Shown piece after piece: positions 1 to 64,000 of a DNA stretch of 64,000 nucleotides. This DNA comes from Taxawa tesnikishii (nom. ined.) (taxonomy: Eukaryota; Ascomycota; Dothideomycetes; Dothideales), in assembly GCA_030247885.1 (NCBI GenBank), contig JAPDRO010000022.1, positions 496,001 through 560,000 of the forward strand, read 5' to 3'. The notes beneath the pieces were generated by a model, which ran no database searches, was not told where the DNA came from, and worked only from the letters and a program-made list of their open reading frames with translations. Made by a program: the position numbers and the translations under genes. Numbering within the stretch: position 1 is the stretch's first letter; each line of letters opens with the position of its first letter.

Positions 1-492
1 TTGGGCATCTTCTTGCTCCGGCTCTTGATCAACACGCTATCATGAGAAGCCTCAGTAGGAGAGGTCGAGGATGTTGGCAAGCAGTCGTCGAGAAGAAGAG
101 CGCATTCCAACTCCAGCATAACGTTTGGCATGTGATAGCAGTGGCTTGGCGTTCCTGCGATGACAAAAACGCTTGAGTGCTTCGTCATCATCAATGATTG
201 ATGGGACGGCCATCGACTCTATCATTCTCCGTCGTTCCTCCAACAAGGGTAAACCGCCGCCCACCATCGCAACTGTTGCGATTCACATCCTAAACCAGTT
301 GGGCGACTCTACAATATACGGCTCTATGGCAGATTGTCGATAGACACGACCATACTTGGCCGCTCGGGATGGTCGCTACCCGTCCATATCAGCTTCCGCA
401 GTGAGCCGGCACTCCGAGACCTCGAGTTCCATTCCACGACTTCTTTTCTATACCGATAGCAACACCCGCTCAAGGGCGCTGGAACTTATACA
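1..492. other. Intergenic left edge, no supported gene
   Basis: There is only a 71-codon open frame on the minus strand (52-267), with no recognisable motif. It could be the tail of a gene lying outside the window, but nothing confirms that. The last 150 bases are probably the promoter of the plus-strand gene starting at 493. Confidence 0.4.
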
Positions 493-1248
493 ATGGCTCG
501 TTTCACCTCGCTCTCTTCACCTCTTCTACCCATTCTGGCATTTGCTGTCGTCGCCTGGACCCAGACAGATTCTTCAGGCGCAGCAATAGCCTCCGACATC
601 TACGCCACGGCCTCTCCTTCCTCTACACCTCATACCACCGGCACAAACACCACGTCCTCTGTTTCAATCCCTACCGCATCAGATCTCGCTCCACAGCTAT
701 TCCCCGCACCTGATTCCTCATCCAGTGCAGCCTCTTCAGCAGCATCCACTAACTACACGAACGATGACCCTACAGATAACGACGGTGGATTAGTCAACTA
801 TTACTTCGTCTTTCTAGCTATTCTCGTCGCACTCTTCCTCGTCGGCGCTTGGCTGTACTACAAACGCCGGAAGTCGGCAGCCTTCAGGCAACGTCACTCC
901 AGGCAAGACGCACTTGCACGGGATTTGGATGGCTGGCCTGGCCCAGACCAAGGACGACGGCGGTGGATACACGGAAACTGGAGGACAGGCGACGATGAGC
1001 TGAGCAGAAGGGAAGAAGGGCTGAACGAAGCAGGCGAGGCACCACCGCCGTATAAAGCTCGAACGAGCAGCGAAAGGACGAGAGAGAGCACGGAGACGTC
1101 AGAGGAAGGACCGGCAATACCCTTGAGGACGATGACGAGAGAAGGTACGACATTAAAGCCGCCAGATTATTCGGAGACAGTTGTCCAGCCTCTGCCCGAC
1201 CCAGGACGGCCTTCATCAAGTTCGGAGGCGCGTCGTCCAGACCTGTAA
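493..1248 (+). CDS. Single-pass membrane protein with two cytosolic PPxY motifs
   Basis: This is an intact single-exon gene of 251 aa. Residues 1-24 form a signal peptide. Residues 25-100 are Ser/Thr-rich with N-glycosylation sequons (NTT, NYT), as in a mucin-like stalk. Residues 101-123 are a hydrophobic transmembrane helix, followed at once by a basic KRRK stop-transfer signal. The charged cytosolic tail carries two PPxY motifs, PPPY at 184-187 and PPDY at 223-226. PPxY motifs are established ligands of WW domains, notably those of Nedd4/Rsp5 ubiquitin ligases. A role as a type I membrane adaptor or cargo that recruits Rsp5 is therefore an inference. I do not recognise a named family. The start is the first ATG, and it directly precedes the signal peptide. 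Confidence 0.8.
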   Translation: MARFTSLSSPLLPILAFAVVAWTQTDSSGAAIASDIYATASPSSTPHTTGTNTTSSVSIPTASDLAPQLFPAPDSSSSAASSAASTNYTNDDPTDNDGGLVNYYFVFLAILVALFLVGAWLYYKRRKSAAFRQRHSRQDALARDLDGWPGPDQGRRRWIHGNWRTGDDELSRREEGLNEAGEAPPPYKARTSSERTRESTETSEEGPAIPLRTMTREGTTLKPPDYSETVVQPLPDPGRPSSSSEARRPDL

Positions 1249-2082
1249 CCAATAACGTACAGATATGATGAGTGTAAGACTTTAGGGGTTCATATGGTTA
1301 GTGCATGCCATGTTTCGTCAGACCAAAGTCGACTTCGATGGGTTTATATGAGCGCTGGCGTTGCAGGAAGCGAGCCGAATGTAATTGCAGCGGGTTGTGG
1401 TGATAGGACTTTTGGGCATGCTGAGGATATCCCTGGCGCTAGGGTAGATGAGAAGTATTACACGCGTTTGCACGAAAACCACTTCGTCCTGTTTCATTGG
1501 AGAGTATGTGCAGGCTGTGGTACTTCTCAATTCGGCGGATTGATGATAAGCTCATCTCGCAGCAACATAACTCTGATGGAAATAACGCTTGCTACGCCGA
1601 TCAATCTTGTGCCTGGCCTTCCCGTTCTCATAGGTACCGCCGGGGTTTGCTGGTGTTCGACAAGGAGATGATTGGGTTTATCAGTGTTGAATATACGGAC
1701 CAGCTCGTTGTGGTGTTAAGTGGTGAGATTGAGTAGCTTGTATCACGCATACTGGAAATTTGCGCGCATTTTCTGGTCCAGATTTGGCCAACCGCTTTCC
1801 AGCACGTACATTGATCTTCCACCCTTCTTCACCTCATAGCTCAGCGGCCGTCCACTCGTGCAATCTGCGCATGTTCAGTGTTGCTCGCCTGAATCCAGGA
1901 GATCATCGCCTTCTTAGACCACCCAAATGACGGACTAGCGTTGAAGCCGCCGTCCTTTCGTTGAATACCTTTTGTTGCTGTGTAATTAGGAGGACTACTC
2001 GCTGCTATACCGTGATTATCGCACGTTTTACAACACACAATCTTACCTTTCGTCGTGTTCTTGGAAGCTATTTTGAAATGAT
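1249..2082. other. Intergenic region, no supported gene
   Basis: Only short, mutually overlapping open frames occur here on both strands, and none shows a domain or coding-like composition. It probably holds the 3' end of the PPxY gene and the promoter of the F-box-like gene. Confidence 0.4.
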
Positions 2083-3744
2083 ATGGACCAACTTCCCCCA
2101 GAGCTACTCGCCGATATCGTGGCATACCTTGCAGGTGATAACTATCACAGGAGAATCCCTCGGTGTGACCGCAATACAACACGAGTCGGACCATACGCAA
2201 CCATTTCCAGGAGCTGGCAGCGCGCCGTTGAAGACCACACGTTTCGTGCAATCGACTTGAACAGCACTGAAATACAGCGGTTCTCCGATGTCTTCCGTAC
2301 GGATCAAGTCCACAGGCAAGCGGCACTCTTGACCCTGCAACTTTGATATCGTCCTTCCATCATACACAGATGAAGCATGTGCGAGATACGAAACGGATGC
2401 GGACAGATTGCGCAATAATGAAGTCTTCTCTACAGGTATCGCAGAACTCTTCGAAGTGCTAAGCTCCTGGAAGCAGTCCGTATCGCACAGACGACCGCTG
2501 TCTCTCAATTTGTCCGAAGTGTACTCGCCCATGGATCAAGCCCGCCGCGGCTTGGATGGGTATGCCAAAGACAAACACGACTTCGATGTTGGCAAGAGAG
2601 CAGATCTTTGGAAGCACCGTTACGAACACAGCTACGTTGCGCTCACAGCTCGCACTGTGCTCCCTAGCGTGCCATGCATTACCACTTTTGATGCTTCGGC
2701 AATGTTTCATCGTTACCTCGAGCCAAGTTCAGTCGTGGCCATGACGCTCAAAATGCCGAATCTTACATCCGTCAATTGGGGATTCCACGATGATGAGCTA
2801 AGGTACCCGGCTATCCGACGGCAGAATCGCCAGGGTGAGTAGACTAGCTGGCCGCTAACAAAGAAGTTCACCTACTGACGTGTTCAGCTTTCGCTGAGCG
2901 GCTGTCCTCGTTCCACAGCCATCGTCTAGAACATTTCAAACTGTCTTTCTTCCACGAAGCCCCTTGCAACGAAGCCTTCGAAGTCCCAAGCGCACTTCAG
3001 CCAGACAACGTCGACCATTTGAGTATCTCACTCCACCGCGCTACCCAGCTTCGGAATATCACAAGAATTGACTTGCACGGCCCTATGGCCATTTCCGCTG
3101 ACTTGTTCTGGCCGTCTGATCCTTCTACAACGTCGCCGCTGTGGCCAAACGTGACGGAGTTCCATGTCTCCTTTGCGCCAACAGCACCAAATGGCGACTG
3201 GTATTTCATGCGAGATCCCGTCCAACCACCACCAGAGAACGATGAAGGCGACGACATCTTCTCTGACCATGGTACAACTTCTGATTCGGACAGCCTCAGC
3301 GAGGCGGATTCGTCGGGCTTTGATTCTGATGACTCGTTCTTTGCACCCGCGTCTCCACTACCGCTGGAGACATACAACGTAACCCGGGAAGCAAGACTGA
3401 CTGGTAGAATCCCCACTCGCGTGTTCAGAACCTGGCCCTCCCCGATCCTCATCCCGTTACTGACTGCCATGGCACGTGCGGTGGCGCGGATGCCTAAACT
3501 GCGCTCATTCGCTGCGGGTTGTGATATTCAACCTTGCGCGCGCACGAATTACTCTCTTGAAGTGTTCGACTTGGATTTTCTTGTGCCGGGGCAAACATGC
3601 AGTCGGGATAAGGAGGTGGGAGACCAACAGAAAAGGAGGCTGTATTGGACGATTCCGCGCGGTTGGCGTACGAACGATGAGTTGCAGAGTGCCTGGAGGG
3701 AGGTGATTGAGGAGGACGGCGTTGTGAGGTATGAGGAGTGGTAG
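2083..3744 (+). pseudogene. F-box-like protein, reading frame broken once
   Basis: The N-terminus (MDQLPPELLADIVAYL) is a typical F-box helix. The rest has the look of fungal F-box proteins of unknown substrate. An acidic Ser/Asp-rich stretch lies around 3240-3345, and the C-terminus is Trp/Arg-rich. A 53-bp intron (2835-2887) joins the second and third frames exactly. Near 2337-2345 the frame changes without a plausible intron: reading continues sensibly only if one base is dropped (or two added). That sign is opposite to every other break in this window. The allele may be a real pseudogene, or the base may be an insertion error. F-box proteins recruit substrates to SCF ubiquitin ligases; no partner can be named here. 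Confidence 0.6.
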
Positions 3745-3917
3745 CGGTGTTGCGGACGAGAATCCCACTTCATATGCTTGAAGAATTAGTCCCAGCCCGA
3801 CGGACGGGGTTCCTTCAGTAGTAGTTCGGCGGTACCCGAGTCGTGGCTGATGTGATGCGGCTCGTCCGTTTCACTATGAGCTTTTACTGTGAAATAACTG
3901 AAGAACAATAGGGCAGT

Positions 3918-5242
3918 CTATGACTCTTCTTCGTTACCTTCCTGCTCGGTGAGCCAGTCCCACACCGTACCCGCCTGAATCTTCACCAACTTGATATAAT
4001 CCTCCACATTCACGCTCTCATCCCTCCCCGCCATGCCGTCAGGGCTCAATCCATACGAGTACGCCGGTACGCCTCTGTAGCGCCAGAACTTGCAGTCCGT
4101 CGCGCCCATGCTCGGGATAGCAAGTGGCGTCCTTCCCTTCTTTTCCTTCCCGCCCAAGACCGCCTCAGCATTGCGCTGCACCGCTCTCACGATCTCATGC
4201 TCCGGGCTGCAGAAGTTGGGAGGATTGCTGGCCGCTTCCTGCACCTTGACTCCCGCGCCGGGGAAGTCGTCCAAGATTTTGTGGATTTGGGCGAGTGCGA
4301 TGTCGGCGGTCAGACCGATGGGCAGACGGATGTCGGTCTCGAAGACGCAGAGGCCGGGGATTGTGTTGACTTTGTCGCCACCGCGGATTGTGCCAATGTT
4401 GACGGTAGGCCGCAGCATGTTCCCGCAGCGCCTGGTCCCATGATCTCATCAATCCTCGCACGAACGTCTTCGTCGGCGAGGTGAGCGCGCAGGTCGGGGT
4501 CAAGATCGAAACCAGTAAACGATTCCAAGGCCAGGAGACGCGTGATGAGGCGTGTCGCGATCCTGATCGCGCCCTCGGAGAGATGAACGTAGGCGCCGTG
4601 CGCGGACTTTGTGCGGACAGTGAAGGTAAGACGCAGCGTGCCTTTCTCAGCGAAGCGAATGCTCTGCAGCCCCGTCGGTTCGGCGTTCAACACTACATCG
4701 CCACGCCAGATGTCTTTTCTTGCGTCGTGGTCGAGCAGATATCTGCTGCCCCACCGGCCGCCTGTTTCTTCGTCAGAGACAGCTACCAGCGCACACTTTC
4801 TGTTGCAGATCTTGTTCAAAAGATCTGAGCCAAGTAGACGACGTAGATGAGCGAACGCGGCGACCTGGGCTGCGGTGCCTGCCTTCATGTCGACGACACC
4901 GCGACCATAAATGCGGCCATTTTCAATGTCCCCGGACCAGGGTCCGTGTTTCCACTCGCCATCGTCAGACACAGGGAAGACATCAATGTGCGGATTCATA
5001 ACAAGACAAGGTCCGGGAGCGGGTTCGTTCAAGACGCTGACGACGTTGGGCATGTTGTCGCTGGCGGTGATGACGTCTGTGTGGACTCCATACTGCGACA
5101 AAAATTCGACTATTACTTGTGCTACTGCGGTGGTGTCGCCAGGCGGGTTTGGAGATGGTGCGCTGATCAAAGATTGCAGGAAGTGGACGAGTCCGTTGCG
5201 GTCAGCGTGGATGGCCGCCAGTAAGTCGTGCTTGGAAGGCAT
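3918..5242 (-). CDS. M20 family metallopeptidase (ArgE/DapE-like)
   Basis: The product is about 441 aa once a one-base gap near 4420-4424 is bridged. M20 metal-site motifs are in order: HID within NPHIDVFP, the bridging Asp in GRGVVDMKAG, the catalytic Glu pair in SDEETGG, then AEPT, and the dimerisation-domain KSAHGAYVH. The C-terminal lobe (VNIGTIRGGDKVNTIPG) is also typical. Such enzymes hydrolyse an acyl or peptide amide with two zinc ions; the substrate (acetylornithine, succinyl-diaminopimelate, a dipeptide or other) cannot be told from sequence. No signal peptide is visible, so it is probably cytosolic. The start chosen is the ATG at 5242; an in-frame ATG at 5266 is possible. The break is a missing base beside a GGG/AAC junction, like the others in this window. 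Confidence 0.85.
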
Positions 5243-5585
5243 TGTGTTGTGGTAATTGTTTACCATTGGCTCATCGATGATTGTTTGAGAAAAAGTTTCG
5301 TTGGCTCGTCTCGTTAACGTACAGCTAAATACATGGCCGAAGGATTTACTTGGATGCCATCGGCATGAGTCATATTCAGCAACATCGGTCGTCTCGTACC
5401 GATAAGTCCGACAAGAGGGGCGAAAAGCAAGCCACTTCCCTGCTAGATAGGTAGAGCAGAGCAGCCCCACGTGAATATCACGTGAGAAACTGAATGCATG
5501 CTTTCGGACGAGCGCCGCCGCGGCTTTCAGTGTCGGTGTTTGTTGTGTCAGGTGTGGTTCTTAATTGTGTGGAGGAGGCGCAGGT
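5243..5585. other. Short intergenic region
   Basis: This lies between the start of the M20 gene and the 3' end of the Zn2Cys6 gene, both transcribed leftwards. It presumably contains the M20 promoter and the terminator of the regulator. No ORF or motif is supported. Confidence 0.4.
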
Positions 5586-7567
5586 TCATCGATCCCTGAT
5601 GCGTACATATTCGTCCGCGTTGGCAAAGTATCTTCGGATCGCCGGGCCTACCGACCAGTTGGACAGAATGTTCATGTGGTCCTGTGGATTGTTAGTAAGT
5701 TCAATAGGCTGATGCCGACGGCTTTGACCCTACCATGGCTTCTTGCGTGAGATCCGTCTCTCCTGTAATCGGGTTTTGGCGAAGCGCGGCCTCAGGCGCA
5801 TGGGGCCAATCGCACGCGACCGAGAGAGCAAGTTCCCCAAGCCATTCCTTGTGAGTCTGCATTTCTGGCGTCCGGCATGCCATTTCGCGAATACCAGGCC
5901 AGTTGATAAAGTCGAAAATCATCGAGTGGGGCTCGAATAGCTGGTAAGGAGCTGGTCGGAGCCACTCCATCATCGCATCGTAGTGTTGGGGGTTGGCTGT
6001 ATCATCCACCGGAACAACGTCCTGTTCATTCATGAGTCTTGTCGGCAAGAGTTTTTTTTGGTAGTTTTGCGTACCAAAAGATGTACACGGAACCGAACTC
6101 AGTCATGCCAAAACCGTTGTTCTTAATGCCATGCACTGCGCGAACGGCGAACTGACAGAGCGTTGGGGCTCGATTGAACACTTCTTGGTCGAACAACGCG
6201 CCAATGTATGGATGCCGTCCGAATACCGTTTCTGGAGGAGTTCCTTGTCGGATCAGCGCTCTGCCATGCTGGACCACTTCGGACACTGATCGTCCCGCAG
6301 GGTCGCGATCATCCGTTACGACCAACATCGTCCAACGTGGCACGAAGAGGTTGTCGCACTGTTGACTTTGTATATCGCTAGAAAAATGATTCGCCTTCAC
6401 ACTGCTCGAGAAGGGCATATTGCCAAACAAGTTTTCAATGCTGGGGAAACGTGTACGTAGCTTCCTTGATTCGAATGGACGCGGGGATACGGACGCTGCC
6501 CTGCTTTATTGAACTGGAGAAAGCTGAACTGGCGTCGTTGTGCGCTGGGTTGCGAAGGTGCCAACGTCTTCGGATTGAGGATATCTGTCTCGGGGTCTCC
6601 CACAAGACTTCCTCAACGTCGTCAACGACTTCATGTGTCCTGAAGAAATCGGTTCTGTAGTCATAGAGTGGATAGATAAACCTGGTTTGGCGCCTCGCAG
6701 ATGGCACAGAGCGTTGAACAAGCTCTGCTTCCGCTCCCGCGGGTGGCGCACCCATGGGCGTCGCGTGCAACGGTTCTTGCGTGAGGAGGTCATCTATCCT
6801 GAGACCACGTCGTTGACTATCTCAAATCAATACCAGAGCCTCGCTGAACAGTTGTCTAGCCAAACCGGCACTCACTTTGGATGTGGTTCTGGTGGTTCTG
6901 CCGTGGATGATAATTGTCGCTTCCTTGTCGGCGGTGTGGCTGTTGCTGCGATCGGCTCGGGCTGAGAATGTAACACATCGTAAATGTCCTCGCCATGCCT
7001 CAGGCGATCAAGAAGTGCGGCAGCTTCTCCGTCAGTTCCGGCTCGTAGAGCGGCTACCAGAGATCGAAGATCTGCATGCTCGCCGACGATCTGATCAACC
7101 TTCAGCTTGCGGTGCGCATTCCTGGAAACGCCCTCGGCGACATCGTATCTGCACTCATATCCTCTCTTTTGGCACGCTGTGCAGGTTGGTCTTGTCCCAT
7201 CACACTATGTTACGCTTATCTTTTAGCAGCGTGCTTTTGCAATGGCTCTACAGCCCAAAGGTAAACACGACTAACAAAGGACAAACTTTCGCAACGTAGA
7301 TACCTACAGAAGACGAAATGGATGAAGGGTGAGGGGAGAGTGCGACAACATAAGAGATGGGCGAACCTTGCACTTCCGTTCCTGACAGCGCAAGCAAGCT
7401 GCAGCTGTCTGTTGGCGCTTTCTGGGGTTGAGAGTAGTGACGCCGCCGGTGATAGGTCCGGCCATGTGAAATGAATCGAAGGGACTGTCAGCGTCCGGGT
7501 AAGGTGTCCATGAAGCTGGGGTGGGCGTCGACAGAGCAGGCGCAAGAAGTTTATTCTTGTTCATCAT
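5586..7567 (-). CDS. Zn2Cys6 transcription factor, multi-exon
   Basis: Exon 1 (7367-7567) ends with ACLRCQERKCK. A 162-bp intron (7205-7366) splices it to CDGTRPTCTACQKRGYEC, completing the six cysteines of a fungal Zn2Cys6 binuclear cluster. A basic, leucine-containing linker follows in exon 2 (6876-7204). A 77-bp intron (6799-6875) leads to a proline/alanine-rich stretch. The C-terminal half contains a conserved block (FGRHPYIGALF ... RPAPYQLFEPH ... LSNWSVGPAIRRYF) seen in many fungal C6 and bZIP regulators (DUF3425-like). Introns 6022-6074 and 5682-5734 (53 bp each) are well supported. The joint between about 6440 and 6560 is unresolved, and one base is missing in the G-run 5988-5992. The MFS gene just upstream is on the same strand and could be a target; that is inference. 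Confidence 0.8.
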
Positions 7568-8357
7568 AAACGTGACGAGAGTGGCAATGCGGCCACGGCT
7601 AAGGGGCCCGGGCTTTTTGAACGTTCTGCCTCCTCGGGAGGACTCCACACGCGATAGGCACAATTCGTTACTTATAGGAACCAAGAGGCACCGGAGTCGA
7701 ATCCTGCAGAAGCCCGGTCTGCAAACTCCGCTGACAACGAGCCTCCTGTCTTTGCAGTTTACACGAGTACCGGATATGCGACAGCGCAATGCAGGAGACA
7801 GAGAACGGCGCCAGTGGTGGCATGCCTGTTCCTATTATCTGGTTGTGGATACCCTCGATCGATGGCCCGGATGCGAGCAGACGCGGTGCACGTGTCAGCC
7901 AATGGGAACCCACTCCGATATACGCCTACAGTTCGAAGCGTCATATGCTCCAGAGATCGCGGCCTTTTCCCGAACCCTTGGGGCGCTTAAAGCATCGATA
8001 TCTCAGCATACGACTCCTATTGCGAAGAGTCGCACATTTGCTGCAGCAGCAGCAACAACAACAACAACAACAACGTAGGGTCAGCCGTAGCATGTCTCCC
8101 ATCGAACCACCTGGTACATCACGGCACGGACGTACATCACATCATCGGTTCCGTTGACTGCATCAGCTTCTGGGATGGTCCTCCAAGGGTGGTATTAAAC
8201 AATTGTGATTCACTCAAAAAGCCACACACGTCCAGAACTGTATAAATACCGCAACAGGCTCAATCCTTCCTAGCTTGTTAAATGAGCGTCGTCAGAGGCA
8301 AGTTTTTCACCGGCAACATCGACATTACCACAACACTTTCCAGTCGCGTCGGCCTTT
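7568..8357. other. Intergenic region with a CAG/CAA repeat
   Basis: This is the likely promoter of the Zn2Cys6 gene, plus the 3' flank of the MFS gene. The short overlapping frames have no domain. A trinucleotide tract lies at 8041-8074. Confidence 0.4.
8041..8074 (+). repeat. (CAG/CAA)n microsatellite
   Basis: Four CAG-type triplets are followed by about seven CAA triplets. It is read as glutamine or asparagine in small frames, but no supported gene covers it. Confidence 0.9.
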
Positions 8358-10353
8358 TCAATGATTCCGTTCGCCAACATCCCCAGCGCGCTGCATCGCC
8401 ACAACAGCAGCATCCTCAAATCCGACCATAACACTTCCCCTCCTCAGACTATCCTCACCCTCAACCTCCTCAGCGGAAGCGGCCTCGAGTCCCTTCTCTT
8501 TCTTCAAATCCTTGCCGTCCTCCGGGACCAGCTCGGCGACTTCAGCATCCAGATTCTCGCCATACAGCGCCCTTGGGTTGAGTGAGAACGCTCCCTTTGG
8601 CACAAACGTCGCCAGGATAACGACTATGCAGAGCACCGTGAGCTGCACGCCCGCGATATTGTACACGGCAGGACGGACGTCTGTCTGTCCGCTTCCATTC
8701 CAGACGCTATCGACGTACTGACCGAGCAGCGGGTTCGCGATGGCATAGATGACGATGTACGTGCTGTACAGGAACGCCATGACGGCGCCCAGGGCGCTCA
8801 CATCCTCAGTTTCGCTCTCGACGCGCGCGAGCGAGGCCTGGATATACGCAGCCAGGCTGACGTCGCCAGCCGCCCAGCCAAAGGACACAGGAATGAAGGT
8901 GGCGGCGACAATCCAGGCCTGGCGCACTTGGCCACGTGGCGGATACCTGCTAGGAATTAGCACACCATTACAATGCTTGGCGTAGCGTACAGAATGAGGG
9001 TGCACCGGTTCTCGACAAGCCGTCTACGCGACAGGAAGACCCTTTAGAGAAGGCGGCCCTCATGAGGATGTTCCTCAAACGCGAGTACTTGCTACACATC
9101 TAAGACACTACTGTGGTAGGGCATTGCGCCAAGCAGTCGACGCTTGGCGTTGACGGCGTGTCGGGAACGCTGGCATCTGGATATGTTTTGATGGGCATCA
9201 CGTACCAGAAGGGCAAATACCAGACAATGAGCAACATGAGCGCGTCGAGACGGAGCCAGGGCATGGGCGTGCGTACGAGGTTGGTGAAAAGGAAGACGAA
9301 GAGCGCACCCAGAAGTTCGCCGAAGTTGGAGCCGCCGACCATGATCTGACTCCAGGCTGAGTTTCCGAGGTAGCGACGGGCGATGATGGGTGCGACGCCA
9401 TTCTCCAGGTACCGGTGGCCGTAGAGCGCGAACGAGTAGCCGGGAATGAGCCAGATGAATTTGCGGTTCGTGAAAAGCATCTTGGCACCGGTGTAGACGG
9501 AGAGGTAGAAGAGCTTGATGCTGGCTAGGATGCTGCGGACATAGGACGCGACGCTGACCTTACGGTCCACGGCTTCAAGAGAGGTTGAGTGAGTGGTGGT
9601 GAAGTTGAGGTTCGAGATGAAGAACCATGTGATACCGGCACAGGTGAAGAAGATGGGCGTGATGAGGAATGACATGTTGTTGCCCAAGGCAGGGATGAGT
9701 GCCAGGGCAGTGCAGAAGGCACCACCGGTGCCGGCAATCTCGTAACAGACGTGCACCAGAGCATCCATACGACGTAGCTTCTGTACGTTTCCGCCGACGA
9801 TATCGCGCGGAATGACCCGACGTATGAGCTCGACCATGCCGTACGCAACACCTGTGAAGCAGTAAATGGGGATCATGCCGTCCGTGTTGTAGCCGCCATA
9901 GTATGAGAAATCATCCGCATCGTGCGTGTCCGACCATCCGGGAGGCTTGATCCTTCCCCAGTGCCAGCATCTACGATGAGCAGGACCGCAGTCAGAAGCG
10001 CGAAGAAGACGATAGCACAACTCAGGACGAGTCTTGTGGGGTATCGTTTGATGAGTGGCGCGATCAGAATGCTGCCGACGCACTGGCAGGCCTGATTGAG
10101 TCCTTGGAGCAGGCCCAGGCGCTGAAAGGTTCGGGATGCGGTGCCCAGGACGTCGGCTTCGTAGTCGTAACGGTTGGTGGCAAGGGCTGTGATGGAACCA
10201 TTGAAGGCTTCGAGACCGAACTTGTACAGCATGATGCCGGCGATGTAGATGCAGATGTTGCGTTTCTCTTGCGCCGTGAAGAGGTGCCAACTCTCCCTGA
10301 AGGAGACCCCTTGAGTGCTGGCATGGTTGGTTGTCCTCGTTGGGGTGAAGCAA
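8358..10353 (-). CDS. MFS transporter, 5' end unresolved
   Basis: This is a polytopic membrane protein of the major facilitator superfamily with roughly twelve hydrophobic segments. The N-terminal half includes IYIAGIMLYKFGLEAFNGS and APLIKRYPTRLVLSCAIVFF. The C-terminal half includes SFGWAAGDVSLAAYIQ and YIVIYAIANPLLGQYVD. A 259-bp intron (8947-9205) joins LPFW to YPPRGQVRQAW in frame. One base is missing in the C-run near 9955-9959, where the frame changes between loops. The extreme N-terminus (about 10230-10353) is open with no clear ATG, so a 5' exon probably lies further right. The acidic, Lys-rich cytosolic tail is at the C-terminus. The substrate is unknown. The regulator gene downstream on the same strand may control it (inference). 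Confidence 0.75.
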
Positions 10354-11510
10354 GAGAAAACAGGAATATAGAGGTGACTGCAGTTACGTTGTGCTGATAC
10401 TAGGGGAAGGGATGGGGATGCTCAAGGCTCAATAACGAGTGATGGGGGTACATATACTAAGTCGCAGTGTATACAACATACGCAAGCAGTACCAAAAGGC
10501 GCAACTGAGACTGGGAAAAAACAGCCAACCTTCTATCAATCAATCAGTGCCTTGCCATAGAATACCGCATCTTGATACACGTGTATATTTGCATTGTGTG
10601 TGTAGCAACCTGCCGAGTTGATCCACAGTCTCCCAAGGTTCACCAAGGGACTTCCCTAGCTTGGCAATCTTGCGAGTCTGTGTGAGACGGTAAGAAGGAC
10701 AAGTATACGGTTGATCTCTTGGAGGCCAAGGTTGCAGCGTTAAGGCCAAGTAGAGGCTGTGCAAGAGATGGTGTGCACCTTCAGATGTGGTCGTCAACCT
10801 TACTCTCATAGAACATGTAGGGTGTGTCAGTACCATGATAGCTGAGTGGTGCGCATCGTTCCCTTCCTCTTACGTCTGTCGCACAACCAAGATACTCGAG
10901 AGAGATGGTCCAGAAAGCGCGGCGTGTGACTGAAACGCGGCGACGACGTGATTGTGGATAGAGATGCCATCGTCAAAAGGCTTTCTACCAAAGCCAGTGG
11001 ATGGCGCGCCTTCGCCCACGTGTTGGGTGCATTCCTGTGTGGTAGAAGTGAGAGCTCTTGGGACCAAGAAGTCAAGAAAGTAGAACAGATGTCCTCGAGC
11101 GCGCTCATTGGCTCGGCAAAAGCTGCCCGGAACCATTCGACATCATCGGAGAGTCCTTTGTATAGGTGCCTTCGATTCCCATTAAGAGACACTTGCAGCG
11201 TAACTCTCAGTATGGCAGAAACGTGGTATCACGCCTGAGCTTCACCGCTTCACCAACGGGGATTCAATGGAGATGTATAGAAATCTATCATCACCCAAAA
11301 GTCGCCACAAGGGCATGGACTTGCGTTGGCTTGTCCGGCAATCTGAAAAATGCGATGGCCCTGTGCGATGCTAGAGCCACAGCTACACTAGGCAGCCATA
11401 TCGACCGACCAACTGTGCGTTGATCTTCGAAGGGTGGTCATCTAAAGTTCTCAAGCAGATGGAAATGAAAGAAGCTGTGCAGCATGATTTCTCTTCTCAA
11501 GACATTATTT
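10354..11510. other. Intergenic region, no supported gene
   Basis: Overlapping open frames of 60-121 codons occur on both strands, without motifs or coding-like composition. The left end should contain the first exon and promoter of the MFS gene. Confidence 0.4.
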
Positions 11511-12119
11511 TTAGGTGTTCTTCGAGTGTACACAAAGTGCAATCCCCGTCAAGACCATACCCATGCCGATCCATGTGTCTGGTGCGACATTCAGTATGCA
11601 GGAGGGGGAGGGCAACAATGTTGTTTACGTACCTCTCGAGATGACTTTGCCCTCAGCATACCACTCACCCAACACAGTAAACAGGAAAGCCAAAGAGTTC
11701 GTGATGGGTACCGTCAGACTCAACTCTGTAGTCTCATCAGCTTCCATCTCCAGCTCCCGGCCGTCCGTCTTTACAAGCGACACAACGAGCGTAGAGCACT
11801 ACTCACCAGCCTGCCCAATCAACAAGAAGAACCACACGCTCCCGGTCAAGTTGATCAGCAATGGAAGCGCATAACTCGGCCTCCGCAGCAGATCTGCCAC
11901 TGCATACAAGATGCCGGCGATCTTGCGTTTGACAAGACTGACATTCGGATCTGTCAGATAGAGACGCTGAGGCGGTGTTTCCTTCGCCTTTCGCACGGCA
12001 GCACGCCTCATGAAGGGAGTAGTGAGACCCCATGCTGCACCGACGAGCAGGAAGCCGAGGACCCAGCGCCATATTGAAGGAGAGGTTGGAGTTGAGGGTG
12101 GATCCGGGTTCGGGTCCAT
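11511..12119 (-). CDS. TMEM234-like small membrane transporter
   Basis: There are three exons (11807-12119, 11633-11725, 11511-11578) with introns of 81 and 54 bp. All junctions keep frame and give about 157 aa. The sequence has four hydrophobic helices. Motifs are typical of the TMEM234/UPF0546 branch of the drug/metabolite transporter superfamily: WGLTTPFMRRAA in helix 1, LLINLTGSVWFF, LTVPITNSLAFLFTVLGEW, and a final IGMGMVLTGIALCV. The family sits in internal membranes and its transported compound is not known. A basic DLLRRP loop follows the first helix. The gene is divergent from the dioxygenase gene to the right; the two ATGs are 343 bp apart and probably share a promoter region. It is intact, with no frameshift. 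Confidence 0.9.
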
Positions 12120-12462
12120 TGTGCCTGCTGAAGGAAAGGGGTGAGGAGTGGTTGTCTGCGTATATATCGCGCAGTGAAAGGAAAGGCGAGGCAAGGTAGA
12201 TGTTTCGTGGAGTTGAGTTGCAGTGTACGCCAAGACCGGCCGTGATTGGAAGGAGGCACCAGGAGGGCAGCGACGAAGCGAAACAGCGAATGGACACCCC
12301 CGCGGCTTCCTTCCATGGTCCCGACATCAGCGAACAACTCCACCCTGGCGGTGTGACGGAAACCAGACATATAACCGCGGTCGCTTTCCCTTCCTCGCTT
12401 TGTCTTTTGGAACAGTGCTTGCTTTCTCGTTGCAACCTCCTCGACCCAGCACATACCACACC
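12120..12462. promoter_or_regulatory. Shared divergent promoter region
   Basis: This is 343 bp between the start codons of the TMEM234-like gene (-) and the dioxygenase gene (+). Pyrimidine-rich stretches occur shortly before each ATG, as is common in fungal promoters. No specific operator is identified. Confidence 0.5.
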
Positions 12463-13529
12463 ATGGCGCCCTCGCGAATCAGCCCCCACCGCCCGCCGAC
12501 CGCCGTACGGGCCTGACGCGAGAGCAGCTCGAGTTCTGGGATACGAATGGCTATCTACTCATTCCGGACGCGCTGTCTCCGGAGACGACGAAAGAGCTCT
12601 TGGACGAGTCGTACAGGATGCTGAACGACTTCTCGCTGAATGATCACCCCATGACCAAGTTCTCGACCGGCGAGCAAAGCGCACATGTCGGCGACGAGTA
12701 CTTCCTCGGATCTGGAGACAAGGTCCGGTTCTTTTTCGAAGAAGGTATACAGTTGTTCCCTCTCCTGCCACAGGGCCGTCTTTCCTCCTCTCATGTCCCC
12801 CTCTACCGTAGCAGTAGCAACTAACCACCCTTATCTCTAGACGCTTTCGACGCCAACGGCGCCCTCACCAAGCCCAAAGAAAAGGCCATCAACAAAATCG
12901 GCCACTATCTCCACGCCCTGAACCCGTCCTTCCAGAAAGCCTCCATTTCCTCCACCAATGCCTCCATCGCCTCCTCCCTTGGCTTTCGCGACCCGCGCGT
13001 CCTGCAATCCATGATAATCTGCAAGCAGCCCGAGATCGGCGGGCGCGTCCCTCCACACCAGGACAGCACGTTCCTGTATACGAATCCTCCCTCCGCCGTC
13101 GGCTTTTGGTACGCGCTCGAGGACGCGACGGTCGAGAACGGATGCTTGAGCTTTGCCGCAGGGAGTCACAAGCGCGCCCCCATTCGCTCCCGCTTCGTGC
13201 GTCTACCCGCCGAGTCCGACGGCGCGGCAGACGGCGGACAGCCCGTTGCGTCCGGTACTGGGTTCGCAGAGAACGAGGGCGCGCAGTGGCCTGAGGGGTT
13301 GGTCGAGGATACCGAGGTCAAGAAGGAGGTGTACGAGCTCGGCGAGGTCAAGGCAGGCACACTGGTGCTAATACATGGGAATCTGCTGCACAAGAGCGAG
13401 AAGAATACGAGTTTGAAGGGCAGGATGATATACACATTCCATGTCATTGAGGGCGGGAATAAGTACGATGAGAGGAATTGGTTGCAGCCGCCTGAATCCG
13501 GGTTCACGAAGCTCAAGGGCGCGATATAA
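12463..13529 (+). CDS. Phytanoyl-CoA dioxygenase family protein (PHYHD1-like)
   Basis: Two exons (12463-12744, 12841-13529) flank a 96-bp intron, giving about 323 aa. The N-terminus (TREQLEFWDTNGYLLIPDAL) is the usual opening of the PhyH fold. The Fe(II) site is visible: HQD in PPHQDSTFLY supplies His and Asp, and the distal His lies in LIHGNLLHKS, followed by an Arg that would bind 2-oxoglutarate. These enzymes hydroxylate substrates using 2-oxoglutarate and oxygen; the similarity is closest to PHYHD1-like proteins, whose substrate is uncertain. One C is missing in the run 12483-12487, just after the ATG, so naive translation from this ATG stops early. There is no obvious targeting signal. 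Confidence 0.87.
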
Positions 13530-13822
13530 CAATGAGCGTCTGTAGATGAGGTCTACGAAAGGTTGGAGATGAGGGTATGAGGTGGACTCTGAGCAAAGCA
13601 GCGGTGGCTTTTGACATGCATTTGTTTGTTTGGTCTGGCGGCGCTCTTGGTTCTGATCGATGGGTTGCACGACTATGCTGGAACGCGAAGACGGCGAACG
13701 CTCCTTTCTCGGTTGGCGTGTTGTGGTTTGAGGATCGGTCATCTTACATCTCACACTATTGTACAGGGTATATGTGTTGCTGGCGGGCACGGCACCCTTT
13801 TGAGGGCCCAATCATCCCAGCC
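13530..13822. other. Convergent 3' intergenic spacer
   Basis: This spacer separates the 3' ends of the dioxygenase (+) and PPR (-) genes. It holds only their 3' untranslated regions. Confidence 0.45.
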
Positions 13823-16147
13823 TCACCTCTCGATTTCCATCTTTCTCTTCACAGGCACGTCAACTGCCTGATCCAGCAACCACTCGATACTCGCCTCCGT
13901 GGCAGTACCCTTGGCCTTCATATCCTCGTCTTTCTCCCAAGCCTCCGCGAGCAACTCGTGCAGTGGCCTGACCGGCACCAGCTTCCCCACTACCTCCATA
14001 TCCGCCTTCACGAGCCACTGCAACGTCCTCTTGCGCAGCATCTGGTCCGGCATCTCACGCCAGTCCCACTCGGGCTTTTTCTGAGCCCCAATCTTCTTCA
14101 GCAGATCCTTCAGCAGCTTTTCATCGATCCGGGCGGGTTCATCCCCTAATTCGTGTTGCAGAGACGCGGGCACCTTCACGTCCACTCTGACAGCCAGACC
14201 TACAGCCACTTTTGCGGCATTGGCGCGAAACGTTAGACCCCGCGAGACAGCACGGTCTGAAGTGTCTGGCGCGTATTGTGTAATGTTCGTTTCCATTGTG
14301 GACTGCGTACGGTAGTCGATATGTCCAGCCATGCAAGCGTAGCGCCAGACAACGCGGAGAAGATTATAACAACGCCGCTGCCACGTGAGGACGAAGAGCT
14401 GTCGGAATGTCGTCCCATCGGGCCGGATGCAATGTACGCCCCTGTATGACTGCAGCAAGCGCGTTGTGAATGCCATGGCGGCTGCAACGTTTCCTTGCCG
14501 CGCGCAGCACGTCAGAAGGATGTTTAGTGAAGCCACGGTCGCACGGCGGCCGCGTGCTTCTAGCTCGTCGAGAATCCGGCTCGCCGTGTTCATTTGTCCG
14601 CGAGCAGCCTTGATCGTCAGCATCCGATTCGCAGTTGAGGGAGTCAACCACTCCGGTCCGCCCCAAGCGCGGTCGTAGTGTTCGAAAAATGCGGACGTGG
14701 TGTTGCCGCGCGCGATCCAGGCGCTGTAGTCGTGTTCGACGAAGACTTGCGCGAGCGCCATTTTGGCAGCCGGACTGACCAGGAGGCCCTTGACGCGCAT
14801 GTCGTGGGCAATGTGACGGGCGTCTTTGTTCGATCGCGACGCTACGAGATTGACCAGCGGAATCCATGTTTCCCACGTGGGCTTGAGGTTGCGGCGCAGC
14901 ATGAGGCGGAGCGCAAATGCGTAGTTGTGAAGATCCTGCTCGTCACTAGCGGCTCGCATGAAGACGTGGAAGAGGCTAGGTTGGAAGTGGAAAGTGCTGG
15001 TATCCAGCGCTTGGAAAATTTGTCGCGCTTCGGGAAACTTGCGATGCTCGGTGAGAAACTCGATGGCGGACCGACAAGCGTGAGGTGATATGACCGGCAG
15101 GCGTTCAGGATCGCAGAACAGTTTTACGAGGATGTCCGTAACGGAATGGACGTGCTGGTTCGCGGGGATGGAAGGGCCATGAGCGTCGTAAATGTTGCGT
15201 CGAGTGAGACGTGACATGTGTGATTTGACCAAATCGTCCACATAGTTGGCAAAAGATACAACGGTCCAGGTAGCTGGTACAACGGCCTCTTCCGCGCGGT
15301 GTGCTGCGTCTGGATACTGATACTGGTTCCATACCGCCCGGACAAGCGGGCGAACAAGGGTTTCTCGTGCCTTTTCGACGGAGTCGACTGAATAGGTTTC
15401 CAGCCGGCCGCGCTCGTTGAGGTTCTCGTGGGACATCACGTCAATGACGTTGTTCAGCCTCTGCTTGGCTAGCCTGATTGATGTGGGCGTGCCAGACAAG
15501 AGGATGGAATCGAATCCTTTAGTTGCTTGCTCGTCAATGTGGAGTATTTGGATGTGACAATCTGTTAGGAGCATCGTCTCCAGCACCAGCTCGTTCAGGT
15601 CCCCGACATAAGTGCCTCGGGTGCCCTCTGGCAAGCTGAGGCGCTCGATGTGCTTCCCATGCTCTTTCGAATCGCTTGAAGTATTTTCCAAAAGCTCACG
15701 GAAGGGTGTGCGCCAATCTTCCGCATCCGTGAAATTCAGCCGTAACCGGCGTTTCCGGGCTGCGTTGAGTTTTCGTGTTTCAAGCTGATATGCGAGGTTC
15801 CTGACCAGGCGATACGTGGGTTTGGTGTCCTGTATCCTGTCCTTGATATTTTTCGCCTTCTCTCTAGGATCAATAGGCGATACGACTGACGCCGGTGTAT
15901 TCTCATCCAGGTCCTTGTTGACCGCGATCCTCCAAGCAGAGCCTTTATCGCGGACAGGCTTCAACGGGTTGCCATCGCTCTTGCTGTCCGTCTCGTGTAA
16001 TGGAACGGACGAGTCCTGTCCTCCGGAAGCGGTTGCGAACCACCGAGGGTAGAGGAAAAGGAGCGGTTCTTTAGGTTGCCATAGGTGACCGCTCTGAGAT
16101 TGGACGAATCTACTAACTCGCCAACACTGACGAGCAATTACCGGCAT
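13823..16147 (-). CDS. Mitochondrial PPR-type RNA-binding protein
   Basis: This is an intact 774-aa frame from the chosen ATG at 16147; an in-frame extension to 16342 exists but looks like leader. The N-terminus is Arg-rich and hydrophobic without acidic residues (MPVIARQCWRVSRFV), as in mitochondrial presequences. A segment around residues 185-240 (HIQILHIDEQ ... SIRLAKQRLNNV) resembles a KH-type fold. The C-terminal half contains helical-pair repeats of PPR type, such as ARQIFQALD, LNILLTCCARQGNVAAAM and FRQLFVLTW. PPR proteins bind organellar transcripts and act in their stability, processing or translation; the target cannot be named. A basic, Lys/Glu-rich C-terminus closes the protein. 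It is divergent from MAD2 with 378 bp between ATGs. Confidence 0.7.
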   Translation of the reverse strand: MPVIARQCWRVSRFVQSQSGHLWQPKEPLLFLYPRWFATASGGQDSSVPLHETDSKSDGNPLKPVRDKGSAWRIAVNKDLDENTPASVVSPIDPREKAKNIKDRIQDTKPTYRLVRNLAYQLETRKLNAARKRRLRLNFTDAEDWRTPFRELLENTSSDSKEHGKHIERLSLPEGTRGTYVGDLNELVLETMLLTDCHIQILHIDEQATKGFDSILLSGTPTSIRLAKQRLNNVIDVMSHENLNERGRLETYSVDSVEKARETLVRPLVRAVWNQYQYPDAAHRAEEAVVPATWTVVSFANYVDDLVKSHMSRLTRRNIYDAHGPSIPANQHVHSVTDILVKLFCDPERLPVISPHACRSAIEFLTEHRKFPEARQIFQALDTSTFHFQPSLFHVFMRAASDEQDLHNYAFALRLMLRRNLKPTWETWIPLVNLVASRSNKDARHIAHDMRVKGLLVSPAAKMALAQVFVEHDYSAWIARGNTTSAFFEHYDRAWGGPEWLTPSTANRMLTIKAARGQMNTASRILDELEARGRRATVASLNILLTCCARQGNVAAAMAFTTRLLQSYRGVHCIRPDGTTFRQLFVLTWQRRCYNLLRVVWRYACMAGHIDYRTQSTMETNITQYAPDTSDRAVSRGLTFRANAAKVAVGLAVRVDVKVPASLQHELGDEPARIDEKLLKDLLKKIGAQKKPEWDWREMPDQMLRKRTLQWLVKADMEVVGKLVPVRPLHELLAEAWEKDEDMKAKGTATEASIEWLLDQAVDVPVKRKMEIER

Positions 16148-16525
16148 CCGCCTAGAAACATAATCGAGGAGGTGAAAGAAAATGCAATGTAAGGAATCCT
16201 CTTGTTGATCAGTAACAGAACAGTTACCGTATTGAGAAAATTGCGGACTTGGAACCGCGGAGGACGGGAGTTGCCGTGCAACCATGCTGCAAGGGTCTAG
16301 AGCACGTGTTGACAACCATACCATTCTTCTTCTTATCCACAACCGTGCGAGCTCGACAATAAAATAGTCCTGATCTCATTGCAACCAGCTTATTGTACAG
16401 TCATTGCCGTATTTCTGCGTTCCCTGTCGAAGAGCAACACCACAAGGCCGAACGCCGAGTGAGCAAAGGGATCACCACTCGACCGACTATTGCGTATCAA
16501 CAGTACCGCGCCCAACACCGCCAAC
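16148..16525. promoter_or_regulatory. Divergent promoter region, PPR gene and MAD2
   Basis: This is the 378-bp spacer between two outward-facing start codons. No defined operator is seen. Confidence 0.45.
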
Positions 16526-18004
16526 ATGTCGTCCAAGGAAGACAAAGCAAAAACGCATAAGCTCGCTCTCAAAGGTCCGCATGTTTGAATGGGAAGCTCA
16601 GAACAGCCGTTTGATCTTTCTTTCTTTTCAGGCTCTTCGAAGACAGTCACTGAATTCGTATGCATTTACTGAATGGGCTTCATACCAAACTAAGCTGACA
16701 CCATCAGTTCGAATATTGCATAAACACCATCCTGTTCGTACGAAGCATATGACGTGAATCATCCATTGGGTACTAACCTCTACATAGATTCCAGCGTGGG
16801 GTCTATCCACCTGAAGACTTCACAGCGTGGGCACTTAATGTCTTCATCTCGCAACATCTGCTAATCCCTCCAGGGTCAAGAAATATGGGTTGAATATGCT
16901 TGGTAAACTCATTTCTAGCATGACTCAAGAACACGTCGCTAAAGAAACAACAGTGTCACAAGATGATCAGGTGAAAGCATACATCAAAAAGATCATGTCA
17001 CAGCTTAACAAGTGGATGCTGAAATCGAAGATCTCAAAATTGGTGATTGTGATCACGAGCAAAGAAACAGGCGAACACGTCGAGAGATGGCAATTTGATG
17101 TGAGTACAGCCGAGGAGCACAACCCTTTGGCTACCTTCCAATGTCCGGACTGGAAAATCAAGCCAAGAGGGACCCCTAGCAACAAAACTACCTGACGGCC
17201 CGCATACCAGCCGAATCTTGAGATGCGCTGCACTACTGGAACTACGCATTTTGACAGAAAACTCTCTCTATGCTAGTTGAGTAAGGTAGTGAAGCACCGC
17301 CATTTCGGTGAAGGTTGCGGACCCCCGGTCGGAGCGGGAAATCCTGCGATACTACATTCGGAGCTTCACCCAATGAACATGGTGGTGTTAGCTACACGCG
17401 ACTGACATTGGGTAGGTTCAAATCTTCGGCAAGGACAGCAAGCACAAGATATCGGAGAAAAGCACTGACAAAGAGAACGCCGCACCATCGTAAGTTAGGC
17501 CAATTCTTACAGTGTCCTCGTGAGCCAGTGAGCCAGTGAGCCAAAGCTGGCGTTGAGCAACAACACTTGACCCAGTACGGTGGTTGCAGAACACGTATCT
17601 GCTAAACAAACAACACGCAGCCGCGGATGCCACCCGCCCGAAGAGATGACCCACTGTACGAATGAAGTCTAACAACTATACAGTACTGAGCCGACAGCTG
17701 AGAAGACAGAGCAAGAAGTCCAGCAAGAGATTCAATCTATTTTCCGCCAGATCACCGCATCAGTGACGTTTCTCCCGATGCTGGACGGAAACTGCACGTT
17801 CAACGTCTTGGTGTATGCCGATGCGGACTCTGAAGTGCCTCTAGAATGGGGTGACAGTGATGCAAAGGAGATCAAGAACGGCGAGAGGGTGCAGCTCAGG
17901 AGTTTCTCAACCAACAACCATCGCGTCGATACGCTCGTCAGCTATAGGTATGGACTCTTCTTAGCCATGATTGAGTTACATCTAACAGAAGCATGGCAGG
18001 CTAG
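16526..18004 (+). CDS. MAD2: Spindle assembly checkpoint protein Mad2 (HORMA domain)
   Basis: Nine exons can be placed exactly: 16526-16574, 16632-16657, 16708-16733, 16788-16826, 16874-16902, 16954-17099, 17416-17489, 17684-17947 and 17989-18004. They sum to 222 aa. The product spans the whole HORMA domain: ALKGSSKTVTEF at the start, FQRGVYPPEDF, VKKYGLNMLVSQDDQVKAYI, the long helix, ERWQFDVQIF, a short Lys/Ser/Glu-rich insert, and the safety-belt region (SVTFLPMLDGNCTFNVLVY ... HRVDTLVSYR). Mad2 changes fold to clasp Cdc20 or Mad1 at unattached kinetochores and restrains the anaphase-promoting complex. Several exons are only 16-49 bp and intron 6 is 316 bp, so automated prediction is likely to fail here; the open frames at 16890 and 17763 are only pieces. 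It is intact. Confidence 0.95.
17521..17543 (+). repeat. Short tandem repeat in a MAD2 intron
   Basis: The 8-bp unit TGAGCCAG is repeated nearly three times inside MAD2 intron 7. Confidence 0.8.
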
Positions 18005-20865
18005 CAGAGTAAAGGTAGCGGGGACCCAGAGGCGCGGGGCGGCCGTCAGATGTCTCGGGGGCTCTCGGCGGTTTTGGAGCAGTTGGCGGCAATGGCGTTA
18101 AAGGTTGTTCGACGGTGGAACTGTTGGGTGTAAAGCCAGAATCTACAAGGCTGGCCTCCAATCTCCGCCTGTAGAAACAGATCAGCTGAGGGTAGAGGGG
18201 CTTGACACAGTCACAGAGTCTGGACACCCGATCTACTTTGAGCCCCCTCCGGATTGTGGCTAGTGTGGCACGGTGATCAGCAAGTCATGGATAGAGAGAG
18301 CGCTTGGCAGTAACCGAACGAACACGATCTACGATGACTGCCAGCGGTTGCTTTCTAACGTACACTTTGCCTGCAAACGATGCTTCTTTCTGCACGGTGC
18401 ATGCGAACTGATAGATGTGGCAAGTGGAGTGAGGCTATTGCATGCGTGCTGCATCGATAAGACGAGTTGCCGCGGTCAACGAGAACTAAGAAAATAGCAA
18501 CCGGTTAGACAGTGGCTATTTTCTGCATTGCACGATAACACCTTATGGTCTCTACGCTGCTCCTGCGCGAACCCGATAGTCGTGGACAAGGATGCGATGC
18601 CTGTAATAGATCGCATTTCACCTGGATCACAAATCATCCTGCCAGGTCTCGAGACAAGCGCCGCACCTGGGTTCTAGAGGGACGCGCCGGCGTGGACCAT
18701 CAAGCCGCGTGAGTTGCGGGCGAGTGCAGAGGGGTGGATCCGGCGCGGAAGTTCCTTTGACCTCCTGAGCCAAAAGAGAATGGCTCCGCGGAACGCAGAA
18801 CAGAGATTCTCACCCGGTAGTGCGGTGCATTCCATGTCGACAAACAAGAACTGGTGCCTGCATGAACCTTAACCCATATCCTTGACGAGTCGTGCGGGCG
18901 ATGCGAAGATTTTGGTGAAGTCGAGCAGCATGTGTTCGGCACCGAAAATAGACACAACGAAGTTCCCAACCGCTGTGATCGTCCCCTCTCACGCTTCGGC
19001 CGGATTTGGCGCCACAACGGTGCAACCCGCTTTTTCTAGCGCAGCACCAGTGAAGCACCATCCTACTGACCGTGTTCCGGCGCTCGGGATGACTGATTTT
19101 TGTGACGCCGTTGTGGGTTCCGTCATTTCCACGTCCAAATCGCCATACAGCTGAATCCACGACCCGGTGAGAGAGGGTGCCAGCCCCTGGGATTTGCACA
19201 CAGACAATTACCTAGGTTCTGGATAGCTGAGGTTCGGCTACGACACGTAGACATGCGATTGTCGGCTTCTCTCGACTCTTGTTCCTGAGCGATCGTATGC
19301 CGAAGCCAAGAGTGTCTGAACACCCTGCAGAATCCCGCGTTCCCTGCTACAGGCCGCTGTGGAGCCAGCGAAGCACGCCGCTTGACGTCGACTGCCGACC
19401 CTAGGCCAGGGAGCATGCAAGAATAGGGAACCTTGCAGCGATAGACCTTTTCAACACCCAAGTAGTAAGCTCGTGGATAGCCGCTCGTATATCTCCCGCT
19501 ACTGCCGGTCTACCGCTGGCGGGCTCGCAATCCTCACGCGGTCACGGCGCGATAGCACCTCGGGTTGCTTGCGGCGATCCGTAGGCGCCTCAACATTACA
19601 CGAAACGTGGGAGCATTTGCAACCAGCTGGCGAATGGCGACGACTCCAGGGCCGCACACACGGCCTCGGCTATGAATCTTTAGATCACACCTCGCATGGG
19701 ACTGAACACCCTCTCCACCTCGCGTGTGGTCGATTCGATGCTCGCGCTGTGGCGCCGCACGTCGAACACTCGACGGGATGGCTGCTTTAGGCATTTCGCC
19801 TACGCTTTGACATCATCCGGGTCGGCCATTCCTTTGATCTCCCGCTATTCTGCACTGGGTAGCAGGGCAGCCACAGACATGTCGCATCTCCCGACCTAGG
19901 TGTGCTGCTCCCGCGACCGCCACGACCGCCACGCTGGGCTACGCTGGGCTGCGCTGGGCTGCTACACTGCGCGTCTCACTACAGACGCAGTGACGTGCCG
20001 AGTATGTTGTTACAACAAGGTTTTCTTGCTACTCCGACAGTGTTGCAAATAGTGCGGCTGTTGCAGTGTATGTTGACACACGATCAGCGTGTCTGGCCTC
20101 TCTGAGCAGCAGCTGGGCGGCGTTGTTCATGCGCAAACTGACTAGCATACAATTTGCTGCTACCAGTAGGTGCGTTGACTTCATCGGTCCCGTCATCAAA
20201 GAGCTATCGCTTCTGGGCATGCAGCGGCAAGTCTGCAAGGTACCCGCATAAGGTTGGCGACCGGTAGACTTTAGCGTTGGACTTTGCTGTGACGTCCGAG
20301 CTTTGGCACGCTTTGGGCGACTACCAGGGGTCTAAAACGAGACATGGACGATACGCTATTCTGGACCGGTCGTGTGTGCAGGACCATCTTGGGATGCTTC
20401 TAGCGCAGTGCAGTGCACAACACCAGGCAATCTTGTTGCCGTTGTGGCCCTCGAACCTCGCCGGGTCCGTGAAATCCTTGAATGGGTGAGTGGGTGGTCA
20501 TGCAGTCCTGAGAGAATATATTGCCCGGTGCTACGACCGTTGATAGCTCTCCTTCTCGTCCCTCATCCCATTTCTCCTTCTCATCCTCTTGTGTAGGCAC
20601 TTCGGGCCTCAGTCTTTCGTTCACCAGTTTCGTGGATCACCTCTATCGGTCCCGAGCTGTCCTTTCGCTCTACACCACCTTTCCCCGCAACAGACCGCAA
20701 CAGACCCAAGGATCATCTGGATCATAAGATCATTCAATAGTCACCAGAACTACCAAGCTTTGCAACCGGTCAATCGACCGTTTTAACTGCCCAAACCCGC
20801 CACCTGGGCTCTTTTTGTATAAACAGATCAGAGTTCCCTGTTCGTTTTCCTTACACACAACCGCA
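18005..20865. other. 2.9-kb gene-free stretch
   Basis: No frame here shows a domain, splice-linked continuation or coding-like composition. The largest are about 130 codons and overlap each other on both strands. One minus-strand piece near 18989-19207 reads smoothly but has no recognisable relative. The right end is the likely promoter and 5' leader of the glycosyltransferase gene, with pyrimidine-rich tracts before its ATG at 20866. Confidence 0.4.
19914..19965 (+). repeat. Short GC-rich tandem repeats
   Basis: Two copies of a 9-bp CGACCGCCA unit are followed by three copies of an imperfect 11-bp GCTGGGCTACG unit. The tract is not within a gene. Confidence 0.75.
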
Positions 20866-23618
20866 ATGGGTTTTCTGAAGTCGTATCTTGCGCCCGGCAA
20901 GGCCAAGAAGGAGGCGGAAGAGAAGAAGGCAGTCATTCACGAGAAGCAAGCAGAGGCTGCAGGACCAGCATCAGCTTTCGCACCCAAGTCCGAGTTCCCT
21001 TCTGCTGTCGGTACTCCAGGCAATGGCACCACTCCGTGGGGATCGCGTCCGGCATCCCTCTACCCCAATGACCAGCGGAAGTCTCAGATGGACGAGCTGA
21101 ACGACATCAAGTGCGATGTCATGGTCAACTGGCTATACCACCAGCAGATGGAAGCTCTTTGGACAGCAGGCGGTCAAGATGAGGGTGTTATCCTCAAGAA
21201 GAGTAAGGGCCAGTACACATGTTGCCCTGCGGACATTGTCGACGAGCCATTCGGATTCTTCAAGGCCATCCAGACATTGAACGTTAGGGTGAGTGCCTCT
21301 ACAGTTCCATTTTCAACGAGTGCGTGCTGACACTCTCTAGTGTGCCATGACCGTCAACACTCGTGTCATCAAGCTCTTCCTCCACAACAACAGCAGACCA
21401 TACGTTCCTCTCAAGGGCGGTCTTCGTCTACAAGTTCTTCCAGACATCTCCTACCTGCCTCGTTGCCAGAAGCATCAGTTCGCTGCTTTCCTTGCCGACA
21501 AGGGCATCCTGATCGTCTGGGACGACGAGCCTCGCCACCTGCTCGACCGTGCTCGCCAGATCGAGAAGGGCCTCATGGAGATGATCTGGGAGGACGAGAC
21601 CGTGGAGGACGGTAACGACGAGAAGGCTAAGCAGGGTGGTGCTGTCGACGTTGAGGAGATGTCCGCCGATGAGGGAGACCCAGAGGCTGGCAAGTCTGAG
21701 GGCGAACGTCGCATCGTCCTTATCCACCCCTGATCTCATTCTGCACCATGTTCCTCACTATTGGTGCCATCGGTCTCGGTTGGAAGCGTGTCGCAGTCGA
21801 GTTGGCTGTCGACCACAACTGGATCCGTCTTGCCTTCATTCTCGTTGCTCTTCCCCAGGCATGGCTCGGTCTTTTCTTCTTTCAGGCTCTCGCCGGCAAC
21901 GTCTTCCAATGTCTCGGTCCCATCGCTCAGGTCAACCAGAACACCAAGTACTTCTCCGGAGTTGCACCAAAGCGCATCAAGCGCCCCGCTGGTTGCCTTC
22001 CTCACGTCACCATCCAACTCCCTGTTTACAAGGAAGGTCTCGCTGCTGTCATTGAACCCACTGTCCGTTCGCTCAAGGCTGCCATGTCCACCTACGAGAT
22101 GCAGGGTGGTACCGCCAACATCTTCGTCAACGACGATGGTATGCAGCTGATCTCTGAAGAGGATGCTCGCGCCCGCCAGGACTTTTACGATGAGCACAAC
22201 ATGGGTTGGGTCGCTCGTCCCAAGCACAACCCCAAGCCTGCTCCTGGTGAGGAAGTCTTCCTCCGCCGCGGAAAGTTCAAGAAGGCCTCCAACATGAACT
22301 ACGCTATGTGGGTTTCCAACCGTGTTGAGGACAAACTTGCCGCCATCTTCCGCCCAGAGACCTGGACTCAGGAGGATGAGGCGAACGCTTACGTCAAGGC
22401 ATTGAACGAGGTCGTCGAGGAGGACGAAGGCCGCACTTGGGCAGACGGCAACATTCGTATGGGTGACTACATCCTGATCATCGACTCTGATACCCGCGTG
22501 CCAACCGACTGTTTCCTCGACGCCGTCTCCGAGATGGAGCAATCCCCCAGGTCGGCATCATCCAGTTCAACTCCGGTGTCATGAACGTTACCGACAGCTT
22601 CTTCGAGCGTGGTATCACTTTCTTCACCAACCTCGTCTACACTGCTATCCGCTTCGCTGTCGCCAACGGCGATGTTGCTCCTTTCGTCGGTCACAACGCT
22701 GTTCTTCGCTGGTCTGCTGTCCAATCTATCGGCTACGACGACGCTGAAGACAAGCGCGAGAAGTTCTGGTCTGAAGAGACCGTGTCTGAGGATTTTGATA
22801 TGGCTCTTCGTCTTCAGACCAACGGTTACGTCTGCCGTTACGCTGCTTACACCGGCGATGGCTTCAAGGAGGGCGTGTCGCTCACTGTCTACGACGAGTT
22901 GGCTCGTTGGGAGAAGTACGCCTACGGTTGCTCTGAGCTTCTTTTCCACCCGGTCCGCTACTGGCTCACCCGTGGTCCGTTCACCAAGCTCTTCCGCACT
23001 TTCATCTGGTCCAACATGCCTCTGCCATCCAAGTTCACCATTCTGGCCTACATTGGTACCTACTACGCTCTCGCTTCTTCCTGGCTCCTTACCACCATGA
23101 ACTACTTCCTCGTCGGTTGGTACAATTCCGCGCTCGACCACTACTACCTCGACTCATGGAAGGTCTACGTCGCCATCGTCGTGGTCTTCTCCGCTCTTGG
23201 TAACTTCTCGCTTGCTGTCCTCCGTTACCGTATTGGTGAGAAGCCGATCATGGCGGCCATGGTTGAGAACTTCAAGTGGGTTTTCCTGCTCATCATCTTC
23301 CTTGGTGGTGTTTCCCTCCACGTCTCCCAGGCCATTCTCTGCCACTTGTTCGGTATCGACATGTCTTGGGGTGCCACATCTAAGGAAGTTGAGAATACTA
23401 CCTTCTTTGAGGAAGTACCAAAGGTCATCAAGAACTTCAAGGGTACCTTCATCTTCGGCTTCGGTATGACCGCCTGTATCCTCGTCTTGCGCTTCGCCGT
23501 CCCCGAGTACTGGAGGATCGATACCTTCATCGCCATCTATCCAATGTGCACCATCATCGTCTTCCACGTGCTCTTGCCCATTGCACTCAACCCCAGTCTC
23601 ATGCTTTTCACCTTCTAA
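20866..23618 (+). CDS. Membrane family 2 glycosyltransferase (ZtGT2-like)
   Basis: Two exons (20866-21288 and 21341-23618, 52-bp intron) give about 900 aa after bridging two one-base gaps in C-runs at 21727-21730 and 22544-22548. The order of parts is: a hydrophilic N-terminus, two membrane helices (ISFCTMFLTIGAIGLGW; FILVALPQAWLGLFFFQAL), and a cytosolic GT-A domain. That domain has the nucleotide-binding Asp in NDDGMQ near residue 404, the metal-binding DSD in IIDSDTRVP near 521, EDFDMAL near 624 and an RW pair in ELARWEKYAYG. Several C-terminal membrane helices follow. This is the layout of processive GT2 synthases. The fungal protein of this kind that I recall, Zymoseptoria ZtGT2, is needed for hyphal growth on solid surfaces; orthology is an inference. 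The product polysaccharide is unknown. Confidence 0.85.
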
Positions 23619-24526
23619 GGAAGGAGCATGGTGACAGCTTGTTCTTTGGGTCGGAATCTTGCGCCTACAATTCTTTCTTTATTCGTTCGCTAATACCATA
23701 TTCATAATTCAATCGACCATAGACTTGGAGACGGGATACCCACGATTTGGGAGGGCGTTCACAACATCCGCTGTTTGTGGAGTGGCAACGGGCTAGGATT
23801 TTCACAGGCCTGTTTCTGGGCTCATCATATGTATAGAGTGGAATACCATATCTTTCATCTTCAACACACATTCTTCACATCCAACTACCTTGCTTTTTTC
23901 TATGGAGATTCTTTACGTGATTCACCAGCAGTTGTGCTTTCGGGTCAACGATATCATTAGACCTCCGCAACAATCGACGGTTGAGTGTTACAAAATCTAG
24001 ACCTTTCTCACCCACTGGTTCAATCAAAACAGTTAATAAAGCCAATATAACTTCTCCTCATGCTAGAGACCGTTAACAACGACTTCTGCCCGACTTCAGA
24101 GTGATCCGAGGGCGACCACGACATCCTGAAACAAGTGCGCGGAAGAAGCAAACCCCTGATCTCATTGGGACAGCCTCAGGGTGGTCGAAAGCCGTTTGTG
24201 GCGCTTGATGCTGCCGGTGGCCGATTCGCCATTGAGCGTTTGGCAAGTTTTGCCGCTGTGCCTCCAGTATACGCGTTGAAAACAGTTGGCGTCTGTTGAG
24301 GAACGAAACGGGTGATTGGTTGTCAACTGCGCGCGCGGGCTCTCGGCGCGGAGCTCGTGAATGATCGGGAGCTGCGGAGGGTGAACCAGCGGAGGGTGGA
24401 CGGAGCGGAACGCAGGCCTTGGCGTTTCGCATCCAAACTTCGTGCACACTACAACTTCTTCTAGCACCGAACCCTTACCGCAACCATCTTTCCTAGCGGT
24501 GATACACCGCACGTCAGACACCCAGA
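23619..24526. other. Intergenic region, no supported gene
   Basis: AT-rich 3' flank of the glycosyltransferase gene, then the promoter of the SPF27 gene. Open frames on the minus strand (24073-24605) overlap each other and carry no motif. Confidence 0.4.
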
Positions 24527-25193
24527 ATGCCACTTGTTCAAAGCTCGCAAGATCACCTGCCATGTACACGCTCTCCATCTTCCTGATGTAGTAATGGCGT
24601 CGCAAGACTAACAGCGTCAGTCATCGACACCACCCTTGACGCAACCCCGCGCGTGCGTTAATCACCGCCGAACTCCCTCCCGACCACAAGAGCATACCGC
24701 ACCCGTCATTACCCTCCTTCCGTGAACCGCACTTTTCCGAAGCGGTCTCCACCGCGCATTCCGCCCTCGCGTCCGGCGCAGCGAACGAGCCTGGGATCGA
24801 TTTGAGCCGCTACGAAGTCCCCTCAGCGCCCGAATCCAACGATGTCGCCGAATGGCGTGCCGCGCTCCGCCAAGCTTACGCCAGCTCCGAGTATCTCTCC
24901 TCGAGACTGACGAATCTGGGACTATTGGAGACGTATGGAAAGAACGCTTGGTTGATCGGGAATAGCCAGCTGGAGGATATCCTGAAGGTGTTGGAGCAGG
25001 AGGTCAGCAAGGCGAAGACGGAGGTTGAGGAGGTGGAAGCGGCGAGGAGAAGAGCGCAGGAGGGCGTGAAGGGGAGATGGAGGGGTTGGAGCAGGCGTGG
25101 AGGACGGGGGTTGGGAGGATGATTGAGGTTGAGGTTGCGAGCGAGGGGTTGAGGAGGGAGATTCTGGAGAGGAGGAGAGCGGCGGCGAGTTGA
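24527..25193 (+). CDS. Pre-mRNA-splicing factor SPF27 (BCAS2/Cwf7 family)
   Basis: A 37-bp first exon (24527-24563) encodes MPLVQSSQDHLP. A 57-bp intron (24564-24620) with CTAAC and CAG at its end joins it to FIDTTLDATP. The whole product is about 203 aa, normal for BCAS2/SPF27. Conserved family segments are IDTTLDATP, LPPDHKSIPHPSLPSF, SRYEVPSAPE, EWRAALRQAYASSEYLS, NLGLLETYGKNAWL and a C-terminal coiled coil. SPF27 is a core subunit of the Prp19/NineTeen complex, which activates the spliceosome. Two one-base gaps break the frame, at the C-run 24645-24648 and the G-run 25071-25074. Each missing base restores the conserved protein up to the TGA at 25193. Without these corrections only the middle 106 codons are open. 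Confidence 0.92.
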
Positions 25194-26164
25194 GGGAAGG
25201 CTTGTGCGCTTAGAAAAGCTTCTGAACCGGATAGTCTGGGGTTGGCGCGAGGGACAAAATATCAGAGTCGAGAGTAGAAGGCGGCGCGCCAGGAAAGGAG
25301 TGGAAGAAAGAAGGACTCAGGAGTCAAGGATTGTTCTTGCCTGTCAAAGGGATGCCTGAAAGACGCAGAAGTAGGCATCATTGCACCACGTACGTGTGTG
25401 CAGAAGTCACGTCTTAAAGCCTGGCCTTCAGAGCCAACGGGAGGCTTACGGTCCACAAACCGAACATGTATGAGGAACAGGACGGGCGAAGAAACCGCTG
25501 ACTTGATCAATCTAGCCAGCCTAGGAAAACAGTCCCTCTACGTAGTTCTGTGGGGAGAAAAAAATATGCTTCTATGCAGCTGTAGCGTTCGAGTTGCTAC
25601 ATGCCATTGTACTTCTAGTCTTCAGGCGAGCATTGGGCCAGCGGCTTGGAGAATAGTCACACTAGCCACAAACGTAGTCCATCGAATTCCCCTTACCATC
25701 TGGCCACTGCCATCTACCTTCTTCTTCTTCTTCTTCTTCTTCTTCTTCTTCTTCTTCTTCTGCTGCTTGACCATCTCCACCTTCTCGTAAGCCGGAGCTA
25801 AGAAGCAAGCCGTTCTAGCAGAAGGCGTCGAACGTATATTTAGCAGCTTCAGGCCGACAAAATCGGTGAGCAGTGGCACGACCAGAAATGCCGCCGTAAC
25901 GGAGAGGGTCAGTAGAATTGTCGGCAGGCATCACCACATGCATCTGGCGACCAAGACGACCACGCTCAGTCGAGTCCGTTAGTATGTGAGGTTTGAAACC
26001 CATTTCTGCTCAGTAGTCGAAGCGCAAGTGAGCGTTCGAACTACTCTGTGTAAATACGCCCGTCGCTCGCAACTACTATCAGGCACTGGCGGGCGTATAC
26101 ATCTGGCTCCTTCCTTTCCAACCGCTCCATCATTCCAACTGTCACCATAAACTCCTGCTTCATC
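25194..26164. other. Intergenic region with a CTT repeat
   Basis: Convergent 3' flanks of SPF27 (+) and the helicase (-). The only open frames are artefacts around the microsatellite. Confidence 0.45.
25722..25762 (+). repeat. (CTT)n microsatellite
   Basis: This is about thirteen consecutive CTT triplets. It encodes poly-Phe or poly-Lys in artefact frames and is not part of a supported gene. Confidence 0.95.
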
Positions 26165-29155
26165 CTACTCCTCCCTCAACGCTGCCTCCGCCGTCAACCC
26201 ACTAATCCACATCGCATCATCCGTACTCCTCTCGCGAGTATCAAACATCCCCATGGCGCCCAGTCTCCGACTTACCTCACCGACTCCCCCACGGTAATCT
26301 CTCGATGCAACATCTTCAGCGTACACCAGTCCCGCTTCTAGACGCGAGAGGTGTGAAGGTGCGGCATTCTCTTTTGGACGCCATGGCGGGATGGACGGGC
26401 CCTTGTTAACTCTATCATCCCACAGGCCATGGCGATAACACATTGAGAGGAAAGTTCCCCAATTACTGTCGTTGGCGAGCAGGTTGGGGTTTCCGATGAC
26501 GATGAGGCCTTGTTTAGCGCGTGTCAGGGCCACGTTCTGCGTTTGGAAGGATTAGTATAGTGTGTATGGCAACGAACGAGTTGCTTGGGGAAGACTTACG
26601 AAGCGCTTGGCTTCATGTATGACACCCAGCCCCTTGCGAGATCCTGATCGATGAAACGATCCCTGGTCCTCGTAGTGCATAGAATAACGACGCGGCTTTC
26701 GAGACCTTGGAATGCTTCGAGAGGACCGATCTGTACCTCCGTCAGCTCTTCCCTTTTCCACCAAGCAGGCAGAGGGTGTACCCACGTTAACCTTGAATAA
26801 CCGAAACGGATCCACCTTGACCATTCCTCTAAGCACCCTGACCTGTGCCCTGAATGGACTCATGATACAGACATCTTCCTCGGCCACCAGCCCGCTCTTG
26901 ACGAGGCTCTTTGCATACTGACACGCCAACCTCGCCTCGGCCAAATTGAACCATCCCCCGCCATCGGTCTCGATCTCATCCGTCCCCGAATTTGCAGAGA
27001 ACATGACTGGCCATTTGCGTCCCCTCCAGCCATCCCAGGCCAACAACGACCCCGTATCAGCGGCTTCTGCAACCAGCGTGTCGTTGTAGAAGAGCGCAGA
27101 TGGCACGGCAAGAATGGCGGGGTGGGAACGGTAGTTGCGCTTGAGAACAGCGAAGGGCGGACGAGTGATTGGCAGCATAGCTGCCGTGAGGACCTCGCTA
27201 GCGTCGCGGTGGCGGGAGCGCGCTAAAGGATGGTCTTTGTACAGCGCGCGATCGAAGAGGCGTTCGAAAAGCGAGGTGTCTATCGCGATGGTTTTGGAGG
27301 CGGTACGAGGGCCCAACTGCCGTTGGTCGCCCGCCATGATCAGGAGCGGCCGCTTTGCGATGGTGGATTCGTCGTTTGGAGGTGCCACTACGGAGATGGG
27401 AATTAGGGATTGGGGTTCCGTGGCTTGCGCTGCTTCGTCGATAAGGAGTGCGTCCCAGTGAAGCCGGAACCTCTTGTCAACGGAGGCTGAGGGGTGCAGG
27501 TCGCAGAAAATGCCGGATTCGATGGCGTGCAGGTCTCTGTTCGTTACGCGGGCGCGGATGAATACGTCAGCATCCTGGCATGTTGTGACGACAATCTTGT
27601 AGCGCATGAGCTTGGGAAAGGGTGGAAGGGAGAAGAGATTTTCAGGGCCCTCGGTGTAGCTGTAGATGAGGAGCTTTTCTGGCACTTCGGAGAACGTGCG
27701 TGAAGTGCCGTTGAGTCGCAAGAGCTCTTCTGGCTGCAGCTGGGCACTGAGACGCAGAGCAAGCGTGTCGGCCGCAGAATCTGAAGGAGCGCATACCAGT
27801 ATGTGCTGAGCTTGTGTGCTCCCTTTGACGAGCTGAAGCGAAACCTCAACAATGGACTTAGTTTTCCCTGTACCTGGAGGTCCTGAGATGAGGTAAGGAA
27901 CGTCACCGTAGTTCGCGTTCGAGATGGAGCTCACTGCTTTGAGCTGCTCATAGTTGAGGCGGTCGTCAAACACATTCATACCAAAGGTTCCGACGTTCAA
28001 TGTGGTCTGCAGTTCTCCGTCGCTGGGTAGCGGAAATAGCATGCGGCGGATCCATGAATCGTTCTCGCGCAGTACGCACTCCGAAGACGGGAGAGAGCTC
28101 ATTGGTGTGATCACTGTCTCTTTGAACGCATTCGAAGCCGTAGGCAGCGCTGGCCATTCTTCGAAGAAAGACCGGCTGTCCGAATTTAGTCCAGAGTGGG
28201 AAGTATGTTCTTCGCCATATGAAGCCCCTGCGGTGTCATCTGCATCAAACCGATGATTGTCGCTATTAAGTGAAGGCCTGAGAGAGTCTCGTGCGAACAG
28301 GATAGCTCTGCGTAGAGCCCTCAGACGCTTTTCCTGTGGCACGAATACGACGTTGAAGATCATCGTTTCGGGGATGAGGTTGTCAATACGCAACATGAGC
28401 ATCTCGTGCACGCGTATCACGGAATAGACGACTGCATTGTATTGCAGCATTGGCATGAGACCGTTGGTGTGAATGAGAGGGAGGCCTGTCCGCGGATCAA
28501 GGCGCAGTTGACGTAGCTGTACAGTATCACCGACCTCGACCCGAATACTCTGCTCACGGAGTCCTGGTACATGAAGCCTGTACAAGTCATGCTGTGTGCC
28601 CTGTTGCAGAAGCCGGGCATTGAAGAGAGCCTGGTCCGCACATTCCCTACTAAGGGCAGCCTCCTCATCATTTAGCGCTTGGCGGAAGTACGAGTAGTAG
28701 TTCTGGACGTCCAGATCTAAGGGCAGTGGAACAGCGATGATCTCTTTCGGATTTGTCGGAGGTAAGGCCGGTGAAAGATCGTATATTGGTAGGTAGACGA
28801 TGCCGGGAAACCTCAAGAAGTACGAGTCGAGAAATGGTTCTGTCACTGGATACGAATCAACGCAGATCGCAGGTTGGTTGTTCACCAGGTGGAATGTGTC
28901 AGAAACGAATGGGCGCGCATATACATCGAGCTTGGAGCTATCGTTCTTGCTGTCAACCATGTTTGCAGGTCCAAATCCAGGCAAAGGTGCAGATACCGGC
29001 GGTATCTTCGAGCGTGTAGGCGCCTGAGACTGCGGCGGATGTGGTACAAAGTCCAGAGGGCGGCCTTCAGGAGCCCTGATCTCGATGGCCTTGGACACTC
29101 GCCCGGGTGGACGAAAAACGAAAGACGTTTGGTCCATCATGGATGCGAGAGGCAC
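26165..29155 (-). CDS. Superfamily 1 RNA/DNA helicase (UPF1/MOV10-like)
   Basis: Three exons (26786-29155, 26600-26730, 26165-26536; introns of 55 and 63 bp) give about 957 aa. A conserved N-terminal region of about 450 aa precedes the helicase core. SF1B motifs are in order: Walker A GPPGTGKT, motif II DEAAQATEP, motif III GDQRQLGP, motif IV KRNYRSHP, motif V EAFQGLE followed by VVILCTTR, and motif VI NVALTRAKQGLIVIG. These place it with AAA_11/AAA_12 helicases such as UPF1, MOV10 and SETX, which unwind RNA or RNA:DNA; the exact orthologue is not clear. A G is missing in the run 26630-26633, inside the segment LARGLGVIHEAKRF that precedes motif VI. No targeting signal is seen. The start at 29155 is the first ATG; a 5' UTR intron is possible. 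Confidence 0.88.
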
Positions 29156-31419
29156 TAACGCTTGTTGAGAGCCTTGAGTGGGCAGGAATACTGAACTGGC
29201 CAGTGTGGAACGGTACGCGGAGGAGGAAGCTGGAATTTCCGGTGTGATGTCAGTGCGAAAGGGGTGAAAGAGAGATTGAGGTGAGGTGAGATGTGTTCGT
29301 GGATCGGTTCACCTGGAGAAACCTACTGAATCAGAAGACGACAACTCCGAGATCGAATCGAGACACGCATCAAGCGGCACACATGCAAGCCAAATCTGCA
29401 AAATAGCAGCCAGATGTCTTGTTGACCTGTGTCCTCCGCTCTGTATGTAACGGATGCTATCCCAAACGGATTGAGGGCCTCTTCGAACAGCAAGGGATAT
29501 GGACAGGCGTTCGCGTTTCGTGGTCCGAGATGCCGTCGGCAGCCCACAGTAGTAGCATAGAGACCACTCACATATGCTCCGTTAAGCACTGTAGGCGAGA
29601 GGCGTAGATGTAGCAGCTTCCCGACCGTGTCTCGATCGTTTGCAGGGGTACGGAAGAGAAACGAAAAGTAAAGCGAACAAGGAGACTCTAGGTGTATGTC
29701 TGCTCGAAAAGACACGCCACAGCCATGTTGTCTTATCTAGTGTGCTACCACGCGCAGAGCCAGCACGAGTCGATACTCACCCAAGATCCAGGCAACAGAA
29801 ACTACGTGTCGGTGTCAATATTTGCTTGCAATACTTCATTCACTTGCACGCCTTCAGGCGCGATGCTGTGGAACGGTTGGTGGCGGGGAACGAGCGGAGC
29901 GGAATTGTTTCCGTGAGCTGTCGGCTCCAACGTCTCACTCTCCCACCACTACTCTTCCACCTCCACTCTATTTTCTTGGTTCGCACTCGTCCATCAAACA
30001 AGAATTCGACGATGAATTGCAGCTATGCGATGAGATCTTGTTCAAAGGCCAGAGCTAACCAGGATGTTCAAGCATAGGCGCATTAAGATTGATGAGTGCT
30101 TTGCGTTTGCTTCAGTGCCGCGGTGGCTACGATGGGCCGGTGTTTGTTTCGTTGTTGCTGAATACATCCTGGTTGAACAAACAATGAAGAAGAGTTTTAA
30201 ATATTCCTTACTTGCCCACTTCTGAATACTTCCTTTGCCGTCCAATCCTTTCCTGTCACACCCAAAAGACCTTAGCAACAAAGTGAGCAGCGTTGTTGGT
30301 CGGGTGATCTGTTTGCTATGAACTACCAAGATTCCAACACAGGCAAGGCTGTGGAACAACAGTCCAGAAGCAATCCATCGGGATTTTCTTGTGGGTTCAG
30401 ACAAGAACATCATAACGCGCTGTCCTATCGTTACGGCTTTTCGAGTCCTGCCGCGAACGTGTGCACACTCTGGCAACCTTAAATCGATGACCAAGTTCGT
30501 CCGTCGGCATGCTGCGAGGAAGAGACCAAAGAAGCGACCGGACTCCAATCCCGGCTCATACGACTGGCAGGATCTCGAAATGCTTCGAAGCTCATCTAGA
30601 CGCATGCGTCAACTGTATTTCGAGTATCATCACAAGCCTACTTTGGGCAGCGAGACGCGGCGGCGCGGACATGAACAACGCGCCGACAACTGGCGTGGCC
30701 TGCACCGAACAGTCATAGAGGTTATGACCATGTCAGCCAGACCGGGTTGCCAGCACAGTAACATGGATGGCTATTCGTCTTGTTTCTGTTGACCGACGCA
30801 TCTACAACACCTGACACGAGCCTATCAGCAGCAGTGCCACGTGTCGGCCGAGTCCTGGAAACCTCCTGTATATACGGATATGTTGGTCATCCCTCATGTA
30901 CACGTCGGCTATCGGACGGTCTGAAGACGGGTGCACGGGTCGCGAAAGGGATGGCTTGGCTGCGACAAAGGCTCAACCCGGATGCTTTACGGCGGCGCAA
31001 GAGTTCTCGGTCCTCTGCCGAGGATCTGATTGGCTGGGAAGGTCGTTCAAATTCGCATGTGTCAAAACAGAAGCATTGTTACATGTAGTGAAAGCGGCAA
31101 GTGTCGGCAGAAGGTGAAAGGAGCAGTCTGGTATGATTCCAAACAGCACGTCATCTGCTACGGAGATTCACGCGCCTGAAAACACTCGAACCGACAACAC
31201 CACAGATCACTTATACCAGTTACAACACACTCTCATCAGATATAAAAGTTGCATAATCGCTCTCCTGTCTGTATCTTCCCTTCTTCATTGTACCCTCACC
31301 ATACCACAACCACAACCACAACCACAGCCCCTACCTACACCCACCCAACCCTTTCTGTCAACCGTACCCTACACAAAACTTCTCTTATCTACCATCCCTA
31401 CGTTGTCTAGGCCAGCAAG
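29156..31419. other. 2.3-kb intergenic region, no supported gene
   Basis: Divergent upstream regions of the helicase (-) and the H1-tailed protein (+). Frames up to 187 codons exist at 30042-30605 (-) and 30391-30792 (+) but overlap and have no motif. The leader before 31420 contains a (CCACAA)n tract and a TATA-like TATAAAAG near 31241. Confidence 0.4.
31302..31330 (+). repeat. (CCACAA)n tract in a 5' leader
   Basis: Four to five copies of a six-base unit lie about 90 bp upstream of the ATG at 31420. Confidence 0.85.
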
Positions 31420-33534
31420 ATGGTCAAGCTCAATCTTCCATCCGCCGAACGGGCTGCAGCCTTAGTGTCAAGTACGCGCAGCCTTATCCCTCTCCCTCCA
31501 CCTAGAACTGCACCTTCAAGTCAGTTACGCGAATCCCTGTCCGCATCTCACAACGCAGAGGGAAGACAGTCTAACAGCAACGACGAGGGCAACGACAGCG
31601 AAGACGATCCTAATTGGTGGATGGCTGATTATGGCACTGCCGCCGACTTGAAGGAACATGCTGTACCTAACCCACGACCAGCCCAAGAGGAGGAGCACGA
31701 CATGAAGGAGCCGAGCAAGAAGCAAACAGACCGCAGACCCCTGATGTTGAAGCTCAAGCTACATCAAAAGCCACAGGGTGCCGGCCGCTCCGCCAACAAC
31801 ACCAACATTGAGCAGTCCACCAAGACCAGCACGTACAGCACTGCCAACGCCAAGACATCGTGGATCGCGGTAAATGTTCCTACCAACAACGCCGTCGATG
31901 AAGAGCCAGACAGCGATGACGAGCCTCTGATCAACAAGAGAAGTCGAGGCATCAAGACGCGATCTCCAGAAGACGATGGTGACGAGAGCGACGATGACAT
32001 CCCATTCCACCTTGAGGTGGAGAACAGAAGGAGGGCATCAGGCGACAGATACGCGGAGAACGCGACGTACCAGCAGCAGCTTCGTGACGAGGCCAAGGCA
32101 GCTGGTCAGGCGATGCACTTCATCTGCGAGTGCAACTTGACTACGGGGGCCAATGCTTGTGAGAATGACCAGCAATACGGCCCTTCAAGGGCGTACGCTC
32201 GCTACCTCATATCAAATCAATTCGGTGGCACAAAGGGAACATGGGACATGGTTCCCAAGAATGTCCGCATCACCTGGGCGCGAAGTTGCTACCAACGCAA
32301 GGACTACGTGGTCAAGGGCGGTCATCTCGACCGGGTCAAATTCAAGATCAACATGATTCGTCGCCAGCTCCAGAAGCTTCTGGCCTGGCGCCCCAAGGCG
32401 AAGTACACCATCCAGCTTGCAGGAGGTTTGATGCAGCGTGTGGTGAACTGCTTCTTGCTTGCGGATGAGCTTGGTATTGATCTGGAAGCTGCCGCTGAAA
32501 TCGTCGACGAAGAGGATGGGACGAAGAGCGGACAGGTGGAGGAAGAAGAAGTCGGATTTCATAACGAGACCCTTGCCGACATTGAGACTGAAGGAGGTGT
32601 GAAGCCTACCATGAAGAGCAAGTTCAGGACCAGGGGTCAGAAGCCAGAGAAGTCTGACGAGAAGGAGGGCACCGGGTATGGCAATCCATCAGTATACCAG
32701 ACGCCGGTCTTGTTCGCAAACAGGGTCCGCAAGGAATGGTGCAGCCCGCGCAACACCAAATACGACAAGACAGTGGATGACATCTCCGGATTTCTCGACT
32801 TCGTCGAGTCTGAACTACGCGACGGGACTATAACTGTCTTTCCCGCTGTTGAGTTCTTGATGGAAACCAGCCCAGAAGACGTCGCTAGGAACAAGGTCCG
32901 CAAGGACGTAAGGGACGCGAAGCTGGCCGAGGCGAGCAAACTCAATAACAACAGACTTCCCACTGGTCTTCTCACTGGTGCAAAGAAGAAGGCGGCAGAG
33001 GCACAGCTTGTGCGTGAGATCATTGAGGCGGCTGGCGAAGTTGCGGACACTGAGACGACCACACCGGCGGGAAAGGGAAAAGGAAAGGGGTCTGGTAGAA
33101 AGAACCGCTCTGCTCGCGCTGCAAAGAAGGCTCCTGCACCAAAGAAGACATCCGCTCGCAAGACAGCCACTGCGCCGAAAGCAACTACCGCTCCGCGCAA
33201 GGCAGCTGCCGCACCCAAAGTCGAGCCTGCCACCTCTACCACCCATACCACTATGACCGACCACAATGTTGTGACCGCTGATGCCGACAGCGAGTCTTCC
33301 CCTCCGATCGTCGACCGGGCCGCGACATCGGCGCCCGAGACACAGACGCCTGCGTCTCAGACCTCCGCTACCGCTGACCACACTGGGGAGGATGACTCCG
33401 GCGAGTACGAGAAGCTCCTTCAGAGCACTATCGCGGGAATCAAGGCGAAGAAGCACAAGCGTGCCCGCGATGAGGGAGACGATGCTCAGCCCGGTCCTTC
33501 CAACGGCGTCAAGCGCGGCAGGTCCGCTGCTTAA
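31420..33534 (+). CDS. Nuclear protein with an H1-like lysine/alanine tail
   Basis: This is an intact single-exon gene of 704 aa. I recognise no catalytic domain. Residues 1-220 are low-complexity and acidic, with Asp/Glu clusters. A central part (residues about 225-370) is better conserved in appearance, with Cys and Trp residues (MHFICECNLTTGANACEND; WARSCYQRKDYV). A second ordered region follows (RVRKEWCSPRNTKYDK, DDISGFLDFVESELRDG). The C-terminus (residues about 545-610) repeats Lys/Ala/Pro units such as AKKAPAPKKTSARK, like linker-histone tails, and ends with a bipartite basic signal (KAKKHKRAR; KRGRSAA). A chromatin-associated role is inferred from the tail alone. It may be a lineage-restricted family. 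Confidence 0.75.
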   Translation: MVKLNLPSAERAAALVSSTRSLIPLPPPRTAPSSQLRESLSASHNAEGRQSNSNDEGNDSEDDPNWWMADYGTAADLKEHAVPNPRPAQEEEHDMKEPSKKQTDRRPLMLKLKLHQKPQGAGRSANNTNIEQSTKTSTYSTANAKTSWIAVNVPTNNAVDEEPDSDDEPLINKRSRGIKTRSPEDDGDESDDDIPFHLEVENRRRASGDRYAENATYQQQLRDEAKAAGQAMHFICECNLTTGANACENDQQYGPSRAYARYLISNQFGGTKGTWDMVPKNVRITWARSCYQRKDYVVKGGHLDRVKFKINMIRRQLQKLLAWRPKAKYTIQLAGGLMQRVVNCFLLADELGIDLEAAAEIVDEEDGTKSGQVEEEEVGFHNETLADIETEGGVKPTMKSKFRTRGQKPEKSDEKEGTGYGNPSVYQTPVLFANRVRKEWCSPRNTKYDKTVDDISGFLDFVESELRDGTITVFPAVEFLMETSPEDVARNKVRKDVRDAKLAEASKLNNNRLPTGLLTGAKKKAAEAQLVREIIEAAGEVADTETTTPAGKGKGKGSGRKNRSARAAKKAPAPKKTSARKTATAPKATTAPRKAAAAPKVEPATSTTHTTMTDHNVVTADADSESSPPIVDRAATSAPETQTPASQTSATADHTGEDDSGEYEKLLQSTIAGIKAKKHKRARDEGDDAQPGPSNGVKRGRSAA

Positions 33535-34547
33535 AAGACACACTTCATACACGTTATTTCGTTGCAAGCACCCACTGCGATGGTTGTGGTTTCTATGACA
33601 GATTGACGACATCACGTGTTTTCGGACTTTGTTCAGTTCACCAACTTGGCTTGCCTTTTCCCTTCCGAGTGTTCAAGCGGCATGGATACCCCGGCATAGT
33701 GATGGAGTCTCGGGGTTCAAACTTCTCTCCAAGTCCTGTATATCTAGCATACTCTGCTTTTGTCACACGTGTGGAGGATTGGATAGGACGGACCATGACA
33801 AGTAGATAAACTGATTGGACTACGATAAAAAGGCACACTTTCCACCCAAAACATCCTGTCTCTCGTTCTTTTTATATTCTCTGTGACTGAATGACTGGTT
33901 AACTGTATTCTCTAACCGTCTCTCGCATAATCTCTCTTGTTTGTAGATGGGTACAAAAGGAACTTGACAGCACGCTAAGTTTGCCGCCTATGTTGGTGCG
34001 CCTCTGGCGGATGCAGGAATCTTGCTCTTTGCTGTCTCTCTTGGTCTGAACCACAATATATGCTACAGCGGACACGACGGCGTCTTCTACAAGTGCTCCA
34101 TCGGCCTCACGAACAAGATCTATGCGCTCCATTGAGCGTCATCAGTCCATTACTGGTCTTCGGAGGGGCTTCTCGGAAGTATAATGGCACGTTCAAGGCT
34201 TGCTTGGTCGATGAAAGGTCATGCGTTCGAATTCCGAGGTGATGGACTAATGCCGCAATCAACTGTATCAGTTGCTGTACCTGTCTCTATATCGAGACGC
34301 GCAACATGATACGGACAAGAGACCACGGGGTAAACGAATTGCTAGATAATATTGGGGCTAGTCGCTCATAATATAGTACACAAATGCCCGTTGATTCTTT
34401 CTTTTCATCAACTCTTAGACTTACAATGCTGCATCTGTTTCCTCTTCATATCCCACCGTCCAACCCTCATCCTCTTAGCCATCCTCATACTTCGCAACCC
34501 TTTTGCTTTCTTTCCCGTCGATCCATCAGTCCGCCGTCATCGGACAA
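33535..34547. other. Convergent intergenic region
   Basis: This contains the 3' ends of the H1-tailed gene (+) and Prp24 (-). No gene is supported; plus-strand frames at 34352-35177 are shadows of Prp24. Confidence 0.45.
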
Positions 34548-37500
34548 CTACTCGGCGACCCCATCCCCAGTGTCCTTCTCCCCATCTTTGCTCCCGCTCT
34601 TGACGAACATAGCTCTGAAATCCGCGTTACTCTTCACGCTCGCACCGTTGCCGGTGTCGCCTCCACCAGTGCCTCCTCCGAGCCCTCCGCGCTTGAACCC
34701 CAACCCACCCCTGCGTCCACCTCTCTGCTGCGGTCTGCTCACACCCGCCTGCGTCGGACGCATTGGCATCGCTCCACCGACGCCATTCCCAGCACCAGCA
34801 CCACTCTTCTTCGACATCACTTCCTCAGCGTCTCCAACACGAACATCTGGGCCCAGAGCGCTCGCATCAATGCCCATGCCCACTTTGCCCGCATCCGCCA
34901 GGTTGACAAACTCGATCAAGGCGGTGCCTTTGTCTCTTCTCACAGTGATCTTACGCAGGGGACCGTAAGTTTCCATGAAAGACTGAATGCGGGCGTCGTT
35001 GACCGTGTCCGGGATGTTGAGCAGCGCAATCGTGCGCTCACGTTTCGACCTCGCGGTCTCGGCGGCACTGGCGACTGGTGCATCTCGCTCGGCGTAAGAC
35101 GCTACAGAGCCGCAGCGCCCGGAGCCGTCCTGCTGCGTGGAACCAGATATGTCCATAGCGTCCTTCTCGATGGTTGACTCAGGACCCGGGGATCCGGAGG
35201 TGGCGTGTTGAATGACCTTAGTAGCGCGATCTTTGGTGTTCCGATCGGTCGCAAGGTTGACACGGAGTAGGCGAGAGCCGAGGGTTTGTTGTCCAGCGCA
35301 AGTGCAGCGTTTGCTTCTTCAGTCGTCGCGTAAATGACGAACACAGTCCCCGTGAACTTACCGTTAGTCCCTCGCACCAGCTTGATGCTCTCAACCGTGC
35401 CGTGCTGCGCGAAGAACTGGCGTATCTCGTCTTCGGTCGCCTTGAAATCGACGTTGCCGACGTACAGCTCGCGTCCCTCGGCAGTCGCGCCCTGGCGTGA
35501 TTTCTTGGCCTCGGGATCGGAAATGAGTGCGACGAGCTTGTGCTGGCCGTCAATGGCTTTGTCGTTCATGACGGTAGCGGCCCGGGCCTCATTCGCTGTC
35601 AAGAACTGTATGTAGCAGAAGCGGCGACGTTGGTTGTACTTTAGAGACGGGAAGCGAACGCTGACGACCGTACCGTAATCTTGGAAGAGTTCACGAATCT
35701 TAATCTCGTCAAAATCCGGTGGATAGTTCGTGACATAGAGCGTAGACAGCGTGCCAGATTGAATCTTGATGGCGTTGCCATCGATCTCCTTTCCGTCGCG
35801 CGTTTTCGCCGCCAACACATCTTCGGTGCTTTCAAACTCAATGGTCGCGGTCGATGTCATGGCGTCCGAGTCCGTGACTACACCGATGCCCATGATGTTC
35901 CCACAGTCCTTGAAGAAGTGCCTGAGTCGAGCTTCTGCGATTGCCGATGGTAGGTTCTTCACGGTAATTGTGTTGTGCTCCCTGTCGCGCTTGATCTGGG
36001 CCGAGGCAGAAGACGAGGCCTCGTTGTACGGCGGCTTAGTAGCGTCAGCGTCAAGCTCCTCTGTTCTACTCCTCTTCAACACCGCTTCGCCGTTCTGCAG
36101 CGTCTCATCCTCTCGCTTTCTCTTGCCAACACTTGAAGGGTCTTCCACGGCAACGTATTGATGTCCATATTGCTGCTGTGCAGGTGCTGCAGCTGCAGCG
36201 TCCGCGGCCTCCTTTGTTCTTCTCTGCTGCACACTGGTTGTCGCGGCGCGATATTCAGTCATTCCCCTTTCACATTCCTCGGCCGACTCGTGCGTCTGGA
36301 AATGGTACGCGAAGACTTCGAGCAACTTCTCCGGCCAATCGAGGTCCTTGTGCTTGATGGCTTCTCTGAGGACCGCGGTACTGCGATGGGGTCCATTAGT
36401 AGGCGTCTCCACCCTGACAGCATCCGATAGGCGCTCGAATCCCCAGAGGAGATTTTCAAATCTGTAGTACCCGATCCAGAAGTCTGCGCTCTTCGCGCCT
36501 GTTGTCTCTGCGAGCCTGCGATAGATATTCCGAGCATCCTCCATACGACGGGCTTCGGTAAGAAATTTGACGTAGATCTGCTCGATGCGGTACAACGGAT
36601 CGCCCTGGAACGACTGGCCGTATATTTTTCTGCCAGCGACCTGCACGTCCTCGATGGTACCAAGAATACCCATGTCGGCCATGTCGATCTCGTCATCGGT
36701 GTTGTCAGGCTGAAAGGCTCTTCGGCGGAGGTACGAGCACCAAGCTGTGTAAACTTTGATCATCTCCTCCATACCGCCAATGTTCAGCAATCCGCTATTC
36801 GTAGCCCTGTGCTTGATATTGTCAATCTCATCATACGACTCGTTCTGTACCTCAGCCCTGAGCAAACGTCTGGACCAGAGTTCACCAGACCATGGGCAGT
36901 GTCTTGTGGCTCGCTCAAGCACTGGCAGGATAGGAAGGCTACTCTTGTTGGCTCCCAAGAGAAAATCTACGTAATCGAGCCATAGATCCACTGTTGCCGG
37001 GAACTTCAACAGTGAGCGCTCGTAGAGAGTAGCTTGAAGCTCGGCATCAAAGGGCGATCTGCGTCTATGCCTCTTCTCCCACTTCAAGTAATCTGAGAGG
37101 ACCGTGTACAGCGTGACTTTGTCGTCGGCCTCAACAGCCCGCTTGACGTTCAGTTCATACTCCTCCCGAAGGCCGTACTGCTGCTTGGCGGGGGCAGCCA
37201 TCTCGTTGGTCGCAGCCATGATTTCCTCCCAGCTGTTTCCGTTGTACCTGGAGATGATGGGCCAGAACTTCTGAGAAGTTTCTGCTGACGTGGCGTGTGG
37301 AATCTCCAAGCGGTTGAAGAAGACCTGTTGGACCTTCTCCAGCTGTGAAGGAGTTGGCTTGTCCGGGAAATCCTGCATGATGAGCTCAAGCCAGCGGTCC
37401 CAGATACGATGGCTCTCATCAATGCGCCACTTTGTCGCCTCTACGGCCTGGCTCCAAACTCGGTCGACCTCTTCCCGAGTGAAGACTTCTCTGCAGATCA

Positions 37501-38671
37501 TCCTGTCGTCCTCGGTCCATCTGTCCGGATCTGCGTCAACGAAGCCGTTGGCAGCAGCATAGGTTGACCACATCCACTCCGCGTATATAAGCCAGATATC
37601 GACACTGGCGGGTTCTTCCGTCACAGCTTTCTGGCACAGTTCGGTGACATGAGTGCGCTCTTCGCTGGTGGTAGCAATCAAAGACTCATCCTGGAGCCAG
37701 TCCTTCCAAAGATCTTCACCGACGGCAAATCTTGAGTCCATGGCATCACGCGCCTGGCGGAGTTCGGAAAGCAGACTGTAATCCCTCGGATTCTGCGGTG
37801 CCGATGACGTCGCATCTGGCGGATACATGTGGGAGATGAGGCCTTGATGGAGGAGGTTGATGAGCTGAACATGAGTGTCGTAAGCGTATGAGTTTTCTGC
37901 AAGCGCTCCAGTAAGTTGAGTGATGGACTGTAGGTCAGCTTCGGACAGAGATGTCGCTCTGAACACGCGAGGCGGGGAGTCTGAGCCGGGGCGTCCGCCA
38001 TTGCGAGATCTGAAACCCCAGAAAGTCTGCGGTCGAAGGGTGGGGCTGCACTCGAGCGACTGACACTGCGCATGGTATTAGCGTGAGCGAAATGGCAGAG
38101 AGACTTCCACATCTCACATACACAGACGATGTCCGACCCTTGTCATAGGTCTCTGCGCTTTTCAGACTGGAAAGACTGTTCTGTCTGGGCTGTTGGTGAT
38201 GTTGCATGGACGCCAAGTCTGCAGCTGTTAGCGAAGGCAGCGGCAATGAGTCACATGACTGGTTCGTACCCGCCAACGTTTCCATAGACTGTGTGGAGGT
38301 ATGCTGAGTGATGTGCTGGAGTGAAGGCCGTTGCTGCTGCTGCTGCTGCTGATGCGGTGTACCAAACGGACTTCTCGGCTCGGCGAACGGCGTGGCAACG
38401 GCAGGACCAGGCGTCGGTGCCTGCACAGAACCATAGTGGTACGGAGGCAGAAAGGTGGTTTGCTGAGCCTGTGCAACGGAGTCCCCGCCGAGGTGCGGAG
38501 CGGAGCGCGGAGGAGGCTGGTCGCGCGGAGGAGAAGCAGTGATCTCGTGGCTCAGACCGGATGAAGTGCGCTTGCCACCGACGGGCCTGCCCGGTCGTTT
38601 CTTGGGTAGGTTCGAGGGCGGCGCTGGTTTTGGGTGGATTCCTGAGGAGAGAGCAGGGAGTTGATGTCCAT
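34548..38671 (-). CDS. PRP24: U6 snRNP factor Prp24/SART3 with N-terminal extension
   Basis: This is a long gene of about 1356 aa. Exon 1 (38122-38671) encodes MDINSLLSPQES, an AT-hook-like KKRPGRPVGGKR, proline-rich sequence and a CAG-encoded poly-Gln tract. A 56-bp intron (38066-38121) follows; a donor 4 bp downstream is an alternative. Exon 2 carries HAT half-a-TPR repeats (for example WLIYAEWMW, RIWDRWLELIM, FWIGYYRFENLLWGFERL). Four RRMs follow (NTITVKNLP; STLYVTNYP; RELYVGNVDF; RTIALLNIP), and the C-terminus has SNADFRAMF, the Lsm-binding motif. Prp24/SART3 anneals U4 and U6 snRNAs during snRNP recycling. One base is missing at three sites: 38634-38641, 37974-37977 and about 35279-35286. 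Allowing for them restores a single frame. Confidence 0.9.
38331..38351 (-). repeat. CAG repeat encoding poly-Gln in Prp24
   Basis: Seven CAG codons lie in the first exon of the Prp24 gene. This is a candidate length-polymorphic site. Confidence 0.9.
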
Positions 38672-39587
38672 GATTACGGATAAGCTAGGCTGGTTCGAAC
38701 GCTAGGGGCTCTTGCATGCAGTGGCTTTTTGATGTGTTGTAGTGAATGTACTGTACGTTCCCGTGCCGGGCGGGACGTTCGTCGTGCTCGGCTCTGTCAC
38801 AGGCGCTTCCGAGATATCGTTGCTGCTGATGGCCCGGAGGCTGTGTGATGTAAAGGCTGTTGTCCGGTGCAGTCGAGTAGAGTCTCTCACCCAGGCTGTC
38901 GGATCGGTCGGCTGCAGGCGGAGTTCTAGAACGCGACGAAACAGAGCGTCTGCGCAACACGCCTCGATGCGCTGCCCCGTGACAGATGATGGACGGAGCT
39001 AGGGGAGCACTGCTGTCTGTCTCGTAGCAGACGCAAGGGCAAGGGATGCTGGACGGTTGCAGCAGCGAGCACGAATCGGGTGACAAAGTTCTGTCCTGGC
39101 AAGGCGTAGCTGATCGTTCTACTCGGAGCTCTGGTGAGAGCCGCAGACCAATACCAATCTACTCGCGTCGAGTCCAAAAATTCAAAGTCTACGCGGCGCC
39201 GTCCTCCGCGTCCGCGCATCACGAACCTGACAAAAGTGTTCTTCACCTTGGCGTTTGCACTGCACTGCACGTGCTGTTGTCTGATGTCTGTACTCAACAC
39301 AAAAGGCTCATACATGTCATCAGGCGCCGAAGTATGCACAGGTCCATCTACTTCTCTGCTGCGGCGACTCTGGTCAAGCCCCGGATGTCTTTGAGGGAAC
39401 AAATAAAAAGTAAAGCAATTGTGCTTGACCACCTACCGGGTCGGCCAAAGCGCCAGGATGAAGAGTCGACAGGAGTTGTGGCTTGCTCCATGCAGTCTTG
39501 GCGCCAAGCCGAGACTTTCCAGACAGTCGAAACATCTCAGTCCAGCGCTTGAAGCCAGCGATTGAGCAGCCCATTACACTCGCGACC
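38672..39587. promoter_or_regulatory. Divergent upstream region, Prp24 and uL22m
   Basis: This is a 916-bp spacer between two outward-facing ATGs. Open frames of up to 168 codons overlap on both strands without motifs. No operator is identified. Confidence 0.4.
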
Positions 39588-40679
39588 ATGAGCGCCCGCG
39601 CGCCCTCACGCCGACTGCTACAGTCGAGTCAGCCCTCTCCACCCCACTCGCTCCTTCACGTTCTAACAGCTGCTCCCAGGCATCTTCCAATCTCCTCCAC
39701 AAACCCTTTCCGCTCGCAGCAACCACCTCCCTGTTGAATGCCGCCGCACAATCCTGAACTACTTCTGGCGGAAAGACAAGAGAAACCAAAACCAACAGCA
39801 AGGACCAACAAACCCTGTCCTGGATGACTATCTGAAACGCAAGCCGACCAAAGGCCAACCTCAAGGCCCGGAGCGCGGCGACCTGGCCTCCTCTTCCATC
39901 TTCGACGCCGACCGCCAGATCACCGAACGCGAAGCCGTGGCAGAGGTAGCCGCCGAGAGCGAGACGCGTGAAGGCGGCCAAGCTCGGAACAAACTGCACA
40001 TGTCGACTGTCCTGGACCCGGACCCACGGTCCCGTGAACGATGGGAGCGCAAGATGGTCATCCGGGAGACGCAGCGCGGGGCCGGTTAACACGGGCACAG
40101 TTGATCAAGCGGACGGAGCGGGAAAGCAGTTCCAAGAGCACGAACTTCAAGACGAGCATCAAGAAGCTGGGGATGCTCGCGAGGCAGATTCAAGGCAAAA
40201 CACTCGATGATGCCATCACGCAGATGCGGTTCAGTAAGAAGAAGGTTGCCAACGACGTCCTGGAGTACCTTGAATATGCGCGTGACGAGGCTATTGTTGC
40301 GCGCGGAATGGGGCTCGGGAAGGTCAAGCCGGAGGACGATCTTGCGGACAGCACGCCTGCCACTACCTCCCAGCCCATTGAGATCCACCTCAAGGACGGC
40401 AAGCGCCACGTCGTGAAGGACCCGAGCAGAATTTATGTCGACCAAGCATGGGTGGGTCGAGGACCATTCGGTCGTCTACCGGATTTCAGGGCCAGAGGAC
40501 GGGTATATCTTCTGCGGCCGCCGTTTACGCACATGAGCATCGTGCTCAAGGAAGAAGCGACACGAATTCGTGAGTACAAGGAGCGCGAGGAGAAGAGGAC
40601 GAGGGAGAGGTTGGCGAAGGTATGGACGCCGTTGCCCGATCGGCCCATTCAGAGCCAGAGGCAGTGGTACTCTTGGTAG
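39588..40679 (+). CDS. Mitochondrial large-subunit ribosomal protein uL22m
   Basis: This is an intronless gene of about 364 aa. The N-terminus (MSARAPSRRLLQSSQPS) is Arg/Ser-rich like a mitochondrial presequence. The middle holds NYFWRKDKRNQNQQQGPT, VLDDYLKRKP and MVIRETQRG. The C-terminal half is the L22 domain: RLTRAQLIKRTERES, KTLDDAITQMRFSKKKVAND and the long helix VLEYLEYARDEAIVARGMG, closing with RGRVYLLRPPFTHMSIVLKE. L22 lines the peptide exit tunnel. One base appears to be missing at three places: about 39704-39709, 39753-39755 and the G-run 40078-40081. The last is certain, because the domain continues directly in the new frame. The first two lie in the variable N-terminus and are less sure. 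Confidence 0.87.
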
Positions 40680-40917
40680 TAGCGCCGACTGGCTATATAC
40701 CCTGTACACTATTTCCCCTTCTGCGCTCAGAGAGGCGTACTGTATACAGCTTTTCCCTTTCTCAAAGCCACTCACCAGCAATCCTTCCGCGCCTTTCTGT
40801 CGTGAAACCCGAAAGATTTTAGATCTGCGCGCACACACCAACCTAAAGACCCATCCGACTCTCTTTGCACGCCGCCCAACCACCTCGCTTCTTCGTCACC
40901 TCACCCTCTCCGCTCCT
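40680..40917. other. Convergent 3' spacer
   Basis: These are the 3' untranslated ends of uL22m (+) and the MOSC gene (-). Nothing else is seen. Confidence 0.45.
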
Positions 40918-42090
40918 TCATAGCTCGTCAAATTTGGCCGTGTTGTAGACATGCTTGTCAGTTACCTCGAGCACCTCCAGTCTGCTACCGACAGTCAAAT
41001 CCATCTCTGCAGTCGGAATGCACAACATGCCGAAACACGGCTTGTACTTTGCCACACCTGCAAAGTCAAGTTAGTAAGAGAAAACTTTGCCTTTCGGAAA
41101 ACAGCACTTACCACCCATATCGATCCTCCTGAAGCTCATCAGCGTATCCCACGGCTCATGCTTGTGCTTCTCGGCGGTGTCGGGATCCACATTCGGCACC
41201 TGGCATCTCGCACAGTGGGCCACGACATCGAGCTTGGCCTTCCACAGAAGCTCGCGCGAGTGGTCGACATTGGTGAATTGGACGCGCTTCCATCGGTCTT
41301 CCTCCCAGGGCTCGTTCCCTTTGATCACAATGTTTGGTCTGAAGCGCTCGATCGTCAACTCTGACTCGCCCTTCTCCTTGAGATGCGCGTTCAGATCTGC
41401 GAGCGAGGCCTCGGAGGCGACCTGCAGGCTCATGACGTCGGCGAAGTGGTGCGCTTGCTGCTTTCCGTAGAGTTTGATGTCCGCGTTCGCGCCGCCCCAG
41501 CGCGGGGACGGGCCTTTGAAGACGAGGGAGACGGGCTTGTTGAAGTAGTCGGTGAAGATGGAGTTGATGTGCTCGCCGTACTCGTACGCGTCGGTTTCGG
41601 CGCCCCAGATGTTGACTTGGACCAGCTTCGTGTTCTCCTCGAACCATTTCTGTGTAGGGCGAGTGGGGACTGTGACGGCGTCATCGGTGCCGTGAATCTT
41701 GATGGTGAGCTCCTTGCGGTCGTCGGAAAGAGAGGTGTCAACGAGCGTGAAGGAAGGGTCATTGCGAATGGTCAGAAACTCGCGCTTCTCTTTGTCAATG
41801 AACATCCAGTTGCGGTCGAGGTCGAGTCCAGTTTTCTTGAGGCGTGCGGACTCGACACGGATCCCGCGGCAGGACTTTATCGGGTAAATCCAGAGTTGAG
41901 TCACCTCGGACGGTGGTGGCATGTCGGGCCCTGGCTTCGACGACAAGGGTTTGGTTGGCTCATCGACGTAGTTGGCGTAGATGTACATGAAGAGGACAGT
42001 GGCAGCAATGCACGCCAGCAAAGTGCCGGACAGGTTGGCAAGGGTTACTTGTTTGAACGCGTTTTCGAACATGTTGGCGGATGTTGCCAC
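40918..42090 (-). CDS. MOSC-domain molybdoenzyme, mARC-like
   Basis: Two exons (41112-42090, 40918-41057; 54-bp intron) give 372 aa, intact. The N-terminus has one membrane anchor (residues about 20-41, LSGTLLACIAATVLFMYIYA). Then comes a MOSC N-terminal beta-barrel (VTQLWIYPIKSCRGIRVESA, with the characteristic YPIKSC) and the MOSC domain. Its ERFRPNIVIKG and CARCQVPNVDP contain the cysteine that would coordinate the molybdenum cofactor, and GVAKYKPCFGMLCIP ends the core. In animals mARC proteins are anchored to the outer mitochondrial membrane and reduce N-hydroxylated compounds together with cytochrome b5 and its reductase. The same role and place are inferred here. An in-frame ATG six codons downstream is a possible alternative start. 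Confidence 0.9.
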
Positions 42091-42714
42091 TTCCTCGTAT
42101 GTAGCTTGATGTTGGAAGCTGATAAAATAGTGGAAGAGGATGGGGAATTCAAAAACGTGAGAGATGCAGTGGTTCGCCTCTGTGTGATGGACAAGCGATT
42201 GTGCGCCAATTCACCGCACCAACTCACGAAACGCACTTGATGTATCTGTTATCAACGTGAAGGAGTCAACTCGAGTATTCATCCAAGGCGGGGTGAAAGG
42301 AGATGTGTCCCGCGTTTTGCATGACTCGGAAGTGAGCGGTTAGCCGATAGCCAAGAATACCACGAAAAGGTTTAGGGACATCTGCAGTGACTTAGTAACC
42401 ACATCTGTTTCATCCACCTCACCTAAGCTGGCAGTTTTCTTCGGCAGGGATCAAAAGTTCATTCGGGATCTGGCTTGTAAATCAATGCCAGGCCCTGGTA
42501 TCAGAGCAGCCATATTTCCGCAACTCGTTAGAAGACTGTCCAGGGACTTATGATATCTCGCGTATCTTAGTTTGTCGGAAAAATAATCACCGATAATGGA
42601 AATTGTTGTGCGATTGGTGAACCGCAAACTGTCTATTTCAGCGTAGTACTGTTGCTGCAAATCATCACTACCTCAATCCTTGACATATTCGATACCAGGA
42701 CAGAGCCTTTCAAC
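42091..42714. promoter_or_regulatory. Divergent upstream region
   Basis: This is 624 bp between the MOSC gene (-) and the phosphatase gene (+). No ORF or defined motif is supported. Confidence 0.4.
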
Positions 42715-43545
42715 ATGCCTGACAAAGACGCCGGCACACCAAGAGTCTTCCTTGTCCGCCACGGCGAGACGGAGTGGTCCCAATCAGGCCAATATACTGG
42801 CAAAACCGACATTCCTCTGACCGCTAACGGAGAAAAGCAAGTCGCAGGCACTGCACAAATAGCAGTTGGGTCCGGCAGGCTCATTGACCCAGCCAAGCTC
42901 GGTCAAGTGTACATCAGTCCTCGCTCACGGGCCCAGAAGACTTTTGAGCTCCTCTTCGATGAGAAGGGCAGGCGGGCGCTAAAAGGCGAGAACAAAGTTG
43001 AGACGACGGAGGAGCTCGCGGAGTGGGATTACGGGTATGTGTGCACCTTTATGAAAAGCGGCTTAGTGAATCCTGTTGCATCAGAAATGTTGACTAGCAG
43101 GAGAGCTTATGAGGGCCTTTTGACCAAAGACATCCGCGCTCGCCGGAAGGAACAAGGTCTCGATCAAGACAAGCCATGGGATATATGGCGTGACGGCTGC
43201 GAGAATGGCGAGTACGTGTTTCATCCTGTCTCCCCTCTCTGTTCCTGTTCTTCTCTTATGATTCCTCAATAGATCAGCAAAGCAAGTCGCGGACCGCATC
43301 GACTCTCTCATTCAGCGTATCCGTAGTCTACAAGGTCCGCACATGAAGGACGCCGTCAACTGTGACGTCCTGTTGGTCGCACATGGACATCTGCTGCGCG
43401 CCTTTGCGAAACGCTGGCTCGGCTATCCGATGGAGTTCCCCTGAACTTGATGATGGAGCCGGGCGGAGTGGGCATCCTGAGCTACTCCCATCACAACGTC
43501 GAGGAGCCGGCTTTACTGCTCGGGATTGGCTTTCCTGCACAGTAA
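42715..43545 (+). CDS. Histidine phosphatase family (SHB17/PGM-like)
   Basis: Three exons (42715-43034, 43101-43211, 43273-43545; introns of 66 and 61 bp) give 234 aa. The catalytic phosphohistidine motif is LVRHGETEW near residue 15, followed by YTGKTDIPLTANGEKQ. The second catalytic region includes SPRSRAQKTFELLF, the proton-donor segment EELAEWDYG, and DVLLVAHGHLLRAF near the C-terminus with the second His. The family has phosphoglycerate mutases and phosphatases; the motif after RHGE is most like fungal sedoheptulose-1,7-bisphosphatase SHB17, so a role in the non-oxidative pentose phosphate route is inferred. One C is missing at 43438-43441; with it the frame reads through to PAQ and the TAA at 43545. 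Confidence 0.87.
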
Positions 43546-44333
43546 ATCTTCATGATCCGAATGATGCGGTCATCGGAGGTGGTATGAGCAGCTGAGAGGT
43601 TACTTAACTGTAGATCACCGCTTGAAACAAAGCAAGGGACGGGTCTTCGAAGGGCGAGCGTCGGATTGACAGTATCAGCCTTGAGCGTCTACCTTGTAAG
43701 TTGGAATACCGTCGCTTCGCACCTTGTGTCACTGTTTGCCAAAGCCGCACCCACGACCTCCGATATCTTGGCAGTCAAGCCCACCGCCTACCGGTTCGTA
43801 CATAAGGAGGATCGCAACTTCACAAACTTTTGTTAAGATCATACTTTGCGCGTTTTGAAGAGGCCTCTGTCACCTGATTATGCATGTGCCTAATCCTATG
43901 ACATTCAACAAGATCAGGCTAACTGCAAAGCAGCTCAGTTTAGGCCGTTGGCTTGCTCCGTGTTGGTGTACAAACGTCATTCCGCATCTCAAAGACATCT
44001 CTTTCTTCTTATGCAGCATTTCTCTGACAACATAGATAACAGTTGTTTGAGGTGTTGCAACCGGGTGGCGTCAAGTTGGCGCGCAGTGCTTGATTTTGTA
44101 CAGCGTCGAGAAGCTTGATACCAATACACTCCTGCAATATACTTTCGGCGACCCATTCTTAAAAAAACTGTGGCCTACGACGACATGTGCAGAAAGTCAA
44201 AAAAATCAGCATACTTATACGGCACGGTCGCTGCCCCTTGCCGTCCATCTGTCGCAACAGAATTTCAATACTCGTCGTGTCGCTCTCATCCTCCTTTGGA
44301 CACTCATACTATCGAAAACCTCTGCTTCCAACC
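43546..44333. other. Intergenic region, no supported gene
   Basis: No domain-bearing frame is present. The right part may contain additional 5' coding sequence of the next gene in another frame (44090-44330), which is Ser/Thr/Pro-rich. Confidence 0.35.
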
Positions 44334-45002
44334 ATGGCAGCTCTTCTTCTACTTCTCCCTCATGTCCTTCTCCCGCGACCACGCCTGAGAGAAACCCCGC
44401 GTCAAGCTGTCGAGGCCAGAAAAGCCAGTCCTACCGCGGCACAAGGTCGACTGCAACAACTGCCAAAGGAAGTCCTAGAGGAAATCTCCGAGCACATGGA
44501 TATCTTGACAATTCTGTGTCTTGAACGGACATGCACAAAGTTTCGACGCCTATTCGGTTTCGCACGCCATCCACGGGTTCTCACTCACCCGGAAAGGAGA
44601 GATTTTCTATTCGCGGTCGCAAAAGACGACGAATCTGCAGGTCGACTCCAGGGGCGGCGATGCTGTGCCTACTGCAAGAAAACACGCCCTTTTGCCCACT
44701 TCGCCCAGGAGCAGCTTGACGTGGCCGCCACAGAGCGTCACTGTCTGCGTCATTTCCGCATCGAGCCACGCAGAACCCCAATCTCGGTGACCGTCGACGA
44801 CGACGGGCAGTATTCCATGCAGTGTCGGCATCGCAACTGCAGCCAACCCAACCCGTGTCTGGGTTGTGGGCAGCTGAAGCGCCAGAGGCTGCTGCGTGGT
44901 CGCGGTCTGGGACATTATCCGGATATGATGCCTTGGCCTTGGGCAAACTTCTCTGAAAGACAGGAGCGTGGCTTCGAACATGCCGGAACTCCATACTCAT
45001 AA
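44334..45002 (+). CDS. F-box protein with cysteine-rich region
   Basis: The open frame has 223 aa from the ATG at 44334. An F-box is visible around residues 43-80 (LQQLPKEVLEEISEHMDIL ... LERTCTKFRRLF). After it lies a Cys/His-rich segment (CCAYCKKTRPFAHF, HCLRHF, QCRHRNC, CLGCGQLKRQ), arranged like paired CxxC zinc ligands found in many fungal F-box proteins. F-box proteins link substrates to SCF ubiquitin ligases. The N-terminus before the F-box is uncertain: a Leu-rich start in this frame and a Ser/Pro-rich alternative in the frame 44090-44524 are both possible, and a missing base in a C-run near 44396-44399 would join the latter. The C-terminus may continue in the frame 44968-45177. Confidence 0.6.
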   Translation: MAALLLLLPHVLLPRPRLRETPRQAVEARKASPTAAQGRLQQLPKEVLEEISEHMDILTILCLERTCTKFRRLFGFARHPRVLTHPERRDFLFAVAKDDESAGRLQGRRCCAYCKKTRPFAHFAQEQLDVAATERHCLRHFRIEPRRTPISVTVDDDGQYSMQCRHRNCSQPNPCLGCGQLKRQRLLRGRGLGHYPDMMPWPWANFSERQERGFEHAGTPYS

Positions 45003-45499
45003 CGGAAGCCAGCATCCTCGATCGGGCGGACTTCTCGTTACCTCAAATGACCATCAGAGAGAGATCTCGAAGAGAGACATCTCGCAGAGAGACTCAAAAA
45101 CGTCCAACATCTGGTTTTCCACACGGTTGCCCATTGCAGATTTGACAGGACGGTGCGAGGGTCATTTCAAAAGGTGATTGCAATGCGGAGGACAATGCAA
45201 CTATCAAGGCCATTCGGTGTCTTACACATGTACTTAGGAATGAGCGAGCACAGCTGTATAGTTCAATTCGAATGCTCGAGCTGTTTACCAATTTCCTAAC
45301 ATCCTTTGTGAGACCGAGACTGCTACTTACGGTCCGTAATCCGGAACGGTTCTCTCACGTGGCACTCTTTATTCCCACCAAGCCCTGATCGCTTGATTGA
45401 GTTGAGATCTCACTGTTTCTCCCGAAAGTGATACGCTTAGTAGTACCGTAGATGCGATGAAGTTACCACGCCAAAGTATGAGATTTGCATTCTTTTAAC
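45003..45499. other. Intergenic left flank of the hAT-type element
   Basis: There is a 70-codon frame at 44968-45177 (+), charged and without a motif. It could be a continuation of the F-box gene in another frame. The last 8 bases (45492-45499) are the left copy of the target-site duplication. Confidence 0.4.
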
Positions 45500-46285
45500 C
45501 AGGGTTGTCGGTGGATGGAGTTGATGGAACAGAGGGTACCGTTCCACCCACTCTATGGAGATTCTATACCAAGACCGTAGCATAGCTGCCGTTCCATTCC
45601 ATGGAGTAGAACGGGGGTGTATTCCGTTCCATGAAGTCCATGGAATCTCTATGGAGGGTAACCTTGACTATGAAATCGCTAGACAACTGCTCAAAGCAGG
45701 GCTCTAATAGTTAAAAAGTCATTAGGCATGGCATCAAGATTAACTGACTGCTATGTTGCGTAGTGTCAGCAGCTGAGGAGGTAGTAGTATCTGTTATAGG
45801 ACGTGTCGGATATCGAAACGCGAGATCGACGGCGGGACTGGAATCACGTTATTGAGCACGTGCCACCTGATTTCTCAACTTCTGAAGGATTGTCGTTAAG
45901 GATGCCTTCTCGTAGATAGGTACACACTAGCAACGAGTATCTAACACTACTGTTCATACACACCTACAACGTGACTATAGATCGACAAATCAGAAAACTT
46001 AACGTAATCTTATCTTGAAGGATTGGTGAGATCCGATGAGGCTTAGCATCTCCGCGGGGACCTAAAGTTCGAAGCTTATACCAACTTACTTTTCAACTTA
46101 GTACTAGTATTACTACTAGTGCTACTACTAGTATTACTACTATAACTATCACCTTACTCTATAGAGTATATGGAGTCACACTGTTCATTCCATTCCACTT
46201 TATGGAGTCAAAAGCACACTCCACCGCACTCCGTTAGAGTGGATAGAGTGCAGTGGATGGAGTGCTCTATCCATCGACAACCCTG
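45500..46285. mobile_element. Non-autonomous hAT-type transposon (MITE-like), 786 bp
   Basis: The two ends are inverted repeats of about 22 bp: the left end starts CAGGGTTGTCGGTGGATGGA, and the reverse complement of the right end starts CAGGGTTGTCGATGGATAGA. The flanks are perfect 8-bp direct repeats, CTTTTAAC at 45492-45499 and 46286-46293. Termini starting CAGGG and an 8-bp target duplication are established marks of the hAT superfamily. Both subterminal regions are crowded with copies of a CTCTATGGAG/CCATGGAG-like motif (for example 45551-45560, 45599-45606, 45647-45657, 46158-46176), as expected for transposase-binding sites. The interior is AT-rich and has no coding frame, so movement would need a transposase encoded elsewhere. 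The identical duplication suggests a recent insertion. Confidence 0.9.
46097..46150 (+). repeat. ACTAGTATTACT-type tandem repeat inside the element
   Basis: Degenerate trinucleotide-like repeats (ACTAGTATTACT, GCTACTACTAGT) lie between the AT-rich core and the right subterminal region of the hAT-type element. Confidence 0.8.
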
Positions 46286-46293
46286 CTTTTAAC
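46286..46293 (+). repeat. Right copy of the 8-bp target-site duplication
   Basis: CTTTTAAC is identical to 45492-45499 and directly abuts the right terminal inverted repeat. Confidence 0.92.
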
Positions 46294-46667
46294 AGCGTTC
46301 TCTCTCTCATCTTGCTCATCTGTGTGCGCTCCATCGCAGCGAGTCAACAGAGGCGAGACCTTCATGTTCGAATCGACACATTTGAACTTCAGCATTACTA
46401 CTCTTATCACGTGTACGACGACGATAACGCGGATGTCGTGCGTGTTACCCAGCCTGCTCGTTGCTTTAGTTCTATCGCTACCAGACCGGGAACGACTTGA
46501 CCGATAGGGGACGGTTGGCCCATTGGGTCCAAACGCTTCGCGCAGCTTTGTGGATTATCGACGATCAAGTACGCTTGATTGAAGCCTTAGCGTCGCACTT
46601 GTTCAAGGATAAGGAAGAAGAGCATGGAGACGAAGAAGAGGAAGGCAAGGAAGTGGGAGGTGAATGA
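46294..46667 (+). CDS. Orphan ORF beside the transposon, probably partial
   Basis: Two plus-strand frames read as one protein if a single base is missing near 46471. The first (to about 46470) includes LHVRIDTFELQHYYSYHVY, VYDDDNADVVRVTQPARCFS. The second (46473-46667) includes YRYQTGNDLTDRGRLAHW, VQTLRAALWIIDDQVRLIE and an acidic tail EEEEGKEVGGE ending in TGA. Composition is protein-like, with amphipathic helices and no stop, but I recognise no family. There is no obvious ATG. The sequence just left of it (TTTTAACAG) resembles a 3' splice site, so upstream exons may lie beyond the transposon. It could also be a fragment disrupted by the insertion. Confidence 0.4.
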
Positions 46668-47005
46668 GTTGAAGGAGATGAAGGGAAATTCTGGATAAGG
46701 AGCAAAACCAAACCGTTGAGCAACGAGGATTCCCACACGATCACTCACTGTAGTACCAACTCGTCGGTCATCTGCTTAAATGTGGGTTTCAACTGCCTAC
46801 CGCTGAACGTGATAAACTCCCCGAAATCCCGGATACGGATTGCTACGAAATGCGATCTTTTACAGGTACAATATGGTTCAATGCAGTATAGAGTTCGTCA
46901 CTATACTAGCTCATCATAAATTATTATACACAGCCGCTGTTGTGCTTCATGCTTCCAACAATAATTCTGTTTTGCTAGCTATCATCATTCCACCGAACAC
47001 CGAAC
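46668..47005. other. Short intergenic region
   Basis: 3' flanks of the orphan ORF (+) and the glycine-rich gene (-). Nothing else is seen. Confidence 0.4.
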
Positions 47006-48525
47006 CTAGTAGTTGTTGGAACGGCCAGAGGTGTCATGGATGCTGTCAGGCACAGCCCTCTCCACGCTCTCTGGAAGAGCTTCTTGCACGGACTGGGGCA
47101 CGTAGCTGTGACCAGTAGCGTGCGACTGACCACCCAATGTACCACCCTGGTTGTTACCGGTCAGGCCCGAACCCGTCGAGCTGCCGTATCCTCCAGTGCT
47201 GGAAGTATTGCCTGTCAAGCCAGAGCCGGTCGAGCTGCTGTACTCGCCGGTTGTGGATGAGCCGTAACCTCCAGCAGAGGAACCGTAACCTCCGGTGGAA
47301 GAAGTGTTACCGGTCAGACCAGAGGTGCCAGTGGTGCCGATGTTAGAATCGGAGGCTGGATCCAGCATCTCTCCGATACGGGTGGTGTGTGGCCCGTGGG
47401 CACCAATACCGGAGCCTGTAAGATGCCAAGTCAGCAATGGTTTAGTGTTGATGAACGATAGTTACTTACCCGACGATCCTGTGGTAGTGGAGGATGATCC
47501 AAGTCCGACCGCGTTCTTGATGGAGTCCATAAAACCAATAGGCTTGGATTCATCGTGGTGGTGGTGCAGATCCTGAGGGGTGGAGTAGTCCCCGCTAGTG
47601 GAGGATCCAAGGCCTGAGGATCCGAGTCCACCAGTTAGACCGCCAGTAGAGCCACCGAGACGTGTTGTCTCACCGGATGTCTGATCGTAGCGGCCTGAGG
47701 TGTCGCGGGAAGTGTCGTAGCCAGAGCCAAGGCCAGAGCCGTAGCCAGAGCCGGAGCCAAGGCCAGAGCCAGCACCGGAACCACCGTAGGAAGAGGTGTC
47801 ACGAGAGGTGTCGTAGTCCGAGCCGCCGTAGCCACCAGTGGTATTGCGACCTTGCGAGGAGGTGTCGTGGATTCTATCTGGAAGAGCCTCCTCAAGCCCT
47901 CTTGGAGCAGCGTCCTGAATGGCACCTGGGACCATGCTGTGACCGGTGGCGTGCGACCTGCCTCCGAGGACACCACCTTCACGGTCGTTGTCGCGGTCGT
48001 AGCCCTGCGCAGTCTCGTATCCTGGGCCACGGTCCTCATTTGCACTGCCGGCCAGCGCAGTGCCCATGCCGCCGGTACCAGGCCTTCCAGCAACGCCCTC
48101 CGAGCGTCCACTGCTCTCGCGAGCGTCGATGTCGCCGAGTTGTCTGTCGGTGTCATAACCCTCGGTACGACGGTCGTTGGTGGATGATGAGTAGTTGGCG
48201 GTGCCGGTGCCTAGGTGGGAGGTGCCGTGGCCGCCAATCTCTGAACGATCTTGACCACGTGGAGCATCTTGACCGTATGCAGAGGCGTCGTTTGCTGGAT
48301 CGTGGCTGGAGTGATCGGTGCCTGGATCGGCTCTTCCACTGTTGTCCCGCTCGTCGAGCTGTTCGTTCTTCTTGCCGACGTTGTCGTGGTGAGCTACACC
48401 GGACATGCCGGGCTTCATCTCCTGGCCGCCGCCATGTGGAACGTTGCCAACTGGGTGTTCCATACGACGGGGTCCTCCGGGCCAAGGTCACCTGGGAGGT
48501 GCTCTGGGACAGGCTGGTGAGACAT
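47006..48525 (-). CDS. Glycine/serine-rich hydrophilic repeat protein
   Basis: Two exons (47470-48525, 47006-47415; 54-bp intron) give about 488 aa. The start MSHQPVPEHLPGDLGPEDP joins RRMEHPVGNVPHGGG after one missing base in the run 48469-48472. The protein is hydrophilic, rich in Gly, Ser, Thr, Asp and Tyr, with no signal peptide or membrane helix. Repeats of GGYGSS, GSGLTGN and YDTSRDTS fill it. A longer module occurs twice, SHATGHSMVPGAIQDAAP...PDRIHDTS near the middle and SHATGHSYVPQSVQEALP...PDSIHDTS at the C-terminus. Low complexity and hydrophilicity resemble stress-protective or hydrophilin-like fungal proteins; function is unknown. Codon choice stays like that of its neighbours. 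Confidence 0.78.
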
Positions 48526-49709
48526 GACGAGTAATGTGTTTGCGTGTGGGAAAGTTGGTGATGCAAAGGTTGTGGGTGATTAGCAGATGATTTACACAGG
48601 TGGTGAAGTGATGTGTGAGATGGAATAAGGAATTGAAGATGTATCGAAGGAAGGGCGGAAGCTATCGAGGTCAAATAAGAAAGGAATGCATTGAGTTCCT
48701 CAATGATGTGATGTGCTGGTGATGCACGCAATGAGGGGCAGCTCGCCTACGTCAGCGGGGTAGGCGGTAAAACTACTGGTAGTCTAGTAACAATACGTCA
48801 AGTTAAGCTTCGGGGACCGGAAGTGGCAATCGTTCCTGCCAACGATCGCCTGCCCACTGCCCACTGCCCCCAACCGCTTCTTACGGCTGACAACAGCCAC
48901 ATGGTGTCGACGGGGTTCCACTTTACCACCGGCATCATCGCTCACTCCGTCCTTGGAAGAGCTCGTCTTCGTTCCAAGTTTTGCTTTTCCACACAATCTT
49001 GCCTGCTTCTAGACCCCGTCGGAATCCCCCTCGTGGCCTCTTACTCTTACCGTTGCGCCGAGAACTGCCCGCTGGCACGTACTTTATGCTTCCTGGCACA
49101 GTGCTAGCGTCATGTGCCCGAAAGCTGAAAGGTGCAAGCTGCAAACTGGAAGTTGAAGGCTGAAAGCTGAAGGCTGCCGCGACGCGAGACGCTCGCGCAC
49201 TCGCACACTCGCACAGTCGTCGCTGATTGCCGCATTGCACATCGGGGAACCGCACCTTTCCGTTCAGAGAACATCGAGTGGAAAGACCAAAGACGTTCGA
49301 GCCCGATTCAAGCCCGACTCAGGCCCGATTCAAGCCTGATTCAAGCCCCCTCGAAGCTCTCGCCAAGACTGTCAGAACAGCCAGTATCCGTAGGGCTGGA
49401 GGCGCCTTGGTCTGCTCCTCTACCTCTACTCGTGTTGCCTTTCTCGTGGGATCGTCGTTCCCATCCATCAGCTCCGTCCTCGTTCATGCACTGGCCATCG
49501 ACTCACCGTGTCCAACGCGTGGTTATACAGACTTGCTTGTGGCGTGCCCACCGCCAGCCATCGGGGCTTGGCTGCGACTCAGGCGAGGGGGTTGGGCGCC
49601 TAATCTGGCCTGAAGGATTCCTTCGCGTCTCAGAGATGGCAATCTCTCCGGTAGGCGCATCTCGTTTCCTCCTCTTTCTTACTTCTGTCGTCTGTGGCGT
49701 CTCTACAAC
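48526..49709. other. Intergenic region with short tandem repeats
   Basis: Divergent upstream regions of the glycine-rich gene (-) and the GPI-protein gene (+). Small frames without motifs are present. A GCTGAAAG-like repeated stretch lies around 49125-49175, and an 11-bp repeat at 49301. Confidence 0.4.
49301..49344 (+). repeat. 11-bp tandem repeat, four copies
   Basis: The unit GCCCGATTCAA is repeated four times with one or two changes per copy, 370 bp upstream of the GPI-protein gene. Confidence 0.9.
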
Positions 49710-52215
49710 ATGCGTCTCTCAACCGAGACGAGGCTCCTTTATCTGTGTACCAGTATCAACACGGCACTGTCTCTTGCTGGTAAGTTCGCTATCCCGTTCC
49801 CACCGTGCTAGACCTGTCTCGAGCAGCTTCGAGCCTCTGTATTCGCGACGTCCTGTCCAGAGCCTGGCACGCTGTCAGAGCAGCCCGCAATCTAGGATCG
49901 GGACGGTTCCGCATGTGTACTGGATGGTAAACTCGCTTCTACCGTTCTTCGGACGCTTCAAGCGGGATCAATTGTCTTCTGTAGGCGTCTAGACTAATCG
50001 ATTAAAGCGTCAGTAAGCAGCAGTACGGCAGTTGCAGATTACATCCTGTCTGGCATAGGCGCAGTTCCCGACAACGGCACAACAACTGGGCCTCTTACTG
50101 CATCTTCGACCAATACGAAAATCTTTGGCATATCAACGAATGCTTACAACTCGAGCCTTGTCACACTTGCTGAACCTCCCGACACCTGCTGGGCCTCTCG
50201 CGCATCATATCTTCGTTCTTATTACTCTGCGTACAACTCCGATGGCGCTGTCATCCTTCCTGGACATATTGTCACAACCACCGATATTGGTGTAAGCATT
50301 ACTGCTCCGCAGTCAGACACAGGATTTACCACGACGTTATGCGACGGCGTGCCTCGCGTGCTAGGTCCCTCCAGTCAGGTTGGATTAACTTCAACAACAT
50401 ACTCAACCGTCACGTCATACAACCTGTCGTATAGTACCAGCATTCCAGGAACCTATACAGCGCCTTTCCCCAGTTGCTCAATTTCTCCGGATCAGTGCGC
50501 CTCCCTGTCCCAAATCTCCCTTAGTGCTTCAGCAGCGGGGACATCTTACCCGTACCTAAACTGTTCCATGGCCGATGCGACGCATTGCCCGACAAACGAT
50601 ACTTCCAACCCCTGTGTTATTGAGGTAGGCTTTCCTGCAAGACTATATTACTGGCCAGTAAGCACGACCTCACAAAGCTGTGTGAACGGAACACTTGGAG
50701 CTCAATACGGCACCACCCCTTTCCGTATTCTTACAGGCGCAACGGTGAAAGCGACCCCAGCCGGGAATGGATCGATCGTAGTATGGTCAAGTGGTAATTT
50801 GACAGTGAGTTCTTACCCTCGCTCGATTGTAGTGTCCTGCTACTGATAACAACACTCAGATCACTTCCCCATCCGTCGCCGTGTCTTTCTCAGCGATTAG
50901 TCGAGGTCGGTGGGATGGTCAACAATGTGGGCGTGTTATAAGCAATTACGCCGTCACCTTGCCCCCGAAGACCTCTCCAGCATTGTCTTCGTCGGCAACA
51001 ACGCTCGTGCATCACTGCCATTCAACTATGTCGACCTCAACCGCAAATGCATCTCGGGAGAGGGTTGCTACGCAGAGGTCTCCCTACCGGCGTACCTACG
51101 ACAACCGGGTTGTATTGGAATCCTAGGGTACAACACTGACTGCTTCACCATACGGGACAACTATTTCCCAGGGATCGGACTGCCGACGCAACTCACATCA
51201 ATCACGAGCCTGGCGCCAGAGTGGGGTAGCTCTTGCGTGGTAGAGCCAGTCTTCGGTGCATGGTAAACACCCAAACCCCTTGAAGACCTGAAGTTCCAGA
51301 TGCTGATGACTCTTTTCAGGGATCCCCGGTCGCCCTAACGCCTGAAGATTCCCTCGACGTGCCAACCATAAACACTCACGCATCACCAACGTCGACGTTC
51401 CAGACGGCTTCGACCAGCGCGTCACCAGCATCCTCCTTGCAGACCCCTGCTACGCGGACGGCGGCTCCCACGGCGCTGTCTGACAATCTGTCGACGCCTC
51501 GGAAAAGCCAGACAAGCTCCGCTTCAAGTGGTCCTACCGTGCAACCTCCTGTTGCCCAGTCTGAGGAAGGATCCACGCTCAGCGCTCCTACGGTTTCGGA
51601 TGCAGCAGAGACAGAGTCGACACCTGGAGTCTCTGCTACCCAGACTTCCGCAGACGTTGCTGCGGTTCTCGTATCTTTACTTCAGGGTTCTGGCAGCGCC
51701 GAGGGAAACCCAAGCCCAGATTCTTCAAGCCCATCTGCTAACAGCGATGCTGCGATTGTAGCGGCAGGCGTCGGTTCCAGCACTGCCGCGAGCCAAGCTC
51801 CAGCAAGCCAGCCTTCAGCCCAGGGACCAGCAGGAAAGATCACCGGAACTTTGTCTGGGAGTGCGGACGAAACCACAGTAGTCTTGGACTCAACTGTGAG
51901 AAGCGACGCTACCTCAGCCGCACCCATCGCATCTCCTACTGGATCCGACGAGGGAGGCGATTCAAGACCATCAGTCTCGCAGCAGCCGTCACAATCAGCT
52001 GTCGTTACTTCAGGGCCAGTTGGAGGCTCGACTGGGTTACATTCTGGCAGCGGCATATCTGGCTCGGCAGGGGCAACTAGCGGGGAAGTGTTACAGGAGA
52101 CAGCAGTAGCCCGACGGTATCGCCGGCAACTACCAATGGAGCCGCTGCTGCTGGCTACGGACGACATGCTTTGGCGCTGGTGGTTGGTATGTCTGTGGCG
52201 CTGTTATGTATGTAG
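49710..52215 (+). CDS. GPI-anchored secreted protein with Ser/Thr stalk
   Basis: Four exons (49710-49779, 50008-50804, 50860-51262, 51320-52215) give about 722 aa. The first exon encodes a signal peptide (RLLYLCTSINTALSLA). The ectodomain has many N-glycosylation sequons and paired cysteines (ADYILSGIGAVPDNGTTT, CSISPDQCASLSQISLSA, HCPTNDTSNPC). The next part (SLPFNYVDLNRKCISGEGCY) resembles a fungal surface-protein family of unknown function. A Ser/Thr/Pro-rich stalk of about 250 aa follows, then a C-terminal GPI signal: small residues TTNGAAAAG, a short spacer and the hydrophobic ALALVVGMSVALLCM. One base is missing at 50962-50966, 51324-51327 and 52082-52085. The last correction is what reveals the GPI signal. 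It is probably a cell-wall protein. Confidence 0.82.
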
Positions 52216-52557
52216 GATATGATGTTGTGAAATTTACGAAAACTTGTTCGAAAATCAGTCTTTTGCAACAAATGCTACAAACAATACGTTCGCCTCGATT
52301 GTCACAGATGTGGAGTGGTAGAAGGTCTTCTGGAAGACCATCTGGATATCGGCAGACAGATTTTCCGCCGCCGTGATGTTGGCGCTAGCGCTTTGACCCT
52401 GGATTTCAGAAGATAATTTTTGGGCAGCACCTGGAGTTCCCGCGAGAGCCGCGAGAGAGACTGCATACTTATTTTCTCATCCTCGTTTTCCTTTGCTTTC
52501 CCTTCCTTTCCTCTTCACCTTTCTTTTATGTTCTTGTGATACCCCAAAGAAGAGGAA
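52216..52557. promoter_or_regulatory. Intergenic region upstream of Kap123
   Basis: Contains the 3' end of the GPI gene and the promoter of the karyopherin. A pyrimidine-rich tract (52475-52530) lies just before the ATG at 52558. Confidence 0.45.
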
Positions 52558-55500
52558 ATGTCTGGAATGGATGAGCAGCAGTTTGTGCAGCTCCTTGAGA
52601 GCTTGCTGCAGCGTAAGTCGGTCTTCTTTACACGCATCTGCGAAAACAAAACTTCCGGGCGGCGCTGTATATCAGGCGGCAACATGCCAGTATGGATCGT
52701 GTAGCTAATCTTGCGAGTAGCGGACACCAACACCGTCAAGGCAGCGACCTCAACCCTCAATAAACAATATTACACCTCCCCGCCTCCCTCACCGCCCTCA
52801 TCCACATCCTCGTTTCCCACCCTTCCCCGCAACTTCGCCAGCTCGCAGCAGTAGAATCAAGAAAGCTTGCACCTAAGCATTGGGCGAAGGTCCCGGGAGG
52901 CCAGAAGCCTCAGATCAGAGAGCAGCTGCTCCAGTCCACGCTCAACGAAGACCAACAGCTTGCGCGCCACTCCAAGGCTCGTGTAGTTGCGGCTCTCGCC
53001 AGGGTTGACCTTGAGGATGGACAGTGGGCAGAGCTGCCGGGCTTCCTGCAACAGGCTGCCACCAGCCAGAACACCAGACACCGCGAGATTGGTGTCTACA
53101 TTATCTACACACTGCTCGAGACCATGCCAGACATGTTCCAGGAAAATATGTCTACCATGCTCCAGCTCTTCAGCAAGACGATTCAGGATCCAGAGAGCGT
53201 CGAGGTCAGGGTGAACACGATGCTTGCTCTTGCCGAGCTGGCTTTGGTGCTGGACACGGATGAGGACCCCAAGTCTTTGAAGGCATTCCAGGACACGATC
53301 CCACACATGGTTCAGATCCTTCAGCAGAGCGTACAAGCGGAAGACGAAGAGCATGCGAACCAAGCGTTTGAGGTCATCAACAAGCTTCTGAGCTACGAGT
53401 CGGCTTTCCTGAACACACATTTCGGCGACCTTATCCAGTTCATGCTCGACATGGCTTGCAATACTAACGTGGACGATGATGCCCGTACGCAGGCTCTTTC
53501 CTTCCTGATGCAAGCCGTCAGATACCGCAAGCTCAAGGTTCAGTCTCTCAAGGTCGGTGAGCAGCTCACCACCAAGGCCCTGCAGATCGTTACCGAGCTT
53601 GGTGACCTCTCCGCTGATGACGACGACATCACCCCAGCCAGGTCTGCTCTCGGGCTCCTTGACATTCTCTCGGAGAGCCTGCCGCCAAGTCAGTGTGCCG
53701 TGCCCCTGTTGAAGGCCATCGGCCCATACTGCCAGAATTCTAACCCTGATTACCGCCGTGCCGGTATTCTGGCTCTCGGTATGTGCGTGGAGGGCGCTCC
53801 AGACTTCATCTGCACCCAACTCAACGAGATCCTTCCGCTCGTCCTGCACCTGCTCGAAGACACTGAGGTCAGAGTGCGAGCTGCCGCCCTTAATGGTGTC
53901 GCTCGCCTTGCCGACGATCTCGCAGAGGACATGGGCAAGGAGCACGCCAGACTCATCCCCGCTCTCGTCAAGAACTTCGATCTTGCCATGAGCAACCTGC
54001 AGGGTTCTGCTGGAGAGGAGAACCTTGGGATTGTCAAGGGAAGCTGCATGGCTATCGATTCTTTGATTGAGGGTCTCGACAAGGAGGATGCGGCCAAGTA
54101 CGTCCAGGAGCTTGTGCCTAGGTTCAGCCCGCTCTTCCAGCACCCAGACAACAAGACCCAGATTGCGGCTGTCGGCGCCGTCGGCTCCGTCGCGTCTGCT
54201 GCCGAGGATGCTTTCAAGCCTTACTTCGAGGCTACCATGCAGACACTTGGTCAGTACGTCTCTATCAAGGACAGCGAGGATGACCTTGAGCTTCGAGGCG
54301 TCGTCTGCGACTCCTTGGGCAAGATCGCCAGTGCCGTGGGCGGTGAGGCCTTCCAGCCTTATGTTGCTCCCCTCATGCAAGCTTCTGAAGAGGCACTTCA
54401 CCTCGACCACCCAAGACTGCGCGAGACCAGCTACATTCTATGGAGCACCATGGCCAGGATCTACGAAGGAAACTTCGAGCCATACCTTCAGGGGGTCGTC
54501 AAGGGCCTTGTGGAATGCTTACAGCAGGACGAAGACAATGACGTAACTTTGGGGGAGGAGGCGAAGGATCTGCTCGGCCAGGAGGTCATCATTGCCGGCA
54601 AGAAGATCAAGGTCGCTGACATTAGCAACGATGACGACGACGAGGCTGTTGACATGGAGGGCGATGATGAGGACGACTGGGACGACCTCGGTGCTGTCAC
54701 TGCCATTGCCATGGAGAAGGAGATTGCCGTTGAGGTTGTTGGTGACGTCCTGACGAACACTCGGGACAAGTTCCTACCCTACATGCAGCAGTCAATCGAG
54801 ATTGTCCTGCCTCTGGTCGAGCACACCTTTGAGGGCGTGCGCAAGTCCGCTATCGGAACCCTCTGGCGCGCATACGCTTGCCTTTGGGGATTGGCTGAGG
54901 GCAGCGGCATGGCCAGGTGGAAGCCAGGTCTCCCATTACAGGTCCAGCCTACGGAGGATCTCACCAAGCTTGGTAATCTTGTCATGGCGGGTACTCTCAA
55001 TATCTGGGACGGCGAAGTTGATCGGTAAGCTCCTTTTTCATCTTTCTCTTACTTGATTTTACAGGATGACACTACTTCGTTATACCCAGCTCACTCCGAC
55101 GCACAAAGTGCGGTTGAAGCGAAAGCGAAACGCCTCTGAATTTTCTATACCAATTTCTCTCGCAAAACGCATAAAAGAGCTTCATAGAGATGACAAGTGC
55201 TGACCATTGTGTGTCAGGGGTACTGTCACCGACATCAACCGCAACCTTGCCGCCACCCTCAAGCTGTGCGGTCCTGCCATCCTTGTACCCCAAGGCGACT
55301 TGAAGGTCTCGCCCGTTGAGCAGATCACTCAAATCGTGCTTCAGATCCTGCAAAAGAAGCACATCTGCCAACAGGACCTAGACGGCGAAGACGCCGACGA
55401 AGCCGAGGTTGAGTCTTCCGAGTATGACTGGCTGGTTATCGAGACCGCGCTCGAGGTAATCACTTGCCTTGCCGCCGCACTTGGCGAGTCCTTTGGCCAG

Positions 55501-56183
55501 CTGTGGCAGATCTTCGAGAAGTCCGTCATCAAGTTCACCAGCGGTCAAGAGCGCTACGAGCGCAGTGCTGCTGTTGGTACTCTTGCTGAGATCATTGGCA
55601 ACATGGGCGCTGCTGTCACTCCATACACTCCAGGTCTGCTCAGGATCTTCCTCAAGCGTCTCGGCGATGAAGACCCAGAGGTCCGTAGCAACGCCGCATA
55701 TGGTACCGGCCTGCTCTGCCAGGAGAGCAACGATGAGAAGGAGGTTCTTGCCAACTACAACATCATCCTAGGCAAGCTAGAACCTCTGCTTCACCAACAA
55801 CAGGAGGCCCGTCTGCTGGACAACTCAGCCGGCTGCGTTGCCCGCATGATCAAGCGTCACCCTACCCGTGTTCCGGTTGAGGAGGTTCTGCCGGCACTCG
55901 TGCAGCTGCTGCCACTTAGAGAGGACTACGAGGAGAACGAAGCTGTATTCGAGATGGTTGTTGCTTTGTGTAAGTCTTCTTTTTCCCCTTTCATTCCCAG
56001 TTCCTGCATATAGATCGCTGACACATATCACCCAGACCAACAAAACAACCCAACCATGCAATCCCTGACTCCCCAGATGCTTCCCATCCTGCAAAGGTCC
56101 TCAGCCCGCCGCAGGAGCAGCTGAGCGACGAGACGAGACAGAAGGTCACCGAGCTGGCTCAGTACCTGCAACAGCACCAGTAG
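52558..56183 (+). CDS. KAP123: Karyopherin beta Kap123 / importin-4
   Basis: Four exons (52558-52612, 52721-55024, 55218-55969, 56036-56183) give 1086 aa, the usual size. The N-terminus (MSGMDEQQFVQLLESLLQPD) leads into the importin-beta N-terminal segment (LRQLAAVESRKLAPKHW). A chain of HEAT repeats fills the rest, for example YIIYTLLETMPDMF, ARSALGLLDILSESLP and LILP-type inner helices. An acidic loop around residue 690 (DDDDEAVDMEGDDEDDWDD) is the Ran-GTP-sensitive cargo-release loop common in this family. Kap123 imports ribosomal proteins and histones H3/H4 into the nucleus. One base is missing near 52783-52788 and in the A-run 56093-56095. The 517-codon open frame on the other strand (52857-54410) is a shadow. 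Confidence 0.95.
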
Positions 56184-56748
56184 GTGCTGCGTTCGTGTGC
56201 GACGCCTGAACGCTTTGGACGAAAGTAACGGCTGTGTATGCGAAGGGATATAGAGGATGCTAACCGGAACAAGTGGGGGCGAAAGTGAAAGATTGACGAC
56301 GGAAGATGTTGGTTACGGATACCCGAGCAGAGGCTCAACTGCATGAGGATCGGCACTCATTTTGCTTCGGAATTAGCTTCGCATAGATGATGAAGATCAT
56401 AGATTTGCTTTGCACGACTTTCTGCCTTTCTCGTTTGTTCTGTGTATCGCTTGTCACTGTAGAGTGCCCGCAATCAAAGGGAATTGAATACATCGAGTTC
56501 ATATTTTTCTTACTCCACATGGACGACGTAAGTCATGAACGGATTCAACAAAACTAACTGCAGAGGCCAGCTGAGTTACAATCTTTGCCAAATGTGCTCT
56601 GAAGCAAACATCCGGTGCGCAAGGCCAAGAACATCTCCATCCCAGTTCCACTGATCCTGAACAACATCTTCCAGGACCAGACCGTTGAGTTGCTGACGGC
56701 TGTCGGACCGTAGCCATTCCCCTTCCTCTCATCCAGCGTTGGTGGTGC
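56184..56748. other. Convergent intergenic region
   Basis: 3' flanks of Kap123 (+) and the xylanase (-). No supported ORF. Confidence 0.45.
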
Positions 56749-58943
<2,195 letters not shown>

Positions 58944-59955
58944 CTAGAGTATCTTCACCGCCCCTCCCGTCGCACCAATAACACTGCCACTGACCCATCT
59001 CGACTTTTCACTAACCAAGAATCCCACGATGTCTGCGATGTCTTCGCACTCCGCAATGCGCGGCCCGACACTGATTGTCGGCAAATCCTTGTCCAGGACA
59101 GCCTTTTGCACCGCTTCCGGCATTGACTTCCAAGCATCGCTGTTGGTCAGACCAACAGAGATCGCATTCACAGTAGTGCCCATCATGAACGGACGTCTTC
59201 CTAGGTTATCTGCCCAGCCACGGGTCAAGCACTCCAGTGCAGACTTTGTGGCACTGTAAACGTCGCTGAGAGTGTGTCAGTACTTCGCATACTCATGGGT
59301 CTCCAGGACAGTCTTACCCTCCTCCTCTCGGACGCCTTGCGGCATCGCTCGAGATATTCACAATCCTCGAGTTTGGCCGGAAGATTTCATTCCTCACAAA
59401 CGCTTCGATCAGCATCACCGGGGTCTGGATGTTTCCAAGTAACATCCTTTGAACGTGGTCCGCTTCAATTGAGCCAACGGACTGAAGTTCCATCACCGCG
59501 GCGTTGTTCACAAGAATGTCAAGCCTCCCGCCGAAGTGCTCGTTGATCGCCTCCACAATGGTAGTAGCACAGTCCTGGGAGAGTATATCCGCTACAATGC
59601 CCTGGACTTTGGGTTGGGGGAATTTTGTGTCCTCATAAACGCGCCGAACGGCCGCTGTTATGTCTTCGACATACGGCGCCGATTTTGGAGATGAATGTGT
59701 GATCAGGACTGAACCTCCACGAGTGGCAATTTCTAGAGCAATTGCGCGGCCGATGCCACGTGTCGCTCCGCTGATACACTCAGATTAGAAGAACAGTACG
59801 TGTGAATCGACCAGAAGAAGGTAAGAGGAACATCTGGATAGCAATGGCCGTCTGAGCGAACAAGGGATTACCTACGTGACCACGGCGTACTTGCCTACCA
59901 AGTCTTGTTGCTGGAGTTTGGTTGGTGCAGATTGTGACGGTGAAGGTTCTGACAT
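58944..59955 (-). CDS. Short-chain dehydrogenase/reductase (classical SDR)
   Basis: Three exons (59876-59955, 59318-59770, 58944-59265; introns of 105 and 52 bp) give 284 aa, intact. The nucleotide-binding TGxxxGxG motif is TGATRGIGRA, created by the first splice junction. NNAAV is the NNAG-type motif, and the catalytic Ser is in RIVNISSDAA. The YxxxK pair is YSATK, created by the second junction. The C-terminus (SRWVSGSVIGATGGAVKIL) is typical of 3-oxoacyl-reductase-like members. The enzyme would use NAD(H) or NADP(H); the residues after the Gly motif do not settle which. The substrate is unknown. No targeting signal is present. It lies next to the DUF6536 locus on the same strand. Confidence 0.9.
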
Positions 59956-60239
59956 AACGCTCTTTTGGGTGGTTGTAAGCCAGATAGCAGTACGGTTGAA
60001 TGCGCAAGCTTATTCAATGAAGGAGCTAGCGCAATTTAGAGAATGATCAGTAGAACGTACCGCCTTAGAAATTTGTCCTGTTGATGGCTCCAGCATTATA
60101 CAAGACATCTCCTCCCCGAAGGCTGGAGAAATGCCCCGTACCCCGCACTGGCTGACATTTGTGGAAGAGTGACACGGATAAAGCCTACCGAGTTTGGCGC
60201 AATTGAATAATTAGCAGACTTTCCGAAGGAAAAATGAGA

Positions 60240-61700
60240 AAAATCGCATGTCCAATTCGGTGATGCTGTGTTGTGGGATTGGAAAGACAGCAGCGACTCA
60301 ACCGCACCGCGCGCGATGTACGACTCCCGCATATCTGATACCCTCTCGGGGACAACAGCGCCTCTTGCGGAGAACGAACAATGCCCTACGCTATCTTGTT
60401 CATCCTCCTGCTCTATTGCACCCCACTTCATGGGCATGGTCTCATCTTCCTCCTTGGATCCAGGACCATGGCAAGCAGCCGAGATCGCCGCACTACAGCT
60501 ACCTGCAAGCGGCATACCCGTACGAAAATTGCGTCTGCTTATCAGCAGCGTCGATATGAACACGTTAAGCCCGTCAGGATAGCAGTGAGCATTGCAAGAG
60601 GCGAGAAAGCGCACGTAACGATCGTAAACGGGTCCACCATCTCGCCGACCGAGTCCACTGTCCTGACAACGGCCAGGAAGATGCTCTGCGATATGACCTA
60701 GTACAGCAAACCGCTGGCTACTATGGAAGGAATCGCAATCCGATACGGCGGTTGTAGGAACTACGTGCTTCGTTGGCCTCTCCGTGGTAATGACACGCGG
60801 AGTGTTTTGCGTTCTTCCGCGTAATAGTTCCATTCGTTGGCCAGAAACATCAACGTGAGGAGACCACTGAAAGACAGATAGAGGAAGGAGAAGATGGCTT
60901 GTGGAGAGTTAGCGATGGAAACGGTGGCCACGATGCGCTTTGACAGGGACGCGATACGCTCGACAGCCCAGCCTGTCATGAGGATTTGCAGCTGCAGGGC
61001 TCCGAATCCCAGAACAAACGGTAAAGTACCAGCGACACTATTCATTGCTATGCCCGATAACCCGCTGATAGTCACGACTGCAATGAGCCATGTGTTGTGA
61101 TTAGCGAAGGTATCGCCGCCTCCAGGAATGTAGTAACTCACAAAAGAACGAAGACCATCCATCGTGTCTTGCTAGCAGCAGTCATCCAGCGACGCCGCGA
61201 GATATCAAAGTGCTTTGGTTGCGTAGCAGGGAGCTTGACCGTTTGAATCCACCATTTCCGGTCGAGCACATCCTCCGATTTCGTAAGACAGCGCTGCCGC
61301 GTACTGACATCTGGGTTGATCAAGAAAGACTGAATTGCATCTCCGGTCGTCATTAGGGGCGCGTTAACCATCCATATCGCTACGTACAGCATGCCGGACA
61401 GCTTGATGAGGCTACAAATGACGAAGGCTACTAGTATGACCCAGTTGACATACAGTGCGCAGGGGGCTTCGAGGGCTTGCTAAGGCAGTGCTTTGCGGTC
61501 CAGCCTCCAGCACGCCAACTGTAGCCTTTGGCAACATTGTCGCGCACTCTAGCAATAAAACAGCATTGTTCCTTATCATCGGCATCGGGATTGAGTTAGC
61601 AAGTGTTTTCCGAAGTTGGGTTCAAGCATCAGTGAATCGTGCGCCTTAGAACTAGGTAATCAGCAAAGTACATACCAAGCATAGGCATCGTAAATTTCGC
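60240..61700 (-). pseudogene. DUF6536-like membrane protein with in-frame stops
   Basis: Pieces of one polytopic protein can be followed: TTGDAIQSFLINPDVSTRQR and SRRRWMTAASKTRWMVF (about 61140-61392), then IANSPQAIFSFLYLSFSG and NEWNYYAEERKTLRVSLP (60761-61162). The segment YRIAIPSIVASGLLY and SQSIFLAVVRTVDSVGEM follows, then the signature MPLAGSCSAAISAACH and GHCSFSAR near 60290-60520. This order fits the fungal DUF6536 family, whose function is unknown. Reading straight on, two TAG codons interrupt the same frame at 60761-60763 and 60698-60700, where a Tyr and a Trp would be expected. One base is also missing near 60566-60573. Two clean stops are not explained by homopolymer error, so it may be a pseudogene. 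The 5' exons are not resolved. Confidence 0.6.
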
Positions 61701-62401
61701 CCGCAAGACGTCCGTCCGGGCGCGACTCATAGGTCACTTGTCAACAATAGGGTTGGTGAGATCATTCGGATCAGAGTTCGTCGGGACATGATCGTAGAAC
61801 GTGAAAGCGTTGGGAGTTCTTTCCTATCCGTCATGCTGCGAGCGCACGAAACCCCCAAATCCTCCTTAATCTCTCCCTCCCCTGCTTGCAGTTTCATCTC
61901 TTACTTGTCGCCCACCTAGAAACCTGACACAACTCTTCACTCTCCTCTACCTCTCTCTCCGCCTAAAACTGCTAAGTGCAGCTAGAGCGTGTTTTGCGCA
62001 AACTCGGCGCGTAATTGTGGTTCTAGTAACTGGTGGCTGTCTATATGCCGTAGCCCAGGCATTCGCTCCCGCCAGGTGCGCCTGCTGAACCGTCTTCTCG
62101 TTTCGAGAGGGGGCATTGAGACCAGTCGTGGGCCCTGTTGCGCGCTGCTGGTCGGCTCTTCCCGGAATTCACCGAAGGACCGATCGCTCGCTTGCGCACG
62201 CGCACGTTCGCACCTCCGGCTAAAATTCGCAATTTGGCGTCCACTTTAGATACGATTTCTGGATCCGGATCCTGTTGTCTCTTTTGCGCCAGGACACCGC
62301 GAGCATTTCAGTAAGCGCTCGATAATCTGATACACGTATCACGACACTGTACTGATAAGAAGCGCAGCAGTCAACTCTTCAGCACCGTTCCCAATATTAC
62401 A
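61701..62401. promoter_or_regulatory. Upstream region of RACK1
   Basis: Pyrimidine-rich stretches (61858-61965), typical of strongly expressed fungal genes, lie about 450 bp before the ATG. A further intron in the 5' untranslated region is possible. No ORF is supported. Confidence 0.45.
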
Positions 62402-63746
62402 ATGGCAGAGCAACTCGTCCTGAGAGGAACCCTTGAGGGCCACAGCGGTTGGGTCACCAGCTTGGCTACCTCCCTCGAGAAGTGAGTGGTCGCAACCGCG
62501 CGCATGAGGCTCTGGAAGTTCTCGGTCCTTTCAGAGAACCAGATGTGCCTGCCATTGCGAGCTCTCGATCCATCTGAAGAAACATGGGCTGACCGATTCC
62601 ACAGCCCAAACATGCTCCTGTCTGGTTCTCGTGACAAGACCCTGATCATCTGGAACCTTACCCGCGACGAGCAGGCCTACGGTTACCCCAAGCGCAGCCT
62701 CGAGGGTCACTCCCACATCGTCTCTGACTGTGTACGTCGAACCGAACAAGAGCAGGAATGAAGGCGCAGTCTAACGGGTTGAAAACAGGTCATCTCCTCC
62801 GACGGTGCCTACGCTCTGTCTGCCTCTTGGGACAAGTCCCTCCGCCTGTGGGAGCTCGCTACCGGCGAGACCACTCGTACCTTCGTTGGCCACACCAGCG
62901 ACGTCCTCTCCGTCTCCTTCTCCGCCGACAACCGCCAGATCGTCTCCGGTTCTCGTGACCGCACCATCAAGCTGTGGAACACCCTCGGCGACTGCAAGTT
63001 TACCATCACCGACAAGGGCCACACCGACTGGGTTTCCTGCGTTCGCTTCAGCCCCAACCCCCAGAACCCCGTCATCGTTTCCGCTGGCTGGGACAAGCTC
63101 GTCAAGGTACGTACCAGAATGCTGAACCTGCCGGCAGGAAGGGAACCATATGATGTTTTGCATATCTCAAAGTATTTGCTACTTCAGAGCCTTCTATGGC
63201 CATGAGACAAACAATCACCAATGCCCTGATCTTTCCCTTCTTGCTTGCAGTTCTGCAGTGCACTCTATCGAGCGTACGAAACCTGGTTCCTCGAGCAACG
63301 GCTAACGAACGGCCCTTTAGGTTTGGGAGCTCGCTTCCTGCCGCCTCCAGACCGACCACATCGGTCACACCGGTTACATCAACACCGTCACCATCTCCCC
63401 CGATGGATCCCTCTGCGCCTCCGGTGGCAAGGACGGCACCACCATGCTCTGGGATCTCAACGAGTCCAAGCACCTCTACTCCCTCCACGCTGGCGACGAG
63501 ATCCACGCCCTCGTCTTCTCCCCCAACCGCTACTGGCTCTGCGCCGCCACCGCCAGCTCCATCACCATCTTCGATCTCGAGAAGAAGAGCAAGGTTGATG
63601 AGCTCAAGCCCGAGTTCATCGAGAAGAGCTCCAAGGCCCGTGAGCCCGAGTGTATCTCTCTCGCCTGGAGCGCTGATGGCCAGACTCTGTTCGCTGGTTA
63701 CACTGACAACAAGATCCGTGCCTGGGGTGTCATGAGCCGCGCTTAA
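62402..63746 (+). CDS. Receptor for activated C kinase RACK1 (Cpc2/Asc1)
   Basis: Four exons (62402-62481, 62605-62731, 62789-63106, 63321-63746) give 316 aa, the standard length, intact. The product is a seven-bladed WD40 propeller: [81 protein letters not shown] and the last blade [14 protein letters not shown], each ending in a WD-like pair. RACK1 binds the head of the 40S ribosomal subunit near the mRNA exit and links translation with signalling and amino-acid control. Strong C-ending codon bias, visible throughout, suits a highly expressed gene. Intron 3 (214 bp) carries a box C/D snoRNA. Confidence 0.97.
63141..63238 (+). ncRNA. U24-like box C/D snoRNA in RACK1 intron 3
   Basis: A terminal stem pairs GGGAA (63141-63145) with TTCCC (63234-63238). 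Just inside it lie a box C-like ATGATGT (63150-63156) and a box D CTGA (63226-63229). Between them are two segments, TATTTGCTACTTCAGA and CATGAGACAAACAATCACC, which closely match what I recall of yeast snR24/U24. In yeast SNR24 sits in the intron of ASC1, the RACK1 orthologue, so host and guest match. U24 guides 2'-O-methylation in large-subunit rRNA. The internal C'/D' boxes are not clear. The box C has one departure from RTGATGA. Confidence 0.88.
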
Positions 63747-64000
63747 ATGCGTTGACGAAGCATCAAGCGTGGATGGAAAACAGAGCAGGCGTCCCGGGAG
63801 GTCCAGCTGCGATATATTGATGCTGGATGGGAAGTTCTCTCATGAAAAATCAGGGAATCATGGCGCAAAAAGTTAGGGTGAAGCACCTTTTGGTAGCTCT
63901 TCTGGCGTCGTGGTCGAGGCTGCATCGATGGAATAGCGAACCATTAGCGTATCCCGAAAATTTATCGTCGCATATACGACCCAATCTCTCCCAGTCTTTC
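63747..64000. other. 3' flank of RACK1, window edge
   Basis: Untranslated and intergenic sequence. No gene is supported. Confidence 0.45.

Follow-up and report, generated by a model that had tools for sequence, protein, structure and literature searches.

Introduction

Fungal hAT transposons are known both as complete elements and as short derivatives that have lost their coding capacity. In the part of one report that deals with them, VdHAT1, Crypt1, Drifter, Tfo1, and Restless all have CAGNG ends, and VdHAT1 is 3,164 bp long, with an 8-bp duplication and a hAT dimerisation domain (PMC3441728). Hormin (Hornet1 in miniature) of Fusarium oxysporum, according to the sections describing it, is a 759-bp element with the terminal inverted repeat (TIR) CAGGGTTCAAATCCA, an 8-bp target-site duplication (TSD), and no transposase; one strain carries 72 identical sequences, and Hornet1 is the autonomous relative (PMC3428301). 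A partial account of Mycosphaerella (Zymoseptoria) graminicola lists one MITE family with an 8-9-bp duplication, as well as some MITE families that are alike in TIR and TSD and unlike inside (PMC4522978).

Here we describe an element that shares features with each of these. The closest published match, judged by those sections of the Hormin paper, is Hormin, which likewise is non-autonomous, has an 8-bp duplication, and has a TIR beginning CAGGGTT, after which the TIRs diverge (PMC3428301). The published Hormin primer and our element also share a 13-nt GGAATGG-repeat stretch, which is weak evidence of kinship because it is repeat-like, with 7-11 nt shared in six other copies. Unlike Hormin as presented there, the family described here consists of divergent copies without a known autonomous partner. 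VdHAT1, as far as its account goes, is similar in its CAGNG ends and 8-bp duplication, and differs in that our element lacks any ORF of 100 aa (PMC3441728). The likeness to the M. graminicola MITEs is one of description (PMC4522978).

No published family with these ends was found in the open-licence literature, in keeping with an earlier suggestion that the family might be undescribed. It is apparently so among fungal hAT elements, a provisional statement because it covers open-licence papers only. The finding adds an apparently undescribed family to a known kind of element and leaves the understanding of hAT transposition unchanged.

Anatomy of a putative non-autonomous hAT element

The element spans positions 45500-46285 (786 bp) of the window (the whole stretch of DNA that was analysed, 64 kb in length), with TIRs starting CAGGGTTGTCG. 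Its features are as follows.

45492..45499, no strand: left target-site duplication CTTTTAAC, the same at 8/8 positions as 46286-46293
45500..45520, plus strand: left TIR CAGGGTTGTCGGTGGATGGAG, from the sequence, a repeat search, and a TIR pattern search
45521..45660, no strand: left subterminal region, with five CTCCATGGAG-like motifs starting at 45551, 45597, 45627, 45636, and 45647
45801..46080, no strand: internal core ACGTGTCGG ... GAAGCTTATA, from BLAST strand and reading by eye
45850..45968, no strand: nested 119-bp repeat within the core, with ACGT at 45846-45849 and 45969-45972
46099..46151, no strand: degenerate TAC/TAG trinucleotide tract adjoining the core, from the repeat search, with comparable tracts in other copies
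46157..46264, no strand: right subterminal region, with two CTCCATGGAG-like motifs (starting at 46157 and 46198) and TCCACTCC/GGAGTGG-like repeats
46265..46285, minus strand: right TIR CTCTATCCATCGACAACCCTG (reverse complement CAGGGTTGTCGATGGATAGAG), from the sequence, the repeat search, and the TIR pattern search
46286..46293, no strand: right target-site duplication CTTTTAAC, from the sequence and flank comparison

The left and right TIRs (21 bp each) match at 19 of 21 positions, and a repeat search of the window returned inverted arms of 24 nt with 88% identity. The flanking octamers are identical, and shifting the pair by 1 to 6 bases leaves at most four of the eight positions matching. 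Perfect 11-bp inverted repeats lying 100-3000 bp apart and bordered by identical outer 8-mers occur as a sole pair in the 64-kb window and in none of 20 Markov shuffles of it. No ORF of at least 100 aa (allowing ATG, GTG, or TTG starts) overlaps the element, which lies ~0.5 kb downstream of an F-box-domain ORF (44187-45002, plus strand); across from this, the nearest listed ORF occupies 47006-47437 on the minus strand. These observations bear out what a preliminary description, made from the sequence, had reported: TIRs, identical 8-bp direct repeats, and no internal ORF. The only match in an Rfam search, to mir-885, was sub-threshold (19.6 bits against a gathering score of 66; E 0.39), and we read it as chance.

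The preliminary description had also called attention to subterminal motifs clustered on both arms, and their counts agree with this. Allowing up to two mismatches, the element contains seven CTCCATGGAG-like 10-mers, five in the left 200 bp, two in the right 160 bp, and none in the middle, compared with a mean of 0.26 and at most 2 in 200 shuffles. With a broader motif set, the counts were five on the left, three on the right, and none in the middle, and 0 of 300 shuffles of each arm reached the count of that arm. The left subterminal region also contains a CAAGACCGT stretch that is present in other copies. Enrichment was not general in the family, with CTCCATGGAG-like counts exceeding all 200 shuffles in three of seven copies (the window copy, L009, and L010), some of the motifs in L009 and L010 being internal, away from the ends. 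Counts in L021 and L051 were not above the shuffle maximum, and neither L036 (no motif) nor L037 (one) exceeded all 200 shuffles.

Related copies across the genome

A genome-wide search for copies with different 8-bp duplications had been proposed as a check on the hAT reading, with a single copy lacking related ends as the outcome that would speak against it. In the genome examined (29,367,862 bases in 34 contigs), which looks fungal from its size and from the genes and transposons it contains, we found 21 pieces matching the element, itself included. The TIR pattern, with up to three mismatches, occurred at 27 places, compared with three for a reversed control, and a shorter exact TIR pattern occurred at 29 places, compared with four for its control. 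Nine two-ended copies could be delimited, including that in the window, with lengths of 786, 631, 450, 1676, 198, 314, 612, ~838, and 378 bp, and duplicated octamers differ between several of them.

Because the duplications depend on where the ends are placed, we note how each pair of ends was set. Those of L009, L010, L032, L036, and L040 were paired by TIR alone, L040 being the shorter of two possible pairings; the boundaries of L021 and L051 came from alignment, with the L051 start shifted by one base after its flanks were viewed; and the second end of L037 was located with the aid of its duplication. Excluded from the nine were one-ended loci (L033, L034, L035, L038, L039, L041 to L047, L049, and L050) and relaxed pairs in L043, L045, and L012, together with a second pair in L010.

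The flank match peaked at a length of eight in all nine copies, at the exact ends in seven and three bases further out in the other two. At the exact ends, the octamers matched at 8/8 positions in the window copy, 7 in L009, 7 in L010, 8 in L032, 6 in L036, 7 in L037, and 6 in L021; three bases outside the set ends, they matched at 8/8 in L051, where the BLAST end is three bases short, and at 7/8 in L040, where three extra bases remain. The 6/8 match of L021 is equalled at +3. The duplication evidence from L037, L051, L040, and L021 is weaker, because their ends were chosen or adjusted using the duplication, the flanks, or a choice of pairing, or because of the tie at +3. One or two octamer mismatches occur in six of the eight two-ended copies outside the window and none in L032 and L051, and the window copy is the sole delimited copy that combines both CAGGG ends with a perfect octamer exactly at those ends. 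A search of the same genome for an empty site, using the joined flanks, returned their own locus and a 72-bp stretch on C29 (query 11-84) that did not cover the joint.

The family is thus non-autonomous and multi-copy, as had been claimed, and it has several hallmarks of MITEs, being short and non-coding, with TIRs and TSDs. It lacks the uniform size and high identity of MITEs: the eight two-ended copies without a Tc1 unit (see below) range from 198 to 838 bp, and identities of aligned pieces range from 64 to 83.5%.

Probable assignment to the hAT superfamily

Two features expected of fungal hAT elements are present, namely TIRs starting CAGNG and an 8-bp TSD, and the TA duplication of Tc1/mariner elements is not, the duplications here being 8 bp. 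That the element is a non-autonomous hAT-type element, as the preliminary description had proposed from its ends, is well supported; the assignment rests on ends and duplications, because the searches turned up no transposase bearing such ends. Taken together with the evidence on age presented below, we consider it very probable that the element is a non-autonomous, cut-and-paste hAT-type DNA transposon belonging to a family that looks old and is probably inactive in this genome.

An 8-bp duplication is not exclusive to hAT elements; one VdMULE is likewise given an 8-bp TSD in the part of the report concerned with it (PMC3441728). The ends might come from a different superfamily that makes duplications of 8 bp (MULE, KDZ/Zisupton, P, or Merlin), a reading that we regard as quite improbable given that the same partial source describes fungal hATs with CAGNG ends (PMC3441728) and that the ends of Hormin, where described, are CAGGGTT (PMC3428301). 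The KDZ profile PF18758 had no match in the genome, nor in any control genome, which makes its blank result uninformative.

Under the hAT assignment, the window element most likely works, by analogy, like fungal hAT elements with such ends. A hAT transposase supplied in trans would bind the repeated subterminal motifs and cut at the CAGGG ends, and insertion at staggered cuts would produce the 8-bp duplications. The element would thus have been moved in trans by an autonomous partner that has presumably since been lost or decayed.

Search for an autonomous partner

The preliminary description had inferred that a hAT transposase elsewhere in the genome moves the element. A six-frame genome search with PF05699 (hAT dimerisation) instead yielded one match (G000:C13:387779-387916; 26.6 bits, 138 bases), a 46-codon fragment with an internal TGA that appears from its sequence to be a fossil hAT fragment. 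The 10 kb around it contained no family TIR and nothing resembling the delimited elements. Because this search was a loose first look in which two candidates were scored, it does not prove that a hAT transposase is absent. PF14372 had no match in the genome, nor in any control genome, and is likewise uninformative. Pairing of TIRs up to 4 kb apart, a duplication-guided scan up to 5 kb, and relaxed pairing up to 2.5 kb, within fetched loci of 1.1-10 kb, revealed no long coding element except L032.

L032, the 1676-bp copy on contig C12, has family ends, a perfect 8-bp duplication, and a piece of Tc1-like transposase (HTH_Tnp_Tc3_2), and could on that basis be taken for the autonomous partner, which would make the family Tc1/mariner. 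We assign this reading a negligible probability and have rejected L032 as the partner. The transposase piece sits in a 1338-bp unit (L032:906-2243; G000:C12:1987105-1988442) that has its own inverted ends, CCTCGGCAAAAGTCTGCG, with TA on both sides, preceded by TGATA. Six further fetched copies of this unit (L058-L063; 1337-1338 bp), all with TGATA/TA borders, are 91.6-99.3% identical to it and have no listed family TIR within 5 kb. With its own inverted ends, its TA borders, and fetched copies elsewhere that have no listed family TIR nearby, the Tc1 unit is a nested insertion; the hAT-type element was there first and the Tc1/mariner unit arrived later.

Interiors and nested insertions

The internal core is at least partly common to seven copies (window, L009, L010, L021, L042, L049, and L051). 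Judged from the BLAST strand and by visual reading, the core keeps one orientation with respect to the arms in six of them and is reversed in L009, in which the inverted core (L009:482-637) is flanked by trinucleotide-repeat tracts. L032, L036, and L037 keep the family ends and have a different interior, so that the family's ends enclose at least two internal sequences. These observations would fit a more elaborate picture, which we offer tentatively and think more doubtful than not: a non-autonomous hAT-type group with at least two unrelated interiors behind the same ends, orphaned by decay of its autonomous partner (possibly through repeat-induced point mutation, RIP), in which the core can invert between trinucleotide-repeat borders, as in L009, and members evolve by swapping or flipping interiors while keeping the ends that the transposase recognises.

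The core of the window copy is itself interrupted by the nested 119-bp repeat, whose insertion point is uninterrupted in L009, L042, and L051. Relatives of this repeat lie at six further places (C29:171954, C34:899831, C10:66842, C4:146480, C32:954932, and C24:195819), and it is 75-81% identical to four relatives. The nested insertions order events in two copies, with a hAT-type element followed by a small dispersed repeat in the window and by a recently spread Tc1/mariner unit on C12.

The dispersed ~120-bp repeat has TG..CA-like ends, with a 4-bp duplication that is clear in the window (ACGT) and at C29 (GCGT) only. No full-length parent of it was seen, and our guess is that it is perhaps a solo LTR.

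Age of the family

The preliminary description had called the element recently inserted and its family young, a view that the analysis does not support. No near-identical sister copy was found in the genome: matches to the element of at least 100 bp are 64-82% identical, and one 54-bp piece is 91% identical. Among eight copies, aligned pieces are 64-83.5% identical (27 of 28 pairs listed), and true between-copy identities are lower because these figures cover BLAST pieces. In addition, the nested 119-bp insertion is absent from three sisters. The family therefore looks old in this genome and is probably inactive. The perfect octamer and both CAGGG ends of the window copy are weak evidence of youth, and this copy could conceivably have inserted later than its relatives, because it may already have carried the nested repeat when it made such a jump.

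Divergence need not be a record of time if RIP contributed to it. The usual RIP thresholds are about 0.89 for TA/AT and 1.03 for (CA+TG)/(AC+GT), and only three of eight copies, those in the window, L009, and L051, satisfy the two together. The TA/AT of the window copy is 1.22, at or above that of 99.7% of sliding 786-bp stretches of the window, although its TAC/TAG tract adds TA and thus partly raises the value; its (CA+TG)/(AC+GT) is 0.87, in the lowest 1% (element-overlapping stretches being included in both comparisons). The genome encodes three C-5 cytosine methylase domains, L053 (C31:700153-701319), L054 (C31:532576-533766), and L052 (C5:762542-763462), the last containing a stop (or an intron). 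L053 may resemble RID-type proteins, and the three could possibly be RIP machinery.

RIP is central to a competing account, in which the element is a recent insertion of a still-active hAT MITE family, RIP made the divergence within few generations, and the element already carried the nested insert at its last jump. Besides the perfect duplication, the well-kept TIRs, the RIP-like indices, and the methylase domains, this account can draw on the comparison of the window copy with L009, in which changes from CpA/TpG to TpA make up 31 of the 58 constant-context transitions. The same comparison also tells against it: of 118 substitutions (indels not counted), 79 are transitions and 39 are transversions, which RIP does not make. 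Across the family, the transition/transversion ratio is below 0.95 in seven of the 27 pairs listed, unlike RIP. Nor was a close source or sister copy found, or an intact hAT transposase. Finally, recent copies can stay recognisable in this genome, because five of the six further Tc1/mariner copies have kept 97.7-99.3% identity to the L032 unit (the sixth being 91.6% identical). We therefore judge a recent insertion unlikely and favor an old-looking family. RIP may add to the divergence without explaining all of it, as the transition excess is only moderate and several pairs lie near or below 1, and the divergence is a poor clock because RIP may inflate it.

Tc1/mariner units

Read from one ATG, the seven Tc1/mariner copies reach a first stop after 61 to 288 residues (introns not considered), so that most of them look broken, and from their sequences their spread looks recent. 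Tc1-like ends also bound three stretches of 6.8-7.9 kb, L055 (C15:108997-115829), L056 (C29:10779-17597), and L057 (C31:703901-711783), which seem to be Tc1 units that large inserts have interrupted, each at its own point (~341, 791, and 955 of 1338). L055 and L056 have 5.5-kb inserts with ~90% identity to each other, and the insert of L057 showed no match to that of L055.
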